Source: Streptomyces mirabilis (GTDB taxonomy: Bacteria; Actinomycetota; Actinomycetes; Streptomycetales; Streptomycetaceae). From it: a stretch of DNA of 64,000 nucleotides. A program made the translations under genes and the position numbers. This document shows, one piece after another, positions 1-64,000 of this stretch (the stretch's first letter is position 1; each line of letters starts with the position of its first letter). The notes beneath the pieces were generated by a model. It searched no databases. It worked only from the letters and a program-made list of their open reading frames with translations, and had not been told where the DNA came from. The stretch lies in contig NZ_JBCJKP010000001.1 in the NCBI RefSeq assembly GCF_039503195.1, positions 7,502,001 to 7,566,000 on the forward strand, read 5' to 3'.

Positions 1-272
1 GGGGCGACACCACCGAGTGCCGGGTCACGCTGGTCGCCGAGTCCTTCGGACGCCCGCATCTGCTCGCCGACCTCACCGAAGCCATCGCCCTGGAGGGCGT
101 CGCGATCGTCTCGGCCACCGTCGAACCCCCCAGCCAGCAGCGCGTACGCCACACGTACACGCTGCAACTCCCGGACGCGGCCCACCTTCCCGGGCTGATG
201 CGCGCGATGCGGAACGTGCCGGGCGTGTACGACGTGAGCCGGGCGCAGCACGCGGCGGCTGCCACGCAGTAG
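1..272 (+). CDS. C-terminal ACT domain of a RelA/SpoT-type (p)ppGpp protein (partial)
   Basis: Only the last 89 codons are present; the reading frame enters from the left edge and stops with TAG at 270-272. The fragment starts GDTTECRVTLVAE, runs through a segment with LLADLTEAIALEGV, and ends near NVPGVYDVSRAQ. This fits the C-terminal ACT regulatory domain of RelA/SpoT homologues, where a similar VPGV.DV motif closes the domain. The catalytic synthetase and hydrolase domains would lie outside the window. The identification rests on this short domain and on synteny with the Streptomyces gene upstream of hflX; another ACT protein is possible. Confidence 0.65.
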   Translation, partial: GDTTECRVTLVAESFGRPHLLADLTEAIALEGVAIVSATVEPPSQQRVRHTYTLQLPDAAHLPGLMRAMRNVPGVYDVSRAQHAAAATQ

Positions 273-339
273 CACCCGATCGGGTGGGCCGGGTGCGAGT
301 CGTCGCCGCGGGGCGGGTGCGCGCTGGTAGCCGTGGTCC

Positions 340-1819
340 ATGCTGCTCACCCCCCGCACCAGGAAACGTCGTATCCAGGGGGCGCTCCTCGCCTCCGCCG
401 TCTCGGTCTGTCTCGTCGCCGCGAGCGCCCCGTCCCCGGCCACGCCCCTCGGTATCGGTGACCGCCTCTTCCCGCACCTGGGCAATCCCGGGTACGACGT
501 CAAGTCGTACGACCTCTCCTTCACCTACCCCGGCGTCAACGACAAACCGCTGGCGGCCGTCACCACGATCGACGCCGTGACGTCCGAGCGGCTCGAGCGC
601 GTCAATCTGGACTACACGCACGGCACGGTGGAATCGGTCGAGGTCAACGGCGCGCCGGCGACGTTCACGAGCGCCGGGGAGGACCTGGTGGTGACGCCCG
701 GGGAACCGGTGCCCGCGGGCGGCTGGATGCGGATCACCGTGCGGCACTCGAGCGATCCGGTCACCACCGGGAACGGGGACGGCGGCTGGGTGCGGACGAA
801 GGACGGCCTCGCCATGGCCAACCAGGCCGACGCCGCGCACCTGGTCTTCCCGTGCAACGACCACCCCTCGGACAAGGCGATGTTCACCATCCACGTCACC
901 GCGCCCGACGGGTACACCGCCGTGGCCAACGGCCTGCCCGCCGGGGTGGACCGGGCCGGTACGTCCACCACGTGGACGTACCGCACCAGGCACCCCATGG
1001 CCACGGAACTCACCCAGGTGTCCATCGGCCGCTCCAGCGTGGCGCACCGCGAGGGTCCGCACGGCCTGCCGCTCCGTGACGTCGTGCCCACCAAGGACCG
1101 TGAGCTGCTCGAACCGTGGCTCAAGAAGACGCCCGACCAGATCGCCTGGATGGAGAGCAAGGTCGGCCCGTACCCCTTCGAGACCTACGGGCTGCTGATG
1201 GCCCAGGCGCAGACCGGCTTCGAGCTGGAGACACAGACACTCTCTCTCTTCGAGAGAGCTCTTCACGGAGCCCGCGCTGCCCAAGTGGTACGTCGAGTCG
1301 ATCATGGTGCACGAGCTGTCGCACCAGTGGTTCGGCGACAGCGTCAGCCCCCGCGTCTGGTCCGACCTGTGGCTCAACGAGGGCCACGCGACCTGGTACG
1401 AGGCCCTTTACGCCGAGGAGAAGGCGGACAAGCCCATGGAGACCCGTATGAAGGCGGCCTACCGCGCCTCCGACTCCTGGCGGGCCGCCGGAGGGCCGCC
1501 CGCGGCGCCCAAGGAGCCCGCTCCGGGACGGAAGATCAGCATCTTCCGGCCGAGCGTCTACGACGGGGCCGCGCTCGCCCTGTACGCGCTGCGCCAGGAG
1601 ATCGGACACCCCACCTTCGAGCGCCTGGAGCGCACCTGGGTCGCCCTCCATCGGGACGGCTCGGCGACCACCGCGGACTACGAGCGGCTCGCGTCCGACC
1701 TCGCGAACCGTGACCTGAGCGGGTTCTTCCGGGCCTGGCTCTACGACTCGAAGACGCCGCCGATGCCCGGTCACCCGGACTGGAAGAGCGACGCCCCGAA
1801 GGCACGCAAGGGCGCCTGA
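340..1819 (+). pseudogene. M1-family zinc metallopeptidase, frameshifted
   Basis: Secreted aminopeptidase-like protein (M1, gluzincin fold), broken into two frames. The first frame starts at ATG 340 with an Arg-rich signal peptide and a hydrophobic stretch, and runs to the substrate-binding region (GFELETQTLSLFE). The second frame carries the zinc site HELSHQWFGD (from 1310) and NEGHATWYEAL, and ends at 1819. Restoring two bases in the GA tract at about 1251-1258 would give FERELFTEP and one frame of about 493 codons, a normal size for this short M1 subgroup. As written, translation from 340 leaves the true frame before the HExxH motif and stops at 1713, so the product would be inactive. The break is either a sequencing error in a dinucleotide repeat or a real mutation. 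Confidence 0.8.
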
Positions 1820-2032
1820 GAACTCGGATGACGAGACGGGACGTGCCGTGCGACCATCATCAGGTCGGCGGCGCGGCCCCGCGGAGGGTTGGCCCGGCGG
1901 AATCCGGGAATCTCCCGGTGGTCCCGGACGTTCTTCCCTGTGACGGGCGGTGTCCGTCGCCAACAGGTTTCACCAGTGACGCCATCGATACCACCAGTGA
2001 CGTATCGGTGTCCCCATCGACGTAAGGATCCA

Positions 2033-3529
2033 ATGACCTCCTCTTCTTCCCCTTCCCAGGACGCGCAGAGCCTCGCGCAGAACTACCCCGAAGGTCTTCG
2101 GGCCGATGCCCTGATGGAAGAGGACGTCGCCTGGAGCCACGAGATCGACGGAGAGCGGGACGGCGAACAGTTCGATCGCTCCGAGCGCGCGGCCCTGCGC
2201 CGTGTGGCGGGCCTCTCCACCGAGCTCGAGGACGTCACCGAGGTCGAGTACCGACAGCTCCGTCTGGAGCGCGTCGTCCTCGTCGGTGTGTGGACCACGG
2301 GAACGATTCAGGACGCGGACAACTCGCTCGCCGAGCTGGCAGCCCTCGCGGAGACCGCGGGCGCGCTCGTGCTCGACGGCGTCGTCCAGCGCCGGGACAA
2401 GCCCGACGCGGCGACGTACATCGGATCCGGCAAGGCCAACGAGCTGCGGGACATCGTCCTGGAGACCGGCGCCGACACCGTGATCTGCGACGGTGAGCTG
2501 AGCCCCGGCCAGCTGATCCACCTCGAGGACGTCGTCAAGGTCAAGGTCATCGACCGTACGGCCCTGATCCTCGACATCTTCGCCCAGCACGCCAAGTCCC
2601 GAGAGGGCAAGGCGCAGGTCGCGCTCGCGCAGATGCAGTACATGCTGCCGAGGCTGCGCGGCTGGGGTCAGTCGCTGTCCCGTCAGATGGGCGGCGGCAA
2701 GGGCGGCGGCCTCGCCACCCGTGGTCCCGGTGAGACCAAGATCGAGACGGACCGGCGTCGTATCCGCGAGAAGATGGCGAAGATGCGCCGGGAGATCGCG
2801 GACATGAAGACCGGCCGCGAGATCAAGCGCCAGGAGCGACGCAGGAACAAGGTGCCCTCGGTCGCCATCGCCGGCTACACCAACGCAGGCAAGTCCTCTC
2901 TGCTCAACCGCCTCACCGGCGCGGGCGTGCTCGTCGAGAACGCGCTGTTCGCGACCCTCGACCCGACCGTGCGCCGGGCCGAGACCCCGAGCGGGCGGCT
3001 GTACACCCTGGCCGACACGGTCGGGTTCGTACGTCACCTGCCGCACCACCTCGTCGAGGCGTTCCGCTCCACGATGGAGGAGGTCGGCGGCTCCGACCTG
3101 ATCCTGCACGTGGTGGACGGCTCGCACCCGGCGCCGGAGGAGCAGCTGGCCGCCGTGCGCGAGGTCATCCGCGACGTCGGCGCGACGGACGTGCCCGAGA
3201 TCGTGGTGATCAACAAGGCGGACGCGGCCGACCCGCTGGTCCTCCAGCGGCTGATGCGGATCGAGAAGCGTTCTATCGCGGTCTCGGCCCGCACCGGTAT
3301 GAACATGGACCAGTTGCTCGCGCTCATCGACAACGAGCTGCCCCGCCCCTCGGTCGAGATCGAGGCGCTCGTGCCGTACACGCACGGCAGGCTGGTCGCG
3401 CGCGCCCACTCCGAGGGTGAGGTGATCTCCGAGGAGCACACCCCGGAGGGCACCCTGCTCAAGGTGCGGGTGCACGAGGAACTGGCGGCCGACCTCGCGC
3501 CGTACGTTCCGGCGCCCGTCGCGCTCTAG
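2033..3529 (+). CDS. hflX: GTPase HflX
   Basis: Ribosome-associated GTPase, 498 aa, that in other bacteria splits or rescues stalled 70S ribosomes under stress. The N-terminal HflX domain with its glycine-rich segment (RQMGGGKGGGLATRGPGETKIE) is followed by a G domain: G1 GYTNAGKSSLLNR at about residue 280, G3 DTVGFVRHLP, G4 NKAD. A short C-terminal domain ends at PAPVAL. The start is ATG 2033 behind AAGGATCC; the open frame runs further upstream, but without a ribosome binding site. It is followed by a strong hairpin and is probably a single-gene transcript. The 20-bp direct repeat around ACCAGTGACG at 1970-2009 lies just upstream. Confidence 0.96.
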   Translation: MTSSSSPSQDAQSLAQNYPEGLRADALMEEDVAWSHEIDGERDGEQFDRSERAALRRVAGLSTELEDVTEVEYRQLRLERVVLVGVWTTGTIQDADNSLAELAALAETAGALVLDGVVQRRDKPDAATYIGSGKANELRDIVLETGADTVICDGELSPGQLIHLEDVVKVKVIDRTALILDIFAQHAKSREGKAQVALAQMQYMLPRLRGWGQSLSRQMGGGKGGGLATRGPGETKIETDRRRIREKMAKMRREIADMKTGREIKRQERRRNKVPSVAIAGYTNAGKSSLLNRLTGAGVLVENALFATLDPTVRRAETPSGRLYTLADTVGFVRHLPHHLVEAFRSTMEEVGGSDLILHVVDGSHPAPEEQLAAVREVIRDVGATDVPEIVVINKADAADPLVLQRLMRIEKRSIAVSARTGMNMDQLLALIDNELPRPSVEIEALVPYTHGRLVARAHSEGEVISEEHTPEGTLLKVRVHEELAADLAPYVPAPVAL

Positions 3530-3556
3530 CCGCCCGCTTCCGCAGGGACGACGTAC

Positions 3557-3590
3557 GAAGGCCCGCACCCTCTCGCAGGGGCGGGCCTTC
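3557..3590 (+). terminator. Hairpin terminator after hflX
   Basis: Perfect 10-bp inverted repeat GAAGGCCCGC (3557-3566) and GCGGGCCTTC (3581-3590) with a 14-nt loop, 27 bases after the hflX stop and just before a convergent gene. There is no clear T tract, as is common in Streptomyces. Confidence 0.8.
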
Positions 3591-3614
3591 GCCGCGGCCG
3601 GGTGAGCACGGCGC

Positions 3615-3880
3615 CTACCGTCCGCCGTACCGCTTGCTCATGTTCTCGTAGAGCGCCTGCGCGACGTCGATGCCGTGCTCTTTGAGCTTGCTCCTGACGG
3701 CCTCCGAGATCCTGATCTTGTCGTCGCCGTTCCGCGACGAGGAGGAGCTGGGCCCGCTCGCCTTGTCGTCGCCCGAGTTGCAGGCGGTGGCGTGAGGGCC
3801 AGGGCGGCGGCGAGGCCGGTGGCGGTGAGAACGCGGCGCCGACCGCGCCCGCGCGCGCCGAGCGTACGTACGGAACGCAT
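3615..3880 (-). pseudogene. Short lipoprotein-like fragment, frameshifted copy of the neighbouring protease N-terminus
   Basis: Read from ATG at 3878-3880 the product starts MRSVRTLGARGRG and has a hydrophobic ALAAALALT segment. The downstream frame continues ACNSGDDKASG to RISEAVRSKLKEHGIDVAQALYENMSKRYGGR and the stop at 3615. The two frames join if one base is restored in the GGTGGCGTGAGG stretch near 3792, recreating the LTATACNSG lipobox seen in the next gene. The sequence closely matches the first ~75 residues of the 4080-5309 product (KLKEHGID core, Ser-rich linker) but has no protease domain. It looks like a tandem duplicate of a secretion and prodomain module. Both genes also have CACTATGC (3914-3921 and 5415-5422) upstream, probably a shared -10 region. 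Confidence 0.6.
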
Positions 3881-4079
3881 GCTGGTGTAACCCCCGTTGA
3901 CGTGCTGACACCTCACTATGCCCGGGCCGTTGGGGGCGAACGGCGGTGGAGTGGTGAAGGGTTCCGTGCGCCACCCCACCGCCGCCCGTGCGGCCCGTGT
4001 GCGATTCCTGTCAGGCCCGTCGGGTCACCCGCCTGCGCATCGTCGTCTCACGGGCCCGTGGTCCCACTGCCCCCTTGGC

Positions 4080-5309
4080 TCACTGGCTCGCGAACTTCTT
4101 GCTCACCGAGTCGTACACACCCTTGGCGACCGTACCCAGGTGCGGACCCGCCAGCCAGCCCGCGCTGACCGGGCCGATCGAGGTGTTGGACACCAGGGCG
4201 GGCTTGCCGTCCGACCCGGTCGCCACCCAGCCGCCGCCGGACGAACCACCGGTCATGGTGCACCCGATGCGGTACATCGTCGGGTCCGCCTTGGCGATCG
4301 ACAGACGGCCGGGCCTGTCGGTGCACTGGTACAGCTTCTGCCCGTCGAACGGCGCCGCCGCCGGGTAACCGGTCGCCGTGATGCTCGCGACCTTGGGTAC
4401 GGCCGGAGCGTTGAAGTTCACCGGGAGCGCCGAACCGACCGTCTCCTCCAGCGACTTGCCGTTGCCGCCCTTCTCCGGCGTCACATGCAGGACCGCGTAG
4501 TCGTACGACGCGCCCTGGCCGCCGGTGGAGCCGCCCTGGGCGATCCACTGGTCCGAGGTCTGCGCCCAGTCGCTCCACCAGACACCGTACGGAGCGACCT
4601 CCGTCCGCGTGGCGTTCTGCAGTTGGGCGGACGTCCTGCCGGCGTCGTTGTACGAGGGCACGAAGGCGATGTTGCGGTACCAGCCGCCCTTCTTGCCGGC
4701 GTGCACACAGTGGCCCGCGGTCCACACGAGGTTCGACTTGCCCGGGTGCGCGGGGTCCTCGACCACCGTCGCCGAGCAGACCATCGTGCCCTCGGGGGAG
4801 TCGAAGAACACCTTGCCCGCCTCGGGCACGTTGTCGTGGTAGGCGACGCTCACGGCCTTCGCCGCCACGGGCGCCGGAGTGGCGTCGGTGACGCCCTGGT
4901 CACCGGAGAGGTCGTTCTCGTCGACGCCCTTGTTCTTGTCCGGGTCGTTGGCGCCGCGCATCCGGTCCGGGTCCCACAGCCCCTTGATGATGGGGTTGAC
5001 GAAGTCGTTGGCCTCGCGCAGCCAGTCGTCCTTGTTCCAGTTCTTCCAGGCGCCGTTCTTCCACTTGTCGATGTCGATCCCGTGCTCTTTGAGCTTGTTC
5101 TTGATGTCGTCCGGGATCTTGATCTTGTCGTCGGCACTCTGGGACGCCGACGCGCCGGCCTGGCCGCTCGCGTTGCTGTTGCCCGAGTCGCAGGCGGTGG
5201 CGGTCAGCGCCAGCGCCGCCGTCAGGCCGACGGCGGCCAGTACGGGGGAGGTTCCGCGGCGCGCGCTCCTCCCTCGACGAGCGGCGAAGGACGGGCGTAT
5301 GGATCGCAT
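4080..5309 (-). CDS. Secreted trypsin-like / V8-type serine protease, putative lipoprotein
   Basis: A 409-aa exported protease. The Arg-rich N-terminus and the hydrophobic run ending LTATAC-DSG suggest a lipoprotein signal, though the lipobox is atypical (Ala at -3). A Ser/Asp-rich linker and a KLKEHGIDIDKWKNGAWKNW segment precede the protease domain. The triad is visible: His in LVWTAGHCVHAG, Asp in YDYAVLHV, Ser in MTGGSSGGGW, which replaces the usual GDSGG. It therefore resembles glutamyl-endopeptidase-like S1 members more than classical trypsins. ATG 5307-5309 is preceded by GGGGGAG. The neighbouring minus-strand fragment duplicates its N-terminus. Substrate unknown. Confidence 0.85.
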   Translation of the reverse strand: MRSIRPSFAARRGRSARRGTSPVLAAVGLTAALALTATACDSGNSNASGQAGASASQSADDKIKIPDDIKNKLKEHGIDIDKWKNGAWKNWNKDDWLREANDFVNPIIKGLWDPDRMRGANDPDKNKGVDENDLSGDQGVTDATPAPVAAKAVSVAYHDNVPEAGKVFFDSPEGTMVCSATVVEDPAHPGKSNLVWTAGHCVHAGKKGGWYRNIAFVPSYNDAGRTSAQLQNATRTEVAPYGVWWSDWAQTSDQWIAQGGSTGGQGASYDYAVLHVTPEKGGNGKSLEETVGSALPVNFNAPAVPKVASITATGYPAAAPFDGQKLYQCTDRPGRLSIAKADPTMYRIGCTMTGGSSGGGWVATGSDGKPALVSNTSIGPVSAGWLAGPHLGTVAKGVYDSVSKKFASQ

Positions 5310-5591
5310 GGTGTAACTCCCCCTGGACGTAAGAGAACCTGTCAGGATCCGCCGATCCAAAGTCCCTCGGTACGGGACACAGGTGCATCGTTCGGTGTTC
5401 TGAACGGCACCACACACTATGCGCTCGCTGTGGGGGACATCCCACGGAACGGCAACGGTTCCGTCACGGCAAGGATCTTCGACTCACCCGCTTCCCCGAG
5501 CCGGTCGCGTCGTTGGTACGTACGGGGGCCTGCCGCCTGCGCTCAGAGCCCCCTGCCAACTCGCCTCTGGACAGCGGGAGGACCTGAAGTC

Positions 5592-7094
5592 GTGGCCGTG
5601 ACCGAGTCTGCGGTGGTACCGGTGGGGCGCGAGCCCGAGGAGACGCGGGAGGTCGTGTCCGGAGTGTCCGAGAGGGTGCGAGAGACGGTGCCCGGAGTGT
5701 CCGAGGGGGCGCGCGCGGCGCACGAGGGGATTCTGCGGCGTCAGTCGGCGCGCGAGTCGGCGGCCCGCACCTACGCGCGCGCCCTGCCGATCGTCCCCGT
5801 GCGGGCGCGGGGGCTGACCATCGAGGGCGCGGACGGGCGCCGTTACCTCGACTGTCTCTCCGGCGCGGGCACCCTGGCCCTGGGACACAACCACCCGGTG
5901 GTCCTGGAGGCGATCAGAAAAGTCCTCGATTCCGGGGCGCCACTGCACGTCCTCGACCTGGCCACACCCGTCAAGGACGCCTTCACCACCGAGCTGTTCC
6001 GCACGCTGCCCCCGGAGTTCGCCGCCCGCGCGCGGGTGCAGTTCTGCGGACCCGCCGGGACGGACGCCGTCGAGGCCGCGTTCAAACTGGTGCGCGCCGC
6101 GACCGGACGCACCGGAATGCTCGCCTTCACCGGTGCCTATCACGGGATGACCGCGGGGGCGCTCGAAGCATCCGGGGGCGCGACCGAGGTACGGGTCGCG
6201 CGCCTGCCCTACCCCCAGGACTACCGCTGCCCGTTCGGCATCGGCGGTGAGCGAGGTGCCGAACTCGCCGCGCGCTGGACCGAGTCCCTGCTCGACGACA
6301 CCAAGTCCGGCGTGCCACGCCCCGCCGGGATGATCCTCGAACCCGTCCAGGGCGAGGGCGGGGTGATTCCCGCGCCCGACCACTGGATGCGCCGGATGCG
6401 CGAGATCACCGCGGCGCGCTCCATTCCCCTGATCGCGGACGAGGTCCAGACCGGCGTCGGGCGCACCGGAGCCTTCTGGGCCGTGGAACACAGCGGGATC
6501 ACCCCGGACGTGATGGTCCTGTCCAAGGCCATCGGAGGCAGTCTGCCGCTGGCCGTCGTCGTCTACCGCGACGACCTCGACGTCTGGCAACCGGGCGCCC
6601 ACGCGGGCACGTTCCGCGGCAATCAACTGGCCATGGCCGCGGGAACGGCGACCCTCGCGTACGTCCGCGAGAACGGACTGGCCGAGCGCGCTGCGACCCT
6701 GGGGTCCCGCATGCTCGCTCAACTCCGGCAACTGGCCGAGGAGTTCCCGTGCATCGGTGACGTTCGGGGCCGTGGGCTGATGATCGGCGTCGAGCTGGTG
6801 GATCCCGAGACAGCCCCGGACACCCCCACCGACGGTCCCCGGCCCGCCGCCCCCGAACTCGCCGCCGCCGTGCAGCGCGAGTGCCTGCGCCGCGGTCTGA
6901 TCGTGGAGCTGGGCGGGCGCCGCGCGAGCGTGGTGCGACTCCTCCCGCCCTTGACGATCAGCGACGAACAGGCGACCGCGGTGCTCGATCGACTGGCGGA
7001 CGCGGTGGCGACGGTGGCTGCGGCGGCGCGAGCGGGACTGGGCGGCGTGGCCGGGCACGGTCGGGGATCCGCATCCGGTGAGCACGCCGGATAG
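5592..7094 (+). CDS. Diaminobutyrate–2-oxoglutarate aminotransferase-type enzyme of NIS cluster
   Basis: PLP-dependent class III aminotransferase, 500 aa, most like the enzymes that make L-2,4-diaminobutyrate from aspartate semialdehyde. Seen: [18 protein letters not shown] at the N-terminus, [31 protein letters not shown], the aspartate motif [13 protein letters not shown], and the PLP lysine in [15 protein letters not shown] 5592 is the likely start, behind GGGAGG about 10 bases upstream; an unusual ~50-residue Glu/Val-rich leader precedes the conserved region. The first NIS synthetase frame overlaps or follows directly, so this is probably the first gene of the operon. No iron box was seen upstream by eye. 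No diaminobutyrate decarboxylase lies nearby. Confidence 0.88.
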
Positions 7095-7311
7095 GACCTG
7101 CGACCGCCGCGGGCGGCCCCTACGGCGGTCCCCTCGACGGGCCCCGCGCCCGGGCGCGACGGCGACCCCACTCGGACCACCCCGCTTGTCCCCCACTCGA
7201 CCGGACCACCGTCCGCCCACCCGGCCCGACCAGGAACGCCCCACGCCCCACGCACGCCAGTACCGCCCCGGTTCGTCGCCGCACGAGCCTGAACGACCCC
7301 GAGGAACTCTC

Positions 7312-9276
7312 TTGAACGCCACCCCCACACCCGACGGCCGTCCCGACACCCACGAGCGAGCGGCCTGTGGCACGCAGACCCCCCCGGCTCCGGGAGCCGA
7401 CGCGGTCCCCCGGCAGAAGGGAGGGGCCCGGGAGACCGAGCGGCTGCGCGGCGCCACCGCCGACCTGCTGGAGCACCCCGCCGCCCACACCGCGGCCCAG
7501 GCCGCGGCGGTCGAGAACCTGTTGCGCTGCTGGGTACGCGAGAACAACCTGCCCGCCCCCACCGACGGCACCCTCCGCATCCCCCTCCCGGCCAGCGGCA
7601 CCTCCCTCCTGACGCCGGTCCACCACTGGTCCCCGACCGGCTGGCACCGCTTCGGCCTCCCGCACCTCGCCGACGCTCCCGAGGGAGCACCGCCCGCCGA
7701 CGCCGTCACCGTCGCGGCGCTGCTCGCGCGCCAAGCGGCGACGGGCCGGCGGACGACGAGCACGGCCGAGGTGACGTCGACGCCCGTTTCCGAGACCGGC
7801 ACCGCCGGGGACGGTGCCGACCTGCTCGGCCGTGTCGCCGACTCGGTGCGGCGGACCGTCGTGTTCATCAACGACCGAAGGGAACGGCCCGCGGACACCC
7901 CCGACTTCTTCCTCGCCGCCGAACAAGCACTGGTGCTGGGGCACCCGTGGCACCCCACTCCGAAGAGCCGGGAAGGGCTCTCCGACGCCGAAGCGCGGCT
8001 GTACTCACCCGAGTTGCGCGGCTCCTTCCCGCTGCACTGGATGGCGGTCGCCCCCGCGGTCCTGGCGGCCGACTCGGCGTGGACGGAGCGCGGCCGACCC
8101 GTCCCCGCGCAGCAGATCACCGCGCGGCTGGCGGGAGCCGGGCTGTCCCTGCCCGACGGGTACACCGCCCTGCCGCTGCACCCCTGGCAGCTGGCCGACG
8201 TCCGGCACCGACCCGAGACCGCGGCCCTGCTCGACGCCGGACTGCTCCGGGACCTCGGCCCGCACGGCTCCGCCTGGCATCCGACCTCCTCCGTCCGCAC
8301 CCTCTACCGCTCCGGCGCCCCAGCGATGCTCAAGCTGTCGCTGGGCCTGCGCATCACCAACTCCCGCCGTGAGAACCTCCGCAAGGAGCTCCACCGTGGC
8401 GTGGAGGTCCACCGTCTGCTGCGCAGCGGCCTGTCCAAGCAGTGGCAGTCCGCCCACCCGGGCTTCGACATCGTCCGCGACCCGGCCTGGCTCGCCGTCA
8501 ACGCCCCGGACGGCACCCCCCTGGTCGGGCTCGACGTGATGATCCGCCACAACCCGTTCGGGCCGACCGACGACGCCGGCTGTGTCGCGGGGCTCGTCTC
8601 TCCCCGGCCCCACGCCCGACCCGGCGCACGCAGCGGATCCGAGGACCGGCCCGTGATGCGATCCCGGCTCGCCGAGATCGTCACCCGCCTCGCCGGACGC
8701 ACCAGCAGGCCCCGTGGCGCCGTCGCCGCCGAGTGGTTCCTGCGCTACCTCGAGCACGTCGTACGCCCCGTGCTCTGGCTCGACAGCGAGGCGGGGATCG
8801 CGCTGGAAGCACACCAGCAGAACACCCTGCTCCTGCTGGACCCCGAGGGCTGGCCCACGGGCGGCCGCTACCGCGACAACCAGGGCTACTACTTCCGCGC
8901 GTCCCGGCGCGCCGAGCTGGACGCCCGGCTGCCGGGCATCGGCGAACACAGCGACACCTTCGTCTCCGACGAGGTCACCGACGAACGCTTCGCCTACTAC
9001 CTGGCGATCAACAACGTGCTCGGCCTCATCGGCGCGTTCGGCTCCCAGCACCTCGCCGACGAACAACTGCTGCTCGCCGCCTTCCGCCGCTTCCTCACCG
9101 ACGTGGCCTACGGCCCGGCCCGACTGCGTACGCCCCTGCCCGCCCACCTCCTCGACTCGCCCGTCCTGCGCTGCAAGGCCAACCTGCTGACCCGGCTGCA
9201 CGGCCTCGACGAACTCGTCGGCCCGGTCGACACCCAGTCCGTCTACGTCACCCTCGCCAACCCGCTCCATTCCTGA
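7312..9276 (+). CDS. IucA/IucC-family NIS siderophore synthetase (first)
   Basis: ATP-dependent ligase of about 654 aa that condenses a carboxylate such as citrate with an amine. Family signatures: [15 protein letters not shown] in the N-terminal half, [32 protein letters not shown] and a C-terminal ferric reductase/FhuF-like helical segment. I chose TTG 7312, behind GAGGA with 6-nt spacing; the frame is open back to GTG 7078, which would overlap the aminotransferase stop, but the extra ~78 residues are Pro/Arg-rich and look untranslated. A 35-bp repeat starts inside its last codons and continues past the stop. It is the second gene of the four-gene operon. Confidence 0.9.
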
Positions 9277-9351
9277 CGAAGCCGCCCTCACCGACCCCCT
9301 GCCATCCCTGACGAAGCCATCCTCGCCAACCCCCTGCCGGCCCTGAGGAAC
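9253..9351 (+). repeat. Three imperfect copies of a ~35-bp repeat spanning a stop codon
   Basis: Copies start at 9253, 9287 and 9322. Each begins CTCRCCRACCCSCT and the first two contain CTGACGAAGCC. The first copy is the actual 3' end of the synthetase gene, including its TGA; the others fill the gap to the next ribosome binding site. This looks like local slippage duplication of the gene end. Confidence 0.75.
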
Positions 9352-9385
9352 ATGTCCCACCCCGTCTCCTGAGAGGAGCGTCGCC

Positions 9386-10123
9386 GTGCCTCCCACCGAT
9401 GCGAGCACCGACGCCGGTACCGCCCCCGTCACCGACCTCGGCACCGACCCGGGCCCCGGGCCGGGCACGGACAACGAGGACACCCTCGACCTGCGCCTGC
9501 CCGACGAGCTCCTCGCGCTCCTCGGCTCCGAGGTCGAGTCGGCCGGGGGAGACGACCTGCTCGACCGCATCGGTGGCTGGGGCCCGATCGCCACTCCCGT
9601 GGGCACCTTCCACCTGGTCCCCGTCCGAGTGGAGCGTGATCTCCCGCTCGTCTCCCGTTGGATGAACGACCCCGCCGTCGCGGAGTTCTGGGAGCTGGCA
9701 GGGCCCGAGTCGGTCGCGGAAGAACATCTGTGCCGCCAGCTCGACGGCGACGGCCGCAGTGTGCCCTGCCTCGGTGTGCTGGACGGCACCCCGATGAGCT
9801 ACTGGGAGATCTACCGCGCGGACCTCGACCTCCTGGCGCGTCACTATCCCGCCCGCCCGCACGACACCGGCCTTCACCTCCTCGTCGGCGGTGTCGCCAA
9901 CCGCGGACGAGGCCTCGGCTCCGCCCTGCTCCGCGCCGTCGCCGACCTCGTACTGGACAGGCGACCGGCCTGCGCCCGCGTCGTCGCGGAACCCGACCTC
10001 CGCAACACGCCCTCCGTCGCCGCCTTCCTGAGCGCGGGCTTCCGGTTCTCCGCCGAGGTCGACCTGCCCGGCAAACGGGCAGCCCTCATGGTCCGGGACC
10101 GGAGCCTGCGCGATCTGTTGTAG
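9386..10123 (+). CDS. GNAT acyltransferase of siderophore type (IucB/RhbD-like)
   Basis: 245-aa protein with an acidic, Pro/Gly/Asp-rich first ~75 residues followed by a GNAT domain: RVERDLPLVSRWMNDPAVAEFWEL, YWEIYRADLDLLARHYPARPHDTGLHLL, and the acetyl-CoA loop VANRGRGLGSALLRAV, then ARVVAEPDLRNTPSVAAFLSAGF. The W..WMN...V..FWE pattern is typical of acyltransferases in hydroxamate siderophore pathways. Here no hydroxylase gene is adjacent, so the acceptor amine is unknown. GTG 9386 follows GAGAGGAG. It sits between the two NIS synthetases in the same direction. Confidence 0.87.
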   Translation: MPPTDASTDAGTAPVTDLGTDPGPGPGTDNEDTLDLRLPDELLALLGSEVESAGGDDLLDRIGGWGPIATPVGTFHLVPVRVERDLPLVSRWMNDPAVAEFWELAGPESVAEEHLCRQLDGDGRSVPCLGVLDGTPMSYWEIYRADLDLLARHYPARPHDTGLHLLVGGVANRGRGLGSALLRAVADLVLDRRPACARVVAEPDLRNTPSVAAFLSAGFRFSAEVDLPGKRAALMVRDRSLRDLL

Positions 10124-10179
10124 CGCCCTGCCCTCACCGCACCGCTCGTTCCGATCCGGTTCCCTGCCAAGGAGTCCCC

Positions 10180-12336
10180 GTGCCGCGTCCATCCGCCACC
10201 CCGGCATCCGGAGAGCTGCCCGCCTTGTACGACCCGCCCGAGCTGCGCAAAGACCGATGGGACCAGGTCGGCCGCCGACTCCTCGCGAAAATGATCGGCG
10301 AGTTCGCCCACGAGGAGATCGTCAGACCGGAACCGGAGTCCGACCTGGAACCGGAGTCCGATCTGGATCCGGAGTCCGACCTGGATCCGGAGTCCGACCT
10401 GGATCCGGAGTCCCACCTGGATCCGGAGTCCGATCTGGATCCGGGTTCGGAGCCGGGTTCGGGGTCGGAGCCGGGTTCGGGGTCGGAGCCGGGGTCGGAG
10501 GCTCGACGGGGCGCGGAGGGAAAAGTGGCCCTGCTCCGCGGTGCGCACAATCCGGCGACCGGCCTCGACTCCTCGACCGGGGCGGCCTCCTCGCGACCCT
10601 CACCACGCCCCGCCTCCGCTCACCACGACACCCCGTACCGGGACACCCCGCGCGAGGACACCGGGCACACCGAGACCCTCCGTCCCTACGCCCTGCGCCT
10701 CGACGCCGGCGGCAGCCTCTCCTTCCGCGCCCGCCGCGCCTCGTACGACAGCTGGCGCGTCGACCCCGCCTCGCTCACCCTCACCGAGGACGGGGCTGAG
10801 CCGTGCCCCTTCACCGACCCGCTCGGCTTCCTCACCCGGGCCCGCGGCACGCTGGAGATCGACGGCGCGACGCTCGGCCACGTGGTCCGTGAACTGAGCA
10901 CGACGCTCGCCGCGGACGCCCGCCTCCACCGCGACGCCCGTACGGTGGCCGAACTGGCCGACCTCGGTTACGCCGAACTGGAGGGCCACCAGACCGGCCA
11001 CCCCTGGATCGTGCTGAACAAGGGCCGCCTCGGCTTCTCGGCGACGGACGCCGCCGACTGGGCACCGGAGGCCCGCAGAGCGACGCCGATTCCCTGGATG
11101 GCGGTGCACACCACGCTCGCCACCTACCGAGGCGTCCCGAGCCTCCACTCCGCCGAACAGCTCTACGCGCGCGAACTCGCCCCCGCCACGAGGGAGTCCT
11201 TCGACGGGGTACTACGCGCGCGTGGGCTCACGCCGGAGTCGTACCTCTATCTGCCCGTGCACCCCTGGCAGTGGGACGACGTCGTGCTGCCGCTGTTCGC
11301 GCCCTCCGTAGCCGCGGGAGCGATCGTGCCGCTGCCCTCCGACGGCGACCTGCGGCTCCCGCAGCAGTCGATCCGTACGTTCCTCAACGTCTCGCACCCG
11401 GACCGGCACACGGTGAAACTGCCGCTGTCCGTGCTCAACACCCTGGTCTGGCGCGGCCTGCCGACGGAACGCACGCTCGCGGCGCCCGCCGTCACCGCCT
11501 GGATGCACGCCCTGAGAGATGCCGACCCCTTTTTGCGGGACACCTGCGGGGTGATCCTGCTCGGCGAGGTCGCCTCGGTGACCGTGAACCACCCCGTGTA
11601 CGACGCCCTCCCCGAAGTGCCCTACCAGTACAAGGAGTTGCTCGGTGCGATTTGGCGTGAGCCGGTCTCGCGCCATCTGGCGCCCGGTGAACGCGCGCGC
11701 ACCCTGGCCGCGCTCCTGCACACCGACCCGGACGGCCGCGCCTTCACCGCGGAGCTCGTCGCCCGCTCGGGCCTCGCCCCCAACGTCTGGCTGCGCCGCC
11801 TCTTCGCCGCGCTCCTGCCGCCGCTGCTGCACTTCCTCTATCGGTACGGCACGGTGTTCAGCCCCCATGGAGAGAACGCGATCGTCGTCTTCGACGACCA
11901 CGACGTCCCCGTCCGCCTCGCGGTGAAGGACTTCGTGGACGACGTCAACGTGAGCGCGGACCCCCTGCCCGAGCACGCGACCATGCCGGACGACGTACGG
12001 AACGTACTGCTGACCGAGCCGCCGGCGTTCCTGACCCAGTTCATCCACTCCGGGCTCTTCGTGGGGGTCTTCCGCTATCTCGCACCGCTCTGCGAGGAAC
12101 AACTGGGCGTTCCGGAGGCCGAGTTCTGGGCGCTCGTCCGGGCGGAGATCGTCCGTCACCAGGCGCGCTTCCCCGAGCTCAAGGAGCGCTACGAGATGTT
12201 CGACCTGCTCACTCCGCGTATCGAGCGCCTGTGCCTCAACCGCAACCGACTGCACCTCGACGGCTACCGCGACCGTCCCGAGCGCCCGCACGCCGCGGTG
12301 CACGGCACGGTCCCGAACCCCCTCCACCGGCCTTGA
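10180..12336 (+). CDS. IucA/IucC-family NIS siderophore synthetase (second, AlcC/RhbC-like)
   Basis: 718-aa NIS synthetase. After a short helix (residues ~1-50) comes a low-complexity acidic insert (about residues 52-108) made of DPESDL and GSEPGSG repeats, then the catalytic domain. Signatures: ELEGHQTGHPWIVLNKGRLGFS, the NKGR variant of the usual HPxxKSR motif, as in AlcC/RhbC-type enzymes; PVHPWQWDDVVLPLF; LPQQSIRTFLN; FSPHGENAIVVFDD; LAVKDFVDDVNVS. GTG 10180 follows AAGGAG. It is the last gene of the operon and probably performs the final condensation on a citrate-derived half product made by the first synthetase. That role is inferred. Confidence 0.9.
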   Translation: MPRPSATPASGELPALYDPPELRKDRWDQVGRRLLAKMIGEFAHEEIVRPEPESDLEPESDLDPESDLDPESDLDPESHLDPESDLDPGSEPGSGSEPGSGSEPGSEARRGAEGKVALLRGAHNPATGLDSSTGAASSRPSPRPASAHHDTPYRDTPREDTGHTETLRPYALRLDAGGSLSFRARRASYDSWRVDPASLTLTEDGAEPCPFTDPLGFLTRARGTLEIDGATLGHVVRELSTTLAADARLHRDARTVAELADLGYAELEGHQTGHPWIVLNKGRLGFSATDAADWAPEARRATPIPWMAVHTTLATYRGVPSLHSAEQLYARELAPATRESFDGVLRARGLTPESYLYLPVHPWQWDDVVLPLFAPSVAAGAIVPLPSDGDLRLPQQSIRTFLNVSHPDRHTVKLPLSVLNTLVWRGLPTERTLAAPAVTAWMHALRDADPFLRDTCGVILLGEVASVTVNHPVYDALPEVPYQYKELLGAIWREPVSRHLAPGERARTLAALLHTDPDGRAFTAELVARSGLAPNVWLRRLFAALLPPLLHFLYRYGTVFSPHGENAIVVFDDHDVPVRLAVKDFVDDVNVSADPLPEHATMPDDVRNVLLTEPPAFLTQFIHSGLFVGVFRYLAPLCEEQLGVPEAEFWALVRAEIVRHQARFPELKERYEMFDLLTPRIERLCLNRNRLHLDGYRDRPERPHAAVHGTVPNPLHRP
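10333..10500 (+). repeat. In-frame 18-bp tandem repeat inside NIS synthetase
   Basis: Six 18-bp units (10333-10440) encode PESDLD/E hexads. Related 12- and 18-bp units encoding PGSEPGSGSE follow to 10500. All steps are multiples of three, so the frame is kept. The segment lies outside the conserved catalytic domain and should vary in copy number between strains. Confidence 0.9.
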
Positions 12337-12430
12337 TCATCCGTCCCGTACTCGTTCTCGTCCTGATCGCGTCCGCAGGCCGGGCCTTGATCGCCCGATT
12401 GTCAGTGGCGCCCCGTAGGCTGGCAACGCT

Positions 12431-14434
12431 ATGACAGAGCCCTCACTCCCCGAACTCCTGCATGCTGCCGTCACTGCTGTCGGCGGCACGGAGCGCCCTG
12501 GCCAGGTGACCATGGCCGAAGCCGTCGCGGGTGCCATCGACGACAGCTCCCACCTGCTGGTCCAGGCGGGCACCGGCACCGGAAAGTCGCTCGGCTACCT
12601 CGTGCCCGCGCTCGCCCACGGGGAGCGGGTCGTCGTGGCGACCGCCACCCTGGCGCTCCAGCGGCAGCTCGTGGAGCGCGATCTTCCGCGGACCGTCGAC
12701 GCGCTGCACCCGCTGCTGCGCCGCCGCCCGGAGTTCGCGATGCTCAAGGGCCGGTCGAACTACCTGTGTCTGCACCGGCTGCACGAGGGCGTGCCGCAGG
12801 ACGAGGAGGACGGCCTCTTCGACCAGTTCGAGGCGGCCGCGCCCACCAGCAAGCTGGGCCAGGACCTGCTGCGGCTGCGGGACTGGTCGGACGAGACCGA
12901 GACCGGCGACCGCGACGACCTCACGCCCGGAGTCTCCGACCGCGCGTGGGCCCAAGTGTCCGTTTCGTCCCGAGAGTGCCTGGGCGCCACCAAATGTGCC
13001 TACGGAGCGGAGTGCTTCGCAGAGATGGCCCGTGAGCGCGCCAAGCTGGCCGAGGTCGTCGTCACCAATCACGCGCTGCTCGCGATCGACGCCATCGAGG
13101 GCGCGCCGGTCCTCCCGCAGCACGAGGTGCTGATCGTCGACGAGGCCCATGAGCTGGTCTCCCGGGTCACCGGTGTCGCGACCGGCGAGCTCACGCCCGG
13201 CCAGGTCAACCGCGCGGTGCGCCGCGCCGCGAAGCTGGTCAACGAGAAGGCGGCCGATCAGCTCCAGACCGCCGCCGAGGGCTTCGAGCGGCTGATGGAG
13301 CTCGCTCTTCCGGGCCGCCTGGAGGAGATCCCGGAGGATCTCGGATACGCGCTGATGGCACTGCGCGACGCCGCTCGTACGGTGATCTCGGCGATCGGCT
13401 CCACCCGCGACAAGTCCGTCCAGGACGAGGACTCCGTCCGCAAGCAGGCTCTCGCCTCGGTGGAGGCGGTGCACGACGTGGCGGAGCGGATCACCAACGG
13501 CTCCGAGTGGGACGTGGTCTGGTACGAGCGGCATGACCGTTTCGGCGCCTCCCTCCGCGTCGCTCCCATGTCCGTCTCCGGCCTCCTCAGGGAGAAGCTC
13601 TTCGCGGACCGTTCCGTCGTCCTGACGTCCGCCACCCTGAAGCTCGGCGGTGACTTCAACGGAGTGGGGGCGTCGCTGGGACTCGCCCCGGAGGGCTCCG
13701 AGGGCGATGACCTCCCGCAGTGGAAGGGCGTCGACGTCGGCTCGCCCTTCGACTACCCCAAGCAGGGCATTCTGTACGTGGCCAAGCACCTGTCCCGCCC
13801 CGCGCGCGACGGCGACCGTGGGGACATGCTGGACGAGCTCACCGAGCTGATCCAGGCCGCGGGGGGTCGCACGCTGGGGTTGTTCTCCTCGATGCGGGCC
13901 GCCCAGCTCGCTGCGGAGGAGCTGCGCTCGCGCATCCCCGAGTACCCCATCCTGCTGCAGGGCGAGGAGACGCTCGGCGAGCTGATCAAGAACTTCTCGG
14001 CCGACCCCAAGACCTGCCTCTTCGGCACGCTCTCGCTCTGGCAGGGTGTCGACGTCCCCGGGCCCAGCTGCCAGCTCGTCGTCATGGACAAGATCCCCTT
14101 CCCGCGCCCCGACGACCCGCTGATGAGCGCCCGCCAGAAGGCCGTCGAGGAGAACGGCGGGAACGGCTTCATGGCCGTCGCCGCGACCCACGCGGCGCTG
14201 CTGATGGCCCAGGGCGCCGGCCGCCTCGTACGGGCCACGGGTGACCGGGGCGTGGTGGCCGTACTGGACCAGCGCCTCGCGACGGCGCGCTACGGCAGTT
14301 ATCTCAAGGCGTCCCTCCCCGACTTCTGGTACACCACGGACCGCAACCAGGTACGCAGGTCGCTCACCGCGATCGACGCGGCGGCCCGGAAGGCGGAGGA
14401 GACGGTGGGGGCGGGGGAGACGGACGAGGCGTAG
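12431..14434 (+). CDS. DinG/XPD-type ATP-dependent DNA helicase
   Basis: Superfamily 2 iron–sulfur helicase, 667 aa. Walker A AGTGTGKSLGYLVPA is at about residues 46-60 and the DEAH box LIVDEAHEL near 236. The four [4Fe-4S] cysteines fit NYLCLH, RECLG, TKCAYG and AECFAE. Downstream motifs include SVVLTSATL, LGLFSSMRAAQ, LWQGVDVPG and ATHAALLMAQGAGRLVR. It likely unwinds 5'-tailed duplexes, D-loops or R-loops. ATG 12431 is the first start of the frame. It stands alone between the siderophore operon and a long non-coding stretch. No LexA box was seen at its promoter despite the family's SOS link in E. coli. Confidence 0.92.
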   Translation: MTEPSLPELLHAAVTAVGGTERPGQVTMAEAVAGAIDDSSHLLVQAGTGTGKSLGYLVPALAHGERVVVATATLALQRQLVERDLPRTVDALHPLLRRRPEFAMLKGRSNYLCLHRLHEGVPQDEEDGLFDQFEAAAPTSKLGQDLLRLRDWSDETETGDRDDLTPGVSDRAWAQVSVSSRECLGATKCAYGAECFAEMARERAKLAEVVVTNHALLAIDAIEGAPVLPQHEVLIVDEAHELVSRVTGVATGELTPGQVNRAVRRAAKLVNEKAADQLQTAAEGFERLMELALPGRLEEIPEDLGYALMALRDAARTVISAIGSTRDKSVQDEDSVRKQALASVEAVHDVAERITNGSEWDVVWYERHDRFGASLRVAPMSVSGLLREKLFADRSVVLTSATLKLGGDFNGVGASLGLAPEGSEGDDLPQWKGVDVGSPFDYPKQGILYVAKHLSRPARDGDRGDMLDELTELIQAAGGRTLGLFSSMRAAQLAAEELRSRIPEYPILLQGEETLGELIKNFSADPKTCLFGTLSLWQGVDVPGPSCQLVVMDKIPFPRPDDPLMSARQKAVEENGGNGFMAVAATHAALLMAQGAGRLVRATGDRGVVAVLDQRLATARYGSYLKASLPDFWYTTDRNQVRRSLTAIDAAARKAEETVGAGETDEA

Positions 14435-15026
14435 GTCCTTCCGGCGGCAGGCTGAGGGAACCCGCGCACTTGGCCCGAGGCGGGCCTGCCCGGGTGCCTC
14501 TACGGGCGGAGTTGCTCCGCCTCGGACGCCCCGTCGGCCAAACAACACCACCCAGACGGCCACACCCGACCTACCGGTCCTGCGGGCGGCCCCAGGTCGG
14601 GCGTGTGCTCTGAGGCTCGAGATCTCTGTCCCGGGCCACCTTCGATCCTCCCCGACACCCGAGCATGCCGCGCGACGCCCGCACAGGTCGCTGGTCTCCC
14701 GAGCATGCCGACCGGGGCCCGCATATCGGTCGGCACCCGCGCACCGCATGTGTGGCCCGGCGCCTGCGTATATCGCTCGGCGCCCGCGCATTTCCCTCGG
14801 AGCCTGTGGACGGTTCTCCTGCCCCCCGCGGGTAGAAGCCCCCGGGAGCAAGATCCCCTCGGGGGCGTGTCTCGTCGGGGCGGGCCATCTCTGGCACACC
14901 GCGCACGCCGCCGACTCCCCCCGCCTGACCGCCGGAGGGCAACGCACAGGGCCCCGGAACCGGCGCAGGTGGTCCCGGGGCCCGGTCAAGGGCGGGGCGG
15001 GGTGTCCCGCCGCCCGGCGCGTGCTG
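14435..15026. other. Gene-free stretch with degenerate short repeats
   Basis: No convincing coding frame on either strand. Between about 14659 and 14815 a degenerate motif of 20-40 bp recurs: GAGCATGCCG twice, then GCCCGCATATCGGTCGG, GCCTGCGTATATCGCTCGG and GCCCGCGCATTTCCCTCGG. Its right end holds the lexA terminator. The repeats may be decayed DNA between convergent genes; no function is evident. Confidence 0.5.
14949..14983 (-). terminator. Hairpin terminator of lexA
   Basis: GGGCCCCGGAAC (14949-14960) can pair with GGTCCCGGGGCCC (14971-14983), leaving one mismatch and a ~10-nt loop. It lies 44 bases beyond the lexA stop on the minus strand and may stop transcription from both sides. Confidence 0.65.
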
Positions 15027-15803
15027 TCACACGCGCCGCAGCACCGCCACCACCTTGCCCAGGATGGTCGCCTCGTCGCCGGGAATCGGCTGGTACGCGG
15101 CGTTGTGCGGGAGGAGCCACACATGGCCGTCCTCACGCTTGAACCGCTTCACCGTGGCCTCGCCGTCCAGCATCGCGGCCACGATGTCACCGTTCTCCGC
15201 GACCGGCTGGCGCCGGACCGTCACCCAGTCCCCGTCGCAGATGGCGGCCTCGATCATCGAGTCGCCGACGACCTTCAGGACGAACAGCTCGCCGTCACCG
15301 ACCAGCTGCCGGGGGAGGGGGAAGACGTCCTCCACCGACTCCTCGGCCAGGATCGGGCCACCGGCGGCGATACGGCCGACGAGCGGCACGTACGACGCGG
15401 CCGGCTTGCCCGCCGTGTCCGTGGGCTGTGCCGAGGACTGGTCGGAGCCCCGGACCTCGTACGCCCGCGGCCGGTGCGGATCGCGGCGCAGGAAGCCCTT
15501 GCGCTCCAGTGCCATCAGCTGGTGGGCGACCGACGAGGTGCTGGAGAGGCCGACCGCCTGTCCGATCTCCCGCATCGACGGCGGGTAGCCGCGTCGCTGC
15601 ACGGAGTCCCGGATGACCTCGATCACCCGGCGCTGCCTGTCGGTGAGTCCCGAGCTGTCGGCGCGGATGCCGGGAGGTCGCCCTGGCAGGGAGCGCTTGG
15701 GCCCCTCATGATTCGTGGCTTCGTTCATCGCATGCACCGGCTCGAGTCGGCCCTGGGAGCGGTCCTGGGCAGTGATGGTGGCACTGTCTGCGGTGGTGGT
15801 CAC
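15027..15803 (-). CDS. lexA: SOS repressor LexA
   Basis: Repressor and autoprotease of the SOS regulon, 258 aa from GTG 15801-15803, behind GAGGGG. A start at Met26 (15728) would give 233 aa, close to the length usually quoted in Streptomyces. Winged [47 protein letters not shown]. The cleavage site is Ala-Gly in [10 protein letters not shown], the catalytic Ser is in [11 protein letters not shown], and the Lys is in [10 protein letters not shown] LexA box lies about 60 bases upstream, so autoregulation is expected. It is divergent from nrdR–nrdJ. Confidence 0.96.
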
Positions 15804-15863
15804 GTCGGCCCCTCTCGATGGTCTCCCTGCTGGACAACGGTAGTTGCTTTCGAAAGGTTGCGC

Positions 15864-15877
15864 CAAACACACGTTCG
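15864..15877 (-). promoter_or_regulatory. LexA (SOS) box of lexA
   Basis: CAAACACACGTTCG matches the Gram-positive/actinobacterial SOS box CGAACRNRYGTTCG at all but the second position. It lies about 60 bases upstream of the lexA start, as expected for autoregulation. Confidence 0.75.
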
Positions 15878-16167
15878 AGTGAAAAATCGCGGATTGTCTG
15901 TCGTGATCATGTGTCTGGGTGTATAGCCAACGATGCATCCGGCGGACAAAAGGGCTCATTGCTGTACTCTTCACCGCCGGGGCGATGACCGTGCCGACAG
16001 ATGTGGGCCGCGGCCCAGTCTGCCATCCGGCACCCCGTAAGTCGGGTACCGGCCCCCCTTCCGCGCGCTGACCACGGTCTCTCCGTGTGTCCGGGATCGG
16101 TATGGCCGTGCGGCACATGCCCTTACGTGCGCGACACGCGTGGCCTGGGTGAATTTACGGGTCGATC

Positions 16168-16183
16168 CCCACATCTAGTGGTT
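16168..16183 (+). promoter_or_regulatory. Candidate NrdR box of nrdR–nrdJ
   Basis: CCCACATCTAGTGGTT resembles the NrdR palindrome (core ACACWATATATWGTGT family), with CACATCTAGTG as its centre, about 140 bases upstream of nrdR. A second box, normally about 31 bp away, was not recognised, which lowers confidence. Confidence 0.5.
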
Positions 16184-16321
16184 GGATTGCTGTAGCAGCC
16201 CAGAAGTTGTGGTCCCCCGGGTCTTCGAGCCTCCGGCCATCGCCTATGCTTGGGGCTGCTTCGAGGGGCCCGAGAGGTCCCGCGAGGTCTATGAGTCGTG
16301 CTGTGAAGGAGGGTTGGAGCC

Positions 16322-16900
16322 ATGCACTGCCCCTTCTGCAGGCACCCCGACAGCCGTGTCGTCGACAGCCGTACGACCGATGACGGCACGTCGATCCGCA
16401 GGCGCCGCCAGTGCCCCGACTGCTCCCGTCGTTTCACGACGGTGGAGACGTGCTCGCTGATGGTGGTCAAGCGGTCCGGCGTGACCGAACCCTTCAGTCG
16501 TACCAAGGTCATCAACGGCGTGCGCAAGGCGTGTCAGGGGCGGCCGGTCACCGAGGACGCGCTCGCCCAGCTCGGCCAGCGGGTCGAGGAGGCGGTGCGG
16601 GCCACCGGGAGCGCCGAGCTGACCACCCACGACGTGGGTCTGGCCATACTCGGTCCGTTGCAGGAACTCGACCTCGTCGCCTATCTGCGCTTCGCGTCCG
16701 TGTACCGGGCGTTCGACTCGCTCGAGGACTTCGAGGCCGCCATCGTGGAACTCAGGGAAGAGACGAAGCAGCGCCCCGCCGCGGACGAGGAAGACGCGGG
16801 CGAGGTGGACGTGGCGGCCGCGGAAGCGGAGCGCCCGGAAAGCGACCGCGGGTCCGGAGGGGCCGTCCAGGTCCCCGTGCCCGCCAGCGCCGCCGACTGA
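16322..16900 (+). CDS. nrdR: Transcriptional repressor NrdR
   Basis: 192-aa repressor of ribonucleotide reductase genes that senses dATP/ATP. Zinc ribbon at residues 1-35: [17 protein letters not shown] and [12 protein letters not shown]. The ATP-cone domain follows: [26 protein letters not shown] to [19 protein letters not shown] charged, Ala/Glu-rich C-terminal tail of about 40 residues extends beyond the usual ~150-aa core, as in other Streptomyces NrdR. ATG 16322 follows AAGGAGG. Directly upstream of nrdJ and almost certainly cotranscribed with it. Confidence 0.97.
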
Positions 16901-17051
16901 CGGAAGGGCCGACTCGGATCGGCCCCCAGCGGTGGCGACCAAAGACCTGTTGCGGGCGGCCGCGTAGTGGCGCCCGCAGCACCAGACACACACCGTGCCA
17001 TGGGAAGAACGTGGCACTTCAGGGCGTTTTAGCCCGATACAGGGAGGCGGC

Positions 17052-19949
17052 ATGACAGAGACGGCGAGCGGTCCGGCACGAGGTTCCCGCGCCAAGGGCA
17101 CCAAGGCCAGCAAGGGACTGCGCATCGAGCGCATCCACACCACCCCCGGCGTGCACCCGTACGACGAGGTGGAATGGGAGCGCCGTGACGTCGTCATGAC
17201 CAACTGGCGCGACGGCTCGATCAATTTCGAGCAGCGTGGCGTCGAGTTCCCCGGCTTCTGGTCGGTGAACGCGGTCAACATCGTCACCAGCAAGTACTTC
17301 CGTGGTGCCGTGGGCACCCCGCAGCGCGAGGTGAGCCTCAGGCAGCTCATCGACCGCATCGTGAAGACGTACCGGAAGGCCGGCGAGGACCACAAGTACT
17401 TCGCCTCGCCCGCCGACGCCGAGATCTTCGAGCACGAGCTGGCGTACGCGCTCCTGCACCAGATCTTCAGCTTCAACAGCCCGGTCTGGTTCAACGTCGG
17501 GACGCCTCAGCCCCAGCAGGTCTCGGCCTGCTTCATCCTGTCCGTCGACGACTCCATGGAGTCGATCCTCGACTGGTACAAGGAAGAGGGCATGATCTTC
17601 AAGGGCGGCTCCGGCGCCGGCCTGAACCTCTCCCGTATCCGCTCCTCCAAGGAGCTCCTCTCCTCGGGCGGCAACGCCTCGGGTCCCGTCTCCTTCATGC
17701 GCGGTGCCGACGCCTCCGCAGGAACGATCAAGTCGGGTGGCGCCACGCGCCGCGCGGCCAAGATGGTCATCCTCGACGTCGACCACCCCGACATCGAGGA
17801 CTTCATCGAGACCAAGGTCAAGGAGGAGGAGAAGATCCGCGCCCTCCGTGACGCGGGCTTCGACATGGACTTGGGCGGCGACGACATCACGTCCGTCCAG
17901 TACCAGAACGCCAACAACTCGGTCCGTGTGAACGACACGTTCATGAAGGCGGTCGAGGAGGGCGGCAAGTTCGGTCTCACCTCCCGTATGACCGGCGAGG
18001 TCATCGAGGAGGTCGACGCCAAGACGCTCTTCCGCAAGATGGCCGAGGCCGCCTGGGCCTGCGCCGACCCGGGCATCCAGTACGACGACACGATCAACCA
18101 CTGGCACACGTGCCCGGAGTCCGGTCGTATCAACGGCTCGAACCCGTGCAGCGAGTACATGCACCTGGACAACACGTCCTGCAACCTCGCCTCGCTGAAC
18201 CTGATGAAGTTCCTCAAGGACGACGGCAAGGGCCACCAGTCCTTCGAGGTCGAGCGCTTCGCCAAGGTCGTCGAGCTGGTCATCACCGCGATGGACATCT
18301 CGATCTGCTTCGCGGACTTCCCGACCCAGAAGATCGGCGAGAACACCCGCGCCTTCCGTCAGCTGGGCATCGGCTACGCCAACCTGGGCGCCCTCCTGAT
18401 GGCGACCGGTCACGCGTACGACTCCGACGGCGGTCGCGCCCTCGCCGGTGCCATCACCTCGCTGATGACCGGCACCTCGTACCGGCGTTCCGCCGAGCTC
18501 GCCGCGGTCGTCGGCCCGTACGACGGCTACGCCCGCAACGCGCAGCCGCACCAGCGCGTCATGAAGCAGCACTCCGACGCCAACGCCGTGGCCGTCCGGG
18601 TGGACGACCTGGACACGCCGATCTGGGCCGCCGCCACGGAGGCCTGGCAGGACGTGCTGCACCTCGGTGAGAAGAACGGCTTCCGCAACGCGCAGGCCTC
18701 GGTCATCGCCCCGACCGGCACCATCGGTCTCGCGATGTCCTGCGACACCACCGGCCTCGAGCCCGACCTCGCGCTGGTCAAGTTCAAGAAGCTGGTCGGC
18801 GGCGGCTCGATGCAGATCGTCAACGGCACCGTTCCGCAGGCCCTGCGCCGCCTGGGCTACCAGGAGGAGCAGATCGAGGCGATCGTCGCCCACATCGCCG
18901 AGAACGGCAATGTCGTCGACGCCCCGAGCCTCAAGCACGAGCACTACGAGGTCTTCGACTGCGCCATGGGCGAGCGCTCCATCTCCGCGATGGGCCACGT
19001 CCGCATGATGGCCGCGATCCAGCCCTGGATCTCCGGCGCGCTCTCCAAGACGGTCAACCTGCCGGAGACGGCGACCGTCGAGGACGTCGAAGAGGTCTAC
19101 TTCGAGGCGTGGAAGATGGGCGTCAAGGCGCTCGCGATCTACCGCGACAACTGCAAGGTCGGCCAGCCCCTCTCCGCCAAGACCAAGGAGAAGGAGAAGA
19201 CCGAGGTCACGGCGAAGGCGGAGGAGACCATCCGCACCGCGGTCGAGAAGGTCGTCGAGTACCGCCCGGTCCGCAAGCGCCTCCCCAAGGGTCGTCCCGG
19301 CATCACCACCTCCTTCACGGTGGGCGGCGCCGAGGGCTACATGACCGCCAACTCCTACCCGGACGACGGTCTCGGCGAGGTCTTCCTGAAGATGTCGAAG
19401 CAGGGCTCCACCCTCGCGGGCATGATGGACGCCTTCTCGATCGCGGTCTCCGTAGGTCTGCAGTACGGCGTGCCCCTCGAGACGTACGTCTCGAAGTTCA
19501 CGAACATGCGCTTCGAGCCGGCCGGCATGACGGACGACCCGGACGTGCGGATGGCGCAGTCGATCGTCGACTACATCTTCCGTCGCCTGGCGCTGGACTT
19601 CCTGCCCTTCGAGACGCGCTCCGCGCTCGGCATCCACTCCGCCGAGGAGCGTCAGCGTCACCTGGAGACGGGCTCCTACGAGCCGTCCGACGACGTCGAC
19701 ATGGACGTCGAGGGCCTGGCCCAGTCCGCGCCCCGTGCGCAGGAGCTGAAGGCCGTCGCTACCCCGAAGGCCGAGGTCGAGGCGGCGAAGCCCGCCCCGA
19801 AGCAGGCCCACACCAGTGCCGAGCTGGTGGAGATGCAGCTGGGCATCCAGGCGGACGCCCCCCTGTGCTTCTCCTGCGGTACGAAGATGCAGCGGGCCGG
19901 TTCCTGCTACATCTGCGAGGGCTGCGGCTCGACCAGCGGTTGCAGCTGA
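17052..19949 (+). CDS. nrdJ: Vitamin B12-dependent (class II) ribonucleoside-diphosphate reductase
   Basis: 965-aa adenosylcobalamin-dependent reductase that makes deoxynucleotides with or without oxygen. Seen: FNSPVWFNVG, GSGAGLNLSRIRSS, the active-site region NPCSEYMHLDNTSCNLASLNL (from about residue 363), SVIAPTGTIGL, a Lys/Glu-rich linker, and a C-terminal Cys-rich finger CFSCGTKMQRAGSCYICEGC that shuttles electrons from thioredoxin. ATG 17052 is preceded by GGGAGG; the frame extends to 16995 without a ribosome binding site. It lies 150 bases after nrdR and is followed by a perfect hairpin. Confidence 0.97.
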   Translation: MTETASGPARGSRAKGTKASKGLRIERIHTTPGVHPYDEVEWERRDVVMTNWRDGSINFEQRGVEFPGFWSVNAVNIVTSKYFRGAVGTPQREVSLRQLIDRIVKTYRKAGEDHKYFASPADAEIFEHELAYALLHQIFSFNSPVWFNVGTPQPQQVSACFILSVDDSMESILDWYKEEGMIFKGGSGAGLNLSRIRSSKELLSSGGNASGPVSFMRGADASAGTIKSGGATRRAAKMVILDVDHPDIEDFIETKVKEEEKIRALRDAGFDMDLGGDDITSVQYQNANNSVRVNDTFMKAVEEGGKFGLTSRMTGEVIEEVDAKTLFRKMAEAAWACADPGIQYDDTINHWHTCPESGRINGSNPCSEYMHLDNTSCNLASLNLMKFLKDDGKGHQSFEVERFAKVVELVITAMDISICFADFPTQKIGENTRAFRQLGIGYANLGALLMATGHAYDSDGGRALAGAITSLMTGTSYRRSAELAAVVGPYDGYARNAQPHQRVMKQHSDANAVAVRVDDLDTPIWAAATEAWQDVLHLGEKNGFRNAQASVIAPTGTIGLAMSCDTTGLEPDLALVKFKKLVGGGSMQIVNGTVPQALRRLGYQEEQIEAIVAHIAENGNVVDAPSLKHEHYEVFDCAMGERSISAMGHVRMMAAIQPWISGALSKTVNLPETATVEDVEEVYFEAWKMGVKALAIYRDNCKVGQPLSAKTKEKEKTEVTAKAEETIRTAVEKVVEYRPVRKRLPKGRPGITTSFTVGGAEGYMTANSYPDDGLGEVFLKMSKQGSTLAGMMDAFSIAVSVGLQYGVPLETYVSKFTNMRFEPAGMTDDPDVRMAQSIVDYIFRRLALDFLPFETRSALGIHSAEERQRHLETGSYEPSDDVDMDVEGLAQSAPRAQELKAVATPKAEVEAAKPAPKQAHTSAELVEMQLGIQADAPLCFSCGTKMQRAGSCYICEGCGSTSGCS

Positions 19950-19967
19950 CCGAAGCCCTGAAACCCT

Positions 19968-20002
19968 GAAGGGCGGCACGACCACCGGTCGTGCCGCCCT
20001 TC
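19968..20002 (+). terminator. Hairpin terminator after nrdJ
   Basis: GAAGGGCGGCACGA and TCGTGCCGCCCTTC form a perfect 14-bp stem with a 7-nt loop, 18 bases after the nrdJ stop and followed by GGCGTTTC. It also faces the convergent TerD gene, so it may be bidirectional. Confidence 0.9.
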
Positions 20003-20061
20003 GGCGTTTCTCGCTGCTACGGAGAAGGCTGTTTCAGGCGTCTCCTGCGGAGAGGGCTGTT

Positions 20062-20595
20062 TCAGGCGTCGTGGCGCGTGCCCATGACGCGTGGGAACTC
20101 GGCCGGGTCGGTGTCGTAGCCATGGATCCCCGGATGGAAGGTCCACTCTCCGGAGGCGTCGCGTACGAACTCGCCGACGGTCGCGGCCGTGGCCCCCAGG
20201 ACGCCGCCGAAGTTGTCCTCGGCCAGCACGGTGTAGCCCTCCCGCATGCGCAGGCCCGGGTTGAGGACGCCCACGAACGACTTGTGGCCGGAACGTTGCT
20301 GGATGAGTACGCCCACCACCACACGCGTGTAGCCGCTGTTGAGGCGGTCGAGTTCCAGCGTCATGACCTCGTCCCAGCCGAAGCCCTTGCCGTCCTTGCT
20401 GTCCCGGTTGAGGTAGATGGTGCCGTCCGGGGAGCGGCTGTCGAAGTGCACCACATAGGCGGGAATGCCGTACGGATCGGCGGCCACGTACGTCGCCGCG
20501 ATGATGTCGAGGTCGGTCGCGGGCTCGCCGACGGGACTCGGGTCCCACTTCACCGCGAGCTCGACCTTGCGGATGCCCTTGTTGAGACCGGTCAT
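20062..20595 (-). CDS. TerD-family stress protein
   Basis: 177-aa protein of the TerD/TerE/TerZ fold, a calcium-binding domain linked to tellurite resistance and general stress. Seen: N-terminal GIRKVELAVKWDPSP, YVVHFDSRSPDGTIYLNRDSKDGKGFGWDEVMTLELDRL, VVVGVLIQQRSGHKSF, and a FHPGIHGYDTDPAEFPRVMG tail. Several Asp pairs could bind Ca2+. ATG 20593-20595 follows GGGGAGATCC. A single gene, convergent with nrdJ; its exact role is unknown. Confidence 0.88.
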   Translation of the reverse strand: MTGLNKGIRKVELAVKWDPSPVGEPATDLDIIAATYVAADPYGIPAYVVHFDSRSPDGTIYLNRDSKDGKGFGWDEVMTLELDRLNSGYTRVVVGVLIQQRSGHKSFVGVLNPGLRMREGYTVLAEDNFGGVLGATAATVGEFVRDASGEWTFHPGIHGYDTDPAEFPRVMGTRHDA

Positions 20596-20751
20596 TGGAT
20601 CTCCCCCTCCCCGTTCCCCATCTTCTTCAGCCCTCAACTGCTCTGTTGTCAAGGCCGGTTGTCCATCGTGCCACGCGCGCGGGGGCGCTCGCGCGGGTGC
20701 ACTCCGCCGGAGCGTGACCGACGCCACGCTCCGTGGCCTTACGATGGCGCG

Positions 20752-21357
20752 GTGCTGGTCAAGTGGATTCGCTGCACCGTGGTGGACCGCCGCGGTTTCG
20801 AGCGGGGGCAGCGAAAGTGGGCGGGGCTGCTGGGTGAGCCGGGATTCCGGGGGCAGGGCGGGGGCTGGAGCCGAGGGCGGCCCGGGGTGGCGCACATCTT
20901 CGCCTTCTGGGAGAGCCGTGCCTTCTACGACTCCTTCATGGCCCGTTCGCACGACCGGCTCGCGGCTGCCCAGTCGGGGACCTTCAAGGACGCGCAGGCC
21001 AAACTATTCGATCACCGGTTCGATGTGAAGACCGGCTTCGAGCCGCGCTTCACGGACGCCGACCTGCTGCGGGTGGCCCACTGCCGCATCCACGAGGAAC
21101 GGGCCGAACACTTCGCGCTGATGCAGGAGAAGGTCTGGAATCCCGCGATGGCGGGCTCGCCCGGCATGGTGCGGGGCCTGTTCGGTGAGGCGCCGGGCCA
21201 TGAGTTCCTGATCCTGTCCATGTGGCAGTCGGCCGCCGAACACGGTAAGTACCGGGCGGAGCGGGTGGAACGGCTCGCGCTGCGCGCCCAGACGGAGGCC
21301 GACGTCGCGGCCCTGACCGGCGACATAGTGGCGCTGGAGCCCTCGTGGACGGTCTGA
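20752..21357 (+). CDS. DUF4937-like monooxygenase-fold hypothetical protein
   Basis: 201-aa protein built from two similar halves. The first, VLVKWIRCTVVDRRGFERGQRKWAGL to HIFAFWESRAFYDSFMARSHDRL, is echoed by LLRVAHCRIHEERAEHFALMQEKVW to FLILSMWQSAAEHGKYRAERVERL. This suggests a duplicated ferredoxin-like (ABM/YdbC-type) fold. GTG 20752 is the only reasonable start. No enzymatic function can be assigned. It is upstream of the phosphatase gene in the same direction, but 106 bases separate them. Confidence 0.7.
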   Translation: MLVKWIRCTVVDRRGFERGQRKWAGLLGEPGFRGQGGGWSRGRPGVAHIFAFWESRAFYDSFMARSHDRLAAAQSGTFKDAQAKLFDHRFDVKTGFEPRFTDADLLRVAHCRIHEERAEHFALMQEKVWNPAMAGSPGMVRGLFGEAPGHEFLILSMWQSAAEHGKYRAERVERLALRAQTEADVAALTGDIVALEPSWTV

Positions 21358-21463
21358 CCGGAGTGCCGTCCGCGGGTGTGATCCGCGCGGAGAACATGTG
21401 ACCTACGCCGTATGGAGCCCGTACGAGTGCTCGATCGGCCGTCAGCCGTTTTAGGGTCTTGGC

Positions 21464-22147
21464 ATGGTTCGACCACGGCGTATCGTCCTTGTCCGGCACG
21501 GCGAGTCAGCGGGCAACGCCGATGACACCGTTTATGAACGCGAGCCCGACCACGCTCTGCCGCTCACCGAGAAGGGGTGGCAGCAGGCGGAGGAGACGGG
21601 AAAACGGTTGCGGGAGGTCTTCGGGCGAGAGCGCGTAAGCGTGTACGTGTCGCCCTACCGCCGTACGCACGAGACGCTCCGCGCCTTCCACCTCGACCCC
21701 GAGCTCATACGGGTGCGCGAGGAGCCGCGGCTGCGCGAGCAGGACTGGGGCAACTGGCAGGACCGCGACGACGTACGCCTCCAGAAGGCCTACCGGGACG
21801 CCTACGGGCATTTCTTCTACCGCTTCGCGCAGGGCGAGTCCGGCGCCGACGTCTACGACCGGGTCGGCGGCTTCCTGGAGAGCCTCTACCGGAGCTTCGA
21901 GGCCCCCGACCACCCGTCGAACGTGCTCCTGGTGACCCATGGCCTTGCCATGCGGCTGTTCTGCATGCGCTGGTTCCACTGGACGGTCGCGGAGTTCGAA
22001 TCGCTGTCGAATCCGGGGAACGCCGAGATGCGGATGCTCGTCCTCGGTGACGACGGGAAGTACACGCTTGACCGTCCGTTCGAACGCTGGTGCGTACCCG
22101 AGTCGTACGGGGACCCCGGGATAGAGTGGCAGGGCGATGACCTCTGA
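21464..22147 (+). CDS. Histidine phosphatase-family protein
   Basis: 227-aa phosphoglycerate-mutase-like phosphatase. The catalytic RHGESAGN motif is at residues ~10-17, SPYRRTHET carries the second conserved Arg, and VTHGLAMRLF holds the second catalytic His. The substrate cannot be told from sequence; phosphosugars, nucleotides or protein phosphates are all possible. Its 3' end overlaps the next gene by 11 bases, which indicates translational coupling to the ADP-ribosylglycohydrolase. Confidence 0.88.
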   Translation: MVRPRRIVLVRHGESAGNADDTVYEREPDHALPLTEKGWQQAEETGKRLREVFGRERVSVYVSPYRRTHETLRAFHLDPELIRVREEPRLREQDWGNWQDRDDVRLQKAYRDAYGHFFYRFAQGESGADVYDRVGGFLESLYRSFEAPDHPSNVLLVTHGLAMRLFCMRWFHWTVAEFESLSNPGNAEMRMLVLGDDGKYTLDRPFERWCVPESYGDPGIEWQGDDL

Positions 22148-23042
22148 TTCCTCTCCCGGCGGACGCCTGGACCGCGCCCTGGCCAGCCTGCGTGGACTCG
22201 CGGTGGGGGACGCGCTGGGCTCGCGGTTCTTCGTGCCCGTGAACTACCCGCTGCTCAAGCGACGCGAGCTGCCGTCCGGCCCCTGGCGGTGGACGGACGA
22301 CACCGAAATGGCCTCCTCCGTAGTGGCCGTTTTGGCCCGGCACCGCCGCATCGACCAGGACGCGCTGGCCGGCTCCTTCGCCGAGCACCACGATGTCGAC
22401 CGGGGCTACGGTCCCGCGGTCAACCGGCTGCTGGGGCAGATCCGGGAGGGGGGCGACTGGCGGGCGCTGGCGTCCGCCCTCTTCAAGGGACAGGGCTCGT
22501 GGGGCAACGGCGCCGCGATGCGGATCGCCCCCCTGGGGGCCTGGTACGCGGACGACCCGGAGCAGGCGGTCCACCAGGCGGAGATCTCGGCGTACACCAC
22601 CCACCAGCACCGCGAGGCCGTCGTGGGTGCCATGGCCGTCGCCGCGGCCGCCGCCCTGGCGGCCGACCCGGCGAGCCCGCCGAGTGCCGAGGCACTGCTC
22701 GACGGCGTCGTCGCGCTCGTCCCGCGCAGCGCCGTGGGAGCCGGTCTGCGGCGCGCTCGCGACATGCTCGACTACGGGGACACCGCGACGGTCGCCGCCG
22801 TACTGGGCTGCGGGCGGCGTACGACGGCGCACGACACGGTGCCGTTCGCGCTCTGGTCCGCGGCCCGGGCCCTGGGCGACTACGAAGAGGGCTTCTGGTC
22901 GACCGCCCAGGTGGGCGGCGACATGGACACGACCTGCGCCATCGTCGGCGGTGTGATCGCCGCGGGCAAGGCGGGGGCGCCGCCAAGGGAGTGGGTGGAG
23001 CGGACGGAGAGCCTGCCGGGATGGGTGCGGGCGGGGGCATAG
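22137..23042 (+). CDS. ADP-ribosylglycohydrolase family protein
   Basis: 301-aa DraG/ARH-fold hydrolase that removes ADP-ribose from proteins, nucleic acids or small molecules. Metal- and substrate-binding motifs are intact: LRGLAVGDALGSRF, RWTDDTEMASSVV (dinuclear Mg site), QGSWGNGAAMRIAPLG and VGGDMDTTCAIVGG. ATG 22137 lies within the end of the phosphatase gene (GGCAGGGCG upstream). The two coupled genes may act on the same phosphate- or ribose-bearing substrate; that is only an inference. The target is unknown. Confidence 0.88.
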   Translation: MTSDSSPGGRLDRALASLRGLAVGDALGSRFFVPVNYPLLKRRELPSGPWRWTDDTEMASSVVAVLARHRRIDQDALAGSFAEHHDVDRGYGPAVNRLLGQIREGGDWRALASALFKGQGSWGNGAAMRIAPLGAWYADDPEQAVHQAEISAYTTHQHREAVVGAMAVAAAAALAADPASPPSAEALLDGVVALVPRSAVGAGLRRARDMLDYGDTATVAAVLGCGRRTTAHDTVPFALWSAARALGDYEEGFWSTAQVGGDMDTTCAIVGGVIAAGKAGAPPREWVERTESLPGWVRAGA

Positions 23043-23584
23043 GCCGCGGGGACGGTTCGGTGACGCTGGAGAGTCCCTTGCGGAACGCGGTGCCCGGGCA
23101 GGGGCCGGGGTGGGCGTCGTGCGGCACGGGTGCGGCTCCGTGCGTCCCGAGGCTCGTGGGGCAGCGCGTCGCACGGGTCGGTCGTCGGCGCCGTACAGCG
23201 GTGTCCTGCTGGGCCGCCTGCGATGCCGTACCCCCCGGGCCTGATGGTTCTTCCCGGTGTCGGACCGAGCGCGTCACGGCTCGCCCTCGGTGCCGCGCCG
23301 CGACCCATGGGGCTCACCCCGGTCCTGTGGTGCCGCTCGCGGGGCCGTACAAGCTGCCGTACCGCTGACTGCGAGGCCCGGACCCCCTGCCGTACCTCCG
23401 GGCAGGGGGTCCGGGCCTCGGTGCCGTAAGACCTCGAGGGCCGCCCCTGGCGCCGTAGAGCTGCTTGCAAGGCCAGGCCCCGGGGTGCCGTTCCGCTGCG
23501 GACGGCCGGACCGTGGACCTCGCCGTCCGTATCCCGGACCGGGGACCGGCCTCCGCGGATCCCGCCAAGCTTCGGCGGGCCGCC
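23043..23584. other. Gene-free convergent stretch with degenerate GCCGTA repeats
   Basis: No credible coding frame. The motif GGNGCCGTA followed by about 20 variable bases recurs (around 23186, 23341, 23420, 23450 and 23480), and it holds a large hairpin that probably ends both flanking genes. Confidence 0.5.
23372..23420. terminator. Very strong bidirectional hairpin
   Basis: Perfect 20-bp inverted repeat, CGAGGCCCGGACCCCCTGCC at 23372-23391 and its complement at 23401-23420, with a 9-nt loop, between convergent genes. Confidence 0.75.
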
Positions 23585-25141
23585 TCAGCCCGCGGCGGGC
23601 CCCGCCGTGCCCGCGAGGGCCTCCAGGTCGCTCTTGCGGACGCGGATCACCAGCGCGGCGGTGGCCAGGGCCAGTACCGCCATCGCGACGGCCGGGACGA
23701 AGGCGGTCGAGATGCCCTGGGCGAGCACGTCGTGGCCCCACGGAGCGGGCAGCTGGTGGGTCTTGGCGAACTCCGCCTTCTGCTCGGGCGAGCCGTTCGC
23801 CAGGAACTTCGGCAGCTGCTTCTCCGCCTCGTCCCGGCTGGCCGAGCCGAAGACCGTGGTCAGGATGGACAGACCGAGCGAACCGCCCACCTGCTGGGTG
23901 ACGTTGAGGAGTCCGGACGCGGCGCCCGCCTCGTGCTGGGCGACGCCGGAGACCGCGGTCAGGGTCAGTGTCACGAAGTTCAGGCCCATGCCGAAGGCGA
24001 AGAGCAGCATCGGGCCGAGGACCCCGCCGACGTACGTGCTGTCGGGGCTCATGAAGGTCAGCCAGCCGAGCCCGAGCGCGACGAGGGCGGAGCCGACGAC
24101 CATGAACGGCTTGGGCCCGAGGACCGGCAGGAACCGCTGCGACAGCCCCGCTCCGATACCGATCGCCGCCGTCACGGGCAGGAACGCCAGACCGGCCTGG
24201 ATCGGGCTGTAACCCAGCACGTTCTGTACGAACAGGACGATGAAGAAGAACATCCCGAACATCGCCGCGGCCAGACTGAGCATGATCACGTACGTGCCGG
24301 AGCGGTTGCGGTCGCCGAACATCTTCAGCGGGGTGATCGGTTCCTTCGCCCGGGTCTCGATGAACGCGAAGCCCAGCAACAGGACCAGCGCCGTGGCGAA
24401 CGACCCGATCGTGAGGCTGTCGCGCCAGCCCTCCTCCGCGGCGCGGATGAACCCGTACACCAGGGAGGCCATACCGGCCGTCGAGGTGAGCGCGCCCGCC
24501 ACGTCGAAGCGCCCCGGATGGCGCTCGGACTCGTTGATGTACATGGGGGCGAGCACGGTGATCAGCACACCGATGGGCACGTTGACGAAAAGCACCCAGC
24601 GCCAGTCGAGCCACTCGGTGAGCATGCCACCCGCAAGCAGCCCGATGGCGCCGCCGCCCGCGGAGACCGCGGCGAAGACGGCGAAGGCCCGGTTCCGTTC
24701 CGGGCCCTCGGGGAAGGTGGTGGTGATGAGCGCCAGCGCGGTGGGCGACGCTATCGCGCCACCCACGCCCTGAAGGGCCCGCGCGGCCAGCAACTGCCAG
24801 GGCTCCTGGGCGAGTCCACCGAGCAGCGAGGCGAGCGTGAACAGCATGATGCCGGTCATGAAGACCCGGCGCCGACCGAGGATGTCCCCCGCGCGACCGC
24901 CGAGAAGGAGCAGGCCACCGAAGGTGAGGGTGTACGCGCTGATCACCCAGGTCAGGTCGGTCGTGCTGAATTTGAGCGCGTCTTGAATGTGCGGGAGGGC
25001 GATGTTCACAATCGTCGAGTCGAGTACCACCATGAGTTGGCAGGCCGCGATGACGGCGAGTGCGATGCCGGGGTGTCCCTCCCGGCGGGCCGCTCCTGGC
25101 TTTGGATCCTGGATCAACTGAGAGGTTTGAGAGGTTGTCAC
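23585..25141 (-). CDS. DHA2-type MFS multidrug exporter (EmrB/QacA family)
   Basis: 518-aa membrane protein with about 14 predicted membrane helices. Family motifs: LDSTIVNIALPHIQ in helix 1, WVISAYTLTFGGLLLLGGRAGDILGRRR (motif A), and ALQGVGGAIASPTALALI (motif C region). A proton-driven drug exporter is the likely role. GTG 25139-25141 follows a GGGGAAC box. It is divergent from a TetR regulator; two near-identical 20-bp operators fill the intergenic region, so repression by that regulator is strongly implied. Confidence 0.92.
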   Translation of the reverse strand: MTTSQTSQLIQDPKPGAARREGHPGIALAVIAACQLMVVLDSTIVNIALPHIQDALKFSTTDLTWVISAYTLTFGGLLLLGGRAGDILGRRRVFMTGIMLFTLASLLGGLAQEPWQLLAARALQGVGGAIASPTALALITTTFPEGPERNRAFAVFAAVSAGGGAIGLLAGGMLTEWLDWRWVLFVNVPIGVLITVLAPMYINESERHPGRFDVAGALTSTAGMASLVYGFIRAAEEGWRDSLTIGSFATALVLLLGFAFIETRAKEPITPLKMFGDRNRSGTYVIMLSLAAAMFGMFFFIVLFVQNVLGYSPIQAGLAFLPVTAAIGIGAGLSQRFLPVLGPKPFMVVGSALVALGLGWLTFMSPDSTYVGGVLGPMLLFAFGMGLNFVTLTLTAVSGVAQHEAGAASGLLNVTQQVGGSLGLSILTTVFGSASRDEAEKQLPKFLANGSPEQKAEFAKTHQLPAPWGHDVLAQGISTAFVPAVAMAVLALATAALVIRVRKSDLEALAGTAGPAAG

Positions 25142-25164
25142 TATGGTTCCCCCACAGGTGCGTT

Positions 25165-25184
25165 AGTGAACGCTCGCGTTCACT
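25165..25184. promoter_or_regulatory. TetR operator 1
   Basis: AGTGAACGCTCGCGTTCACT: 9-bp inverted arms AGTGAACGC/GCGTTCACT around a 2-bp centre, 24 bases upstream of the exporter start. Arms identical to those of operator 2. Confidence 0.85.
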
Positions 25185-25212
25185 GTTGCGGCAACGGTAG
25201 TGAGTCCCCGAC

Positions 25213-25232
25213 AGTGAACGCAAGCGTTCACT
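25213..25232. promoter_or_regulatory. TetR operator 2
   Basis: AGTGAACGCAAGCGTTCACT: the same 9-bp arms as operator 1 with AA in the centre, 48 bp centre to centre from it and about 80 bases upstream of the tetR start. Confidence 0.85.
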
Positions 25233-25313
25233 GAAGTCGCTGCCCCGCGCCGTCACTTGACCGCCCGCTCTCCCCGAACTCCCCGCTCCCCCATGCGCAA
25301 CGGAGACACTCAG

Positions 25314-25937
25314 ATGGTTACTTCGCGTTGGACGGCCGCTCCCGCTCAGGCGGCCTCCCTGCGCCGACGCGGTGCCGTGCTCGAACGCGCGATCCTCGAC
25401 GCCGCGCTCGAGCAGCTCAGTACGGTCGGCTGGAACGGCCTCACGATGGAGGGCGTCGCCGCCCGGGCCCAGACCGGCAAGGCCGCGGTCTACCGCCGCT
25501 GGCCGTCCAAGGAGGACCTCGTCGCGGACGCGCTGAAGGCCGGACTGCCGAGCCTGACGGAGGCCCCCGACCTCGGAAGCGTCCGGGACGACCTGCTGGA
25601 ACTGTGCCGACGGGTGCGTGAGGCGATGTACTCGCAGCCCGGATTCGCGCTGCGCTCAGTGCTTCACGAATGCGATGTGGCGCAGGCGGAACGTTTTCAG
25701 AGTCTGATCGTCGGAGGGGTCGTCGAGCCGACCAAGCATCTGCTGCGAGAGATCGTCGACCGCGGAATCGAGCGGGAAGAGGTGCGACCGGACGCCGCGA
25801 ACTCCTACGTCTTCGACGTCATTCCGGCGATGATGATGTATCGCTCGAAGGTGTGCGCGAGCGAATGGGGTGAGCGGGATCTGGAGGAGATGATCGACCA
25901 GCTGATGGTCCCGCTGCTGCGACGGGCGGGGCCCTGA
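25314..25937 (+). CDS. TetR-family transcriptional regulator
   Basis: 207-aa repressor. The N-terminal HTH is RAILDAALEQLSTVGWNGLTMEGVAARAQTGKAAVYRRWPSKEDLVADAL; the C-terminal ligand domain (TetR_C-like) ends LEEMIDQLMVPLLRRAGP. ATG 25314 has GGAGA seven bases upstream; earlier in-frame starts (TTG 25257, ATG 25293) lie inside the likely 5' leader. Divergent from the DHA2 exporter, with two operators between them: it probably represses both genes and is released by an exported drug. Confidence 0.9.
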   Translation: MVTSRWTAAPAQAASLRRRGAVLERAILDAALEQLSTVGWNGLTMEGVAARAQTGKAAVYRRWPSKEDLVADALKAGLPSLTEAPDLGSVRDDLLELCRRVREAMYSQPGFALRSVLHECDVAQAERFQSLIVGGVVEPTKHLLREIVDRGIEREEVRPDAANSYVFDVIPAMMMYRSKVCASEWGERDLEEMIDQLMVPLLRRAGP

Positions 25938-26068
25938 GCGACCATGGCGCCGCCACCAGCACGAACCAGCCCCCCGACCGTCCGCGGACCAACGACCCGA
26001 CGGTCCAGGAACCAACGACGAAACCTGGGTGTCGCGAGGGGCTCGGGGCGGCGTAGGCTGAGGGCGCC

Positions 26069-26770
26069 ATGCCGTACGAACCACCGACTCACACCGTCGA
26101 GCGCTCCCTCCGCGCCACGACCGGAGCGAAGATCATTGCCGGTGTCGACGAGGTGGGCCGTGGTGCGTGGGCCGGCCCGGTCACCGTCTGCGCCGCTGTC
26201 ACGGGACTACGCCGTCCGCCCGAGGGCCTCACCGACTCCAAACTCCTCACCGTCAAGCGTCGTACCGTGATGGCCGCGGAGTTGGAGAAATGGGTGACGT
26301 CGTACGCCCTGGGGCATGCCTCTCCTGAGGAGATCGACGACCTGGGGATGACGGCCGCGCTGCGCCTGGCCGCGGTGCGGGCCCTGGAAGCCTTGCCCGT
26401 CCGCCCCGACGCGGTCATCCTCGATGGGAAGCACGACTACCTCGGGTCGCCGTGGCGGGTTCGCACGGTGATCAAGGGTGACCAGTCCTGCGTGGCCGTC
26501 GCGGCGGCCTCGGTGATCGCCAAGGTTCAGCGCGACAAAATGATGGCCGAACTGGGTGTCGACCATGCAGACTTCGGGTTTGCGGCCAACGCCGGGTATC
26601 CGTCTCCGGTGCACAAGGCCGCACTGGAGGAACGGGGCCCCACTCCGTACCACCGGCTGTCATGGGCGTATCTTGATGCGCTGCCCCAGTGGCGGCACCT
26701 CAAGAAGGTCCGCAGCTGGGCGGACGGAAGCGGTCCGGAGATCGAAGGTCAGCTCGGCTTCGATTTCTGA
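26069..26770 (+). CDS. rnhB: Ribonuclease HII
   Basis: 233-aa enzyme that cleaves RNA in RNA–DNA hybrids and single ribonucleotides in DNA. Active-site acidic residues: Asp and Glu of [14 protein letters not shown] (about residues 24-37), Asp in [12 protein letters not shown] and Asp in [20 protein letters not shown]. The GRG loop is typical of type 2 enzymes. ATG 26069 is the first start in frame. It stands alone, downstream of tetR. Confidence 0.95.
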
Positions 26771-26838
26771 CGGTTCCGCTCGCACTCATGTGCCACCCGC
26801 CGACGCGAGTCGCACCGGCGTTTGATAAATATCAGCTC

Positions 26839-27462
26839 ATGCCTCTCATTCCCGAGGAGCCTCAGATTCACGAGAGTGCCCAGGGTCCCCGCGCGACTCC
26901 GGCCAGTGGCCGCACCGCGCCGACCCCCCGTCCCGTACCCGGTCCCCGTCCCGCGGCTCCGCCGCGTCCCGGACGTCCGGGACCTGTCCGGCCGATGCCG
27001 GCCCAACGCACCCCGCGTGAGCCGGTCGTGGCCACGCCGGGGTCATCCGCCCCGGCGGCCGCGCCCGCTGCCGCCACCCCACAGGTCCAGCTGATCCCGG
27101 CCTCGGTCGAGGGTGCGCTGGACGCCGCCGAAGAAGCGGTCGACCTGCTGTTGGAGTCGGGCCGAGCCCCCGGTGAGGTGCTGGTGATCACCACCGGCGA
27201 ACCGCATCCGTGGGCCGCGCACGAACTCTCCTTCGGCGAAGCCGCCTACTGGGCGCAGCACGACGCGGGCGACGACGTCTTCTACGCCGACGCCTCCGTC
27301 GCGGGCCGGGCCGCGTCCCGTCCCGTGGTCGTGGTCGCCGTCAACGGCGGTCCCGACGCCGCCGCCACCGCCCTGCCCCTGGCCCTCGGCCGGGCCGGCG
27401 CCCTGCTGATCGTCTGCGGCGACCCGCAGCAGATCAACTCGGTGCTGGGCGCCGGGGTCTGA
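26839..27462 (+). CDS. Hypothetical protein with Pro-rich N-terminus
   Basis: 207 aa. Residues ~10-75 are rich in Pro, Arg and Ala (PTPRPVPGPRPAAPPRPGRPG) and look disordered. The rest is a compact alpha/beta domain: VEGALDAAEEAVDLLLESGRAPGEVLVITTGE, HELSFGEAAYWAQHDAGDDVFYAD, RPVVVVAVNGG and LLIVCGDPQQINSVLGAGV. The second half slightly recalls the last domain of UvrD-type helicases, but no catalytic motif is seen. ATG 26839 sits in an unusually AT-rich leader (TTTGATAAATATC). Function unknown. Confidence 0.7.
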   Translation: MPLIPEEPQIHESAQGPRATPASGRTAPTPRPVPGPRPAAPPRPGRPGPVRPMPAQRTPREPVVATPGSSAPAAAPAAATPQVQLIPASVEGALDAAEEAVDLLLESGRAPGEVLVITTGEPHPWAAHELSFGEAAYWAQHDAGDDVFYADASVAGRAASRPVVVVAVNGGPDAAATALPLALGRAGALLIVCGDPQQINSVLGAGV

Positions 27463-27463
27463 A

Positions 27464-27490
27464 CGAATCCCGGACACCGTCCGGGATTCG
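27464..27490 (+). terminator. Hairpin terminator
   Basis: CGAATCCCGGA and TCCGGGATTCG form a perfect 11-bp stem with a 5-nt loop, starting two bases after the stop of the preceding hypothetical gene. Confidence 0.85.
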
Positions 27491-27935
27491 CTCGGGCGAG
27501 GCTCGGGGCGATGCTGAGGGCGTGATGCCTAGGGCGTGATGGTGGTGCCACTACGGCACCACCTGTACGGCGGTCTTTTTGGCGTGCCTGCAGTGAGTGT
27601 GCCTGTGGTCCATGTGCCCGTGGTTCATGGCCCGAAGTGAGTGCTTGCTCGCCGAGGTCGTGGTGAGGGCGGTGCGCGTCTCTGATGGCGGGGTGTCTCC
27701 CCGGCGTACGTCGGCGTCGGACGGCCCCGGTGGTCGTCCGCATGTTCCGGAGGGGCGCGTACGCCGCTGGAGCGGGCGCGAGCGCTATGGCACTGCCCCT
27801 GCCCGGTCCTGCCGCGCCGCGGGGCCCCACGACGGGGCGGACGCGCCCGAACCCCGGGGGACGAGTGCTCCTCAGGGGGCCTGCAAGGCGGGTCGGTGCC
27901 TGGGCGGGCGCCGAGGCCTCACGGCCGCGGGCGAC
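27491..27935. other. Gene-free convergent stretch with a hairpin and T tract
   Basis: No credible gene. GGTGGTGCC/GGCACCACC (27541-27563) forms a 9-bp stem followed, 10 bases later, by TCTTTTT. This is a classic terminator shape for the plus strand and possibly a second stop for the upstream gene. The rest shows only short GC-rich open frames. Confidence 0.5.
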
Positions 27936-28571
27936 TCAGCGGGCGGCCGCCCGGCGCAGCACCTCCGACGCGGCGCCCCCGGTGCGCGGGAGCGGCGGCG
28001 GTGCCTCGGTCAGAGCGAAGGACTCCGGTGGGGAGTCCGCGCTCGGACGGCGTCCGCCGCGGCCTTCGCCGAGTACCTGCCAGCCGTCGTGCGTCAGCGT
28101 GATGTAGGCGCCGCAGCGCAGCCCGTGGAGGGTGCAGGCGTCCCGCAGCCCCCACATCCACGCCCCGTCCTCCTCGGTCCACCGTGCGTCGCCCTCGCGG
28201 CAGTAGAGCAGTACCGCCGTGCGTACCGGGGTGCGGCGGCGCAGGTCGTGCGGGATCACCCGGCGCAGCTGCGCCAGCAGGGAGTTGCGGAACATCCAGC
28301 CGTCGGCCGGCGCCGACCGCCGGGTGAACGAGGCGCTCGCCCGCAGCCGTTCGTCCGCGTCGAGGACGGCCACGACGGCGGTCGTGGGTCTCGGCCGGTG
28401 CCGTGCGTGCAATCCGCTGACGACCTCCCGGGGATTGCGCAGCAGCGGAATCCCCGCAGCGGCCCATTCGGCGGGTTCGAGCATACGGGTCAGTGGGTTG
28501 GCGGAAGCGGCGGACAGATCGGCAGACGTCGACATGGATGCCGCCGAGGACGGAGCGAATCCGAAGGTCAC
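27936..28571 (-). CDS. Hypothetical protein
   Basis: 211-aa protein from GTG 28569-28571 (GGAGGACC upstream). The first ~25 residues are Ser/Ala-rich. A folded domain follows with PTTAVVAVLDADERLRASASFTRR, MFRNSLLAQLRRVIP, VRTAVLLYCREGDARWTEEDGAWMWGLRDACTLHGLRCGAYITLTHDGW. The C-terminal ~40 residues are Arg/Pro-rich. An alpha/beta fold seems likely, but I recognise no catalytic motif. Codon use is typical of a real Streptomyces gene. It follows the RecQ-like gene in the same direction after 220 bases. Confidence 0.65.
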   Translation of the reverse strand: MTFGFAPSSAASMSTSADLSAASANPLTRMLEPAEWAAAGIPLLRNPREVVSGLHARHRPRPTTAVVAVLDADERLRASASFTRRSAPADGWMFRNSLLAQLRRVIPHDLRRRTPVRTAVLLYCREGDARWTEEDGAWMWGLRDACTLHGLRCGAYITLTHDGWQVLGEGRGGRRPSADSPPESFALTEAPPPLPRTGGAASEVLRRAAAR

Positions 28572-28794
28572 GGTCCTCCCTTCGGCTACGCGCCCACACA
28601 GCGGGCGGGGTCGGACTTGGGGGAGCGCACGCCGCAGCAGAGCCCTACCGGATCACGGGCGAGCCGTGCGGGGAGCGGACCTCAATTCTTCCTGTCGAAC
28701 TTGGCTGCGGCAACGAGCAATTGGGGCCACCGACCGTTTTCCGGCTATACGTCGTGTATATCCCTGCCCACTGTTCTCGTTCGCGACACGTGGG

Positions 28795-30993
28795 TCATGC
28801 CTGCACGGCCAGGACCAGCGGCAACACCCCCTGCGCCCCGGATCGTCGCAGCATGCGCGCGGCGACCGCGAGCGTCCAGCCCGTCTCGGTGGCGTCGTCC
28901 ACGAGCAGCACGGGACCGCCTGCTTCCTTGAGGGCGGCTGCCAGCGCGGGCGGCACGGCCAGCGCTCCGTCGAGTGCCTTGAGCCGCTGGGCGCTGTTGC
29001 TCCGGGAGACCTGTGCGACGGCCTCGCCGACGTACTCCACGGACCCCAGCAGCGGCAGTCGGCCGACCTCCGCGATCCGTGCGCCCAGCGACTGGATCAA
29101 CTGCGGACGCCTGCGCGAGGCCATGGTGACGACGCCGACCGGGCGCGGCTGCGCGTCGGGCTGCCCGGAGGCCCAGCCGCCCGGCCCCTTCGCCCAGTCG
29201 GTCAGGACGCCGACCACGGCCTTCGCCACATCGTCCGGCACGGGTCCGTCCGGTGCCTGGGGTGTGAGCATCGGCCGCAGCCGGTTGCCCCAGCCGATGT
29301 CCGAGAGCCGCCCCAAGGCGCGCCCCGGTGCCGCTTGTTCGCCCGCCGGGATTCGCCCCTTCAGGTCGACGCCGACGGCCGGCAGGCCCGTAGGCCACAT
29401 CTTGCGGGGGTCGACGTCGACACCGGCGCGGCCCAGCTCGCCGTTGGCCGCGTCGAGTGCGGCGGGGGACACGGACGCCTCGAACCGGGCTCCCGCACAC
29501 GTGTCGCAGCGCCCGCACGGCTTCGCCAGCTCGTCGTCGAGCTGACGCCGCAGAAACTCCATCCGGCAGCCGGTGGTCGACACGTAGTCGCGCATCGCCT
29601 GCTGTTCGGCGGCCCGCTGCTTGGCGACCCAGGCGTAGCGCTCGGTGTCGTACGTCCAGGGCACGCCCGTGGAGATCCAGCCGCCCTGGACGCGCCGCAC
29701 CGCGCCGTCCACGTCGAGCACTTTGAGCATCGTCTCCAGACGGGACCTGCGCAGCTCCACCAGGGGTTCGAGGGCGGGCAGCGAGAGCGGCCTCTCGGCG
29801 CGGGCCAGGACGTCCAGGGTCCGGCGCACCTGCTCCTCCGGAGGGAAGGCGATCGACGCGAAGTACTCCCAGATCGCCTGGTCCTCCTTGCCCGGCAGGA
29901 GAAGCACCTCGGCATGCTTCACCCCGCGGCCCGCGCGCCCCACCTGCTGGTAGTACGCGATGGGGGAGGAGGGGGAGCCCAGGTGCACCACGAATCCGAG
30001 GTCGGGCTTGTCGAAGCCCATGCCCAGCGCGGAGGTGGCGACCAGGGCCTTGACGCGGTTGGCGAGGAGGTCCTCCTCGGCCTGCTGGCGGTCCGCGTTC
30101 TCCGTCTTTCCGGTGTACGAGGTGACGGTGTGCCCGCTCTGGCGCAGGAACGCGGTGACCTCCTCGGCGGCGGCCACGGTGAGTGTGTAGATGATGCCCG
30201 AGCCCGGCAGGTCGCTCAGGTGCTCGGCGAGCCAGGCCATCCGGTGGGCGGCGTCCGGCAGCCGCAGCACACCGAGGCTCAGGCTCTCCCGGTCCAGCGG
30301 TCCGCGCAGGACGAGTGCGTCGGTGCTGGCGCCGGTGCCCAGCTGTTCGGCCACATCGGCCGTCACGCGCGCGTTGGCGGTCGCGGTGGTGGCCAGGACG
30401 GGGACGCCCGGCGGGAGATCGGCCAGCATCGTGCGCAGCCTGCGGTAGTCCGGCCGGAAGTCGTGTCCCCAGTCGGAGATGCAGTGTGCCTCGTCCACCA
30501 CGAGCAGGCCGGTCGCCGCGGCCAGCTTGGGCAGCACCTGATCGCGGAAATCGGGATTGTTGAGCCGCTCCGGGCTCACCAGGAGCACGTCGACCTCGCT
30601 CGCGGCCACCTCGGCCTGGATCGTCTCCCACTCCTCCGTGTTCGACGAGTTGATGCTCCGCGCGTGGATGCCGGCGCGGGCGGCCGCCTCCACCTGGTTG
30701 CGCATGAGGGCGAGGAGCGGCGAGACGATGACCGTGGGCCCGGCGCCCCGCTCGCGCAGCAGCGCGGTGGCGACGAAGTACACGGCGGACTTGCCCCAGC
30801 CCGTGCGCTGCACGACGAGGGCTCTGCGCTTGTCGGCCACCAGGGCCTCGATGGCGCGCCACTGGTCTTCGCGCAGCCGGGCCTCGCCCGCCGGGGCGCC
30901 GACAAGGCGGGCGAGTACGACATCGGCCGCGGCGCGCAGGTCGGCGTTGGGCAGGTCCGTGGGGGTCGGGGGGCGTGGGTCGTCGTTGCTCAT
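28795..30993 (-). CDS. RecQ-type DNA helicase fused to a phosphoribosyltransferase-like domain
   Basis: 732-aa ATP-dependent helicase. Walker [19 protein letters not shown] is near residue 72, the DEAH box and RecQ signature [19 protein letters not shown] near 160, then LATTATAN and [20 protein letters not shown] Cys cluster [14 protein letters not shown] fits the RecQ zinc site. The last ~90 residues form a PRTase-like domain with [23 protein letters not shown], the PRPP-loop pattern, an unusual fusion for RecQ. ATG 30991-30993 is preferred; an upstream TTG at 31053 coincides with a DnaA box. Promoter region shared with the divergent DUF4192 gene. Confidence 0.9.
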
Positions 30994-31044
30994 GGCCCCA
31001 TGCAACCCGATGGGTCGGACATAGCGCGAACGAGACCGCCTGGC

Positions 31045-31053
31045 TGTGGACAA
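31045..31053 (-). promoter_or_regulatory. DnaA box 1
   Basis: TGTGGACAA is the exact complement of TTGTCCACA, the preferred Streptomyces DnaA box, about 50 bases upstream of the RecQ-like ATG. Confidence 0.65.
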
Positions 31054-31077
31054 GTCATGTCGTGGTCATGGCCAGGG

Positions 31078-31086
31078 TTATCCACA
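31078..31086 (+). promoter_or_regulatory. DnaA box 2
   Basis: TTATCCACA is a perfect consensus DnaA box, in inverted orientation to and 33 bp from box 1, about 40 bases upstream of the DUF4192 gene. Confidence 0.65.
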
Positions 31087-31126
31087 GGGCAAAGCGGAAT
31101 TTCAAGATCCGCGGGATGGTCACGGC

Positions 31127-32653
31127 ATGACGAATCACAGCGAAGCGGCCGACATGTCCGGTGACAGTGACATCAGCGGGCGCGGTCGGCACGGGGGAGA
31201 CAGCGCGGGCCACGCGCCGAGCGGGCGCAGCGGACGGGGCGCGCACGATGGGCGCGACCTGCCCGGTCGGCACCAGGTGACCCTGCGCACACCGGCCGAA
31301 CTGGCCGATGCCCTGCCCTACCTGCTCGGCTACCGGCCCGAGGACAGCGTCGTGCTGGTGGCCCTGCACGACGGGGAGAGGCGCGGCCGCTTCGGTGGGC
31401 GGGCACGGCTCGGCATCTCCGCTCACGTGGACGACTGGCCGTCCGTCGCCGATCAGCTGGCGCAAGGACTGGTGAAGGGAAGCGAGCGCAGAGGGGCACG
31501 GCCCGAGAGCATGGTCGCCTACCTCTGCCAGGAGCCGGGGACCGGGGAATCGGGACGGGACGTCATGGAACGTCTGCGGCCGCTCGCGCAGTTTCTGCGC
31601 ACGGCCTGCGGTCGCCTCGACGTCCCCGTCATCGAGGCTCTGTGCATCTCCGACGGCCGCTTCTGGTCGTACTGCTGCCCCGGCCAGGGGTGCTGTCCGT
31701 CCGAGGGGCATCCGATGGGACTGCCCGGCACCTCCGTCCTGGCCGCTGCCGCGACCTACGCCGGCCTCCAAGTTCGCGGATCGCTGAGGGAGTTCACCGC
31801 TCGGTTCATTCCGTGGGAAGGCGCGGTCGCACGGGATCAGCAGACCGCGCTCGACACGGCGAGCATGTCCCTGGTTCCCAGGATCCTCGACGGCGACGGC
31901 CGCGCGGAGGTGGCCGAGGAGACCCTCGGACTGGCCCGGCAGATCGTGAAGCGGTTCGCCGACGCCCCGCCCGCGTCCGGCACACGCCCGGCGGACCTCC
32001 GCGACGACGGCCTCCTGGAGCACGACGAGGCCGCCGCCTTGATCCTCGGACTCCAGGACCGCGCAACCCGTGACCGCGCCGCCGAGTGGATGGAGGGTGA
32101 CGAGGCCGGCCCGGCCCTGCGCCTCTGGCGGGCGCTGGCCCGCCGGTGCGTCGGCCGCTACGGCGAGCACGCGGCGGCACCCCTCACCCTCGCCGGGTGG
32201 GTCGCCTGGTCGACCGGTGACGAACTGGAGGCTCGCGAGGCCCTGGCCATGGCACTCGGCGCCGATCCCGACTACCTCTTCGCCCGCCTTCTGCACCAGG
32301 CGTGCAACGAGGGCCTCGACCCGGAGTCGATCCGCCGTTGCCTGCGCGCGGAGCGCACCGGCCGGAGCGGGGCGGAAGGGGAACAGGTATCGGGTCCCGA
32401 TCGCTCGACGCCACGCGATGTCGCCGAGCCGCCGGGCACCTCGAACCGACGTCGGCGCAGGGCACGCAGGGCGGGGATCGGGGCATCGCGCGGAAACGGG
32501 CGTCACCCCGGGGCGGGCAGCCTCCGTCGGCGTCGGCCCACCGATGAGGCCGCGCCCGGCGGGGAGGGACCTGGGCGCGCGCCTGAGGCGGCGAGCGAAA
32601 GGGCACGTGCCCGCCGCAAGGGTGGTCGGCGGGTTGTGGGGGAGGAGACGTGA
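31127..32653 (+). CDS. DUF4192 domain-containing protein
   Basis: 508 aa. After a Gly/Arg/His-rich tail of ~45 residues the DUF4192 domain starts with QVTLRTPAELADALPYLLGYRPEDSVVLVALH. It continues with LCISDGRFWSYCCPGQGCCPSEGHPMG (a conserved double-Cys/Pro loop) and ends with a repeat-like helical part, GWVAWSTGDELEAREALAMALGADPDYLFARLL. The final ~90 residues are Arg-rich and disordered. ATG 31127 is chosen. The family is confined to actinobacteria and lacks a known function. It is divergent from the RecQ-like helicase. Confidence 0.85.
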   Translation: MTNHSEAADMSGDSDISGRGRHGGDSAGHAPSGRSGRGAHDGRDLPGRHQVTLRTPAELADALPYLLGYRPEDSVVLVALHDGERRGRFGGRARLGISAHVDDWPSVADQLAQGLVKGSERRGARPESMVAYLCQEPGTGESGRDVMERLRPLAQFLRTACGRLDVPVIEALCISDGRFWSYCCPGQGCCPSEGHPMGLPGTSVLAAAATYAGLQVRGSLREFTARFIPWEGAVARDQQTALDTASMSLVPRILDGDGRAEVAEETLGLARQIVKRFADAPPASGTRPADLRDDGLLEHDEAAALILGLQDRATRDRAAEWMEGDEAGPALRLWRALARRCVGRYGEHAAAPLTLAGWVAWSTGDELEAREALAMALGADPDYLFARLLHQACNEGLDPESIRRCLRAERTGRSGAEGEQVSGPDRSTPRDVAEPPGTSNRRRRRARRAGIGASRGNGRHPGAGSLRRRRPTDEAAPGGEGPGRAPEAASERARARRKGGRRVVGEET

Positions 32654-33072
32654 GCGGGGCGAGCGGAGCGGATCGACGATCATCGGGTCGGGTGACACCT
32701 GAGGTGCTCCGGGCGCCGGATGTCACCCCACTCGACGCGGCGGCACACCCCCGCCCGGGCGGCACGGGCGGACGGCGCGCGGCGGCACGCCCCAGCCCGC
32801 GCGGCACGGGCGGACAGCGCGCGCCCGCGCTCTCCAAGCCCGAACCCTCGGCCCCCACCGCACCCGTACCAGCCGTCCGCGGTATGCCCGGCCGACCATC
32901 CCACCGCCATTTGGTCTGCTTGCCCGGCCCAGGGCGTGACCTCGGACGGGGCCGTTCCGTTCACCTGTGCGGCGGTAACCGTGGCTGGGCCGCGCCGCCG
33001 AACGCCCTCGCCCCTTCGGAGCCCCCAACCCGGCGCCGAGCGCGCCACAGGCGCACTGACCGAGGAAGCCAC
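32654..33072. other. Gene-free stretch with a two-copy G+C-rich repeat
   Basis: Open frames cross it but their content is Pro/Arg/Ala-rich and lacks ribosome binding sites. CGGCACGGGCGGAC occurs twice, about 45 bases apart, within 32758-32830. I see no promoter or RNA gene. Confidence 0.45.
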
Positions 33073-35207
33073 ATGCCCCTGCCCGTTCCACCCTCCGATC
33101 CCGACGGCGCCCTCCCGCCGGTGCGCAGGCCCGCTCAGCCCTTCCCGCGCCGCGCCGGTTCACAGGCCCCGTTCGCAGGAGCCGAGAGCACTTTGAGCCC
33201 CTTCGCGGGCCCGGGCGGTCCGGCGGCTCGTCACACCCCGCTTCCCGGGCCGCGCCGGACCACGGACCTGCCACCCGTGCACAACGCCCTGATCTGCGTC
33301 GCCCTGCCGGGACTGGCGATCTCCACGGACCAGGGGCAGCTGACCGGCCGCGGGCTGGAGGGGTTCTACCGCGCCGGCCGCCGGACGCTGTCCCGCTGCC
33401 AGGTGCGAGTGGCGGGGCGCGAACCGCTCGCCGTACAGGCCCGGATGGTCGCCGCCGACCGAGCCCGCTTCGTCGGGACGGTGCGCGCCTCCGCCGACGG
33501 CGGCCCGGATCCCGACGTGGTCGTGGAGCGGACGCGCGACGCGGACGGCACGGAACGGATCACGCTGCGCAGCGCCTCCCCCGCGCCCTGCGCGTGCCCG
33601 TCGAGGTCGCCCTCGCCACGGATCTCGCGGAGCTCGGCGCCGTCGCCTCGGGCCGAGCCGGGCCCGAACTGCCCGCCAGCGTCCACGACTCGGGCCTGCG
33701 ATGGTCCTGTGCCACCGGTAGCTCGATCGTCACCGCCGACCCACCGCCCGCCGACGCGCTGGCCTCCGCGGGACTGCTCCGCTGGGAGCTCGAACTGCCA
33801 CCCGGTGGCACCCGGAGCGTGGAGTTGAGGGTGCGACCGGGCGGTGCGTGGCCGGCCAGAGCTGTCGGCCGCGGCGCCACGAGCCCGCTCTCCGCCGCGC
33901 GGGCCACCGGCGACGACCCCAGGGTCCAGGCGCTCATGGACACCTGCGTCGAGGACCTCCGGGCGCTACTGCTGCGCGATGCCGCCCACCCGTCGGACAC
34001 GCACCTCGCGGCGGGGGCGCCGTGGCGATGCGGCCTGGCGCCGGCCGAGGCACTGGTCGCGGCCCGGATGACACTGCCACTCGGCACCCGGCTCGCCGCG
34101 GGCACGCTGCGGACCCTCGCCCGTACCCAAATCGCGGGCCGCGGACCGCAGTCCGGCCTGATCCCCGGCCCGCGCCGGGACGCCGGCCCGTACCTGCCAC
34201 CGGGTTGCACGGCCACCGAGGCGACCCTGCTGTTCCCCGTACTGCTCGCGGAGGCCAGGCGCTGGGGACTTCCGGAGCAGGAGACCGAGGAACTGCTGCC
34301 CGCTGCCGAGCGGTGCCTCGCTTGGCTGCGTACCACCGCCGGTGACGGCACCTATCTGCCCGACCCGCACCCCGGCGGTCCGTTCCGCTGCGAGACGCAG
34401 GCGCACGCCCACCGCGCGGCACTGCTGGGCGCCGATCTGCTCGACACGTACGGCCGGCCGGGTGGCGAGGGACTGGTGCAGTGGGCCCGGGAACTGCGGA
34501 CCGCGTTCCGCGGGGACTTCTGGGCCGAGGACCGGGGAGGCGGCAGACCGGCGGCCGCCCGGGCACCGGACGGGCGCCTCGTACCCCACCTCGGCGCGAG
34601 CACCGCCCACCTCCTCGACACGGGGCTGCTCGGCTCCGGCGTGTTCGCCCCCGGCCTCCTCGACAAGGCGCAGACCGAGCAGCTCGCACGGCTGCTCGGC
34701 GGTCCGGCCATGGACTCAGGCTGGGGTCTGCGCAGCCTGGGTGCCAGGGAGGCGGCGTACAACCCCTTCGGACACCGCGGCGGCGCCGTGCGTGTCCAGG
34801 AGACCGTGACCGCCGTCACCGGCCTGGTCACCGCCGGCTACGAGAAGGAGGCGAGCGCTCTGCTCCGGGGGCTGCTGGCGGCCGCCGAGACCTTCGGAAA
34901 CAGGCTGCCCGAGATGTACGCGGGAGAGCAGCGCACGGAAGGCGGCGCCCCGCTCCCGCACCCCGCTGCCTGTCGGCCTGCGGCCACGGCGGCGGCCGCC
35001 GGGGTGCTGCTCCTCACCTCCCTCGCGGGCATCCGCCCCGACGCCCCGGCCCGGACGGTGACACTGCGCCCGGTCGGTAGCGCGCCGCTGGGCGAGATCG
35101 GACTGACGGGACTGCGGATCGCGGGCGCCACGTTCTCCGTGCGCGTCAGCAGACTCGGTCTCGCGATGGTGGAGGAGGCGGCCGACGGACTGCAGTTGGG
35201 CGTGTGA
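33073..35207 (+). pseudogene. Glycogen-debranching-enzyme-like (GDE N-terminal domain) protein, frameshifted
   Basis: About 711 aa if repaired. The N-terminal part (HNALICVALPGLAISTDQGQ, GRGLEGFYRAGRRTLSRCQV) is the amylo-alpha-1,6-glucosidase N-terminal domain. The downstream part contains DTCVEDLRALLL, GLAPAEALVAARMTLPLGTRLA, GPYLPPG, MDSGWGLRSLGAREAAYNPFGHRGGAVRVQETV and a beta-rich end. The frame shifts at about 33585-33588: inserting one C into GCGCCCTG gives SPAPLRVPVEVALATDLAELG and restores the frame. ATG 33073 follows GAGGAAG. It is probably a sugar-polymer hydrolase-like protein; the catalytic acids are not certain. The break may be a sequencing error. Confidence 0.78.
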
Positions 35208-35304
35208 CCTCGCGCGACGCGTCCTCGGACGGCGACCGGCGGCGGCCGGTGGGACCCGTACAGGACGGAAGTGGATCATCAGTGGAAGCGACTGACGAAG
35301 GGCG

Positions 35305-35332
35305 TGTTTATCGTCAGGCAGACGACTATGAT
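35305..35332 (+). promoter_or_regulatory. Promoter with internal inverted repeat for the Nudix regulator
   Basis: TATGAT (35327-35332) is a good -10 hexamer placed so that transcription would begin at or next to the ATG at 35339, a leaderless arrangement. A weak -35, TGTTTA, lies 16 bases upstream. Between them ATCGTC AGGCA GACGAC forms an inverted repeat in the spacer, a natural place for self-repression. Confidence 0.45.
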
Positions 35333-35338
35333 CGCGAC

Positions 35339-36097
35339 ATGCCCTACGATCCGTCGGCCTTTCCGCCGTTTGCCGTGACCGTGGACCTGGTCGTGCTGAC
35401 CGTGCGTCGCCATGCCCTGTGCGCGCTGGCGGTACGGAGGGGGGAACAGCCTTTCCAGGGACGATGGGCACTCCCGGGCGGCTTCGTACGGCCCGACGAG
35501 GACCTGGCACAGGCGGCAGCGCGCGAGCTGGTCGAGGAGACCGGACTGCGCGCCCATGATCCGTCGGCCCCGGCACAGGACAACGGCGCGCACCTGGAAC
35601 AGCTGGCGACCTACGGCGACCCCAAGCGCGACCCGCGGATGAGGGTGGTCAGCGTCGCCCATCTCGCGCTGGCCCCCGATCTGCCCGCGCCCAGGGCCGG
35701 AGGCGACGCCAACAGCGCGCGCTGGGCGCCGGTGGAGGAGTTGCTGCAACAGGGCGGTTACGGCCGCGACGGAGAGCAGGCGGCACCCCTCGCCTTCGAC
35801 CACGCCCAGATCCTCTCGGACGGGGTGGAACGCGCCCGGTCCAAAATCGAGTACTCGTCGCTGGCCACCGCCTTCTGCCCGTCCGAGTTCACCGTCGGAG
35901 AGCTGCGCCGAGTGTACGAGGCTGTGTGGGGGGTGGCACTCGACCCGCGCAACTTCCACCGCAAGGTGACGGGCACTCCGGGGTTCCTCGTGCCCACAGG
36001 CGGCACGACCACGCGCCAGGGCGGCCGACCCGCGCAGCTGTTCCGCGCCGGCGGTGCCACATTGCTCAATCCCCCGATGCTGCGCCCCGAGGTCTGA
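35339..36097 (+). CDS. Nudix-domain transcriptional regulator (NrtR-like)
   Basis: 252 aa: an N-terminal Nudix domain and a C-terminal winged HTH, the architecture of NrtR and related regulators that sense ADP-ribose or other nucleotide sugars. The Nudix box GGFVRPDEDLAQAAARELVEETGL is complete (G-x5-E-x7-REUxEExGU), so hydrolase activity may be retained. The C-terminal part contains CPSEFTVGELRRVYEAVWGVALDPRNFHRKV, the wHTH. I prefer ATG 35339 with the leaderless promoter; a GTG at 35204 overlaps the preceding stop and would add 45 Arg/Asp-rich residues. No NAD biosynthesis gene is adjacent. Confidence 0.85.
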   Translation: MPYDPSAFPPFAVTVDLVVLTVRRHALCALAVRRGEQPFQGRWALPGGFVRPDEDLAQAAARELVEETGLRAHDPSAPAQDNGAHLEQLATYGDPKRDPRMRVVSVAHLALAPDLPAPRAGGDANSARWAPVEELLQQGGYGRDGEQAAPLAFDHAQILSDGVERARSKIEYSSLATAFCPSEFTVGELRRVYEAVWGVALDPRNFHRKVTGTPGFLVPTGGTTTRQGGRPAQLFRAGGATLLNPPMLRPEV

Positions 36098-36208
36098 CGA
36101 GGGCGGATCGGCTCGCAGGGCGCGTCGCGCCGAAAGAGTGGAGAGAGCTGCCTCGGATGAGCCGCAAGGTGCCCGAAAAACCGCAAATGTCACGCTATCT
36201 TGCTGTGA

Positions 36209-38134
36209 GTGATCCAGGCCATCGGATTGACCAGCAATCCCCGCAAGGAGCTCCCCCGCCGTCGACGACGTGTCCTTCGAGGCGCGCCCGGGTCGTGTCA
36301 CAGCGCTCCTCGGAGCCCCGGGCGCGGGCAAGACGACGACGCTGAGGCTCATGCTCGAACTCCAGCGGGGCCGTGGAATCACCTACTTCAGAGGCCGTCC
36401 ACTGCACCGGATCGCCCATCCCATGCGTGAAGTCGGGGTGCTCCTGAGCGAGGTGCCGGGCCATCCCGCGCGTACGATCCGCGGACAGCTCGGCATGGTG
36501 TGCGCGGCCGCCGGTGCCCCGATTCGGCGCGTCGACGAAGTGATGGAGGTCGTCGGGCTCGTGAGCCTGTGCGACGAACGGCTGGGCACCCTGTCGCGCG
36601 GTATGGATCGCCGTCTGGGCCTGGCCTGTGCGCTGCTGTCCGATCCGCACGCCCTCGTCCTCGATGATCCCGCCGGCGGGCTCTCCGTCACCGAAGGTCG
36701 TTGGCTGCACGGGATTCTGCGGGCGCACGCGGCCCACGGAGGCACTGTTCTGTTCAGCACGGACGACCCCAAGGAGGCCGCTCGGACGGCCGACCGGGTC
36801 ATTACGCTGGAGGGAGGCCGGCTCGTCGCCGACCAGGAGGCCGCGGACTTCGCCCGCACCCGGCTCCGCCCCCGGGTCGCCGTCCGCAGTCCGCACGCCG
36901 CCCGCCTCGGAGCCCTGCTCGCCAAGGAGGCCCGCGCCGCGCAGCGTTCCGTCGAGGTCGTGCGCGAGGACGGCAACCGGCTCTCGGTGTACGGCAGCAC
37001 CTGCGCCGACATCGGTGAGACCGCCTTCCGGCACGGCATCCTCGTACACCAACTCGCCGACGAGACCGGCGACATGGGGCCACGTGCCACGCTCCCCGCC
37101 GAGGGCCTCGCCTCCGCGACCGTAGTCACCTCTGCCCTCCTGACCTCTGCCTCCGCGACCTCCACCCCCACGGAGGACGCCCCCGCGGACGATGCCCCCA
37201 CGGAGGACGCCCCCGCGACCGACGAACCCGCCACCGCCGTAGCCGCGACGGGGGCGCGCACGCCCGACGAGCCGAGGCCGACGGCCGAGTCGCGGACCCG
37301 TGAGGCCGCTTCGCCGGGCGCGCGGGACCTGCCCCAGCTCCCGCCCCCCATCGCCGTACGCCACGCACCGAGCCCACTGCGTCCGCTGCGCTACGAACTG
37401 CGGCGCGCCACCGGAGTGGGCACCGGCTACCTCACCGCGATCACCGTGCTGGTCTCCTCAGCTCTGCTGTCCGTACTCCTGGCCAGAATCGGTCACACAC
37501 CCCAGCCGCGGCTCCTGGCCGCCTGGCCGCGGGAATGCCCCCTGCCGCCCGCGGCGCTCGGGGCGGGACTGCTCGGGGCGCTCGCCTTCGGCGAGGAGTT
37601 CCGCCACCCCGCCCTGGCCGCGGACCGCGGCACCGTCCCCCGCCGCCTGGGACTGCTCGCCGCCAAACTCCTCGTCGCCTCGGTCACCGCGCTGGCGCTG
37701 GCCGTCCTCACGGTGGGCTGCGACCTCGAAATGCTCTATCTCGTCTACGGGCGAGATCTCGCCGGAGTTCCCCGGACTGGCTTTCGCTGAGCGCGAGTTG
37801 GATCGGCCTCACGGTGGGCTGCGCCTGGGCGGGAGTGCTGGCGGCAGGCATCTTCCGGTCGACCACCGCCGGGCTCGCGGCGGTGCTCGCCGTCCCGGTC
37901 GTGGTCGTACCACTCGTACAAAAGACCTTGGCGGGTCCGTCCGTGCGGAAAGCGGCCGGGTTTTCCGAGCGACTGCGCGAGCTCCTGCTGATGCAATGGC
38001 CGTTCGGGGGAGCGCGCTATATCGCGGCCGGGGCGCGCCTTGTCGCCCAACCTGTCGGCGGTGCCCTGATGTTGTCGCTGACCGCTCTGCTCTGCGCGTA
38101 TCTGCTCACGACCCTGCGCAGCAGGGTGCGATGA
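36209..38134 (+). pseudogene. ABC transporter ATP-binding/membrane fusion protein, two frameshifts
   Basis: Single gene of about 641 codons if repaired. GTG 36209 starts IQAIGLTSNPRKEL; the frame then breaks in the C run at 36253-36257 before AVDDVSFEARPGRVTALLG. The ATPase domain has Walker A GAPGAGKTTTLRL, signature LSRGMDRRLGLACALL, Walker B HALVLDDPAGGL with Asp in place of the catalytic Glu, and STDDPKEA where the H-loop His is expected. An Ala/Thr/Asp-rich linker (TEDAPADDAPTEDAP) leads to membrane helices. A second break in the C run at 37770-37773 separates helices ending near 37790 from those in the frame ending at 38134. It lies just upstream of whiH. Errors or decay cannot be separated from sequence alone. 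Confidence 0.75.
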
Positions 38135-38296
38135 CGACCGTCCTTACCCTTCCGTTCTCGCCGTGCGCACAACTCCCCGGAGAACGCCCATTTCTTTCCG
38201 ATAAGGCGTCAATTGCGACGCGGTGAGCGATCACCCTTTCGTGTGCTTTTCACCAAAGACCTCAAGGGAGTTGGAGACAGCGCCGACAAATGATCC

Positions 38297-39184
38297 GTGA
38301 GTACCCTTGCGCACACCATGATGACCGCCGCCCGCTCCTCAGACTCCGGCCTGGCCGGCCCGGGCGGACTCGACCGCTACCCCTACGCCGAGGGCCCTGG
38401 TGCCGAACGCGTCGGCGCCTCCGCGTGGGAGGGCGCGGACCCGGAACTGGGCCGCGTCGGCCGGCGCGCCGCGGGCAGCCGCGGACGCGGACTGCACGGC
38501 CAACTCGTTCAGCAGCTGGGTCAGATGATCGTCTCCGGCGACCTGGGCGCGGACCGTCCGCTCGTCCCCGAGGAGATCGGACAACGGTTCGAGGTCTCCC
38601 GTACCGTCGTCCGTGAGTCGCTCCGCGTCCTGGAGGCGAAGGGGCTGGTCAGCGCCCGCCCCAACGTCGGCACGCGCGTGCGTCCCGTCAGTGACTGGAA
38701 TCTCCTCGACCCGGACATCATCGAATGGCGGGCCTTCGGGCCGCAGCGCGACGACCAGCGGCGCGAGCTGAGCGAGCTGCGCTGGACGATCGAGCCGCTC
38801 GCCGCGCGCCTGGCCGCCGGGCACGGGCGCGAGGAGGTCCAGCAGCGTCTCGGAGACATGGTCGAGATCATGGGCCACGCCATGGCGCAGGGTGACTCGC
38901 TCACCTTCTCGCGGGCCGACGCGGAGTTCCATTCGCTACTCATCCAGGTATCGGGCAATCGCATGCTGGAGCACCTTTCCGGGATCGTCTCGGCCGCGCT
39001 CCAGGTCTCCGGCGGCCCCGTCACCGGCTGCGACCGACCGACCGAGACCTCCTTGACGCACCACGGCCGGATCGTCGACGCCTTGGCCGAGGCCGACGGC
39101 GCGGCGGCCGAGGCGGCCATGCGGCAGTTGCTCGCCGTTCACCCCGAGGTGGAGCGCGTGGTGCCCGCGCCGCGCGAGCACTGA
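38297..39184 (+). CDS. whiH: GntR/FadR-type sporulation regulator WhiH
   Basis: 295-aa GntR-family regulator with an FCD effector domain. A ~60-residue Gly/Ala-rich leader precedes the wHTH: GLHGQLVQQLGQMIVSGDLGADRPLVPEEIGQRFEVSRTVVRESLRVLEAKGLVSARPNVGTRV. The FCD part includes WRAFGPQ, LRWTIEPLAARLAA, DAEFHSLLIQVSGN and HHGRIVDALAEAD, whose acidic/His residues may bind a metal or carboxylate. Length, start (GTG 38297) and position immediately before hrdB match WhiH, needed for septation in aerial hyphae of Streptomyces. The name rests on that synteny. Confidence 0.9.
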   Translation: MSTLAHTMMTAARSSDSGLAGPGGLDRYPYAEGPGAERVGASAWEGADPELGRVGRRAAGSRGRGLHGQLVQQLGQMIVSGDLGADRPLVPEEIGQRFEVSRTVVRESLRVLEAKGLVSARPNVGTRVRPVSDWNLLDPDIIEWRAFGPQRDDQRRELSELRWTIEPLAARLAAGHGREEVQQRLGDMVEIMGHAMAQGDSLTFSRADAEFHSLLIQVSGNRMLEHLSGIVSAALQVSGGPVTGCDRPTETSLTHHGRIVDALAEADGAAAEAAMRQLLAVHPEVERVVPAPREH

Positions 39185-39310
39185 TCGCGCCCCGAGGGCG
39201 GCGCGGTCGGGGGGCGTGTGCCCTCTCGTGGCATCGCTTGGTCGGCGGAGCATCCCCGCCGGACCCCGTCGGATCCTTCCGGGATCCGGCGGGATCCGGC
39301 GATGTGATGA

Positions 39311-39374
39311 AGGTGATCAAGCCATCAGCTGAGGTGATGAACCCATCGGTTTGAGGTGATGAGTCCATCGACTG
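39311..39374. repeat. Three 21-22-bp repeats in the whiH–hrdB gap
   Basis: Units start at 39311, 39332 and 39354, each AGGTGATSAR followed by CCATCRG or CCATCGA. The spacing is two helical turns, as expected for a protein bound to one face. Just before them (about 39268-39300) GGGATCCGGC recurs about every 11 bases. The rest of the 450-base gap (39185-39636) is the hrdB promoter region. Confidence 0.7.
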
Positions 39375-39492
39375 ACCTCCTCTGACCGTGTCTGGCCGCT
39401 TTTGGGCACTTATGGGGTGTGACTCGGGCCACGCAGATTGGGCGTAACGCTCTTCGGAACTGCGCGATGACCTAAGAGGTGACAGCCGAGGA

Positions 39493-39520
39493 GGGAATAC
39501 GGACGCCGTTTACGGCGCTG
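39493..39520 (+). promoter_or_regulatory. Candidate SigR-type promoter of hrdB
   Basis: GGGAAT at 39493-39498, 18 bases, then GCTG at 39517-39520 fits the GGGAAT-N18-CGTT shape of SigR promoters only partly at the -10. In S. coelicolor one hrdB promoter is known to be SigR-dependent, which supports the call. Confidence 0.4.
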
Positions 39521-39636
39521 TGCATCTTCCCGGCTCCCGCCCGCGCCGTCGACCCATCCCCAAGTCGGCGGTCGTCGGCTCCTGTCCGCAGTGGACGGGG
39601 CCGGAAGCCGTTTTCCAACGTTCCGAGAGGTTGTTC

Positions 39637-41172
39637 GTGTCGGCCAGCACATCCCGTACGCTCCCGCCGGAGATCGCCGAGTCCGTCTCTGTCATGGCGC
39701 TCATTGAGCGGGGAAAGGCTGAGGGGCAGATCGCCGGCGATGACGTGCGTCGGGCCTTCGAAGCTGACCAGATTCCGGCCACTCAGTGGAAGAACGTACT
39801 GCGCAGCCTCAACCAGATCCTCGAGGAAGAGGGTGTGACGCTGATGGTCAGTGCCGCGGAGCCCAAGCGCACCCGAAAGAGCGTCGCAGCGAAGAGTCCG
39901 GCCAAGCGCACCGCCACCAAGACGGTCGCGGCGAAGACGGTGACCACCAAGAAGGCCACCGCCACCACCGCCCCGGCGGTGCCCATGGCCGACGATCCGG
40001 CTGAGGACGCGTCCGCCAAGAAGGTCGCCGCCAAGAAGACGGTCGCCAAGAAGGCCGTCGCCAAGAAGACGGTCGCCAAGAAGGCCGTCGCCAAGAAGAC
40101 CACCGCCAAGAAGGACGACGTCGAGCTGATCGACGACGAGGCGGTCGAGGAGACCCCGGGCAAGCCCGGTGCCGAGGAGCCCGCCGAGGACGGCGCCCAG
40201 GGCTTCGTCCTGTCCGACGAGGACGAGGACGACGCGCCCGCGCAGCAGGTCGCCGCGGCCGGCGCCACCGCCGACCCGGTCAAGGACTACCTCAAGCAGA
40301 TCGGCAAGGTCCCCCTGCTCAACGCCGAGCAGGAGGTCGAGCTCGCCAAGCGCATCGAGGCGGGCCTGTTCGCCGAGGACAAGCTGGCCAACGCCGACAA
40401 GCTCGCCCCCAAGCTCAAGCGCGAGCTGGAGATCATCGCCGAGGACGGCCGTCGGGCCAAGAACCACCTCCTGGAGGCCAACCTCCGCCTGGTGGTCTCC
40501 CTGGCCAAGCGCTACACCGGCCGCGGCATGCTCTTCCTGGACCTCATCCAGGAGGGCAACCTCGGTCTGATCCGCGCGGTGGAGAAGTTCGACTACACCA
40601 AGGGCTACAAGTTCTCCACGTACGCCACCTGGTGGATCCGTCAGGCGATCACCCGCGCCATGGCCGACCAGGCCCGCACCATCCGTATCCCGGTGCACAT
40701 GGTCGAGGTCATCAACAAGCTCGCGCGCGTGCAGCGTCAGATGCTCCAGGACCTGGGCCGCGAGCCCACCCCGGAGGAGCTGGCGAAGGAACTCGACATG
40801 ACCCCTGAGAAGGTCATCGAGGTTCAGAAGTACGGCCGCGAGCCCATCTCGCTGCACACCCCGCTGGGCGAGGACGGCGACAGCGAGTTCGGTGACCTCA
40901 TCGAGGACTCCGAGGCCGTCGTCCCGGCCGACGCGGTCAGCTTCACGCTCCTCCAGGAGCAGCTGCACTCCGTCCTCGACACTCTGTCCGAGCGCGAGGC
41001 GGGCGTCGTCTCCATGCGTTTCGGTCTCACCGACGGTCAGCCGAAGACCCTCGACGAGATCGGCAAGGTGTACGGCGTCACGCGTGAGCGGATCCGTCAG
41101 ATCGAGTCCAAGACGATGTCGAAGCTGCGCCACCCGTCGCGTTCGCAGGTGCTGCGCGACTACCTCGACTAG
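39637..41172 (+). CDS. hrdB: Principal sigma factor HrdB (sigma-70)
   Basis: 511 aa, the length known for S. coelicolor HrdB. Begins at GTG 39637 behind GAGAGG; the frame is open further upstream but the start is set by the conserved [25 protein letters not shown]. An Ala/Lys-rich region (residues ~70-170) is made of [14 protein letters not shown] repeats. Then region 1.2 [28 protein letters not shown], region 2 [57 protein letters not shown], region 3 and region 4.2 [23 protein letters not shown]. Recognises the vegetative promoters of the cell. Confidence 0.99.
40021..40113 (+). repeat. 30-bp tandem repeat in hrdB ([10 protein letters not shown] units)
   Basis: GCCAAGAAGACGGTC and GCCAAGAAGGCCGTC alternate at least five times in frame, encoding [10 protein letters not shown] pentads of the basic region specific to actinobacterial principal sigma factors. 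Copy number is likely to vary. Confidence 0.85.
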
Positions 41173-41188
41173 GTCTCGACCGTCTGTC

Positions 41189-41228
41189 GCCGAGGGCCCG
41201 GCTCCCGATGGGGAGCCGGGCCCTCGGC
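41189..41228 (+). terminator. Hairpin terminator of hrdB
   Basis: GCCGAGGGCCCGGCTCCC (41189-41206) and its exact complement (41211-41228) form an 18-bp stem with a 4-nt loop, 16 bases after the stop. Confidence 0.95.
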
Positions 41229-41262
41229 GCATGCATGGAGTGCGTACTGCCGTCCGCTGGAT

Positions 41263-41294
41263 CACTCTGGGTTTTCCATGACCATCCCAGAGTG
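41263..41294 (+). promoter_or_regulatory. Inverted repeat in the leader of the trypsin-like gene
   Basis: CACTCTGGG (41263-41271) and CCCAGAGTG (41286-41294), 14-nt loop; the right arm touches the AGGAAA ribosome binding site. It could be an operator or an RNA hairpin occluding translation. Confidence 0.6.
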
Positions 41295-41304
41295 AGGAAA
41301 GCGC

Positions 41305-42123
41305 ATGCGCCGTCCTTTCGCCCCAGTACTGGCCCTTGCGGCCGCCGCGGCCCTCATACCGCTGGCATCCCCCGCCCCGGCCGCGACCGACGACATCGTC
41401 ATCGGGGGCCATCCGGTCGACATCGCCCAGAGCCCGTGGACGGTCGCACTGTCCAGCCGTGACCGGTTCGGGGGAACGCGGGCCGGACAGTTCTGCGGGG
41501 GCGTGGTGATCGGCCCGTCGCTCGTGCTGACTGCGGCCCACTGCCTGAGCCCGCTCGTGCTGGGGGCTCCGCCGCAGCAGATGCGCGACTTGAAGATCAT
41601 CGCGGACCGCACCGACCTGCTGTCCGGCAACGGCAAGGAGATCCCGGTGCGCGACACCTGGGTCAATCCGCAGTACGACGCCGTCACGAACGCCGGTGAC
41701 TTCGCCGTGATCACCCTCGCCTCCCCGCTGCCCCAGAGCTCGGTCATCCGTATGGCCCCCTCAGGGGATCCCGCGTACGCACCCGGCACGGCCGCCACGG
41801 TCTACGGCTGGGGCGATACGACAGGCACCGGCACCTACGCGCTCGGTCTGCGGTCCGCGGGCGTGAACGTACTGTCCGACTCCATCTGCGAGCGTGCGTA
41901 CCCGGGGAGTGAGGACGGAACCTATCAAGCCACTTCCATGGTGTGCGCCGGGGCGGCCGCGGGTGGGCGGGATGCCTGCCAGGGGGACAGCGGCGGCCCG
42001 CTGGTGGCCCAGGGGCGGCTGATCGGCCTTGTGTCGTGGGGCAGCGGCTGTGGGCAGGCCGGAAGCCCCGGGGTCTACACGCGGGTCTCGGACGTCGTCA
42101 AGGCGCTCGGTAAGCGCCGCTGA
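41305..42123 (+). CDS. Secreted trypsin-like serine protease (S1A)
   Basis: 272-aa exported protease. Signal peptide MRRPFAPVLALAAAAALIPLASPAPAA, short propeptide, then mature start IVIGGHPVDIAQSPWTVAL. Catalytic His in LVLTAAHCLS, Asp in AGDFAVITL, Ser in DACQGDSGGPLV. Asp near DACQGDSGG and the GSGCGQAGSPGVYTRVSD end suggest trypsin specificity. ATG 41305 with AGGAAA. An inverted repeat covers the ribosome binding site. It follows the hrdB terminator, so it has its own promoter. Confidence 0.93.
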   Translation: MRRPFAPVLALAAAAALIPLASPAPAATDDIVIGGHPVDIAQSPWTVALSSRDRFGGTRAGQFCGGVVIGPSLVLTAAHCLSPLVLGAPPQQMRDLKIIADRTDLLSGNGKEIPVRDTWVNPQYDAVTNAGDFAVITLASPLPQSSVIRMAPSGDPAYAPGTAATVYGWGDTTGTGTYALGLRSAGVNVLSDSICERAYPGSEDGTYQATSMVCAGAAAGGRDACQGDSGGPLVAQGRLIGLVSWGSGCGQAGSPGVYTRVSDVVKALGKRR

Positions 42124-42511
42124 AGGCGTGGGAGGGATGTGGCACGGACCGCACCGGGTCGCGGATCACGGGGCGCCGGGTGAAGGGAACCAGGTGGCGC
42201 GTGGGGGGACTGATCCGCGCCGGTGACGAAGGGAGGTGCGCTGGAGCGGTACGGACCGGTGGCCCGTCAACGTGCGCCGGAGCGGGCCGGTGGCGCGTGA
42301 AGGTGCGCGGCAAGGGTGTGAACCGGTGACGCGTTGACGTGCCTGAGCCCGGCGCCTGTCGCCTTTGCACGGGGCCGTGAGGCTCCGGGCGGAGGCACAC
42401 CGCACCGCCCGGGAAGCGGTACGCATACGGGCGGCCACCCCGAGTAGCAGGGGTGACCGCCCGTACACCGGCCTATTGCCAGAGCTGGCTCGTCGTCGTT
42501 GACGCGAAGTG
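42124..42511. repeat. Degenerate ~35-bp repeats between convergent genes
   Basis: CCGGTGRCSCGT followed by a GTGCG-like element recurs near 42256, 42287 and 42323; looser copies lie from about 42160. No gene is seen. A terminator for the minus-strand gene lies at the right end. Confidence 0.45.
42427..42465 (-). terminator. Hairpin terminator after the small zinc-ribbon gene
   Basis: ACGGGCGGCCACCCC pairs with GGGGTGACCGCCCGT (14 of 15 positions, ~8-nt loop), about 45 bases past the stop at 42512 on the minus strand. Confidence 0.75.
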
Positions 42512-42742
42512 TCAGCGCTCTTCGTCGTTGGACGTTGCCGGGACCGACGTCAGTCGCTCCGTCTCGTCCTGTATCTCAGCGGCGATCTTCTTGAGTTCCG
42601 GCTCAAACTTGCGCCCGTGGTGGGCGCAGAAGAGCAGTTCACCGCCGCTGAGGAGGACGACGCGCAGATATGCCTGGGCGCCGCAACGGTCGCAGCGGTC
42701 AGCGGCCGTCAGCGGGCTCGCGGGGGTCAGAACAGTAGTCAC
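42512..42742 (-). CDS. Small zinc-ribbon-like protein (DUF7455-type)
   Basis: 76-aa protein: TAADRCDRCGAQAYLRVVLLSGGELLFCAHHGRKFEPELKKIA, a CxxC plus CxxH pattern that would bind one zinc, then a charged helix ending TSNDEER. GTG 42740-42742 follows GAAGAGG. Small proteins of this kind next to hrdB are widespread in actinobacteria; function unknown. It points away from the topoisomerase gene. Confidence 0.85.
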   Translation of the reverse strand: MTTVLTPASPLTAADRCDRCGAQAYLRVVLLSGGELLFCAHHGRKFEPELKKIAAEIQDETERLTSVPATSNDEER

Positions 42743-43182
42743 GTCGCCTCTTCTCTAGCTCGACGAGCTGTCGTACCAGGGTCAACATCCAACCAGGCCG
42801 AAAACGTTCCCGCTCGTGGCTTTTCCTCGAAAAATTCTTCCGGGGCGGCTGTCTGCTGCCGGGTGGCGGCGAATGAGCCGTATTACGTGTCTTTGTGTCT
42901 TACGGGTTCGCGCTGTCTGTCAGGGTCAGCCCTCCCCGGCTGGCTTGCCGGTTGTTCATGAGGACGTGCCCGGAGCCTAAATGGTTCATGCCTGGAAGGG
43001 AACGTGATATGTACTTCACTCCATCGAGGGATCGAACACCCATGCGAGCCTGGACTAGTCTGAGTTCATGCGAGGGTGGCGTTACAACGGCTCTACCAGG
43101 CCTCGGTACCCTCTGAGCGGAGACCGAAGCCGACCCCTTACCCAAAAGGGTCCCACCTGAAATTCAGCGAGGAGCGAACCGC
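42743..43182. other. Divergent intergenic region upstream of the topoisomerase IV B gene
   Basis: 440 bases, clearly richer in A+T than its surroundings. AGCTCGACGAGCT (42757-42769) is a 13-base palindrome next to the small gene. TAGTCT near 43054 may be a -10 box for the topoisomerase gene. No gene is apparent. Confidence 0.5.
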
Positions 43183-45306
43183 GTGACCGCCGACACGTCC
43201 GTGCCGTCCACAGCGTTGCTGACCGGAGCAGACCGGGACGGTTCCAACTACACCGCGCGGCACCTGCTCGTCCTCGAGGGGCTCGAGGCCGTACGCAAGC
43301 GCCCCGGCATGTACATCGGCTCGACCGACAGCCGCGGTCTGATGCACTGCCTGTGGGAGATCATCGACAACTCCGTGGACGAGGCCCTCGGGGGCTACTG
43401 TGACCACATCGAGGTGATCCTGCACGACGACGCCTCGGTGGAGGTGCGCGACAACGGCCGCGGCATCCCGGTCGACGTGGAGCCCAAGACAGGCATGTCG
43501 GGCGTCGAGGTCGTGATGACCAAGCTGCACGCGGGCGGCAAGTTCGGAGGCGGCTCGTACGCGGCCTCCGGCGGTCTGCACGGCGTGGGCGCCTCCGTGG
43601 TGAACGCGCTCTCCGCCCGTCTCGACGTCGAGGTGGACCGTGGTGGCCACACCCACGCGGTGAGCTTCCGGCGCGGCACCCCGGGAGCGTTCAAGGCGGA
43701 CGGTCCCGAGGCCGCCTTCGACGCGAGCAGCGGTCTGCGGAAGCTGAAGCGGATCCCCAAGACCCGCACCGGCACGCGCGTGCGCTACTGGGCCGACCGC
43801 CAGATCTTCCTCAAGGACGCCAAGCTCTCCCTGGAGAACCTGCACCAGCGCGCCCGCCAGACCGCGTTCCTGGTGCCCGGCCTGACCATCGTCGTCCGTG
43901 ACGAATACGGGCTCGGCGAGGGCGGCAGCAAGGGCGAGGAGTCCTTCCGCTTCGACGGCGGCATCAGTGAATTCTGCGAGTACCTGGCCGCCGACAAGCC
44001 CGTCTGCGACGTCCTCCGCTTCTCCGGGCAGGGCACCTTCAAGGAGACCGTCCCGGTCCTGGACGACCACGGACAGATGACGCCCACCGAGGTCACCCGT
44101 GAGCTCGGCGTCGACGTGGCGCTGCGCTGGGGCACCGGTTACGACACGAACCTCAAGTCGTTCGTGAACATCATCGCCACGCCCAAGGGCGGCACCCACG
44201 TCGCCGGCTTCGAGCAGGCCGTCGCCAAGACGATGAACGAGGTGCTGCGGGCCAAGAAGCTGCTGCGGGTCGCCGAGGACGACATCGTCAAGGACGACGC
44301 GCTGGAGGGCCTGACCGCCGTCGTCACCGTGCGCCTCGCGGAGCCGCAGTTCGAGGGGCAGACCAAGGAGGTCCTCGGCACCTCGGCGGCCCGCAGGATC
44401 GTGACGAACGTGGTCTCCAACGAACTCAAGGCCTTCCTGACCACCACGAAGCGGGACGCGGCCGCGCAGGCCCGGGTCGTGATGGAGAAGGCCGTGGCTG
44501 CCGCGCGTACGCGGATCGCGGCCCGTCAGCACAAGGACGCGCAGCGTCGCAAGACGGCCCTCGAGTCCTCCTCGCTGCCCGCCAAGCTCGCGGACTGCCG
44601 CAGCGACGACGTCGAGCGCAGCGAGCTGTTCATCGTCGAGGGAGACTCCGCGCTCGGCACCGCCAAGCTGGCCAGGAACTCCGAGTTCCAAGCGCTGCTG
44701 CCGATTCGCGGCAAGATCCTCAACGTCCAGAAGGCGTCCGTCACGGACATGCTCAAGAACGCCGAGTGCGGTGCGATCATCCAGGTCATAGGGGCCGGGT
44801 CCGGCCGGACGTTCGACATCGACGCAGCGCGGTACGGGAAGATCATCCTGCTCGTCGACGCCGACGTCGACGGTGCGCACATCCGGATTCTGCTGCTGAC
44901 ACTCTTCCAGCGGTACATGCGACCGATGGTCGAGGCGGGGCGGGTGTTCGCGGCGGTGCCGCCACTGCACCGCATCGAGCTGAGCCAGCCCAAGAAGGGC
45001 CAGGACAAGTACGTCTACACGTACTCGGACCGTGAGCTGCGCGAGACGCTGCTGGAGCTGCAGCGCAAGAACGTGCGCTACAAGGACTCGATCCAGCGTT
45101 ACAAGGGTCTTGGCGAGATGGACGCCGATCAGCTGGCGGAGACGACGATGGACCCGCGTCACCGGACGCTGCGGCGGATCAACATCTCCGACCTGGAGGC
45201 GTCCGAGCAGGTGTTTGACCTGCTGATGGGGAACGATGTCGCTCCCCGTAAGGAGTTCATCTCCAGCTCTGCGGCGACGCTGGATCGGTCGCGTATCGAC
45301 GCGTAG
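43183..45306 (+). CDS. parE: DNA topoisomerase IV subunit B (ParE-type, GyrB paralogue)
   Basis: 707-aa type IIA topoisomerase ATPase subunit. GHKL domain: KRPGMYIGST, LWEIIDNSVDEALGGY, VRDNGRGIPVD, GGLHGVGASVVNALS. TOPRIM: LFIVEGDSALGTAK near residue 485 and LVDADVDGAHIRILLL near 557. C-terminal RYKGLGEMDADQLAETTMDP. GTG 43183 follows AGGAG. In Streptomyces this paralogue is the ParE partner of the ParC-like gene, whose end lies at the right edge of the window; gyrase proper is near oriC. Decatenates sister chromosomes. Confidence 0.88.
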   Translation: MTADTSVPSTALLTGADRDGSNYTARHLLVLEGLEAVRKRPGMYIGSTDSRGLMHCLWEIIDNSVDEALGGYCDHIEVILHDDASVEVRDNGRGIPVDVEPKTGMSGVEVVMTKLHAGGKFGGGSYAASGGLHGVGASVVNALSARLDVEVDRGGHTHAVSFRRGTPGAFKADGPEAAFDASSGLRKLKRIPKTRTGTRVRYWADRQIFLKDAKLSLENLHQRARQTAFLVPGLTIVVRDEYGLGEGGSKGEESFRFDGGISEFCEYLAADKPVCDVLRFSGQGTFKETVPVLDDHGQMTPTEVTRELGVDVALRWGTGYDTNLKSFVNIIATPKGGTHVAGFEQAVAKTMNEVLRAKKLLRVAEDDIVKDDALEGLTAVVTVRLAEPQFEGQTKEVLGTSAARRIVTNVVSNELKAFLTTTKRDAAAQARVVMEKAVAAARTRIAARQHKDAQRRKTALESSSLPAKLADCRSDDVERSELFIVEGDSALGTAKLARNSEFQALLPIRGKILNVQKASVTDMLKNAECGAIIQVIGAGSGRTFDIDAARYGKIILLVDADVDGAHIRILLLTLFQRYMRPMVEAGRVFAAVPPLHRIELSQPKKGQDKYVYTYSDRELRETLLELQRKNVRYKDSIQRYKGLGEMDADQLAETTMDPRHRTLRRINISDLEASEQVFDLLMGNDVAPRKEFISSSAATLDRSRIDA

Positions 45307-45823
45307 GCGCTGCGCCGGCGGTGCCGGGTGGCTGTGATGGGTGGCTGTGGTGGGTCGGGGCCGTGGCGGTACCTCGAGCCCGTCGCCGCCGGATCGGACG
45401 TGGGCCGGGCAAGGGAACCGCTGCTCGATCCGGGCGTAAGCGACGGGCTTGCGACGCACCGCCACGGCCCCTTCCGTGGGGGCCCGGCTGCGGGTGCTGG
45501 GTGGTGAGGGTCGCTCGCGCTGTTCCTCGCGAGGCTGGGGACGCCGGTCCGCATGTGCAAGCCCGTCCGGCGTGTGAGGGCGAGGCCGTTCAGGCCGACA
45601 GGGGGGCGTAGCCCCGAGGGATGGGACGGGTAGGGGCGGCGGGGGCGAGAAACGCGGTGGGGGCCTGGGGGGCTCCACCCGTGGGTGGAGGGATGGGGTG
45701 GGTGCGGATCCACCCGCGATCCACCCCGGCTCCGATCTGCTGAGCTGCCGATTTCCGTAGCGTCGAAGGCGTCGACAGCGCTGGCTGTCGGAACCCGCTC
45801 TTTCCTCGCCCACGGAGGTCGTG
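45307..45823. other. Gene-free stretch with hairpins after parE
   Basis: About 515 bases. CTCCACCC-GT-GGGTGGAG (45673-45690) is a tight 8-bp hairpin, followed by GGTGCGGATCCACCC, which can form an alternative pairing with it. No reliable gene on either strand; the right end carries the promoter of the downstream membrane gene. Confidence 0.5.
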
Positions 45824-46348
45824 ATGTCCGGGCTCGTCAATGCCTTGGTGATCCTTGCCGTTGTAGTGCTGGTCATCGCGCGCCAGTTCCGTACGCGCAG
45901 GATCAGCACGGACAGGCGCTGGTGGATCGTGCCCGTCGTCCTGGCCGTGATCGCTCTGCGGGAGCCGGGCCTGATCGACGTCCACCATCGGACCGAGGCG
46001 ATTCTGCTGCTCGGGGCAGAGCTGTTCATCGGGCTGGCCATCGGAGCCGCGTGGGGGTGGACGACACGGATATGGGCGGAGCCGGACGGCTCGGTGTGGA
46101 GCAAGAGCACCAAGGCCAGCGCGGCCGTCTGGGGCGTGGGCATAGCCCTGCGGCTGGGACTGTTCGGCATCGGCGCCCTGCTGGGCGTCCATCAGGACAG
46201 CTCCGCCCTGCTGCTCGCCCTCGCGGCCACTCTGCTGGTCCGCTCCGGGATCCTGGCCTGGCGCTCTCAGTCTCTGTACCCGGCCGTCACGCAGGCGACG
46301 GCGTACGGTGACGACGTGCCCCGGGGCTCGTGGAAGGAGCGCGTGTGA
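45824..46348 (+). CDS. DUF1453-type membrane protein
   Basis: 174 aa with about five hydrophobic segments: GLVNALVILAVVVLVIARQF, RWWIVPVVLAVIALREP, AILLLGAELFIGLAIGAAWGW, AAVWGVGIALRLGLFGIGALLG and ALLLALAATLLVRSG. ATG 45824 is 5 bases after GGAGG; a GTG three bases earlier is less well spaced. Its stop overlaps the GTG of the sensor kinase (GTGA), so it is translated in the same operon and may modulate that kinase; this is inferred. Confidence 0.75.
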   Translation: MSGLVNALVILAVVVLVIARQFRTRRISTDRRWWIVPVVLAVIALREPGLIDVHHRTEAILLLGAELFIGLAIGAAWGWTTRIWAEPDGSVWSKSTKASAAVWGVGIALRLGLFGIGALLGVHQDSSALLLALAATLLVRSGILAWRSQSLYPAVTQATAYGDDVPRGSWKERV

Positions 46349-47496
46349 CGGAGAACGCCTTGAAGCGCTGGCCCTCCCGCGAGGCGCTGTCCCGAGCGGG
46401 AGTGGTCAGGTCCAGGCGTGCGCTCGCCTGGGCCGCGCGCCTCTTCGCCCTCGGCCTGCTCCTGTGGACGACCTTCACGAGCGGCCATCTCGGCGCCTGG
46501 AAGATCGCGGCGGGCGCTCTGGGGGTCCTCGTCTGCGGGCTGGCGGCGTGGGCCTTCTGGCGGACCACGCTCGAACACCGTCTGCTGCCGTCCCTGGCGC
46601 TGCTCGCCCTGCTGCTCGCGATCGCGACGGTGGGAGCGAGCACGGGATTCCGGGTGCCGGCCATCGTCCTGTGGTGCGGGTGCGCCATCAGCGCCATAGA
46701 GAGGTTGCCTCTAGTGGCGGCGCTGCCTGCCACCTCCGTGGCACTGAGCGCGTTCGCGGCGGTCAACAACGACGTCTGGCTGACCACGGCCGCCACCGCC
46801 GGGGGGCTCGCCCTGGCCGGATACGTGCTGCGCCTCGACGCGGAGGCCCGCGGCAGTGCCCAGAGGTTGCTCGCTCAGGAGCGGGCGGCTCGCGTGGCCG
46901 AGGCGGAGTCCGCGGCACTGGCGGAGCGGGCCAGGATCGCGCGGGAGATCCATGACGTCCTGGCGCACAGTCTCTCGGCACAGATGGTGCATCTGGAGGC
47001 GGCCCGGCTGCTGATCGAGCGGGGAGGCGACCGGGAGCAGATCCTCGAGCGGGTCGTGGCGGCACGTGGGATGGCCCGTGAGGGGCTCGCCGAGACCCGG
47101 CAGGCGCTCTCCGCCCTTCGCGGGGAGATGTCCCCGGTGGAGGACTTCCTGAGCGAGCTGGTCGCCACGGCGGACGGCGCCGACATCACCGTCTCGGGTG
47201 AACGGCAGCCGCTGCCCGCCGAGGCCTCGCAGGCGGTGCGCAGGGTGGCGCAGGAAGCCCTGACGAACGTCCGCAAGCATGCGCCGGGCGCCCAGGTCCA
47301 CCTGCGGCTCGAGTACGGCGAGCACGAAGTGACCCTGGGCGTACGGGACTCGGGAGGACCGCCGGGCGAACTCAGCGGTGCGGGGGCCGGGTACGGTCTG
47401 CTGGGCATGCGGGAGCGTGCTGAGCTGCTGGGCGGCTCGTTGGAGGCCGGGCCGGACGAGGAGGGGTTCGTGGTGACGCTGAGGGTGCCCGTATGA
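46345..47496 (+). CDS. NarL-type sensor histidine kinase
   Basis: 383 aa. Several N-terminal membrane helices (residues ~25-150), then HisKA_3: ERARIAREIHDVLAHSLSAQMVHLEAARLL, with the phospho-His in IHDVLAHS, and an HATPase domain with RRVAQEALTNVRKHAP and GAGYGLLGMRERAELLGGSLEAG. No separate periplasmic sensor domain is seen, so sensing is probably within the membrane part. GTG 46345 overlaps the preceding stop; its own stop overlaps the ATG of the regulator. Confidence 0.92.
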   Translation: MTENALKRWPSREALSRAGVVRSRRALAWAARLFALGLLLWTTFTSGHLGAWKIAAGALGVLVCGLAAWAFWRTTLEHRLLPSLALLALLLAIATVGASTGFRVPAIVLWCGCAISAIERLPLVAALPATSVALSAFAAVNNDVWLTTAATAGGLALAGYVLRLDAEARGSAQRLLAQERAARVAEAESAALAERARIAREIHDVLAHSLSAQMVHLEAARLLIERGGDREQILERVVAARGMAREGLAETRQALSALRGEMSPVEDFLSELVATADGADITVSGERQPLPAEASQAVRRVAQEALTNVRKHAPGAQVHLRLEYGEHEVTLGVRDSGGPPGELSGAGAGYGLLGMRERAELLGGSLEAGPDEEGFVVTLRVPV

Positions 47497-48176
47497 CGGA
47501 GGAGGGGACCAGGAAGCCGGCTCGGGTCGTGGTGGCGGACGATCAGACCGTGGTGCGCGAAGGCATTGTGATGCTGCTGGGCCTGCTGCCGGGGATCGAG
47601 GTCGTGGGTGCGGCGGGGGACGGGCACGAGGCCGTGGCGCTGGTGGCCGAGCTCGCCCCGGACGTCGTGCTGATGGACCTGCGCATGCCGCGCTGCGACG
47701 GCGTCGAGGCGACCCGGCGTATTCGCGCTGAGCATCCGGGGACACAGGTCGTCGTGCTCACCACGTACGCGGACGACGAGTCGCTGTTCCCCGCGCTCAG
47801 AGCGGGAGCCCGGGGCTATCTCACGAAGGACGCGGGCGGCGACGAGATCGTGCGCGCGGTGGAAAGCGTGCTGTCCGGGGACGCGGGACTCTCGCCGAGC
47901 ATCCAACGGCGACTGCTGGAGCGGCTGTCGGAGCCGGCGCCCGCGGCCGTTGCGCCCGTGGAGCCGCCCGACGGGCTCACCACGCGGGAGACCGAGGTGC
48001 TGCTGCTGATCGCCGAGGGACTCACCAATCAGGAGATCGCCCGCAGACTGCATGTCTCCCCCGCCACCGTGAAGACCCACATCAACAATCTCTTCGCCAA
48101 GACGGGCCTCAAGGACCGTGCTCAGGCGGTGCGTTACGCCTTTGGGAAAGGTCTCGTACGGCCACCGACGGGATGA
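47493..48176 (+). CDS. NarL/LuxR-type response regulator
   Basis: 227 aa. Receiver domain VVVADDQTVVREGIVMLL with phospho-acceptor Asp in DVVLMDLRMPRCDG, Thr in VVVLTTYAD and Lys in YLTKDAGG. C-terminal LuxR HTH: LTTRETEVLLLIAEGLTNQEIARRLHVSPATVKTHINNLFAKTGLKDRAQAV. ATGA overlap with the kinase gene indicates a cognate pair. The DUF485 and symporter genes that follow in the same direction are plausible targets. Confidence 0.93.
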   Translation: MTEEGTRKPARVVVADDQTVVREGIVMLLGLLPGIEVVGAAGDGHEAVALVAELAPDVVLMDLRMPRCDGVEATRRIRAEHPGTQVVVLTTYADDESLFPALRAGARGYLTKDAGGDEIVRAVESVLSGDAGLSPSIQRRLLERLSEPAPAAVAPVEPPDGLTTRETEVLLLIAEGLTNQEIARRLHVSPATVKTHINNLFAKTGLKDRAQAVRYAFGKGLVRPPTG

Positions 48177-48281
48177 GTCACCTGATGGGGTGAAGAGCGC
48201 GGAGAGAAGAGTCCGGGATCTTCCCGATCTGTCCATCCTTGGGCACGCGGCAGAAAAAGGGTCGCGGACAAGGAGAGTTCG

Positions 48282-48764
48282 GTGGAGAAGCACGACGGGC
48301 GCGATACCGGGGAGGTCCGGTTCGATGACCCCTGGTACGACGCGCTCGCTTCCGGCTGGGGTGAGTTGGACAGCACGGGCGCACCCGCCGTGCCGTTCGC
48401 GCGCCCGGAGCACGAAGGTCGCACGGGCGGGACGGCCGACGTCTATCTGGAGGTGCAGCGCAGCGCCGCCTTCCAGGAAGTGCGCAGTCGGTACCGGAGG
48501 TTCGTGGTGCCGGGCGTCGCCGTGTTCTTCACCTGGTACGTGGGCTATGTGGTGACCGCGACGACGGCGCCCGGGTTCATGGCCCGGCCCGTCGCCGGCG
48601 CGGTGAACGTGGCGATGGTGGCGGGGCTCGGGCAGTTCCTCAGCACGTTTCTGTTCACGTGGGCGTACGCACGGCATGCGCGGCTGCGCAGGGACCGGGC
48701 CGCACTGGATCTGCGCTGGGACACCCAGGAGCTGACCCGGGGCGTCCGAGGTGGTGAGCGGTGA
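48282..48764 (+). CDS. DUF485 small membrane subunit
   Basis: 160 aa. The N-terminal half is acidic and soluble; the DUF485 part has two helices: RRFVVPGVAVFFTWYVGYVVTATTAPGFM and VNVAMVAGLGQFLSTFLFTWAYARHARL. Such proteins (YjcH in E. coli) are encoded upstream of acetate-type sodium symporters. GTG 48282 follows AGGAGA. Its end overlaps the symporter start by 4 bases. Confidence 0.9.
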   Translation: MEKHDGRDTGEVRFDDPWYDALASGWGELDSTGAPAVPFARPEHEGRTGGTADVYLEVQRSAAFQEVRSRYRRFVVPGVAVFFTWYVGYVVTATTAPGFMARPVAGAVNVAMVAGLGQFLSTFLFTWAYARHARLRRDRAALDLRWDTQELTRGVRGGER

Positions 48765-50353
48765 CCGGCAACCATCAGACACTGGCGTTGTTGCTGTTCA
48801 GCGCGTTCGTGGCGGTGACGCTGGGGATCACGACGTGGGTGAGTCGAAACAGACACGGGTCTGCCGAGGAGTTCTATGCCGGCGGGCGGTTGTTCTCGCC
48901 GATGGAGAATGGTTTTGCCATTTCGGGCGACTACATGTCGGCGGCGTCGTTCCTGGGGGTCACGGGGCTCATCTCGCTCTACGGCTACGACGGGCTGCTG
49001 TATGTCGTCGGGTTTCTCGTCGCTTGGCTGGTCGTCCTGTTCCTGGTCGCCGAACTGGTACGCAACTGCGGGCGGTTCACGCTCGCCGACGTCGTCGCGG
49101 CCCGGATGGACGAACGGCCGGTGCGGATCGCGGCGGGAACCTCTTCGGTGACCGTGTCCGTTCTGTATCTGGTGGCGCAGATGGTGGGGGCGGGCAGCCT
49201 GGTCGCGCTACTGCTGGGAGGTTCGAGCGAGGCGGCGCGGAACTGGACGGTGATCGGCGTCGGCGCGCTCATGGTGATCTATGTGTCGCTGGGAGGGATG
49301 CGGGCCACCACATGGATTCAGATCGTCAAGGCGGTCCTGTTGCTGAGCGGTTCCATCGCCTTGACCGTGCTCGTCCTGGTGCGGTTCCACGGGGACGTGA
49401 ATGAGTTGCTGCGTGCGGCGGCGGAGCGCAGTGGCCATGGTGACGCGTTTCTCGCGCCCGGGTTGAAGTACGGCGGGGACTGGACGGCGCGCTTCGACTT
49501 CATCAGTCTCGGCCTCGCGCTGGTGCTCGGCACGGCCGGGCTGCCGCACATCCTGTCGCGTTTCTACACCGTGCCCACGGCACGGGCAGCGCGGCGCTCG
49601 GTGGTCTGGTCGATCGGGCTCCTCGGGGGCTTCTATCTCATGACGATCGTGCTGGGCTTCGGCGCGGCGGCGATCGTCGGCCCAAAGGAGGTGCGGGGAG
49701 CGAACGCGGCGGGCAACACGGCGGTTCCGCTGCTGGCGCTCGATCTGGGCGGCGGCGCGAACTCCGCGGGAGGAACGGTTCTCTTTGCCGTCGTCGCGGC
49801 CATTGCCTTCGCAACGATCCTCGCGGTCGTCGCCGGGATCACCCTGGCGTCCTCGGCGTCCGTGGCGCACGACCTCTACGCCTCGATGCGCCGTCGGCAC
49901 GCGAAGCCCCGCAGCGAGGTCGCCGTGGCGCGTACGGCGGCGGTGGGTATCGGGGTGGTCGCGATCGCGCTCGGGCTCCTGGCCCGCGATCTGAACGTGG
50001 CCTTCCTGGTGGGCCTCGCCTTCGCGGTCGCCGCGTCCGCGAACCTGCCGGTGCTGTTGTACTCGCTGTTCTGGCGGAGTTTCACGACCCGCGGTGCCGT
50101 GTGGGCCGTATACGGCGGCCTGGTGCCCGCGCTGCTGCTCGTCCTGCTGTCGCCGGTGGTGACAGGGAGTCCCGATTCGCTGTTCCCGAGCGTGGACTTC
50201 CAGTACTTCCCGTTGCAGAACCCCGGCCTGGTGTCGATTCCGCTCGGCTTCCTGGCGGGCTGGCTGGGCACGGTCACGTCCGCGGAGCCGCCGGACGAGG
50301 CCAAGCACGCCGAGACCGAGGTGCGGTCGCTGACGGGTGCCGGCGCGGTCTGA
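48761..50353 (+). CDS. Sodium:solute symporter (ActP-like, monocarboxylate)
   Basis: 530-aa SSS-family transporter with about 13 helices: RNRHGSAEEFYAGGRLFSPMENGFAISGDYMSAASFLG is the family N-terminal signature, followed by GGMRATTWIQIVKAVLL and LGTAGLPHILSRFYTVPTARAARRSV. Acetate, pyruvate or a related short acid is the likely substrate. GTG 48761 overlaps the DUF485 gene. A G+C hairpin follows. The NarL-type pair upstream may control it, with carboxylate signalling systems also encoded downstream. Confidence 0.9.
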   Translation: MTGNHQTLALLLFSAFVAVTLGITTWVSRNRHGSAEEFYAGGRLFSPMENGFAISGDYMSAASFLGVTGLISLYGYDGLLYVVGFLVAWLVVLFLVAELVRNCGRFTLADVVAARMDERPVRIAAGTSSVTVSVLYLVAQMVGAGSLVALLLGGSSEAARNWTVIGVGALMVIYVSLGGMRATTWIQIVKAVLLLSGSIALTVLVLVRFHGDVNELLRAAAERSGHGDAFLAPGLKYGGDWTARFDFISLGLALVLGTAGLPHILSRFYTVPTARAARRSVVWSIGLLGGFYLMTIVLGFGAAAIVGPKEVRGANAAGNTAVPLLALDLGGGANSAGGTVLFAVVAAIAFATILAVVAGITLASSASVAHDLYASMRRRHAKPRSEVAVARTAAVGIGVVAIALGLLARDLNVAFLVGLAFAVAASANLPVLLYSLFWRSFTTRGAVWAVYGGLVPALLLVLLSPVVTGSPDSLFPSVDFQYFPLQNPGLVSIPLGFLAGWLGTVTSAEPPDEAKHAETEVRSLTGAGAV

Positions 50354-50374
50354 GGCGGCCCCAGCTGAGTGTCC

Positions 50375-50404
50375 GGGGGCGCCTCAAGCAGTGGGGGCGC
50401 CCCC
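50375..50404. terminator. Hairpin between convergent symporter and regulator genes
   Basis: GGGGGCGCC and GGCGCCCCC form a perfect 9-bp stem with a 12-nt loop; it could serve both strands. Confidence 0.65.
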
Positions 50405-50474
50405 AGTGACGTACGGCCCCACGACATGCGTCGAGCGCCGGGTCGATGCCATGGGCTCGGCGTACGGCGTGGGG

Positions 50475-51167
50475 CTAGGGCGCCACCCAGGCGTACCGGT
50501 GTTCCGGGCGGCCCGTGTCGCCGTACTTGAGCGAGAGGCGCAGCCGTCCCGCCTGTTCCAGGTGGCGCAGATAGCGCTGCGCGGTGGAGCGGCTGAGCCC
50601 GGTCTCGGCCGCGACCTCGTGGGCCGACAGCGGCTGGTTCGCGCGGTGGAGGACACCGCAGATCAGGTCCGTGGTGGGTTCCGAATGGCCGCTGGGCAGT
50701 CCCGGCGACGACGGGACGGGCGTGGTGCGCAAGGCGCTGAAGATCCGGTCGACCTGCTCCTGACCCGCCACGCCGCGCCCGCCGACCCGGTCGACGGTGC
50801 GCCGCAGGGCCGCGTACGAGTCGAGGCGGGTGCGCAGCGCGGCGAAGGTGAACGGCTTGACCAGATAGTGCAGGGCGCCCAGACGCATCGCGGCCTGCAC
50901 GGTCGTCACATCGCTGGCCGCGGTGATCATGATGACGTCGGTGCCGTGGCCGCGTTCGCGCATGCGGTGCACCAGTTCGAGGCCTGTCTGGTCGGGCAGA
51001 TAGTGGTCGAGCAGGACCAGGTCGACGGGCGCGCGCTCCACGGCGGCCAGGGCCTGGGCAGCGCTGTGCGCGCGGGCGGCCACCCGGAATCCGGGAACCT
51101 TCCCCACGTACTTCGCGTTGATCTCAGCGACGCGGAAGTCGTCGTCCACGACCAGGACGTCAATCAT
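50475..51167 (-). CDS. CitB/DcuR-type response regulator without adjacent kinase
   Basis: 230 aa. Receiver: MIDVLVVDDDFRVAEINAKYVGKVPGF, Asp in DLVLLDHYLPDQTGLELV, ITAASDVTTVQAAMRLGALHYLVKPFTF. C-terminal HTH: LSAHEVAAETGLSRSTAQRYLRHLEQAGRLRLSLKYGDTGRPEHRYAW. It is a clear paralogue of the 54345-55025 regulator, down to the last motif. ATG 51165-51167 has AAAGAGG. No kinase gene adjoins it; it is divergent from the ABC operon and may share the kinase at 55022 or an unlinked one. Confidence 0.9.
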   Translation of the reverse strand: MIDVLVVDDDFRVAEINAKYVGKVPGFRVAARAHSAAQALAAVERAPVDLVLLDHYLPDQTGLELVHRMRERGHGTDVIMITAASDVTTVQAAMRLGALHYLVKPFTFAALRTRLDSYAALRRTVDRVGGRGVAGQEQVDRIFSALRTTPVPSSPGLPSGHSEPTTDLICGVLHRANQPLSAHEVAAETGLSRSTAQRYLRHLEQAGRLRLSLKYGDTGRPEHRYAWVAP

Positions 51168-51220
51168 CGGGCCTCTTTCTCTCAAGGCCTGGCGAGCGTT
51201 AAGCCCGTGTTTCGGCTCCG

Positions 51221-51252
51221 CTGTTGTAGCGCGAGCAAAACGAGCACAACAG
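51221..51252. promoter_or_regulatory. Candidate operator between CitB-type regulator and ABC operon
   Basis: CTGTTGT (51221-51227) and ACAACAG (51246-51252) are perfect 7-bp inverted arms, 18 bases apart; CGAGCA is directly repeated between them. It lies mid-way in the divergent promoter region. Confidence 0.5.
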
Positions 51253-51328
51253 ACTCTTGCAAGCATAAGAAGGCCTTGCGCCCAGAAGACTGATGCTGTG
51301 GCCCGCGCCACATCTACGGTCCCGGGCC

Positions 51329-52144
51329 ATGAGCGCAGACACCAGCCCCGCCATTGAGCTGCGGGGCGCGAGCAAGATCTTCAAGACCCCGTCAGGGGGT
51401 CTGCACACGGCGGTCAGGGAACTGGATCTGACCATCGGTCGTGGCGAGTTCGTGGCCGTCGTCGGTCCCACCGGCTGTGGGAAGTCCACGACCTTGACCC
51501 TGGTGAGCGGTCTGGAGGAGCCCACTGAGGGCGAGGTCCTGGTGGCCGGTGAGCCGGTCGCGGGCGTCGGCGACAAGGTCGGCTTCGTCTTCCAGCAGGA
51601 CGCCACCTTCCCCTGGCGGACGGTCCTGTCCAATGTCATGGCGGGCCCGCGTTTTCGCGGTGTTCCGAAGACGGAGGCCAAGCAGCGGGCCCGCGAATGG
51701 CTGGCCAGGGTCGGGTTGTCGGCCTTCGAGGACCGTTATCCCCACCAGCTCTCCGGCGGTCAGCGCAAGCGCGTCGCCCTCGCCGCGACCTTCGTCAACG
51801 ACCCCGAGATCCTGCTGATGGACGAGCCGTTCTCGGCGCTCGACGTGCAGACCAGGGCCCTGATGTCGGACGAGCTGCTGGAGCTGTGGGAGGGCACGGG
51901 CGCCTCGGTCGTCTTCGTCACCCACGACCTGGAGGAGTCCATCGCGCTCGCCGACAAGGTCGTCGTGATGACGGCGGGCCCCGCCACCGTGAAGCAGGTC
52001 TTCGACATCGATCTGCCGAGGCCGCGCAAGGTCGAATCGGTGCGCCTGGAGCCGCGGTTCATCGAGATCTACCGTGAGATCTGGGAGTCCCTCGGTGAAG
52101 AGGTCCGCATCACCCGAGAGAGGGGCGCCGCGAATGTCGCCTGA
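51329..52144 (+). CDS. NitT/TauT-type ABC transporter ATP-binding protein
   Basis: 271-aa ATPase. Walker A VVGPTGCGKSTTLTLV, Q-loop GFVFQQDATFPWRTV (the FPW of this subfamily), signature HQLSGGQRKRVALA, Walker B ILLMDEPFSALD, H-loop VVFVTHDLEESIALADKVVVM. ATG 51329 is preferred on family grounds; ATG 51293 in the same frame has a somewhat better upstream purine run. Its end overlaps the permease gene by 11 bases. Energises import of a small anion or nitrogen/sulfur compound; substrate unknown. Confidence 0.93.
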   Translation: MSADTSPAIELRGASKIFKTPSGGLHTAVRELDLTIGRGEFVAVVGPTGCGKSTTLTLVSGLEEPTEGEVLVAGEPVAGVGDKVGFVFQQDATFPWRTVLSNVMAGPRFRGVPKTEAKQRAREWLARVGLSAFEDRYPHQLSGGQRKRVALAATFVNDPEILLMDEPFSALDVQTRALMSDELLELWEGTGASVVFVTHDLEESIALADKVVVMTAGPATVKQVFDIDLPRPRKVESVRLEPRFIEIYREIWESLGEEVRITRERGAANVA

Positions 52145-53009
52145 CGTCATGCCCGAGACCGTCGTCGCGGCGACCGCCACCGAGCCCGCCAGGCCGGGAC
52201 GCGCCCACTCCCGTGCTCGTGCCGCCCGCAGACGCAGGATGATCGTCGCCGCCGCCCGTGCGGTGCTCCTGGTCGCCGTGCTCGGCCTGTGGGAGGTGTT
52301 CGCACGCGCCAAGATCATCGACCCGTTCAACTTCTCGATGCCGTCGAAGATCTGGGACCAGGTCTACACCTGGGTGACCCACGGGACGGCGCTCGGCTCA
52401 CTCGGCGAGCAGGTCTGGTACACGCTCCAAGAGGCACTGCTCGGCTGGGTCATCGGAGTCGTGGCCGGTGTGGTCTTCGGTATCGCGCTGGGCCGCATCG
52501 CCTTCCTCGCCGATGTCCTTGGTCCATACATCAAGGTGCTCAACTCCGTACCCAGGATCGTCCTCGCGCCGATCTTCGTGATCTGGTTCGGGCTCGGGCC
52601 GGCCTCCAAGGTCGCCTCGGCCGTGGTCCTGGTCTTCTTCCCGGTCTTCTTCAACGCGTTCCAGGGTGCCCGCGAGGTCGACCGCAACCTCGTCGCCAAC
52701 GCCCGGATCCTGGGGGCGAGCGACCGCCGGGTGACCCTTCAGGTCGTCATCCCCTCCGCCACCTCGTGGATCTTCACCAGCCTCCACGTCAGCTTCGGCT
52801 TCGCCCTCATCGGTGCGATCGTCGGCGAGTACATCGGCGCCACCAAGGGCATCGGCCTGCTCGTCGCCCAGTCCCAGGGCACCTTCAACGCGGCCGGTGT
52901 GTACGCCGCGATGGTCATCCTCGCCGTCGTCGCCCTGCTGGCCGAAGGGCTGCTCACCTTCGCCGAGCGCCGCATCTTCCGCTGGAAGCCGTCGGACTCC
53001 GAGAGCTGA
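52134..53009 (+). CDS. NitT/TauT-type ABC transporter permease
   Basis: 291 aa, about six helices. BPD_transp_1 EAA loop region: FNAFQGAREVDRNLVANARILGASDRRVTLQVVIPSATSWIFTSL. Preceded by VLNSVPRIVLAPIFVIWFGLGPASKVASAVVLVFFPVFF. ATG 52134 lies inside the ATPase gene end. Together with its neighbours it forms a complete importer. Confidence 0.93.
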   Translation: MSPDVMPETVVAATATEPARPGRAHSRARAARRRRMIVAAARAVLLVAVLGLWEVFARAKIIDPFNFSMPSKIWDQVYTWVTHGTALGSLGEQVWYTLQEALLGWVIGVVAGVVFGIALGRIAFLADVLGPYIKVLNSVPRIVLAPIFVIWFGLGPASKVASAVVLVFFPVFFNAFQGAREVDRNLVANARILGASDRRVTLQVVIPSATSWIFTSLHVSFGFALIGAIVGEYIGATKGIGLLVAQSQGTFNAAGVYAAMVILAVVALLAEGLLTFAERRIFRWKPSDSES

Positions 53010-53138
53010 TCGGCGGACAGCACCCGCCCAGGGTGCCCGACTTCCTCTCAACGCTCTCCAGGGTGCTCCCTTTCCGCTCAACGCTTCCCAGGACACCCCT
53101 TTTTCCCGCACTGCCCTCTCACAAGGACGTGACCCATC

Positions 53139-54203
53139 ATGCGCAAGACCGCCAGATACTCCGCGCTGGCAGCCGCCGGTCTGCTCGCCCTCTCCTCGCT
53201 CACCGCCTGCGCCAACGACGCGGCCTCCACCACCGCCGACTCCGGCAGCAACGGGGGCGGCGGCAAGGGGGAGCACGTCAAGATCATGGTCGGCGGCCTG
53301 GACAAGGTCATCTACATGCCGGCGATGCTCACGCAGCGGCTCGGCTACTTCAACGACGAGGGTTTGGATGTCGAACTCCTGAGTGAGCCGGCCGGTGTGC
53401 AGGCGGAGACCGCCCTCGTGTCCGGACAGGTCCAGGGAGCCGTCGGCTTCTACGACCACACTCTCGACCTGCAGACCAAGGGCAAGGCCGTGGAGTCCGT
53501 CGTGCAGTTCTCGCACGCGCCCGGTGAGGTGGAGATCGTCTCCAACAAGCGAGCGGACGACATCACCTCGCCCAAGGACTTCAAGGGCAAGAAGCTCGGC
53601 GTCACCGGGCTCGGTTCCTCCACCGACTTCCTCACCAAGTACCTCGCGGTCAAGAACGGTGTGAAGGTCAGCGAGTTCGCGCCGGTCGCCGTCGGCGCGG
53701 GTCCGACCTTCGTCTCGGCGCTCCAGAAGGGGGCCATCGACGGCGGCATGACGACGGACCCGACCGTCGCCACGGTCCTGCAGAAGGGCCTCGGCAAGGT
53801 GCTCATCGACATGCGTACGCCGAGTGGTTCGCAGCAGGCGCTCGGCGGACCGTATCCCTCCTCCAGCCTCTACATGCAGACGGACTGGGTGAACGGCCAC
53901 AAGGAGACGGTCCAGAAGCTGGCCAACGCCTTCGTGAAGACCCTCAAGTGGATGTCCACGCACAGCGCCTCCGAGATCGCCGCCAAGATGCCCGCCGACT
54001 ACTCACAGGGCAACAAGACGCTCTACGCGACCGCCATCCAGAGCACGCTGCCGATGTTCACCAAGGACGGCGTGATGCCCGTGGACGGCCCCGCGACTGT
54101 AGAGAAGGTGCTCAAGGCGTTCAACCCCAACATCAAGAACGCCAAGGTGGACCTGAGCAAGACGTACACCACGGAGTTCGTGAAGAAGGCCGTCACCGGC
54201 TGA
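53139..54203 (+). CDS. NMT1/SsuA-type substrate-binding lipoprotein
   Basis: 354 aa. Lipoprotein signal MRKTARYSALAAAGLLALSSLTAC with lipobox LTAC, then a Gly/Ser-rich linker. Binding domain: VKIMVGGLDKVIYMPAMLTQRLGYFNDEGLDVELLSEPAGVQAETALVSGQVQGAVGFYDHTLDLQTKGK, KDFKGKKLGVTGLGSSTDFLTKYLA. Typical of periplasmic binding proteins for alkanesulfonates, nitrate or pyrimidine precursors. AAGGACG precedes ATG 53139. Third gene of the operon. Confidence 0.92.
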   Translation: MRKTARYSALAAAGLLALSSLTACANDAASTTADSGSNGGGGKGEHVKIMVGGLDKVIYMPAMLTQRLGYFNDEGLDVELLSEPAGVQAETALVSGQVQGAVGFYDHTLDLQTKGKAVESVVQFSHAPGEVEIVSNKRADDITSPKDFKGKKLGVTGLGSSTDFLTKYLAVKNGVKVSEFAPVAVGAGPTFVSALQKGAIDGGMTTDPTVATVLQKGLGKVLIDMRTPSGSQQALGGPYPSSSLYMQTDWVNGHKETVQKLANAFVKTLKWMSTHSASEIAAKMPADYSQGNKTLYATAIQSTLPMFTKDGVMPVDGPATVEKVLKAFNPNIKNAKVDLSKTYTTEFVKKAVTG

Positions 54204-54344
54204 GGAAGAAGGCCACCAAGGTCACCGAGGCCACCACCGGCGGAGAAATGACGGCCGCCACTGGTCCAGGTCAGAGCGGGGCGCGGCCTCTTCCCCCCGC
54301 CCCGTGGCCCCGCCTTCGGGATCTTCCCCTCTTCGGCCGTGCCC

Positions 54345-55025
54345 TCAGGCGCGGGTCGCCCAGACGTAGCGATGCTCCGGGCGGCCCGCGTCGCCGTATT
54401 TGAGGGTCAGCCTGGCCCGTCCCGTGCGCTCCAGGAGCTTCAGATAGCGCTGGGCGGTCTGTCGGCTCAGTCCGGTCTCCTCGGCGATCTCCTGGGCGGA
54501 CAGCGGCCCCTCGGCGGTCACCAGGGCCCGCCGGACGAGCTCTGCGGTCGTGGGGGAGTGCCCTTTGGGCAGGTCCGGCTCCACACTCGCCGACAGGGCG
54601 CCGAAAATCCGGTCCACCTGCGACTGTTCGGCCTCGCCGCCGCCGTCGAGCGTGCGGCGCAGACCCGCGTACGCCTCCAGCTTGGCGCGCAGGCCCGCGA
54701 AGGCGAACGGTTTGACCAGGTACTGCAGGGCGCCCTGCCGCATGGCCGCCTGGACGGTCGAGATGTCGCGGGCCGCGGTCACCATGATGACGTCGGTCTG
54801 GTGGCCGCGTCGGCGCATCTCCTGGACGACCGCGAGGCCCGTCTCGTCGGGCAGGTAGTGGTCCATCAGGACCAGGTCCAGGTGGGGCAGCGTCTCTATC
54901 CCGTGCAGCGCCTCGGCGGCGCTGTGCGCCTCGCCGGCGACACGGAAGCCGGGCACCTTGTCGACGTACGCGGCGTTGACCCGCGCGACCCGCGTGTCGT
55001 CGTCCACGACCAGAACCTCGATCAT
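54345..55025 (-). CDS. CitB/DcuR-type response regulator
   Basis: 226 aa. Receiver MIEVLVVDDDTRVARVNAAYVDKVPGFRVAGEAHSAAEAL, Asp in DLVLMDHYLPDETGLAV, TAARDISTVQAAMRQGALQYLVKPFAF. C-terminal HTH LSAQEIAEETGLSRQTAQRYLKLLERTGRARLTLKYGDAGRPEHRYVWATRA. Its ATG overlaps the kinase stop (ATGA), giving a coupled pair. Paralogue of the 50475-51167 regulator on the other side of the ABC operon. Confidence 0.93.
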   Translation of the reverse strand: MIEVLVVDDDTRVARVNAAYVDKVPGFRVAGEAHSAAEALHGIETLPHLDLVLMDHYLPDETGLAVVQEMRRRGHQTDVIMVTAARDISTVQAAMRQGALQYLVKPFAFAGLRAKLEAYAGLRRTLDGGGEAEQSQVDRIFGALSASVEPDLPKGHSPTTAELVRRALVTAEGPLSAQEIAEETGLSRQTAQRYLKLLERTGRARLTLKYGDAGRPEHRYVWATRA

Positions 55026-56827
55026 CGCGACTCCTCCTCGGCGACGGTGGCGCCGGTGGTGTTCTGGGACAACGTCTCCGACTGTCGTACGAGTTCCGGT
55101 GCGGGCCCGCGGCCGGGCTCGCCCTCCGGGCCCGGCATGAGACCTTCCGCCGGCACGGGGCCTTCCGTCGGTACCAGACCCTCCGCCGGCTCCAGGCTGT
55201 CCGCCGGCCCGAGACCGGCCTCCGTGAGCGCTTCCGGCAGTACGACCGTGAACTCCGCGCCCCCGCCGTCGGCCTCCGCCGCCTTCGCGCTGCCTCCTTG
55301 CCGCTCGGCGAGCCGACGCACCAGGGAGAGCCCGAGTCCGCGTTTGCCGTGCGCGGGTGGCTTCTTCGTGGACCACCCGTCCGTGAAGATCAGCTCCCGC
55401 CGCTCCGCCGGAATTCCGGGCCCGGTGTCCCGTACGCGCAGCACGGCCGTGCGTCCCTCGGCGTGCAATTCGACCTCCACGCGCGCGTGCGGGGTGCCCG
55501 CGACGGCGTCGAGTGCGTTGTCGACCAGGTTGCCCACGACGGTGACCAGCCCCCGCGGATCGACCAGCCGGTCGGGCAGCAGGGTCCCGTCCGCGACCCA
55601 GAGAGCGACCCCGCGCTCGGCCGCCACCGTGGCCTTGCCGACCAGCAGGGCGGCCAGGAGCGGATCGTGGATCTTCTCGGTGACCTGTTCCGCGGTGACC
55701 CTGTGGTCGCCGACCACCTCGCCGACGAACTCCACGGCGTCGTCGTACATCTCCAGCTCCAGCAGCCCCAGGACCGTGTGCATCCGGTTGGCGTGCTCGT
55801 GGTCCTGCGCGCGCAGGGCGTCGATCAGACCGTGGGTCGAGTCGAGTTCACGGCCCAGCTGCTCCAGTTCCGTGCGGTCGCGCAGGGTGGCCACGGCGCC
55901 GCCGTCGTCGGTCGGCATGCGGTTGGCGACCAGGACGCGCTGACCGCGCACCGTCAACAGATCCGTGCCGGTGACCCGTCCGGCCAGCACATCGGTGGTG
56001 CGGCCCGGCCCGAGCACGTCGTCGAGCGGCTGCCCGATGGCCTCCGCGTCGAGCCCGAGCAGGCGCAGCGCCTCGTCGTTGAGGAGCCGTACGCGGCCGA
56101 CACGGTCCAGGGCGATGACGCCCTCCCGAATGCCGTGCAGCATCGCCTCGCGCTCCGCGAGCAACGCCGAGATGTCGGAGAAAGCCAGGTCACGGGTCTG
56201 CCGCTGAACCCGACGCGAGAGCAGGTACGCGGCGAACGCGCCGACGGCCAGGGCCCCGCCCGCGTACGCGAGGAGTCCCGGGATCGAGTGGATCAGCCGG
56301 GCGCGCACACTGTCGTACTCGATGCCCACCGAGACCGCGCCGATGATGTGCCCGTCGGCGTCGCGCAGCGGTACCTTGCCGCGGGCCGAGCGCCCCAGCG
56401 TGCCGCTGTCGATCTCCATGACGTCCTCGCCGGCCAGGGCCTTCTTGGGGGAGGTCGAGACGACCCTGCCGATCTGCGAGGTGTCCTTGTGCGACCAGCG
56501 CACCCAGTGCGTGTTCATCACCACGACGTACTCGGCCTTGCTGGCCTTGCGGATCCGTTCCGCGGCGACCTGCACGGGGCCGTTCACGGACGGCAGGGTC
56601 GTCTGCAGGTCCCTGGCGATCTGGGGCTGGGCCGCCGTGGTCTGCGCGATCGCGAGTGCTCGGTGCATGGCCTCGTTGTCGAGCTGGGCGCTGAGCGGGG
56701 CGAGGAACAGCCCCGTCGCGAGTACGGCGACCCCGGCGGCTATCGCCACCTGCATCAGCAGCACCTGAGAGAACGCCCGCCGCGGCAGACCGAGGCGCAG
56801 TCGTCGTGCGGGGGGAGTGGGGGTCAT
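55022..56827 (-). CDS. CitA/DcuS-type sensor histidine kinase
   Basis: 601 aa. Helix 1 (about 19-41), an extracytoplasmic sensor domain with SKAEYVVVMNTHWVRWSHKDTSQIGR and VPLRDADGHIIGAVSVGI (single-Cache type, known for di- and tricarboxylates), helix 2 (~178-198), a PAS domain (AMLHGIREGVIALDRVGRVRLLNDEALRLLG), SPOB-type phospho-His in AQDHEHANRMHTVLGLLEL, HATPase NLVDNALDAVAG, RDTGPGIP, GKRGLGLSLVRRL. A ~60-residue Pro/Glu tail with PAEGLVPTEG-like repeats follows. ATG 56825-56827 chosen; a Met two codons upstream is equally possible. Confidence 0.92.
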   Translation of the reverse strand: MTPTPPARRLRLGLPRRAFSQVLLMQVAIAAGVAVLATGLFLAPLSAQLDNEAMHRALAIAQTTAAQPQIARDLQTTLPSVNGPVQVAAERIRKASKAEYVVVMNTHWVRWSHKDTSQIGRVVSTSPKKALAGEDVMEIDSGTLGRSARGKVPLRDADGHIIGAVSVGIEYDSVRARLIHSIPGLLAYAGGALAVGAFAAYLLSRRVQRQTRDLAFSDISALLAEREAMLHGIREGVIALDRVGRVRLLNDEALRLLGLDAEAIGQPLDDVLGPGRTTDVLAGRVTGTDLLTVRGQRVLVANRMPTDDGGAVATLRDRTELEQLGRELDSTHGLIDALRAQDHEHANRMHTVLGLLELEMYDDAVEFVGEVVGDHRVTAEQVTEKIHDPLLAALLVGKATVAAERGVALWVADGTLLPDRLVDPRGLVTVVGNLVDNALDAVAGTPHARVEVELHAEGRTAVLRVRDTGPGIPAERRELIFTDGWSTKKPPAHGKRGLGLSLVRRLAERQGGSAKAAEADGGGAEFTVVLPEALTEAGLGPADSLEPAEGLVPTEGPVPAEGLMPGPEGEPGRGPAPELVRQSETLSQNTTGATVAEEESR

Positions 56828-56946
56828 ACCCATGACGGTACGGGGGAGCGCGCGCCGGTCCGAAGGGAGTGTGGCGTGGATCTCTCGAGTGGCGCGTGGG
56901 GAAGCTGTGGTCGGCGGGTAGGGGCCGGCCTGCTCAGGACTCCTGG

Positions 56947-57891
56947 TCAGCAGGCTACGGGGATCGTGGCCCGGGGCATCTCCCGTACGGCCACCACGTC
57001 CATCCGGGCCGGGGAACCCAGCGCGGAGCCGCAGCTCTCCGGGCGGGGCGGCAGGGAGGCGCCCTGCGCGACGATGACGCGCCACAGGCGCCCGTCGGTG
57101 TGGGCGACGGTCACCTCCCAGCGCGGCGCCGCACCGTCCGTGCGGACGACGCCGAGGGCTTCCGCGGCGCGCTCTCCGCAGGCCCTGCGCACGGCCAGCT
57201 CCGCCGCCTGCCCGGGCCGCTCCCACGCAGAGTTGCCACGGCAGCCCTCCGTGACGACGCGGCCCTCCCGGACGCCTTGGAGGATCTCCTTGACCGCGTG
57301 GGCCTCGGCCCGCCCATAGGCGTATCCGTACGGCAGGACGAGCAGGGTGGGCGAGAAGCGGTGGCCCCCGAGATGGGTGACCTCCCACGCGCCCGCCACG
57401 CCCGAGGCGGCGAGTTCCGCCGCGAGGGGGCGGCCCAGGAGCGCGCAGCAGCGGTCGCGCTTGCCGTTGGTGCAGACGAGCGCGAGCGGGTCGCCCGTGT
57501 GGCGCCGACCCTGGAGAGTCGCGTCGAAGGTGCGCGGGTTTCCGGTGCCGAGCGCGGTGAAGTCCAGGTCGAGCAGCCGCTCAGGAGCGCAGGTGGTGGC
57601 GCTGTGCAGCCACACGTTGCCCGGGGTGGTGTGCGCCGCGTACACCTGGCGCTCGGCGTGCGCACCGCAGTCGGCGTGCCGTCCGGGGCGGCGGATGAGT
57701 GCGATCCGCACCCCGGTGTCCTGGGCCACGGCTTCGAGCGCGCGGCCGAGCGCCGGGTCCAGGTGGCTCGACGTGAGCGCCTTGGCACCCCAGGGGCCCG
57801 GCTGTTCGAGGAGCAGCCAGGTCCTCGCGGTCGCCGCGGTCCCCGCGAGGGGCTCGTCGAGGTCCCGGGACACGGTCGTGCACGTACTCAC
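56947..57891 (-). CDS. Sucrase/ferredoxin-like [2Fe-2S] protein under iron box control
   Basis: 314 aa. Thioredoxin-like ferredoxin fold with LALVCTNGKRDRCCALLGRPLA (Cys ligand region), WEVTHLGGHRFSPTLLVLPYGYAYGR, a domain shared by the sucrase/ferredoxin-like family, some members of which reduce ferric siderophores. The C-terminal part includes ELAVRRACGERAAEALG and a Cys-containing end. GTG 57889-57891 adjoins a DmdR/IdeR-type iron box, so expression should rise on iron starvation. It is likely an iron-release or redox protein; the exact substrate is unknown. Confidence 0.85.
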   Translation of the reverse strand: MSTCTTVSRDLDEPLAGTAATARTWLLLEQPGPWGAKALTSSHLDPALGRALEAVAQDTGVRIALIRRPGRHADCGAHAERQVYAAHTTPGNVWLHSATTCAPERLLDLDFTALGTGNPRTFDATLQGRRHTGDPLALVCTNGKRDRCCALLGRPLAAELAASGVAGAWEVTHLGGHRFSPTLLVLPYGYAYGRAEAHAVKEILQGVREGRVVTEGCRGNSAWERPGQAAELAVRRACGERAAEALGVVRTDGAAPRWEVTVAHTDGRLWRVIVAQGASLPPRPESCGSALGSPARMDVVAVREMPRATIPVAC

Positions 57892-57910
57892 AGAGGTGAG
57901 CCTAACCTGA
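57892..57910 (-). promoter_or_regulatory. Iron box (DmdR1/IdeR-type operator)
   Basis: On the minus strand TCAGGTTAGGCTCACCTCT matches TTAGGTTAGGCTCACCTAA at 16 of 19 positions. It directly abuts the GTG of the sucrase/ferredoxin-like gene, so bound repressor would block transcription initiation. Confidence 0.8.
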
Positions 57911-57991
57911 CTTCACTCAGGGCGACTTCCGACCGCGAGTATGGGGGCGCACTTTGGGTGCATTCGGAGCGTTGTGGGGGCGCGCCGGGGC

Positions 57992-59296
57992 TCACTCGGG
58001 GAATGGCTGCGGCGGCCGAGCTCCTACGTAGTGACCGCTCGGGCGCATGCGCAGCGGGCGTTCCTCGTACTCCTCCAGGGTGTGGGCGATCCACCCCGCT
58101 GTTCGGGCGACGGCGAAAACCGTCTCCCCGGCGGAGGCGGACATGCCGGAGGAGACCGTGAGGACGGCCAGCGCCAGGTCGACATTGGCGTGCAGGGGAG
58201 TGTGCCGGGCGGTGGTGGTCACGATGTCCTGGGCCGCCGCCAGGGCGGGCGCTGCGCCCGGGACCTCCTCCAGGAGGGCGAACAGGGCACGCGCGCGGGG
58301 GTCCTCGCCGGGGTAGAGCCGGTGGCCGAGCCCGGGGACACGGCGTCCGGCGCGCAGCTCGTCGGCGACCACGGGGGCCGCGGTGCCCTGGTCGAGGACG
58401 TCGAGGAGCAGCCGGTGGGCGAGGCCGCTGGCCGCGCCGTGCAGGGGGCCTTCGAGCACGCCGAGGCCCGCCGAGACGGCGGCGTACGGGTGCGCCCGTG
58501 CCGAGGCGGCGACCCGCACCGCGAGCGTCGAGGCGGCCAGATCGTGGTCGACGAGCAGGCCGAGTGCCGTGTCCAGCACTCGCAGTGACGCTCCGTCGGG
58601 TGTCCGGCCGGTGAGGCGTCCCCACAGCCGGTGGGCCAGCGGGCCTTCGTCGCGATGGTCGTGACGCAGGGACGGGAGGGCGGCGACGAGAGTGGGGATG
58701 AGGGTGCGCGCGGTGCCGAGGACGGCGCTCTCCGAGAGGTCGAAGCGCAGTGGATCGGCGGCCGAGGCGGCGATCGCGGCGACTCGGAGCCGATCCGTGG
58801 GGCCGCTGTGCTCGGGCAGCGCGTCCACGGCGCGGCGGGCGGCGGTGACGGACGCCTCCGGGGCGGTGAACGTGACGCCGGGGCGCAGCTGTCCCGTCCA
58901 CAGCCATTCGGCGATCTCTTCGTAGGAGTGACGCGCGGCCAGTTCGGTCGCGTCGACGCCTCGGTAGTAGTACCGGTCCTTGTCGATGAGAGTGACGCGG
59001 GTACGGACGGACAGCTCGCCGCCGGTGCTCGAACTCCCGCTGGAGTCGCGCCTGTTGCGCCGGGCGAGTGCCTCCACCTCCTTGGCGTCGAAGGTGCTGC
59101 CCCGGCCTCCGGGGTCGCGTCGGCTACCGAGCTGACCGCGGCTCACATACGCGTACACGGTCTCGGGCTTCACACCGAGCAACTCGGCGGTCTCCCTGGT
59201 GCTGAGCCGCCGGCCTTCGTGGCCTCCGTGTCCTCCAGGTCCTTCGTGTCCCTCGCGTCCTTCGTGCGTCGACCCTGCCGCTTCGTGATCCCTCAT
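57992..59296 (-). CDS. Citrate synthase-like protein with N-terminal helix-turn-helix
   Basis: 434 aa. A His/Gly/Glu-rich leader (GHEGPGGHGGHEG) is followed at about residues 30-75 by LSTRETAELLGVKPETVYAYVSRGQLGSRRDPGGRGSTFDAKEVEALARR, a MerR/excisionase-type HTH. The rest is a citrate synthase domain with catalytic residues at the expected motifs: VLEGPLHGAASG, GLGHRLYPGEDPRA and ANVDLALAVL. ATG 59294-59296 is preferred; a TTG at 59359 would start inside the operator-like palindrome. Divergent from a second citrate synthase, 98 bases apart. It may be both enzyme and regulator; that is inference. Confidence 0.88.
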   Translation of the reverse strand: MRDHEAAGSTHEGREGHEGPGGHGGHEGRRLSTRETAELLGVKPETVYAYVSRGQLGSRRDPGGRGSTFDAKEVEALARRNRRDSSGSSSTGGELSVRTRVTLIDKDRYYYRGVDATELAARHSYEEIAEWLWTGQLRPGVTFTAPEASVTAARRAVDALPEHSGPTDRLRVAAIAASAADPLRFDLSESAVLGTARTLIPTLVAALPSLRHDHRDEGPLAHRLWGRLTGRTPDGASLRVLDTALGLLVDHDLAASTLAVRVAASARAHPYAAVSAGLGVLEGPLHGAASGLAHRLLLDVLDQGTAAPVVADELRAGRRVPGLGHRLYPGEDPRARALFALLEEVPGAAPALAAAQDIVTTTARHTPLHANVDLALAVLTVSSGMSASAGETVFAVARTAGWIAHTLEEYEERPLRMRPSGHYVGARPPQPFPE

Positions 59297-59322
59297 GGAC
59301 GCCACCGTATCCGTGTATCGGT

Positions 59323-59341
59323 ATATTGATTCAATCAATAT
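59323..59341. promoter_or_regulatory. AT-rich palindrome between the citrate synthase genes
   Basis: ATATTGATTCAATCAATAT: perfect 9-bp arms around one central base, in a region of far lower G+C than its surroundings. A second element, TTGACACGGATTGAGTCAA (59341-59359), follows directly. Probably an operator or overlapping promoters of both genes. Confidence 0.75.
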
Positions 59342-59394
59342 TGACACGGATTGAGTCAAGCATGGACAGTCGAATCAAGTTCAGGGAGGAATGC

Positions 59395-60591
59395 ATGCCG
59401 AACAACCCGGCCGTGGCCGCACCGTCCATGACCCCTGTCGACGTACCGAGAGGACTCTCGGGCGTCGTCGTCACCGATACCGCACTGGGTGACGTCAGGG
59501 GGCGGGAGGGCTTCTACCACTACCGCCAGTATTCGGCGGTCGAACTCGCGCAGACCCGCGGGTTCGAGGACGTCTGGCATCTACTGGTCCACGGTGAACT
59601 GCCGGACGTGGCGCGCGGTGCCGCCTTCGCCGCGCGGACCGCGGCACTGCGTGGGCTGCCGGAGGAGGTGCGCGTGGCGCTGCCGGCGATCGCCGCGGCG
59701 ACCGGACCGTCCGGACCGCTCGCGGGGCTGCGGACCGCGTTGTCGCTGCTCGGGGCGTCGTTGGGGTTCCGGCCTGTGTACGACATCGACGTCGACCGGC
59801 GTCGCGCGGACACGCTCGCGGCGTGCGCGGCCGTGCCGACGCTGCTCACCGCGCTGTATCGGCTCGGGCGGGGGCTGGAGCCGGTGGAACCGCGTGACGA
59901 CCTGCCGTATGCAGCGAACTACCTTTACATGCTGACGGGCTCGGAGCCGGATCCGGCGCGGGCCCGGGCGGTCGAGCAGTACTTGATATCAACCATTGAT
60001 CACGGATTCAATGCGTCAACCTTCACCGCGCGGGTGATCGCGTCGACAGGGGCGGACGTGACGGCGTGCCTGGTGGGCGCGGTCGGGGCGCTGTCGGGCC
60101 CGCTGCACGGTGGTGCGCCGAGCCGAGCCCTGGACACCCTCGACGCGATCGGTACATCCGACCGCATCGACTCCTGGATCCGTGAACGAGTCCTCGCGGG
60201 CGATCGCATCATGGGCTTCGGGCACGCGGTGTACCGCACCGAGGACCCCCGCTCCCGCATGCTCCGCGGTATCGCCCAGCAGTTCGGCGGTTCTCTGGTC
60301 GATTTCGCCGTCGAGGTCGAACATCGGGTGGAGGCGATCCTGGCCGAGCTGAAGCCCGGCCGAGAACTCCACACCAACGTGGAGTTCTACGCGGGCGTGG
60401 TCATGGAACTCTGCGGCCTCCCCCGGGAGATGTTCACCCCCACCTTCGCCGCGGCCCGCGTCGTCGGTTGGAGCGCCAACATCCTGGAACAGGCCGAGGA
60501 CCCGAAGATCATCCGTCCGGCGGCACGGTATGTGGGGCCGGTTCCACCGGTGGCGGTGCCGGTGGCCGGCCGGCGCGATCCAGTGTCGTGA
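59395..60591 (+). CDS. Citrate synthase (second, CitA-like)
   Basis: 398 aa. Condenses acetyl-CoA (or propionyl-CoA) with oxaloacetate. Motifs: GREGFYHYRQYSAVELAQ, STIDHGFNASTFTARVIASTGAD, LSGPLHGGAPSRAL (His), MGFGHAVYRTEDPRS (His), HTNVEFYAGVVMEL, where Glu stands in place of the usual catalytic Asp. ATG 59395 follows AGGGAGGA. A short AT-rich codon block (59983-60020) breaks its codon bias. Divergent from the HTH-citrate synthase. Either citrate or methylcitrate synthase activity is possible. Confidence 0.88.
   Translation: MPNNPAVAAPSMTPVDVPRGLSGVVVTDTALGDVRGREGFYHYRQYSAVELAQTRGFEDVWHLLVHGELPDVARGAAFAARTAALRGLPEEVRVALPAIAAATGPSGPLAGLRTALSLLGASLGFRPVYDIDVDRRRADTLAACAAVPTLLTALYRLGRGLEPVEPRDDLPYAANYLYMLTGSEPDPARARAVEQYLISTIDHGFNASTFTARVIASTGADVTACLVGAVGALSGPLHGGAPSRALDTLDAIGTSDRIDSWIRERVLAGDRIMGFGHAVYRTEDPRSRMLRGIAQQFGGSLVDFAVEVEHRVEAILAELKPGRELHTNVEFYAGVVMELCGLPREMFTPTFAAARVVGWSANILEQAEDPKIIRPAARYVGPVPPVAVPVAGRRDPVS
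59983..60020 (+). promoter_or_regulatory. Intragenic AT-rich operator-like block in citrate synthase
   Basis: TTGATATCAA (59983-59992), then TTGAT-CACGGATT and GTCAA (59996-60019), resemble the upstream elements TTGATTCAATCAA and TTGA-CACGGATT-GAGTCAA in order, spacing and the CACGGATT core. The codons used (ATA, TCA, GGA, AAT, GAT) are rare in this genome. Confidence 0.5.
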
Positions 60592-60599
60592 CATGTGAA

Positions 60600-60628
60600 G
60601 GGCCCGGCATCACGTCGATGCCGGGCCT
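60600..60628 (+). terminator. Hairpin terminator after citrate synthase
   Basis: GGCCCGGCATC (60601-60611) and GATGCCGGGCC (60617-60627), perfect 11-bp stem, 5-nt loop, 9 bases after the stop. Confidence 0.9.
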
Positions 60629-60741
60629 GGACGTCATGGCCCGAGGGGTACCGGGCGGAACTCCGACCTTCAGTTGCCCGTGATCGGTTCCTGGGGCCGT
60701 GCCTGGATCAATTCCTGGAAGAGTTCCCGGCGGCGGTGACG

Positions 60742-60978
60742 TCATGCATCAGGGATGTCCTTCTTCGCGCGGAGCAGGGTCTCGCGCGTGATGATGACGA
60801 TCCGCTCGTAGTCGGCTCGTGCGGCGTCGGGCGGAAGCTCGGGGTCGAGTTCCTTGGTGGCCTCGCGCCCAATGACAGCGAAGCTGCCGTCACTGAGTTC
60901 GAAGATGTCGGGGCACGACTGGCCAGTGGCGCTGCCGCGCTCGCGTGGTGTAGCCCCGACACGTCGCACGATTTTCAC
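60742..60978 (-). CDS. Small hypothetical protein (conserved in Streptomyces)
   Basis: 78 aa from GTG 60976-60978: ATPRERGSATGQSCPDIFELSDGSFAVIGREATKELDPELPPDAARADYERIVIITRETLLRAKKDI. Looks like a compact beta-rich domain; similar small proteins are common beside HTH/DUF397 gene sets, but none is seen here. The ribosome binding site is weak. Its upstream region is duplicated ~400 bases further on. Confidence 0.7.
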   Translation of the reverse strand: MKIVRRVGATPRERGSATGQSCPDIFELSDGSFAVIGREATKELDPELPPDAARADYERIVIITRETLLRAKKDIPDA

Positions 60979-61180
60979 GGAGTGGTACCAACCTTATGGC
61001 TCGGACTGATGGGTGCCTCCGAGCCGTGGGTCCTCGGAGCGTGACTGACTCCGAGCGGAGGTGTTCGTCGGAGGCAAGGGATCTGTCTCCGAGCGCAGGG
61101 TGTTCGTCGGAGTGCCCGTAGACCGGGCAGGCGACAATTTAGCGCTTCTTGTTGCCCATGGTGCGCAAAGCAACCAAGCA
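60975..61180. repeat. Direct duplication copy 1 (upstream region of the small gene)
   Basis: About 200 bases starting at the small gene's start codon are repeated ~404 bases downstream at 61379-61580 with obvious similarity by eye (GGCTCGGA, TGATGGGTG and GACTCCGAG blocks in the same order). Inside, TCCGAGCG.AG..GTGTTCGTCGGAG occurs twice per copy and has TCCGA/TCGGA ends that could pair. No gene is certain within either copy. Confidence 0.65.
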
Positions 61181-61378
61181 GTCGAGTGAACTTCGGCATC
61201 TCCCCTTGACGAAAAGTAGCATTGGGGTGATGCGTACGCATCGAGATCACTGGCGGCACACACCCCGCGCGTGCGGCGTGTCTGGCTCACGTCGCCCATC
61301 GATGCGTGGTGACCTGCGGCGTCATGCCCGACGCCGGAACACCTTTTCCCCGACCGGCACGGCGTATGTCGTGATCTC

Positions 61379-61580
61379 CACGGAGTGGCACCGACCTCAT
61401 GGCTCGGAGTGATGGGTGGCTCCGAGTTGTGGGGTCCTGGGAGCGTGGCTGACTCCGAGCCGAGATGTTCGTCGGAGGCAAGGTGTCTCCGAGCGCAGGG
61501 GTGTTCGTCGGAGTGCCCGGAGGTCCGGACGGGCGACAACTCATCGGCTCTTTGTTGCCCCCGGTGCGCCAGGTGACCAT
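61379..61580. repeat. Direct duplication copy 2
   Basis: Second copy of the 60975-61180 sequence, ahead of the DUF6082 gene's 3' end. The matching region where a second small gene would start (about 61320-61379 on the minus strand) holds only a truncated open frame of ~19 codons, so it may be a decayed copy. The stretch 61181-61378 between the copies has no clear gene. Confidence 0.6.
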
Positions 61581-61650
61581 GGGCAGCGGAGTGTACGTCG
61601 GCATCTTCCGTTGGCGGCACGCGATGGCCGTGTGCAGGGCGCGCCAGGGG

Positions 61651-62157
61651 TCACGGCGTCTCTTCGTCGGGCTCGCCCACGACCCACCATTCGTCGGTGT
61701 CGGAATCCGTCTGATCCTGGATCAGGCTGTCCATCATCCGGCCCAGTTCGGCCTCCTTGGAGGAGTCGGGCAGGCTCTTGCGGTGGTGCTCCGTGGCCAC
61801 CCAGTACGCCCGGAAGATCTGGTTCTGGCACATGATGCGGAAGTGGCCGTGCAGCTCCGCACGCGTGAGGGCCCCGATCCGGTGGAAATACAGGGCGTTG
61901 ATGTAGAGCGCGTTGGCGAAGAGGTATTGCCGCTGCTCTTCGGAGCTGATCTCCGTCTCGTACGTGTTCAGGACCGCGGCGAGGGCGGGATCGTCCATGG
62001 CCTTGCACAACAGATCGAAATGGAGCCGGTGCTGCTCGGTGAGCACGGCGCGCCTGGGCTGCCGTGAGCTGCGTTCCGCGACGGCGTTGGCCGCGAGGGT
62101 GAGCTTGGCCCAGGCACCTGAGCCAAGCCTCCGTATCGCGGAATTCTGTGTGGCCAT
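61651..62157 (-). CDS. DUF6082 family protein
   Basis: 168 aa, mostly helical: RRAVLTEQHRLHFDLLCKAMDDPALAAVLNTYETEISSEEQRQYLFANALYINALYFHRIGALTRAELHGHFRIMCQNQIFRAYWVATEHHRKSL, then an acidic tail DEWWVVGEPDEETP. The conserved N..Y.N..Y..R.G and F.AYW elements mark the family, which is restricted to Streptomyces and relatives and has no known function. ATG 62155-62157 follows GGGGG. The longer frame reading through the CobW repeats is not credible. Confidence 0.82.
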   Translation of the reverse strand: MATQNSAIRRLGSGAWAKLTLAANAVAERSSRQPRRAVLTEQHRLHFDLLCKAMDDPALAAVLNTYETEISSEEQRQYLFANALYINALYFHRIGALTRAELHGHFRIMCQNQIFRAYWVATEHHRKSLPDSSKEAELGRMMDSLIQDQTDSDTDEWWVVGEPDEETP

Positions 62158-62510
62158 GTCAACCCCCGAATCAGGCGACCGTTCCGCCGGTCGTCGGTTG
62201 TGGGGCGACAGGGAGCGGACCGGCGAGCGGTGGGCGGCGCGCTTGCCGTCTCCCAGTTTTGCCGAGCGGCTCTGATCGGCGGGGAGGCGGAGAGGAGGCG
62301 CACGGAGGGAAGTGCGGGTCGCGTTTCCCGGCGCCATGCCCAACGTGTGCCCCGTGAGCGCCGCTAACAATCGTTCACTTCGCGGGGATTCCTCCCACTC
62401 GTATCCTTGGTCGGCAGCCAGTCCCCGTACGAGCGCCGGTTTACGAGCCGTCCTCGTCCAGGAGCCGGTTCGTGAGCCGGAGCACGCGTCGGTGTGAAAG
62501 AGGTCGCCCG
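62158..62510. other. Divergent intergenic region
   Basis: About 350 bases between DUF6082 and CobW genes. The middle part (around 62365-62400, AACAATCGTTCACTT) is less G+C rich and may carry the promoters; no gene or clear operator is seen. Confidence 0.4.
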
Positions 62511-63830
62511 TTGAGCCAGCCCAGCCCTCAGCAGGTCCCGATCGATCAGACCTCAGGTCGGGTCCCGATCGATCAGACCTCAGGTCGGGTCCCGATCGAT
62601 CAGACCTCAGGTCGGGTCCCGATCGATCAGACCTCAGGTCGGGTCCTGATCGATCGGACATCAGGTCAGGTCCCCATCGACCGGACCGCCGGTGACCAGG
62701 TCCACCTCGACGGAACTTCCGCCCGGCAGATCCCGGTCGTCGTCCTCGCCGGCTTTCTCGGCTCAGGCAAGACCACCCTGCTCAACCACCTCCTGCACCG
62801 CAGCGGAGGCAGCCGCATCGGCGCCGTCGTCAACGACTTCGGGGCGATCGAGATCGATGCGATGGCCGTGGCCGGGGCGCTGGGGGACTCCACCGTCTCG
62901 CTGGGGAACGGATGCCTGTGCTGCGCCGTCGACGCCAGTGAGCTCGACGAGTATCTCGGGCGGCTGACCCGGCCCTCGGCCCGTATCGACGTCATCGTCA
63001 TCGAGGCGAGCGGCCTCGCCGAGCCGCAGGAGCTCGTGCGGATGGTGCTGGCCAGTGAGCATCCGCGGATCGTCTACGGTGGGCTCGTCGAGGTGGTCGA
63101 CGCGGCCGAGTTCGACGGTACGCGCGAGAAGCATCCCGAGATCGACCGGCATCTCGCGCTCGCCGACCTCGTCGTCGTCAACAAGACCGACCGAGCCGAG
63201 GACGGCGAGCGCGTGCTGCGCACCGTACGCGGGCTTGTCGACCGGGCCGCCGTCGTGCCCGCCACCTACGGCCGCGTCGATCCCGAGTTCCTCTTCGACT
63301 GCAGGCCGAGTGAGGAGCGCATCGGGCAGCTGTCCTTCGACGACCTCCACCGGCACGACGAGAGCGGTCTCCAGGGGCACCACGACCACCTGCACTCCGC
63401 CTACGAAACCCTCTCCTTCAGCTCCGAAGTGCCGCTCGGTCCTCGGGAATTGATGGACTTCCTCGACAGCAGACCCGAGGGGCTCTACCGCATCAAGGGC
63501 TACGTCGATTTCGGCGTCGAGGACAGGGACAACCGGTACGCCGTGCATGCCGTCGGGCGGTTTCTGCGCTTCTACCCGGAGCCCTGGGCTTCTGCCGAGC
63601 CGCGCCTCACCCAGCTCGTGCTGATCGGCTCCGGCATCGACACCTCGGCTCTGGCCAAGGAGTTGGAGGCGTGCGAAAAGGACGCCCCACACGCCGACGA
63701 ACACAGCATGTGGGGCGTCCTTCGCTACGTACAGGACAGCCACGTACAGGACAGCCACGTACAGGACAGCTACCCGGAGGACAGCCACGTTCAGGACGAG
63801 GAGCCCGACGGTCTCGAAGAGACCGGTTGA
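62511..63830 (+). CDS. CobW/G3E-family zinc metallochaperone GTPase with N-terminal peptide repeats
   Basis: 439 aa. TTG 62511 is chosen behind GAAAGAGG; a GTG at 62472 in frame lacks one. Residues ~9-70 are 9-aa repeats (VPIDQTSGR type). The GTPase domain follows: Walker A LAGFLGSGKTTLLNHLL, the metal site NGCLCCAVD (CxCC), VIEASGLAEP and VVVNKTDRAED. A His/Asp-rich loop RHDESGLQGHHDHLH and a CobW C-terminal domain with EHSMWGVLRY end in VQDSH repeats. Likely delivers zinc or another metal under scarcity. No Zur box was recognised upstream. Confidence 0.9.
   Translation: MSQPSPQQVPIDQTSGRVPIDQTSGRVPIDQTSGRVPIDQTSGRVLIDRTSGQVPIDRTAGDQVHLDGTSARQIPVVVLAGFLGSGKTTLLNHLLHRSGGSRIGAVVNDFGAIEIDAMAVAGALGDSTVSLGNGCLCCAVDASELDEYLGRLTRPSARIDVIVIEASGLAEPQELVRMVLASEHPRIVYGGLVEVVDAAEFDGTREKHPEIDRHLALADLVVVNKTDRAEDGERVLRTVRGLVDRAAVVPATYGRVDPEFLFDCRPSEERIGQLSFDDLHRHDESGLQGHHDHLHSAYETLSFSSEVPLGPRELMDFLDSRPEGLYRIKGYVDFGVEDRDNRYAVHAVGRFLRFYPEPWASAEPRLTQLVLIGSGIDTSALAKELEACEKDAPHADEHSMWGVLRYVQDSHVQDSHVQDSYPEDSHVQDEEPDGLEETG
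62535..62723 (+). repeat. 27-bp in-frame minisatellite in the CobW gene
   Basis: Seven consecutive 27-bp units (62535, 62562, 62589, 62616, 62643, 62670, 62697); the first four are nearly identical, the last two degenerate. Each intact unit contains the palindromes GATCGATC and ACCTCAGGT and encodes VPIDQTSGR. A second, 15-bp repeat (CACGTACAGGACAGC) lies at 63726-63770 near the gene end. Confidence 0.9.
63678..63722 (+). other. Perfect 14-bp inverted repeat inside the CobW gene
   Basis: AAGGACGCCCCACA (63678-63691) and TGTGGGGCGTCCTT (63709-63722) with a 17-nt loop, about 110 bases before the stop. It encodes the conserved KDAPH..EHSMWGVL segment, so it may be incidental or an RNA hairpin. 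Confidence 0.6.
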
Positions 63831-63831
63831 T

Positions 63832-64000
63832 CTACACCGGGCCCGCCACCACCGACACCGTCTTCGCCAGCGACACTCCCGAGCCGTCACGGCGCGGGTC
63901 GATCTCCGGGAGCTCGGCCGGTGTGCCGTTCTTCTGCGCGGCCCGGGCCGGAAGCGCGCCCGCCCAGGCCAGCGAGAGGCAGTCCTCGCCCTTCAGGAAC
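63832..64000 (-). CDS. C-terminus of a topoisomerase IV subunit A-like protein (partial)
   Basis: Last 55 codons on the minus strand, stop at 63832-63834, convergent with the CobW gene. The fragment FLKGEDCLSLAWAGALPARAAQKN, then PAELPEIDPRRDGSGVSLAKTV, resembles the very end of ParC/GyrA-like subunits in Streptomyces. The gene lies where the parC partner of parE would be expected. The identification relies on a short tail and on synteny. Confidence 0.55.
   Translation of the reverse strand, partial: FLKGEDCLSLAWAGALPARAAQKNGTPAELPEIDPRRDGSGVSLAKTVSVVAGPV

Follow-up and report, generated by a model that had tools for sequence, protein, structure and literature searches.

Synonymous codons of a Streptomyces citrate synthase gene may spell a second, intragenic operator

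Operator O2 of the lac system of Escherichia coli is an auxiliary operator that lies about 400 bp inside the gene it regulates, lacZ, and helps the regulator at the promoter. In Streptomyces, BldC is a regulator with a winged helix-turn-helix (HTH) of the MerR type that is described as binding AT-rich sites of variable length, in which it reads direct repeats of AATTNNNN(C), present in variable numbers (PMC5859096). The intergenic region of citA3 and citA4 (SCO5831/SCO5832) of S. coelicolor is given as a target of MtrA and was bound in EMSA (PMC12323332). Here, we consider a stretch of 64,000 nucleotides from S. mirabilis (the window), in which a citrate synthase gene contains a block of 13 codons that, judged from its sequence, is probably functional at the DNA level. 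Our main reading, to which we assign a probability of roughly 0.55, is that the block holds a second operator within the coding sequence, and that the promoter's regulator, most likely an HTH-fused citrate synthase, would bind at both sites and so tighten control.

The features of the locus are collected in Table 1. The gene that holds the block scores above the cut-off of the citrate synthase subfamily NF009005 (346 versus 332 bits); its start was picked via the ribosome-binding site, and upstream in-frame alternatives are possible. The divergent gene encodes a protein, referred to here as the HTH-citrate synthase, with an N-terminal domain that exceeds the Pfam cut-offs of HTH_17 (34 versus 27 bits, residues 31-82) and MerR_1 (24.9 versus 21.6 bits); at 22.4 bits it falls below the curated HTH_BldC cut-off of 77 bits. 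In the set used for most comparisons, namely the window gene and the best 80 of 594 protein matches (the 81 best-match genes), the HTH-citrate synthase gene is divergent and adjoining in 80 of 81 loci, and it adjoins the citrate synthase gene in 66 of 69 further loci. Two genomes, G089 and G150 (the latter that of locus L041), have an intact citrate synthase gene with no neighboring HTH gene, the HTH gene being found elsewhere. The catalytic Asp of citrate synthases is usually found within NVDFY. The region 60372-60395 of the citrate synthase gene encodes HTNVEFY, with Glu in this place, and the divergent HTH protein keeps Asp (HANVDL); either of the two may have an unusual activity.

Table 1. 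Coordinates, within the window, of the genes and of the observed and proposed regulatory features
Feature	Position	Strand	Basis
HTH-citrate synthase, 434 aa, candidate regulator, divergent	57992..59296	-	PF00285, HTH_17 and MerR_1 above cut-off
Putative promoter-side operator region	59325..59378		Half-sites conserved in 80 aligned loci
Palindrome ATTGATTCAATCAAT	59325-59339		Part of promoter-side operator region
TTGAC-N9-GTCAA	59341-59359		Part of promoter-side operator region
Distal ATCAA	59374-59378		Part of promoter-side operator region
Putative citrate synthase promoter (-35 TTGACA, 59341-59346; -10 TGGACA, 59363-59368)	59341..59368	+	Inferred from conserved upstream alignment
Ribosome-binding site AGGGAGG	59383..59389	+	Sequence; GGGAGG kept in upstream alignment of carriers
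Citrate synthase gene, 398 aa, 1197 bp, holds the block	59395..60591	+	PF00285, E 2e-108
13-codon block, 7 A/T endings, all five TTGA/TCAA of the gene	59983..60021	+	Sequence counts, synonymous shuffles
Proposed intragenic operator core, 24-bp dyad TTGAY-N14-RTCAA	59996..60019		Paired codons, joint change, purine rule

The block encodes LISTIDHGFNAST (TTG ATA TCA ACC ATT GAT CAC GGA TTC AAT GCG TCA ACC). A preliminary description of this DNA had remarked on its codon usage, with A or T at the end of seven of 13 codons (ATA, TCA, ATT, GAT, GGA, AAT and TCA) in a gene that otherwise uses G/C endings. This anomaly is confirmed: outside the block, 56 of 375 degenerate codons of the gene (15%) end in A or T, and none of its other 13-codon windows away from the block has more than five such endings. 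The binomial probability of at least seven in 13 is 0.0012, for a block that had been picked for looking odd. TTGA or TCAA starts at 59983, 59989, 59996, 60008 and 60016; there are none of these tetramers in the HTH-citrate synthase coding sequence and seven in the 98-bp intergenic region. Five starts within 34 nucleotides are found at only two places in the 64-kb window, 59326-59356 at the promoter and 59983-60016 in the block. Among the non-palindromic tetramer pairs that contain three A/T letters (32 in all), just four give any such cluster: TCAA/TTGA with three overlapping counts, AAGA/TCTT with two, and ATCA/TGAT and ATTG/CAAT with one each. The protein accounts for some of the letters, the TCAA at 60008 being dictated by Phe-Asn and found in carriers and non-carriers of the element alike, and the pyrimidine that follows the intragenic TTGA being forced by Asp.

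Synonymous codons were then shuffled within each gene. Across the 81 best-match genes, the block contains 250 TTGA/TCAA against an expected 103.1 ± 4.6, with a maximum of 119 in 500 shuffles, and the rest of the same genes matches expectation (122 found, 119.7 shuffled); the rows of the alignment are related and therefore do not amount to 81 independent cases. A/T endings average 0.27 in the block of these best-match genes and 0.097 (S.D. 0.037) in windows away from it; the sole window with an equal value (0.270 at 59416) is that of the gene's 5' end. When positions of the same alignment with at least 20 rows were compared, the same residues elsewhere were not coded in this way: Ser before a codon starting with A is TCA in one of 81 and two of 61 rows, and Ile before Asp or Glu is ATT in two of 51, two of 26 and two of 74. 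In a larger set of 150 genes, the two Ser positions of the block are occupied by TCA 108 times, TCC 129 times and TCG 56 times, and never by TCT or AGT; ATA is never found at 59995. This choice of letters bears on the very unlikely possibility that the block acts in translation, either by slowing ribosomes at consecutive rare codons or by keeping this part of the mRNA unstructured. ATA, TCA, ATT and AAT are indeed rare in the gene, and the motif encoded by the block is conserved in the enzyme, but codon rarity by itself would not lead one to expect the absence of TCT and AGT at Ser or of ATA at 59995, many lineages use common codons for the same motif, and the folding energy is ordinary (mean z 0.30 in 48 carriers and 0.41 in 31 non-carriers).

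The element is lineage-limited, with many lineages lacking it. A tree was built for the 150 genes (147 different genes, as three row pairs are identical genes drawn twice), of which 60 combine TCA at 60016 with a codon of the form xTT at 59995; of the others, 82 have neither codon and eight have one of the two. Of the 60 carriers of both codons, 54 lie outside and six within a second, distant group (L138, L139, L065/L142 and L068/L143, the last two being pairs of identical genes) that includes genera other than that of the window. The element thus appears to be either old, with many losses, or gained at least twice. It must also be dispensable, since the 82 genes with neither codon are nearly all accompanied by the HTH-citrate synthase, and in many of them the promoter operator is present as well. 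The two codons tend to come and go together. A tree of the 150 genes that leaves out the block gives nine independent pairs; xTT at 59995 and TCA at 60016 agree in direction in 5.8 of them and disagree in 0.1, with a median p of 0.031 (range 0.016-0.22) that is nominal and one among ten tests. None of the other block codons, with same-to-opposite ratios of 4.1:0.2 (AAT), 3.2:0.3 (TCA at 59989), 3.1:0.3 (GAT) and 2.7:2.4 (GGA), and none of four control codons outside the block (2.3:0.5, 2.4:0.7, 2.9:1.3 and 2.1:2.0) fell below 0.05 by median p.

The letter preceding the second of these half-sites also follows a rule. Where TCA stands at 60016, the base before it is a purine in 62 of 63 genes; among the 87 genes lacking this TCA, it is a purine in 30. 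The purine is kept in all three genes in which Ala is replaced (L021, L025 and L138); the rule has no power when applied to independent pairs (1.0 the same way, 0.0 opposite, 8.0 without a difference). Together with the joint change of the two codons and the RTCAA and TTGAY found at the promoter, the purine rule leads us to regard the element as a dyad of 24 bp formed by the promoter's half-site, around which weaker accessory TTGA and TCAA would be arranged. Some relatives have a further TTGA at 59932, which precedes the dyad by about 64 bp (14 of 48 carriers with a score of at least 3, three of 33 others) and may be an extra accessory half-site. Pairwise associations between block codons (Fisher p 0.003 for GAY-GCR, 0.057 for AAY-GCR and 0.016 for GAY-AAY) were set aside because A/T content and ancestry confound them.

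The rate of synonymous change gives a different picture. The preliminary description held that freely varying synonymous sites in relatives would count against selection on the DNA, and on this the outcome is mixed: freedom to vary is the rule across the genus and at several codons of the block, and less so at the two half-site codons. No block-wide slow-down was found in the 81 best-match genes (143 synonymous changes versus 143.1 ± 18.5 expected), in a clade of 44 rows (88 versus 78.7 ± 11.4) or in the 38 carriers of this clade (58 versus 62.7 ± 9.9), and this unreduced change stands beside the 82 of 150 genes with neither key codon. For single codons of the 44-row clade, TCA at 60016 changed five times against 8.4 ± 3.7, which is not significant, TCA at 59989 seven times against 8.4 ± 3.7, and ATT four times against 1.4 ± 1.7, on a background of near-fixed ATC. 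Among the 38 carriers, TCA at 60016 changed twice against 7.7 ± 3.4, a low count that, like others in this subset, is partly built in because the carrier score includes the codon; GAT, GGA and AAT vary freely among carriers. A further codon, ACC at 59992 (one change versus 10.4 ± 3.4 in the 44-row clade), was rejected as a mark of the element because it is common in non-carriers too (75 of the 81 best-match genes overall).

The block-wide rate would fit an inherited accident of codon usage, an old A/T-rich patch, maintained through common descent or recombination, that is now without function and decaying to G/C. Its presence tracks the gene tree, many members are partly decayed, and the variability of GAT, GGA and AAT among carriers fits as well. 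We nevertheless regard such an accident as improbable: it does not account for a tetramer excess far beyond the shuffles, for two half-site codons that vanish jointly more than control codons do, for Ser codons confined to particular letters in the 150 genes or for the G/C coding of the same residues elsewhere in the gene. The selection at the DNA level that had been proposed is supported by the shuffle excess, the particular letters, the joint gain and loss of half-sites and the RTCAA held in common with the promoter, and it finds no counterpart in the block-wide rate of synonymous change.

At the promoter, the half-sites are highly conserved. In the 80 of 81 best-match loci that could be anchored, they occur at fixed offsets in the layout TTGA-5-TCAA-2-TTGA-11-TCAA-15-TCAA, being present in 79, 79, 80, 71 and 67 loci, respectively; the three TCAA read RTCAA in 79 of 79, 70 of 71 and 66 of 67 cases, and the two TTGA read TTGAY in 79 of 79 and 80 of 80. 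The promoter of the window has two further tetramers, at 59331 and 59351, and the -10 hexamer TGGACA reads TAGACA in some relatives. The palindrome followed by TTGAC is found upstream in 80 of the 81 best-match loci with at most one mismatch and in 50 of 69 further loci with at most three. It had been suggested that the block echoes these upstream elements some 655 bp downstream. The distance holds (655 bp from the promoter TTGAC to the intragenic TTGA), as does the order of elements, but the intragenic layout is TTGA-2-TCAA-3-TTGA-8-TCAA-4-TCAA, so that spacings of 5-2-11-15 at the promoter face 2-3-8-4 in the block. A longer echo, CACGGATT, is present in the window; we have dropped it because relatives lack it upstream, where their consensus is TTGACAG followed by variable bases, and the likeness is probably chance.

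This difference in spacing, and the absence of the N14 dyad spacing among the promoter sites, would suit a second regulator that binds the intragenic dyad, the likeness of half-sites being convergence or chance. In its favor, MtrA was reported to bind at the corresponding intergenic region of S. coelicolor (PMC12323332), and the dyad is found at 10 sites in the genome against three for a reversed control. Four of these 10 are one repeated sequence, and with such numbers no regulon is claimed. The repeat is the 24-mer TTGACCAGTGCAGGATGTGGTCAA, which occurs at four places (G000:C1:114558, 298614, 355814 and 10502029) and is perhaps part of a repeated mobile element. Counts for TTGAC-N9-GTCAA (four sites, six in the control) and, at its length, TCAACCATTGA (one site, none in the control) are uninformative. 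A second regulator seems unlikely to us, given that within the 64 kb such a density of tetramers is otherwise seen at the promoter alone and that the flanking purine/pyrimidine rule is common to both. The MtrA consensus in that report, GTAACC-N5-GTAACC, is unlike the block, and the site listed for MtrA matches the conserved TGGACAGTCGAATCAA part of the promoter and not the block (PMC12323332).

We also considered an internal or antisense promoter within the block, which is highly improbable. TTGAYC resembles a -35 box, and an antisense RNA to a citrate synthase gene named 'gltA2' is on record for S. ambofaciens (PMC8388888), a gene that is not tied to that of the window; by eye, however, no conserved -10-like hexamer stands at the proper distance on either strand.

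A second operator, which the preliminary description had offered for looping or roadblock repression, is the best explanation of the block. What the sequences show is the codon anomaly, the tetramer excess over shuffles, the joint gain and loss of two half-sites and the half-site in common with the promoter; that a protein binds there, which protein it is and the looping or roadblock step are what we infer beyond that. In such a mechanism, selection would have favored synonymous codons that form RTCAA/TTGAY half-sites, chiefly those of the 24-bp TTGAY-N14-RTCAA, and the promoter's regulator, most likely the HTH-citrate synthase, would bind both the promoter and the intragenic dyad, about 650 bp apart. 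Through intragenic binding, the citrate synthase gene would come under tighter control by one of two routes: a DNA loop could hold the regulator near the promoter, or the bound regulator could act as a roadblock to elongating RNA polymerase. With up to two mismatches allowed, the genome contains the palindrome only once, as would suit a regulator that acts locally, and adjacency in most loci together with a well-conserved HTH makes the HTH-citrate synthase the best candidate binder. Its HTH has a mean conservation of 0.84 over 146 loci, compared with 0.78 in the enzyme domain and 0.51 in the linker; the HTH helix is near-invariant in carriers and non-carriers and does not separate them. Among 59 carriers, 20 different distances separate the promoter from the element. 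Helical phasing between them, as would be expected of a short, tight loop, lacks significance at 10.5 bp (p 0.34) and 11.0 bp (p 0.54) and is nominal at 10.0 bp (p 0.021), a result that speaks neither for looping nor against it; some distances are perhaps chance matches to the loose promoter pattern (one mismatch). It is possible, and we put it forward only tentatively, that the HTH-fused citrate synthase senses a central metabolite and binds RTCAA both at the promoter and inside its neighbor, whose codons would have been recruited, and repeatedly lost, as a switch. Under the same tentative reading, its HTH would be MerR/BldC-like, and the codons of a conserved enzyme motif would carry a regulatory switch of Streptomyces and its relatives.

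Two homologues of the citrate synthase gene are interrupted. In genomes G048 and G089, the gene is split after about codon 40 (FYHYRQ/YSAV; homologous place in the window, 59519-59532) into 5' pieces (L167 and L169) and 3' pieces (L164 and L165), with near-identical DNA inserted after CACTACCGCCAGTA in both and the halves about 163 kb (G048) and 115 kb (G089) apart. From its sequence, this looks like an integration site. In G089, a second citrate synthase gene (L099), which is intact and preceded by a promoter operator of its own, lies between the halves; the inserted element may have brought it along as a spare. A literature search on this point gave no paper that is obviously about such integration into a Streptomyces citrate synthase gene.

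Were the second operator real, it would be a clear natural case of operator-type selection on synonymous codons against a GC-rich background, for which species with and without the element already provide the controls, and it would point to the HTH-fused citrate synthase as an enzyme-derived regulator at the entry to the TCA cycle.

How, then, does the locus compare with the described systems? With citA3 and citA4 it shares the arrangement of two citrate synthase genes about one intergenic region, and the MtrA site given there, TTGACTTAACTGTCCA, is the reverse complement of TGGACAGTTAAGTCAA, which is like the conserved TGGACAGTCGAATCAA found here at about -16 (PMC12323332). From this likeness, we take citA3/citA4 to be the probable orthologues of the window pair. 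The passages of that report on this region mention neither an intragenic site nor an HTH domain (PMC12323332), and a literature search, which covered the papers naming SCO5831 in part, found nothing on an intragenic site in this gene. The candidate regulator resembles BldC in having an HTH of the MerR type (PMC5859096), by analogy only, and departs from it in having a citrate synthase domain and a score below the BldC cut-off. The resemblance to lac O2 is that of a proposed auxiliary operator inside the regulated gene. Two properties of such an operator are found in the block, namely constraint on the DNA sequence within a coding region, seen in the shuffle excess and the joint change of half-sites, and the RTCAA/TTGAY half-site in common with the promoter; the spacing and layout of the main operator are not. 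Unlike lac O2, the element described here is a predicted operator with a candidate regulator, is limited to certain lineages and arranges its half-sites at spacings that differ from those of the main operator.
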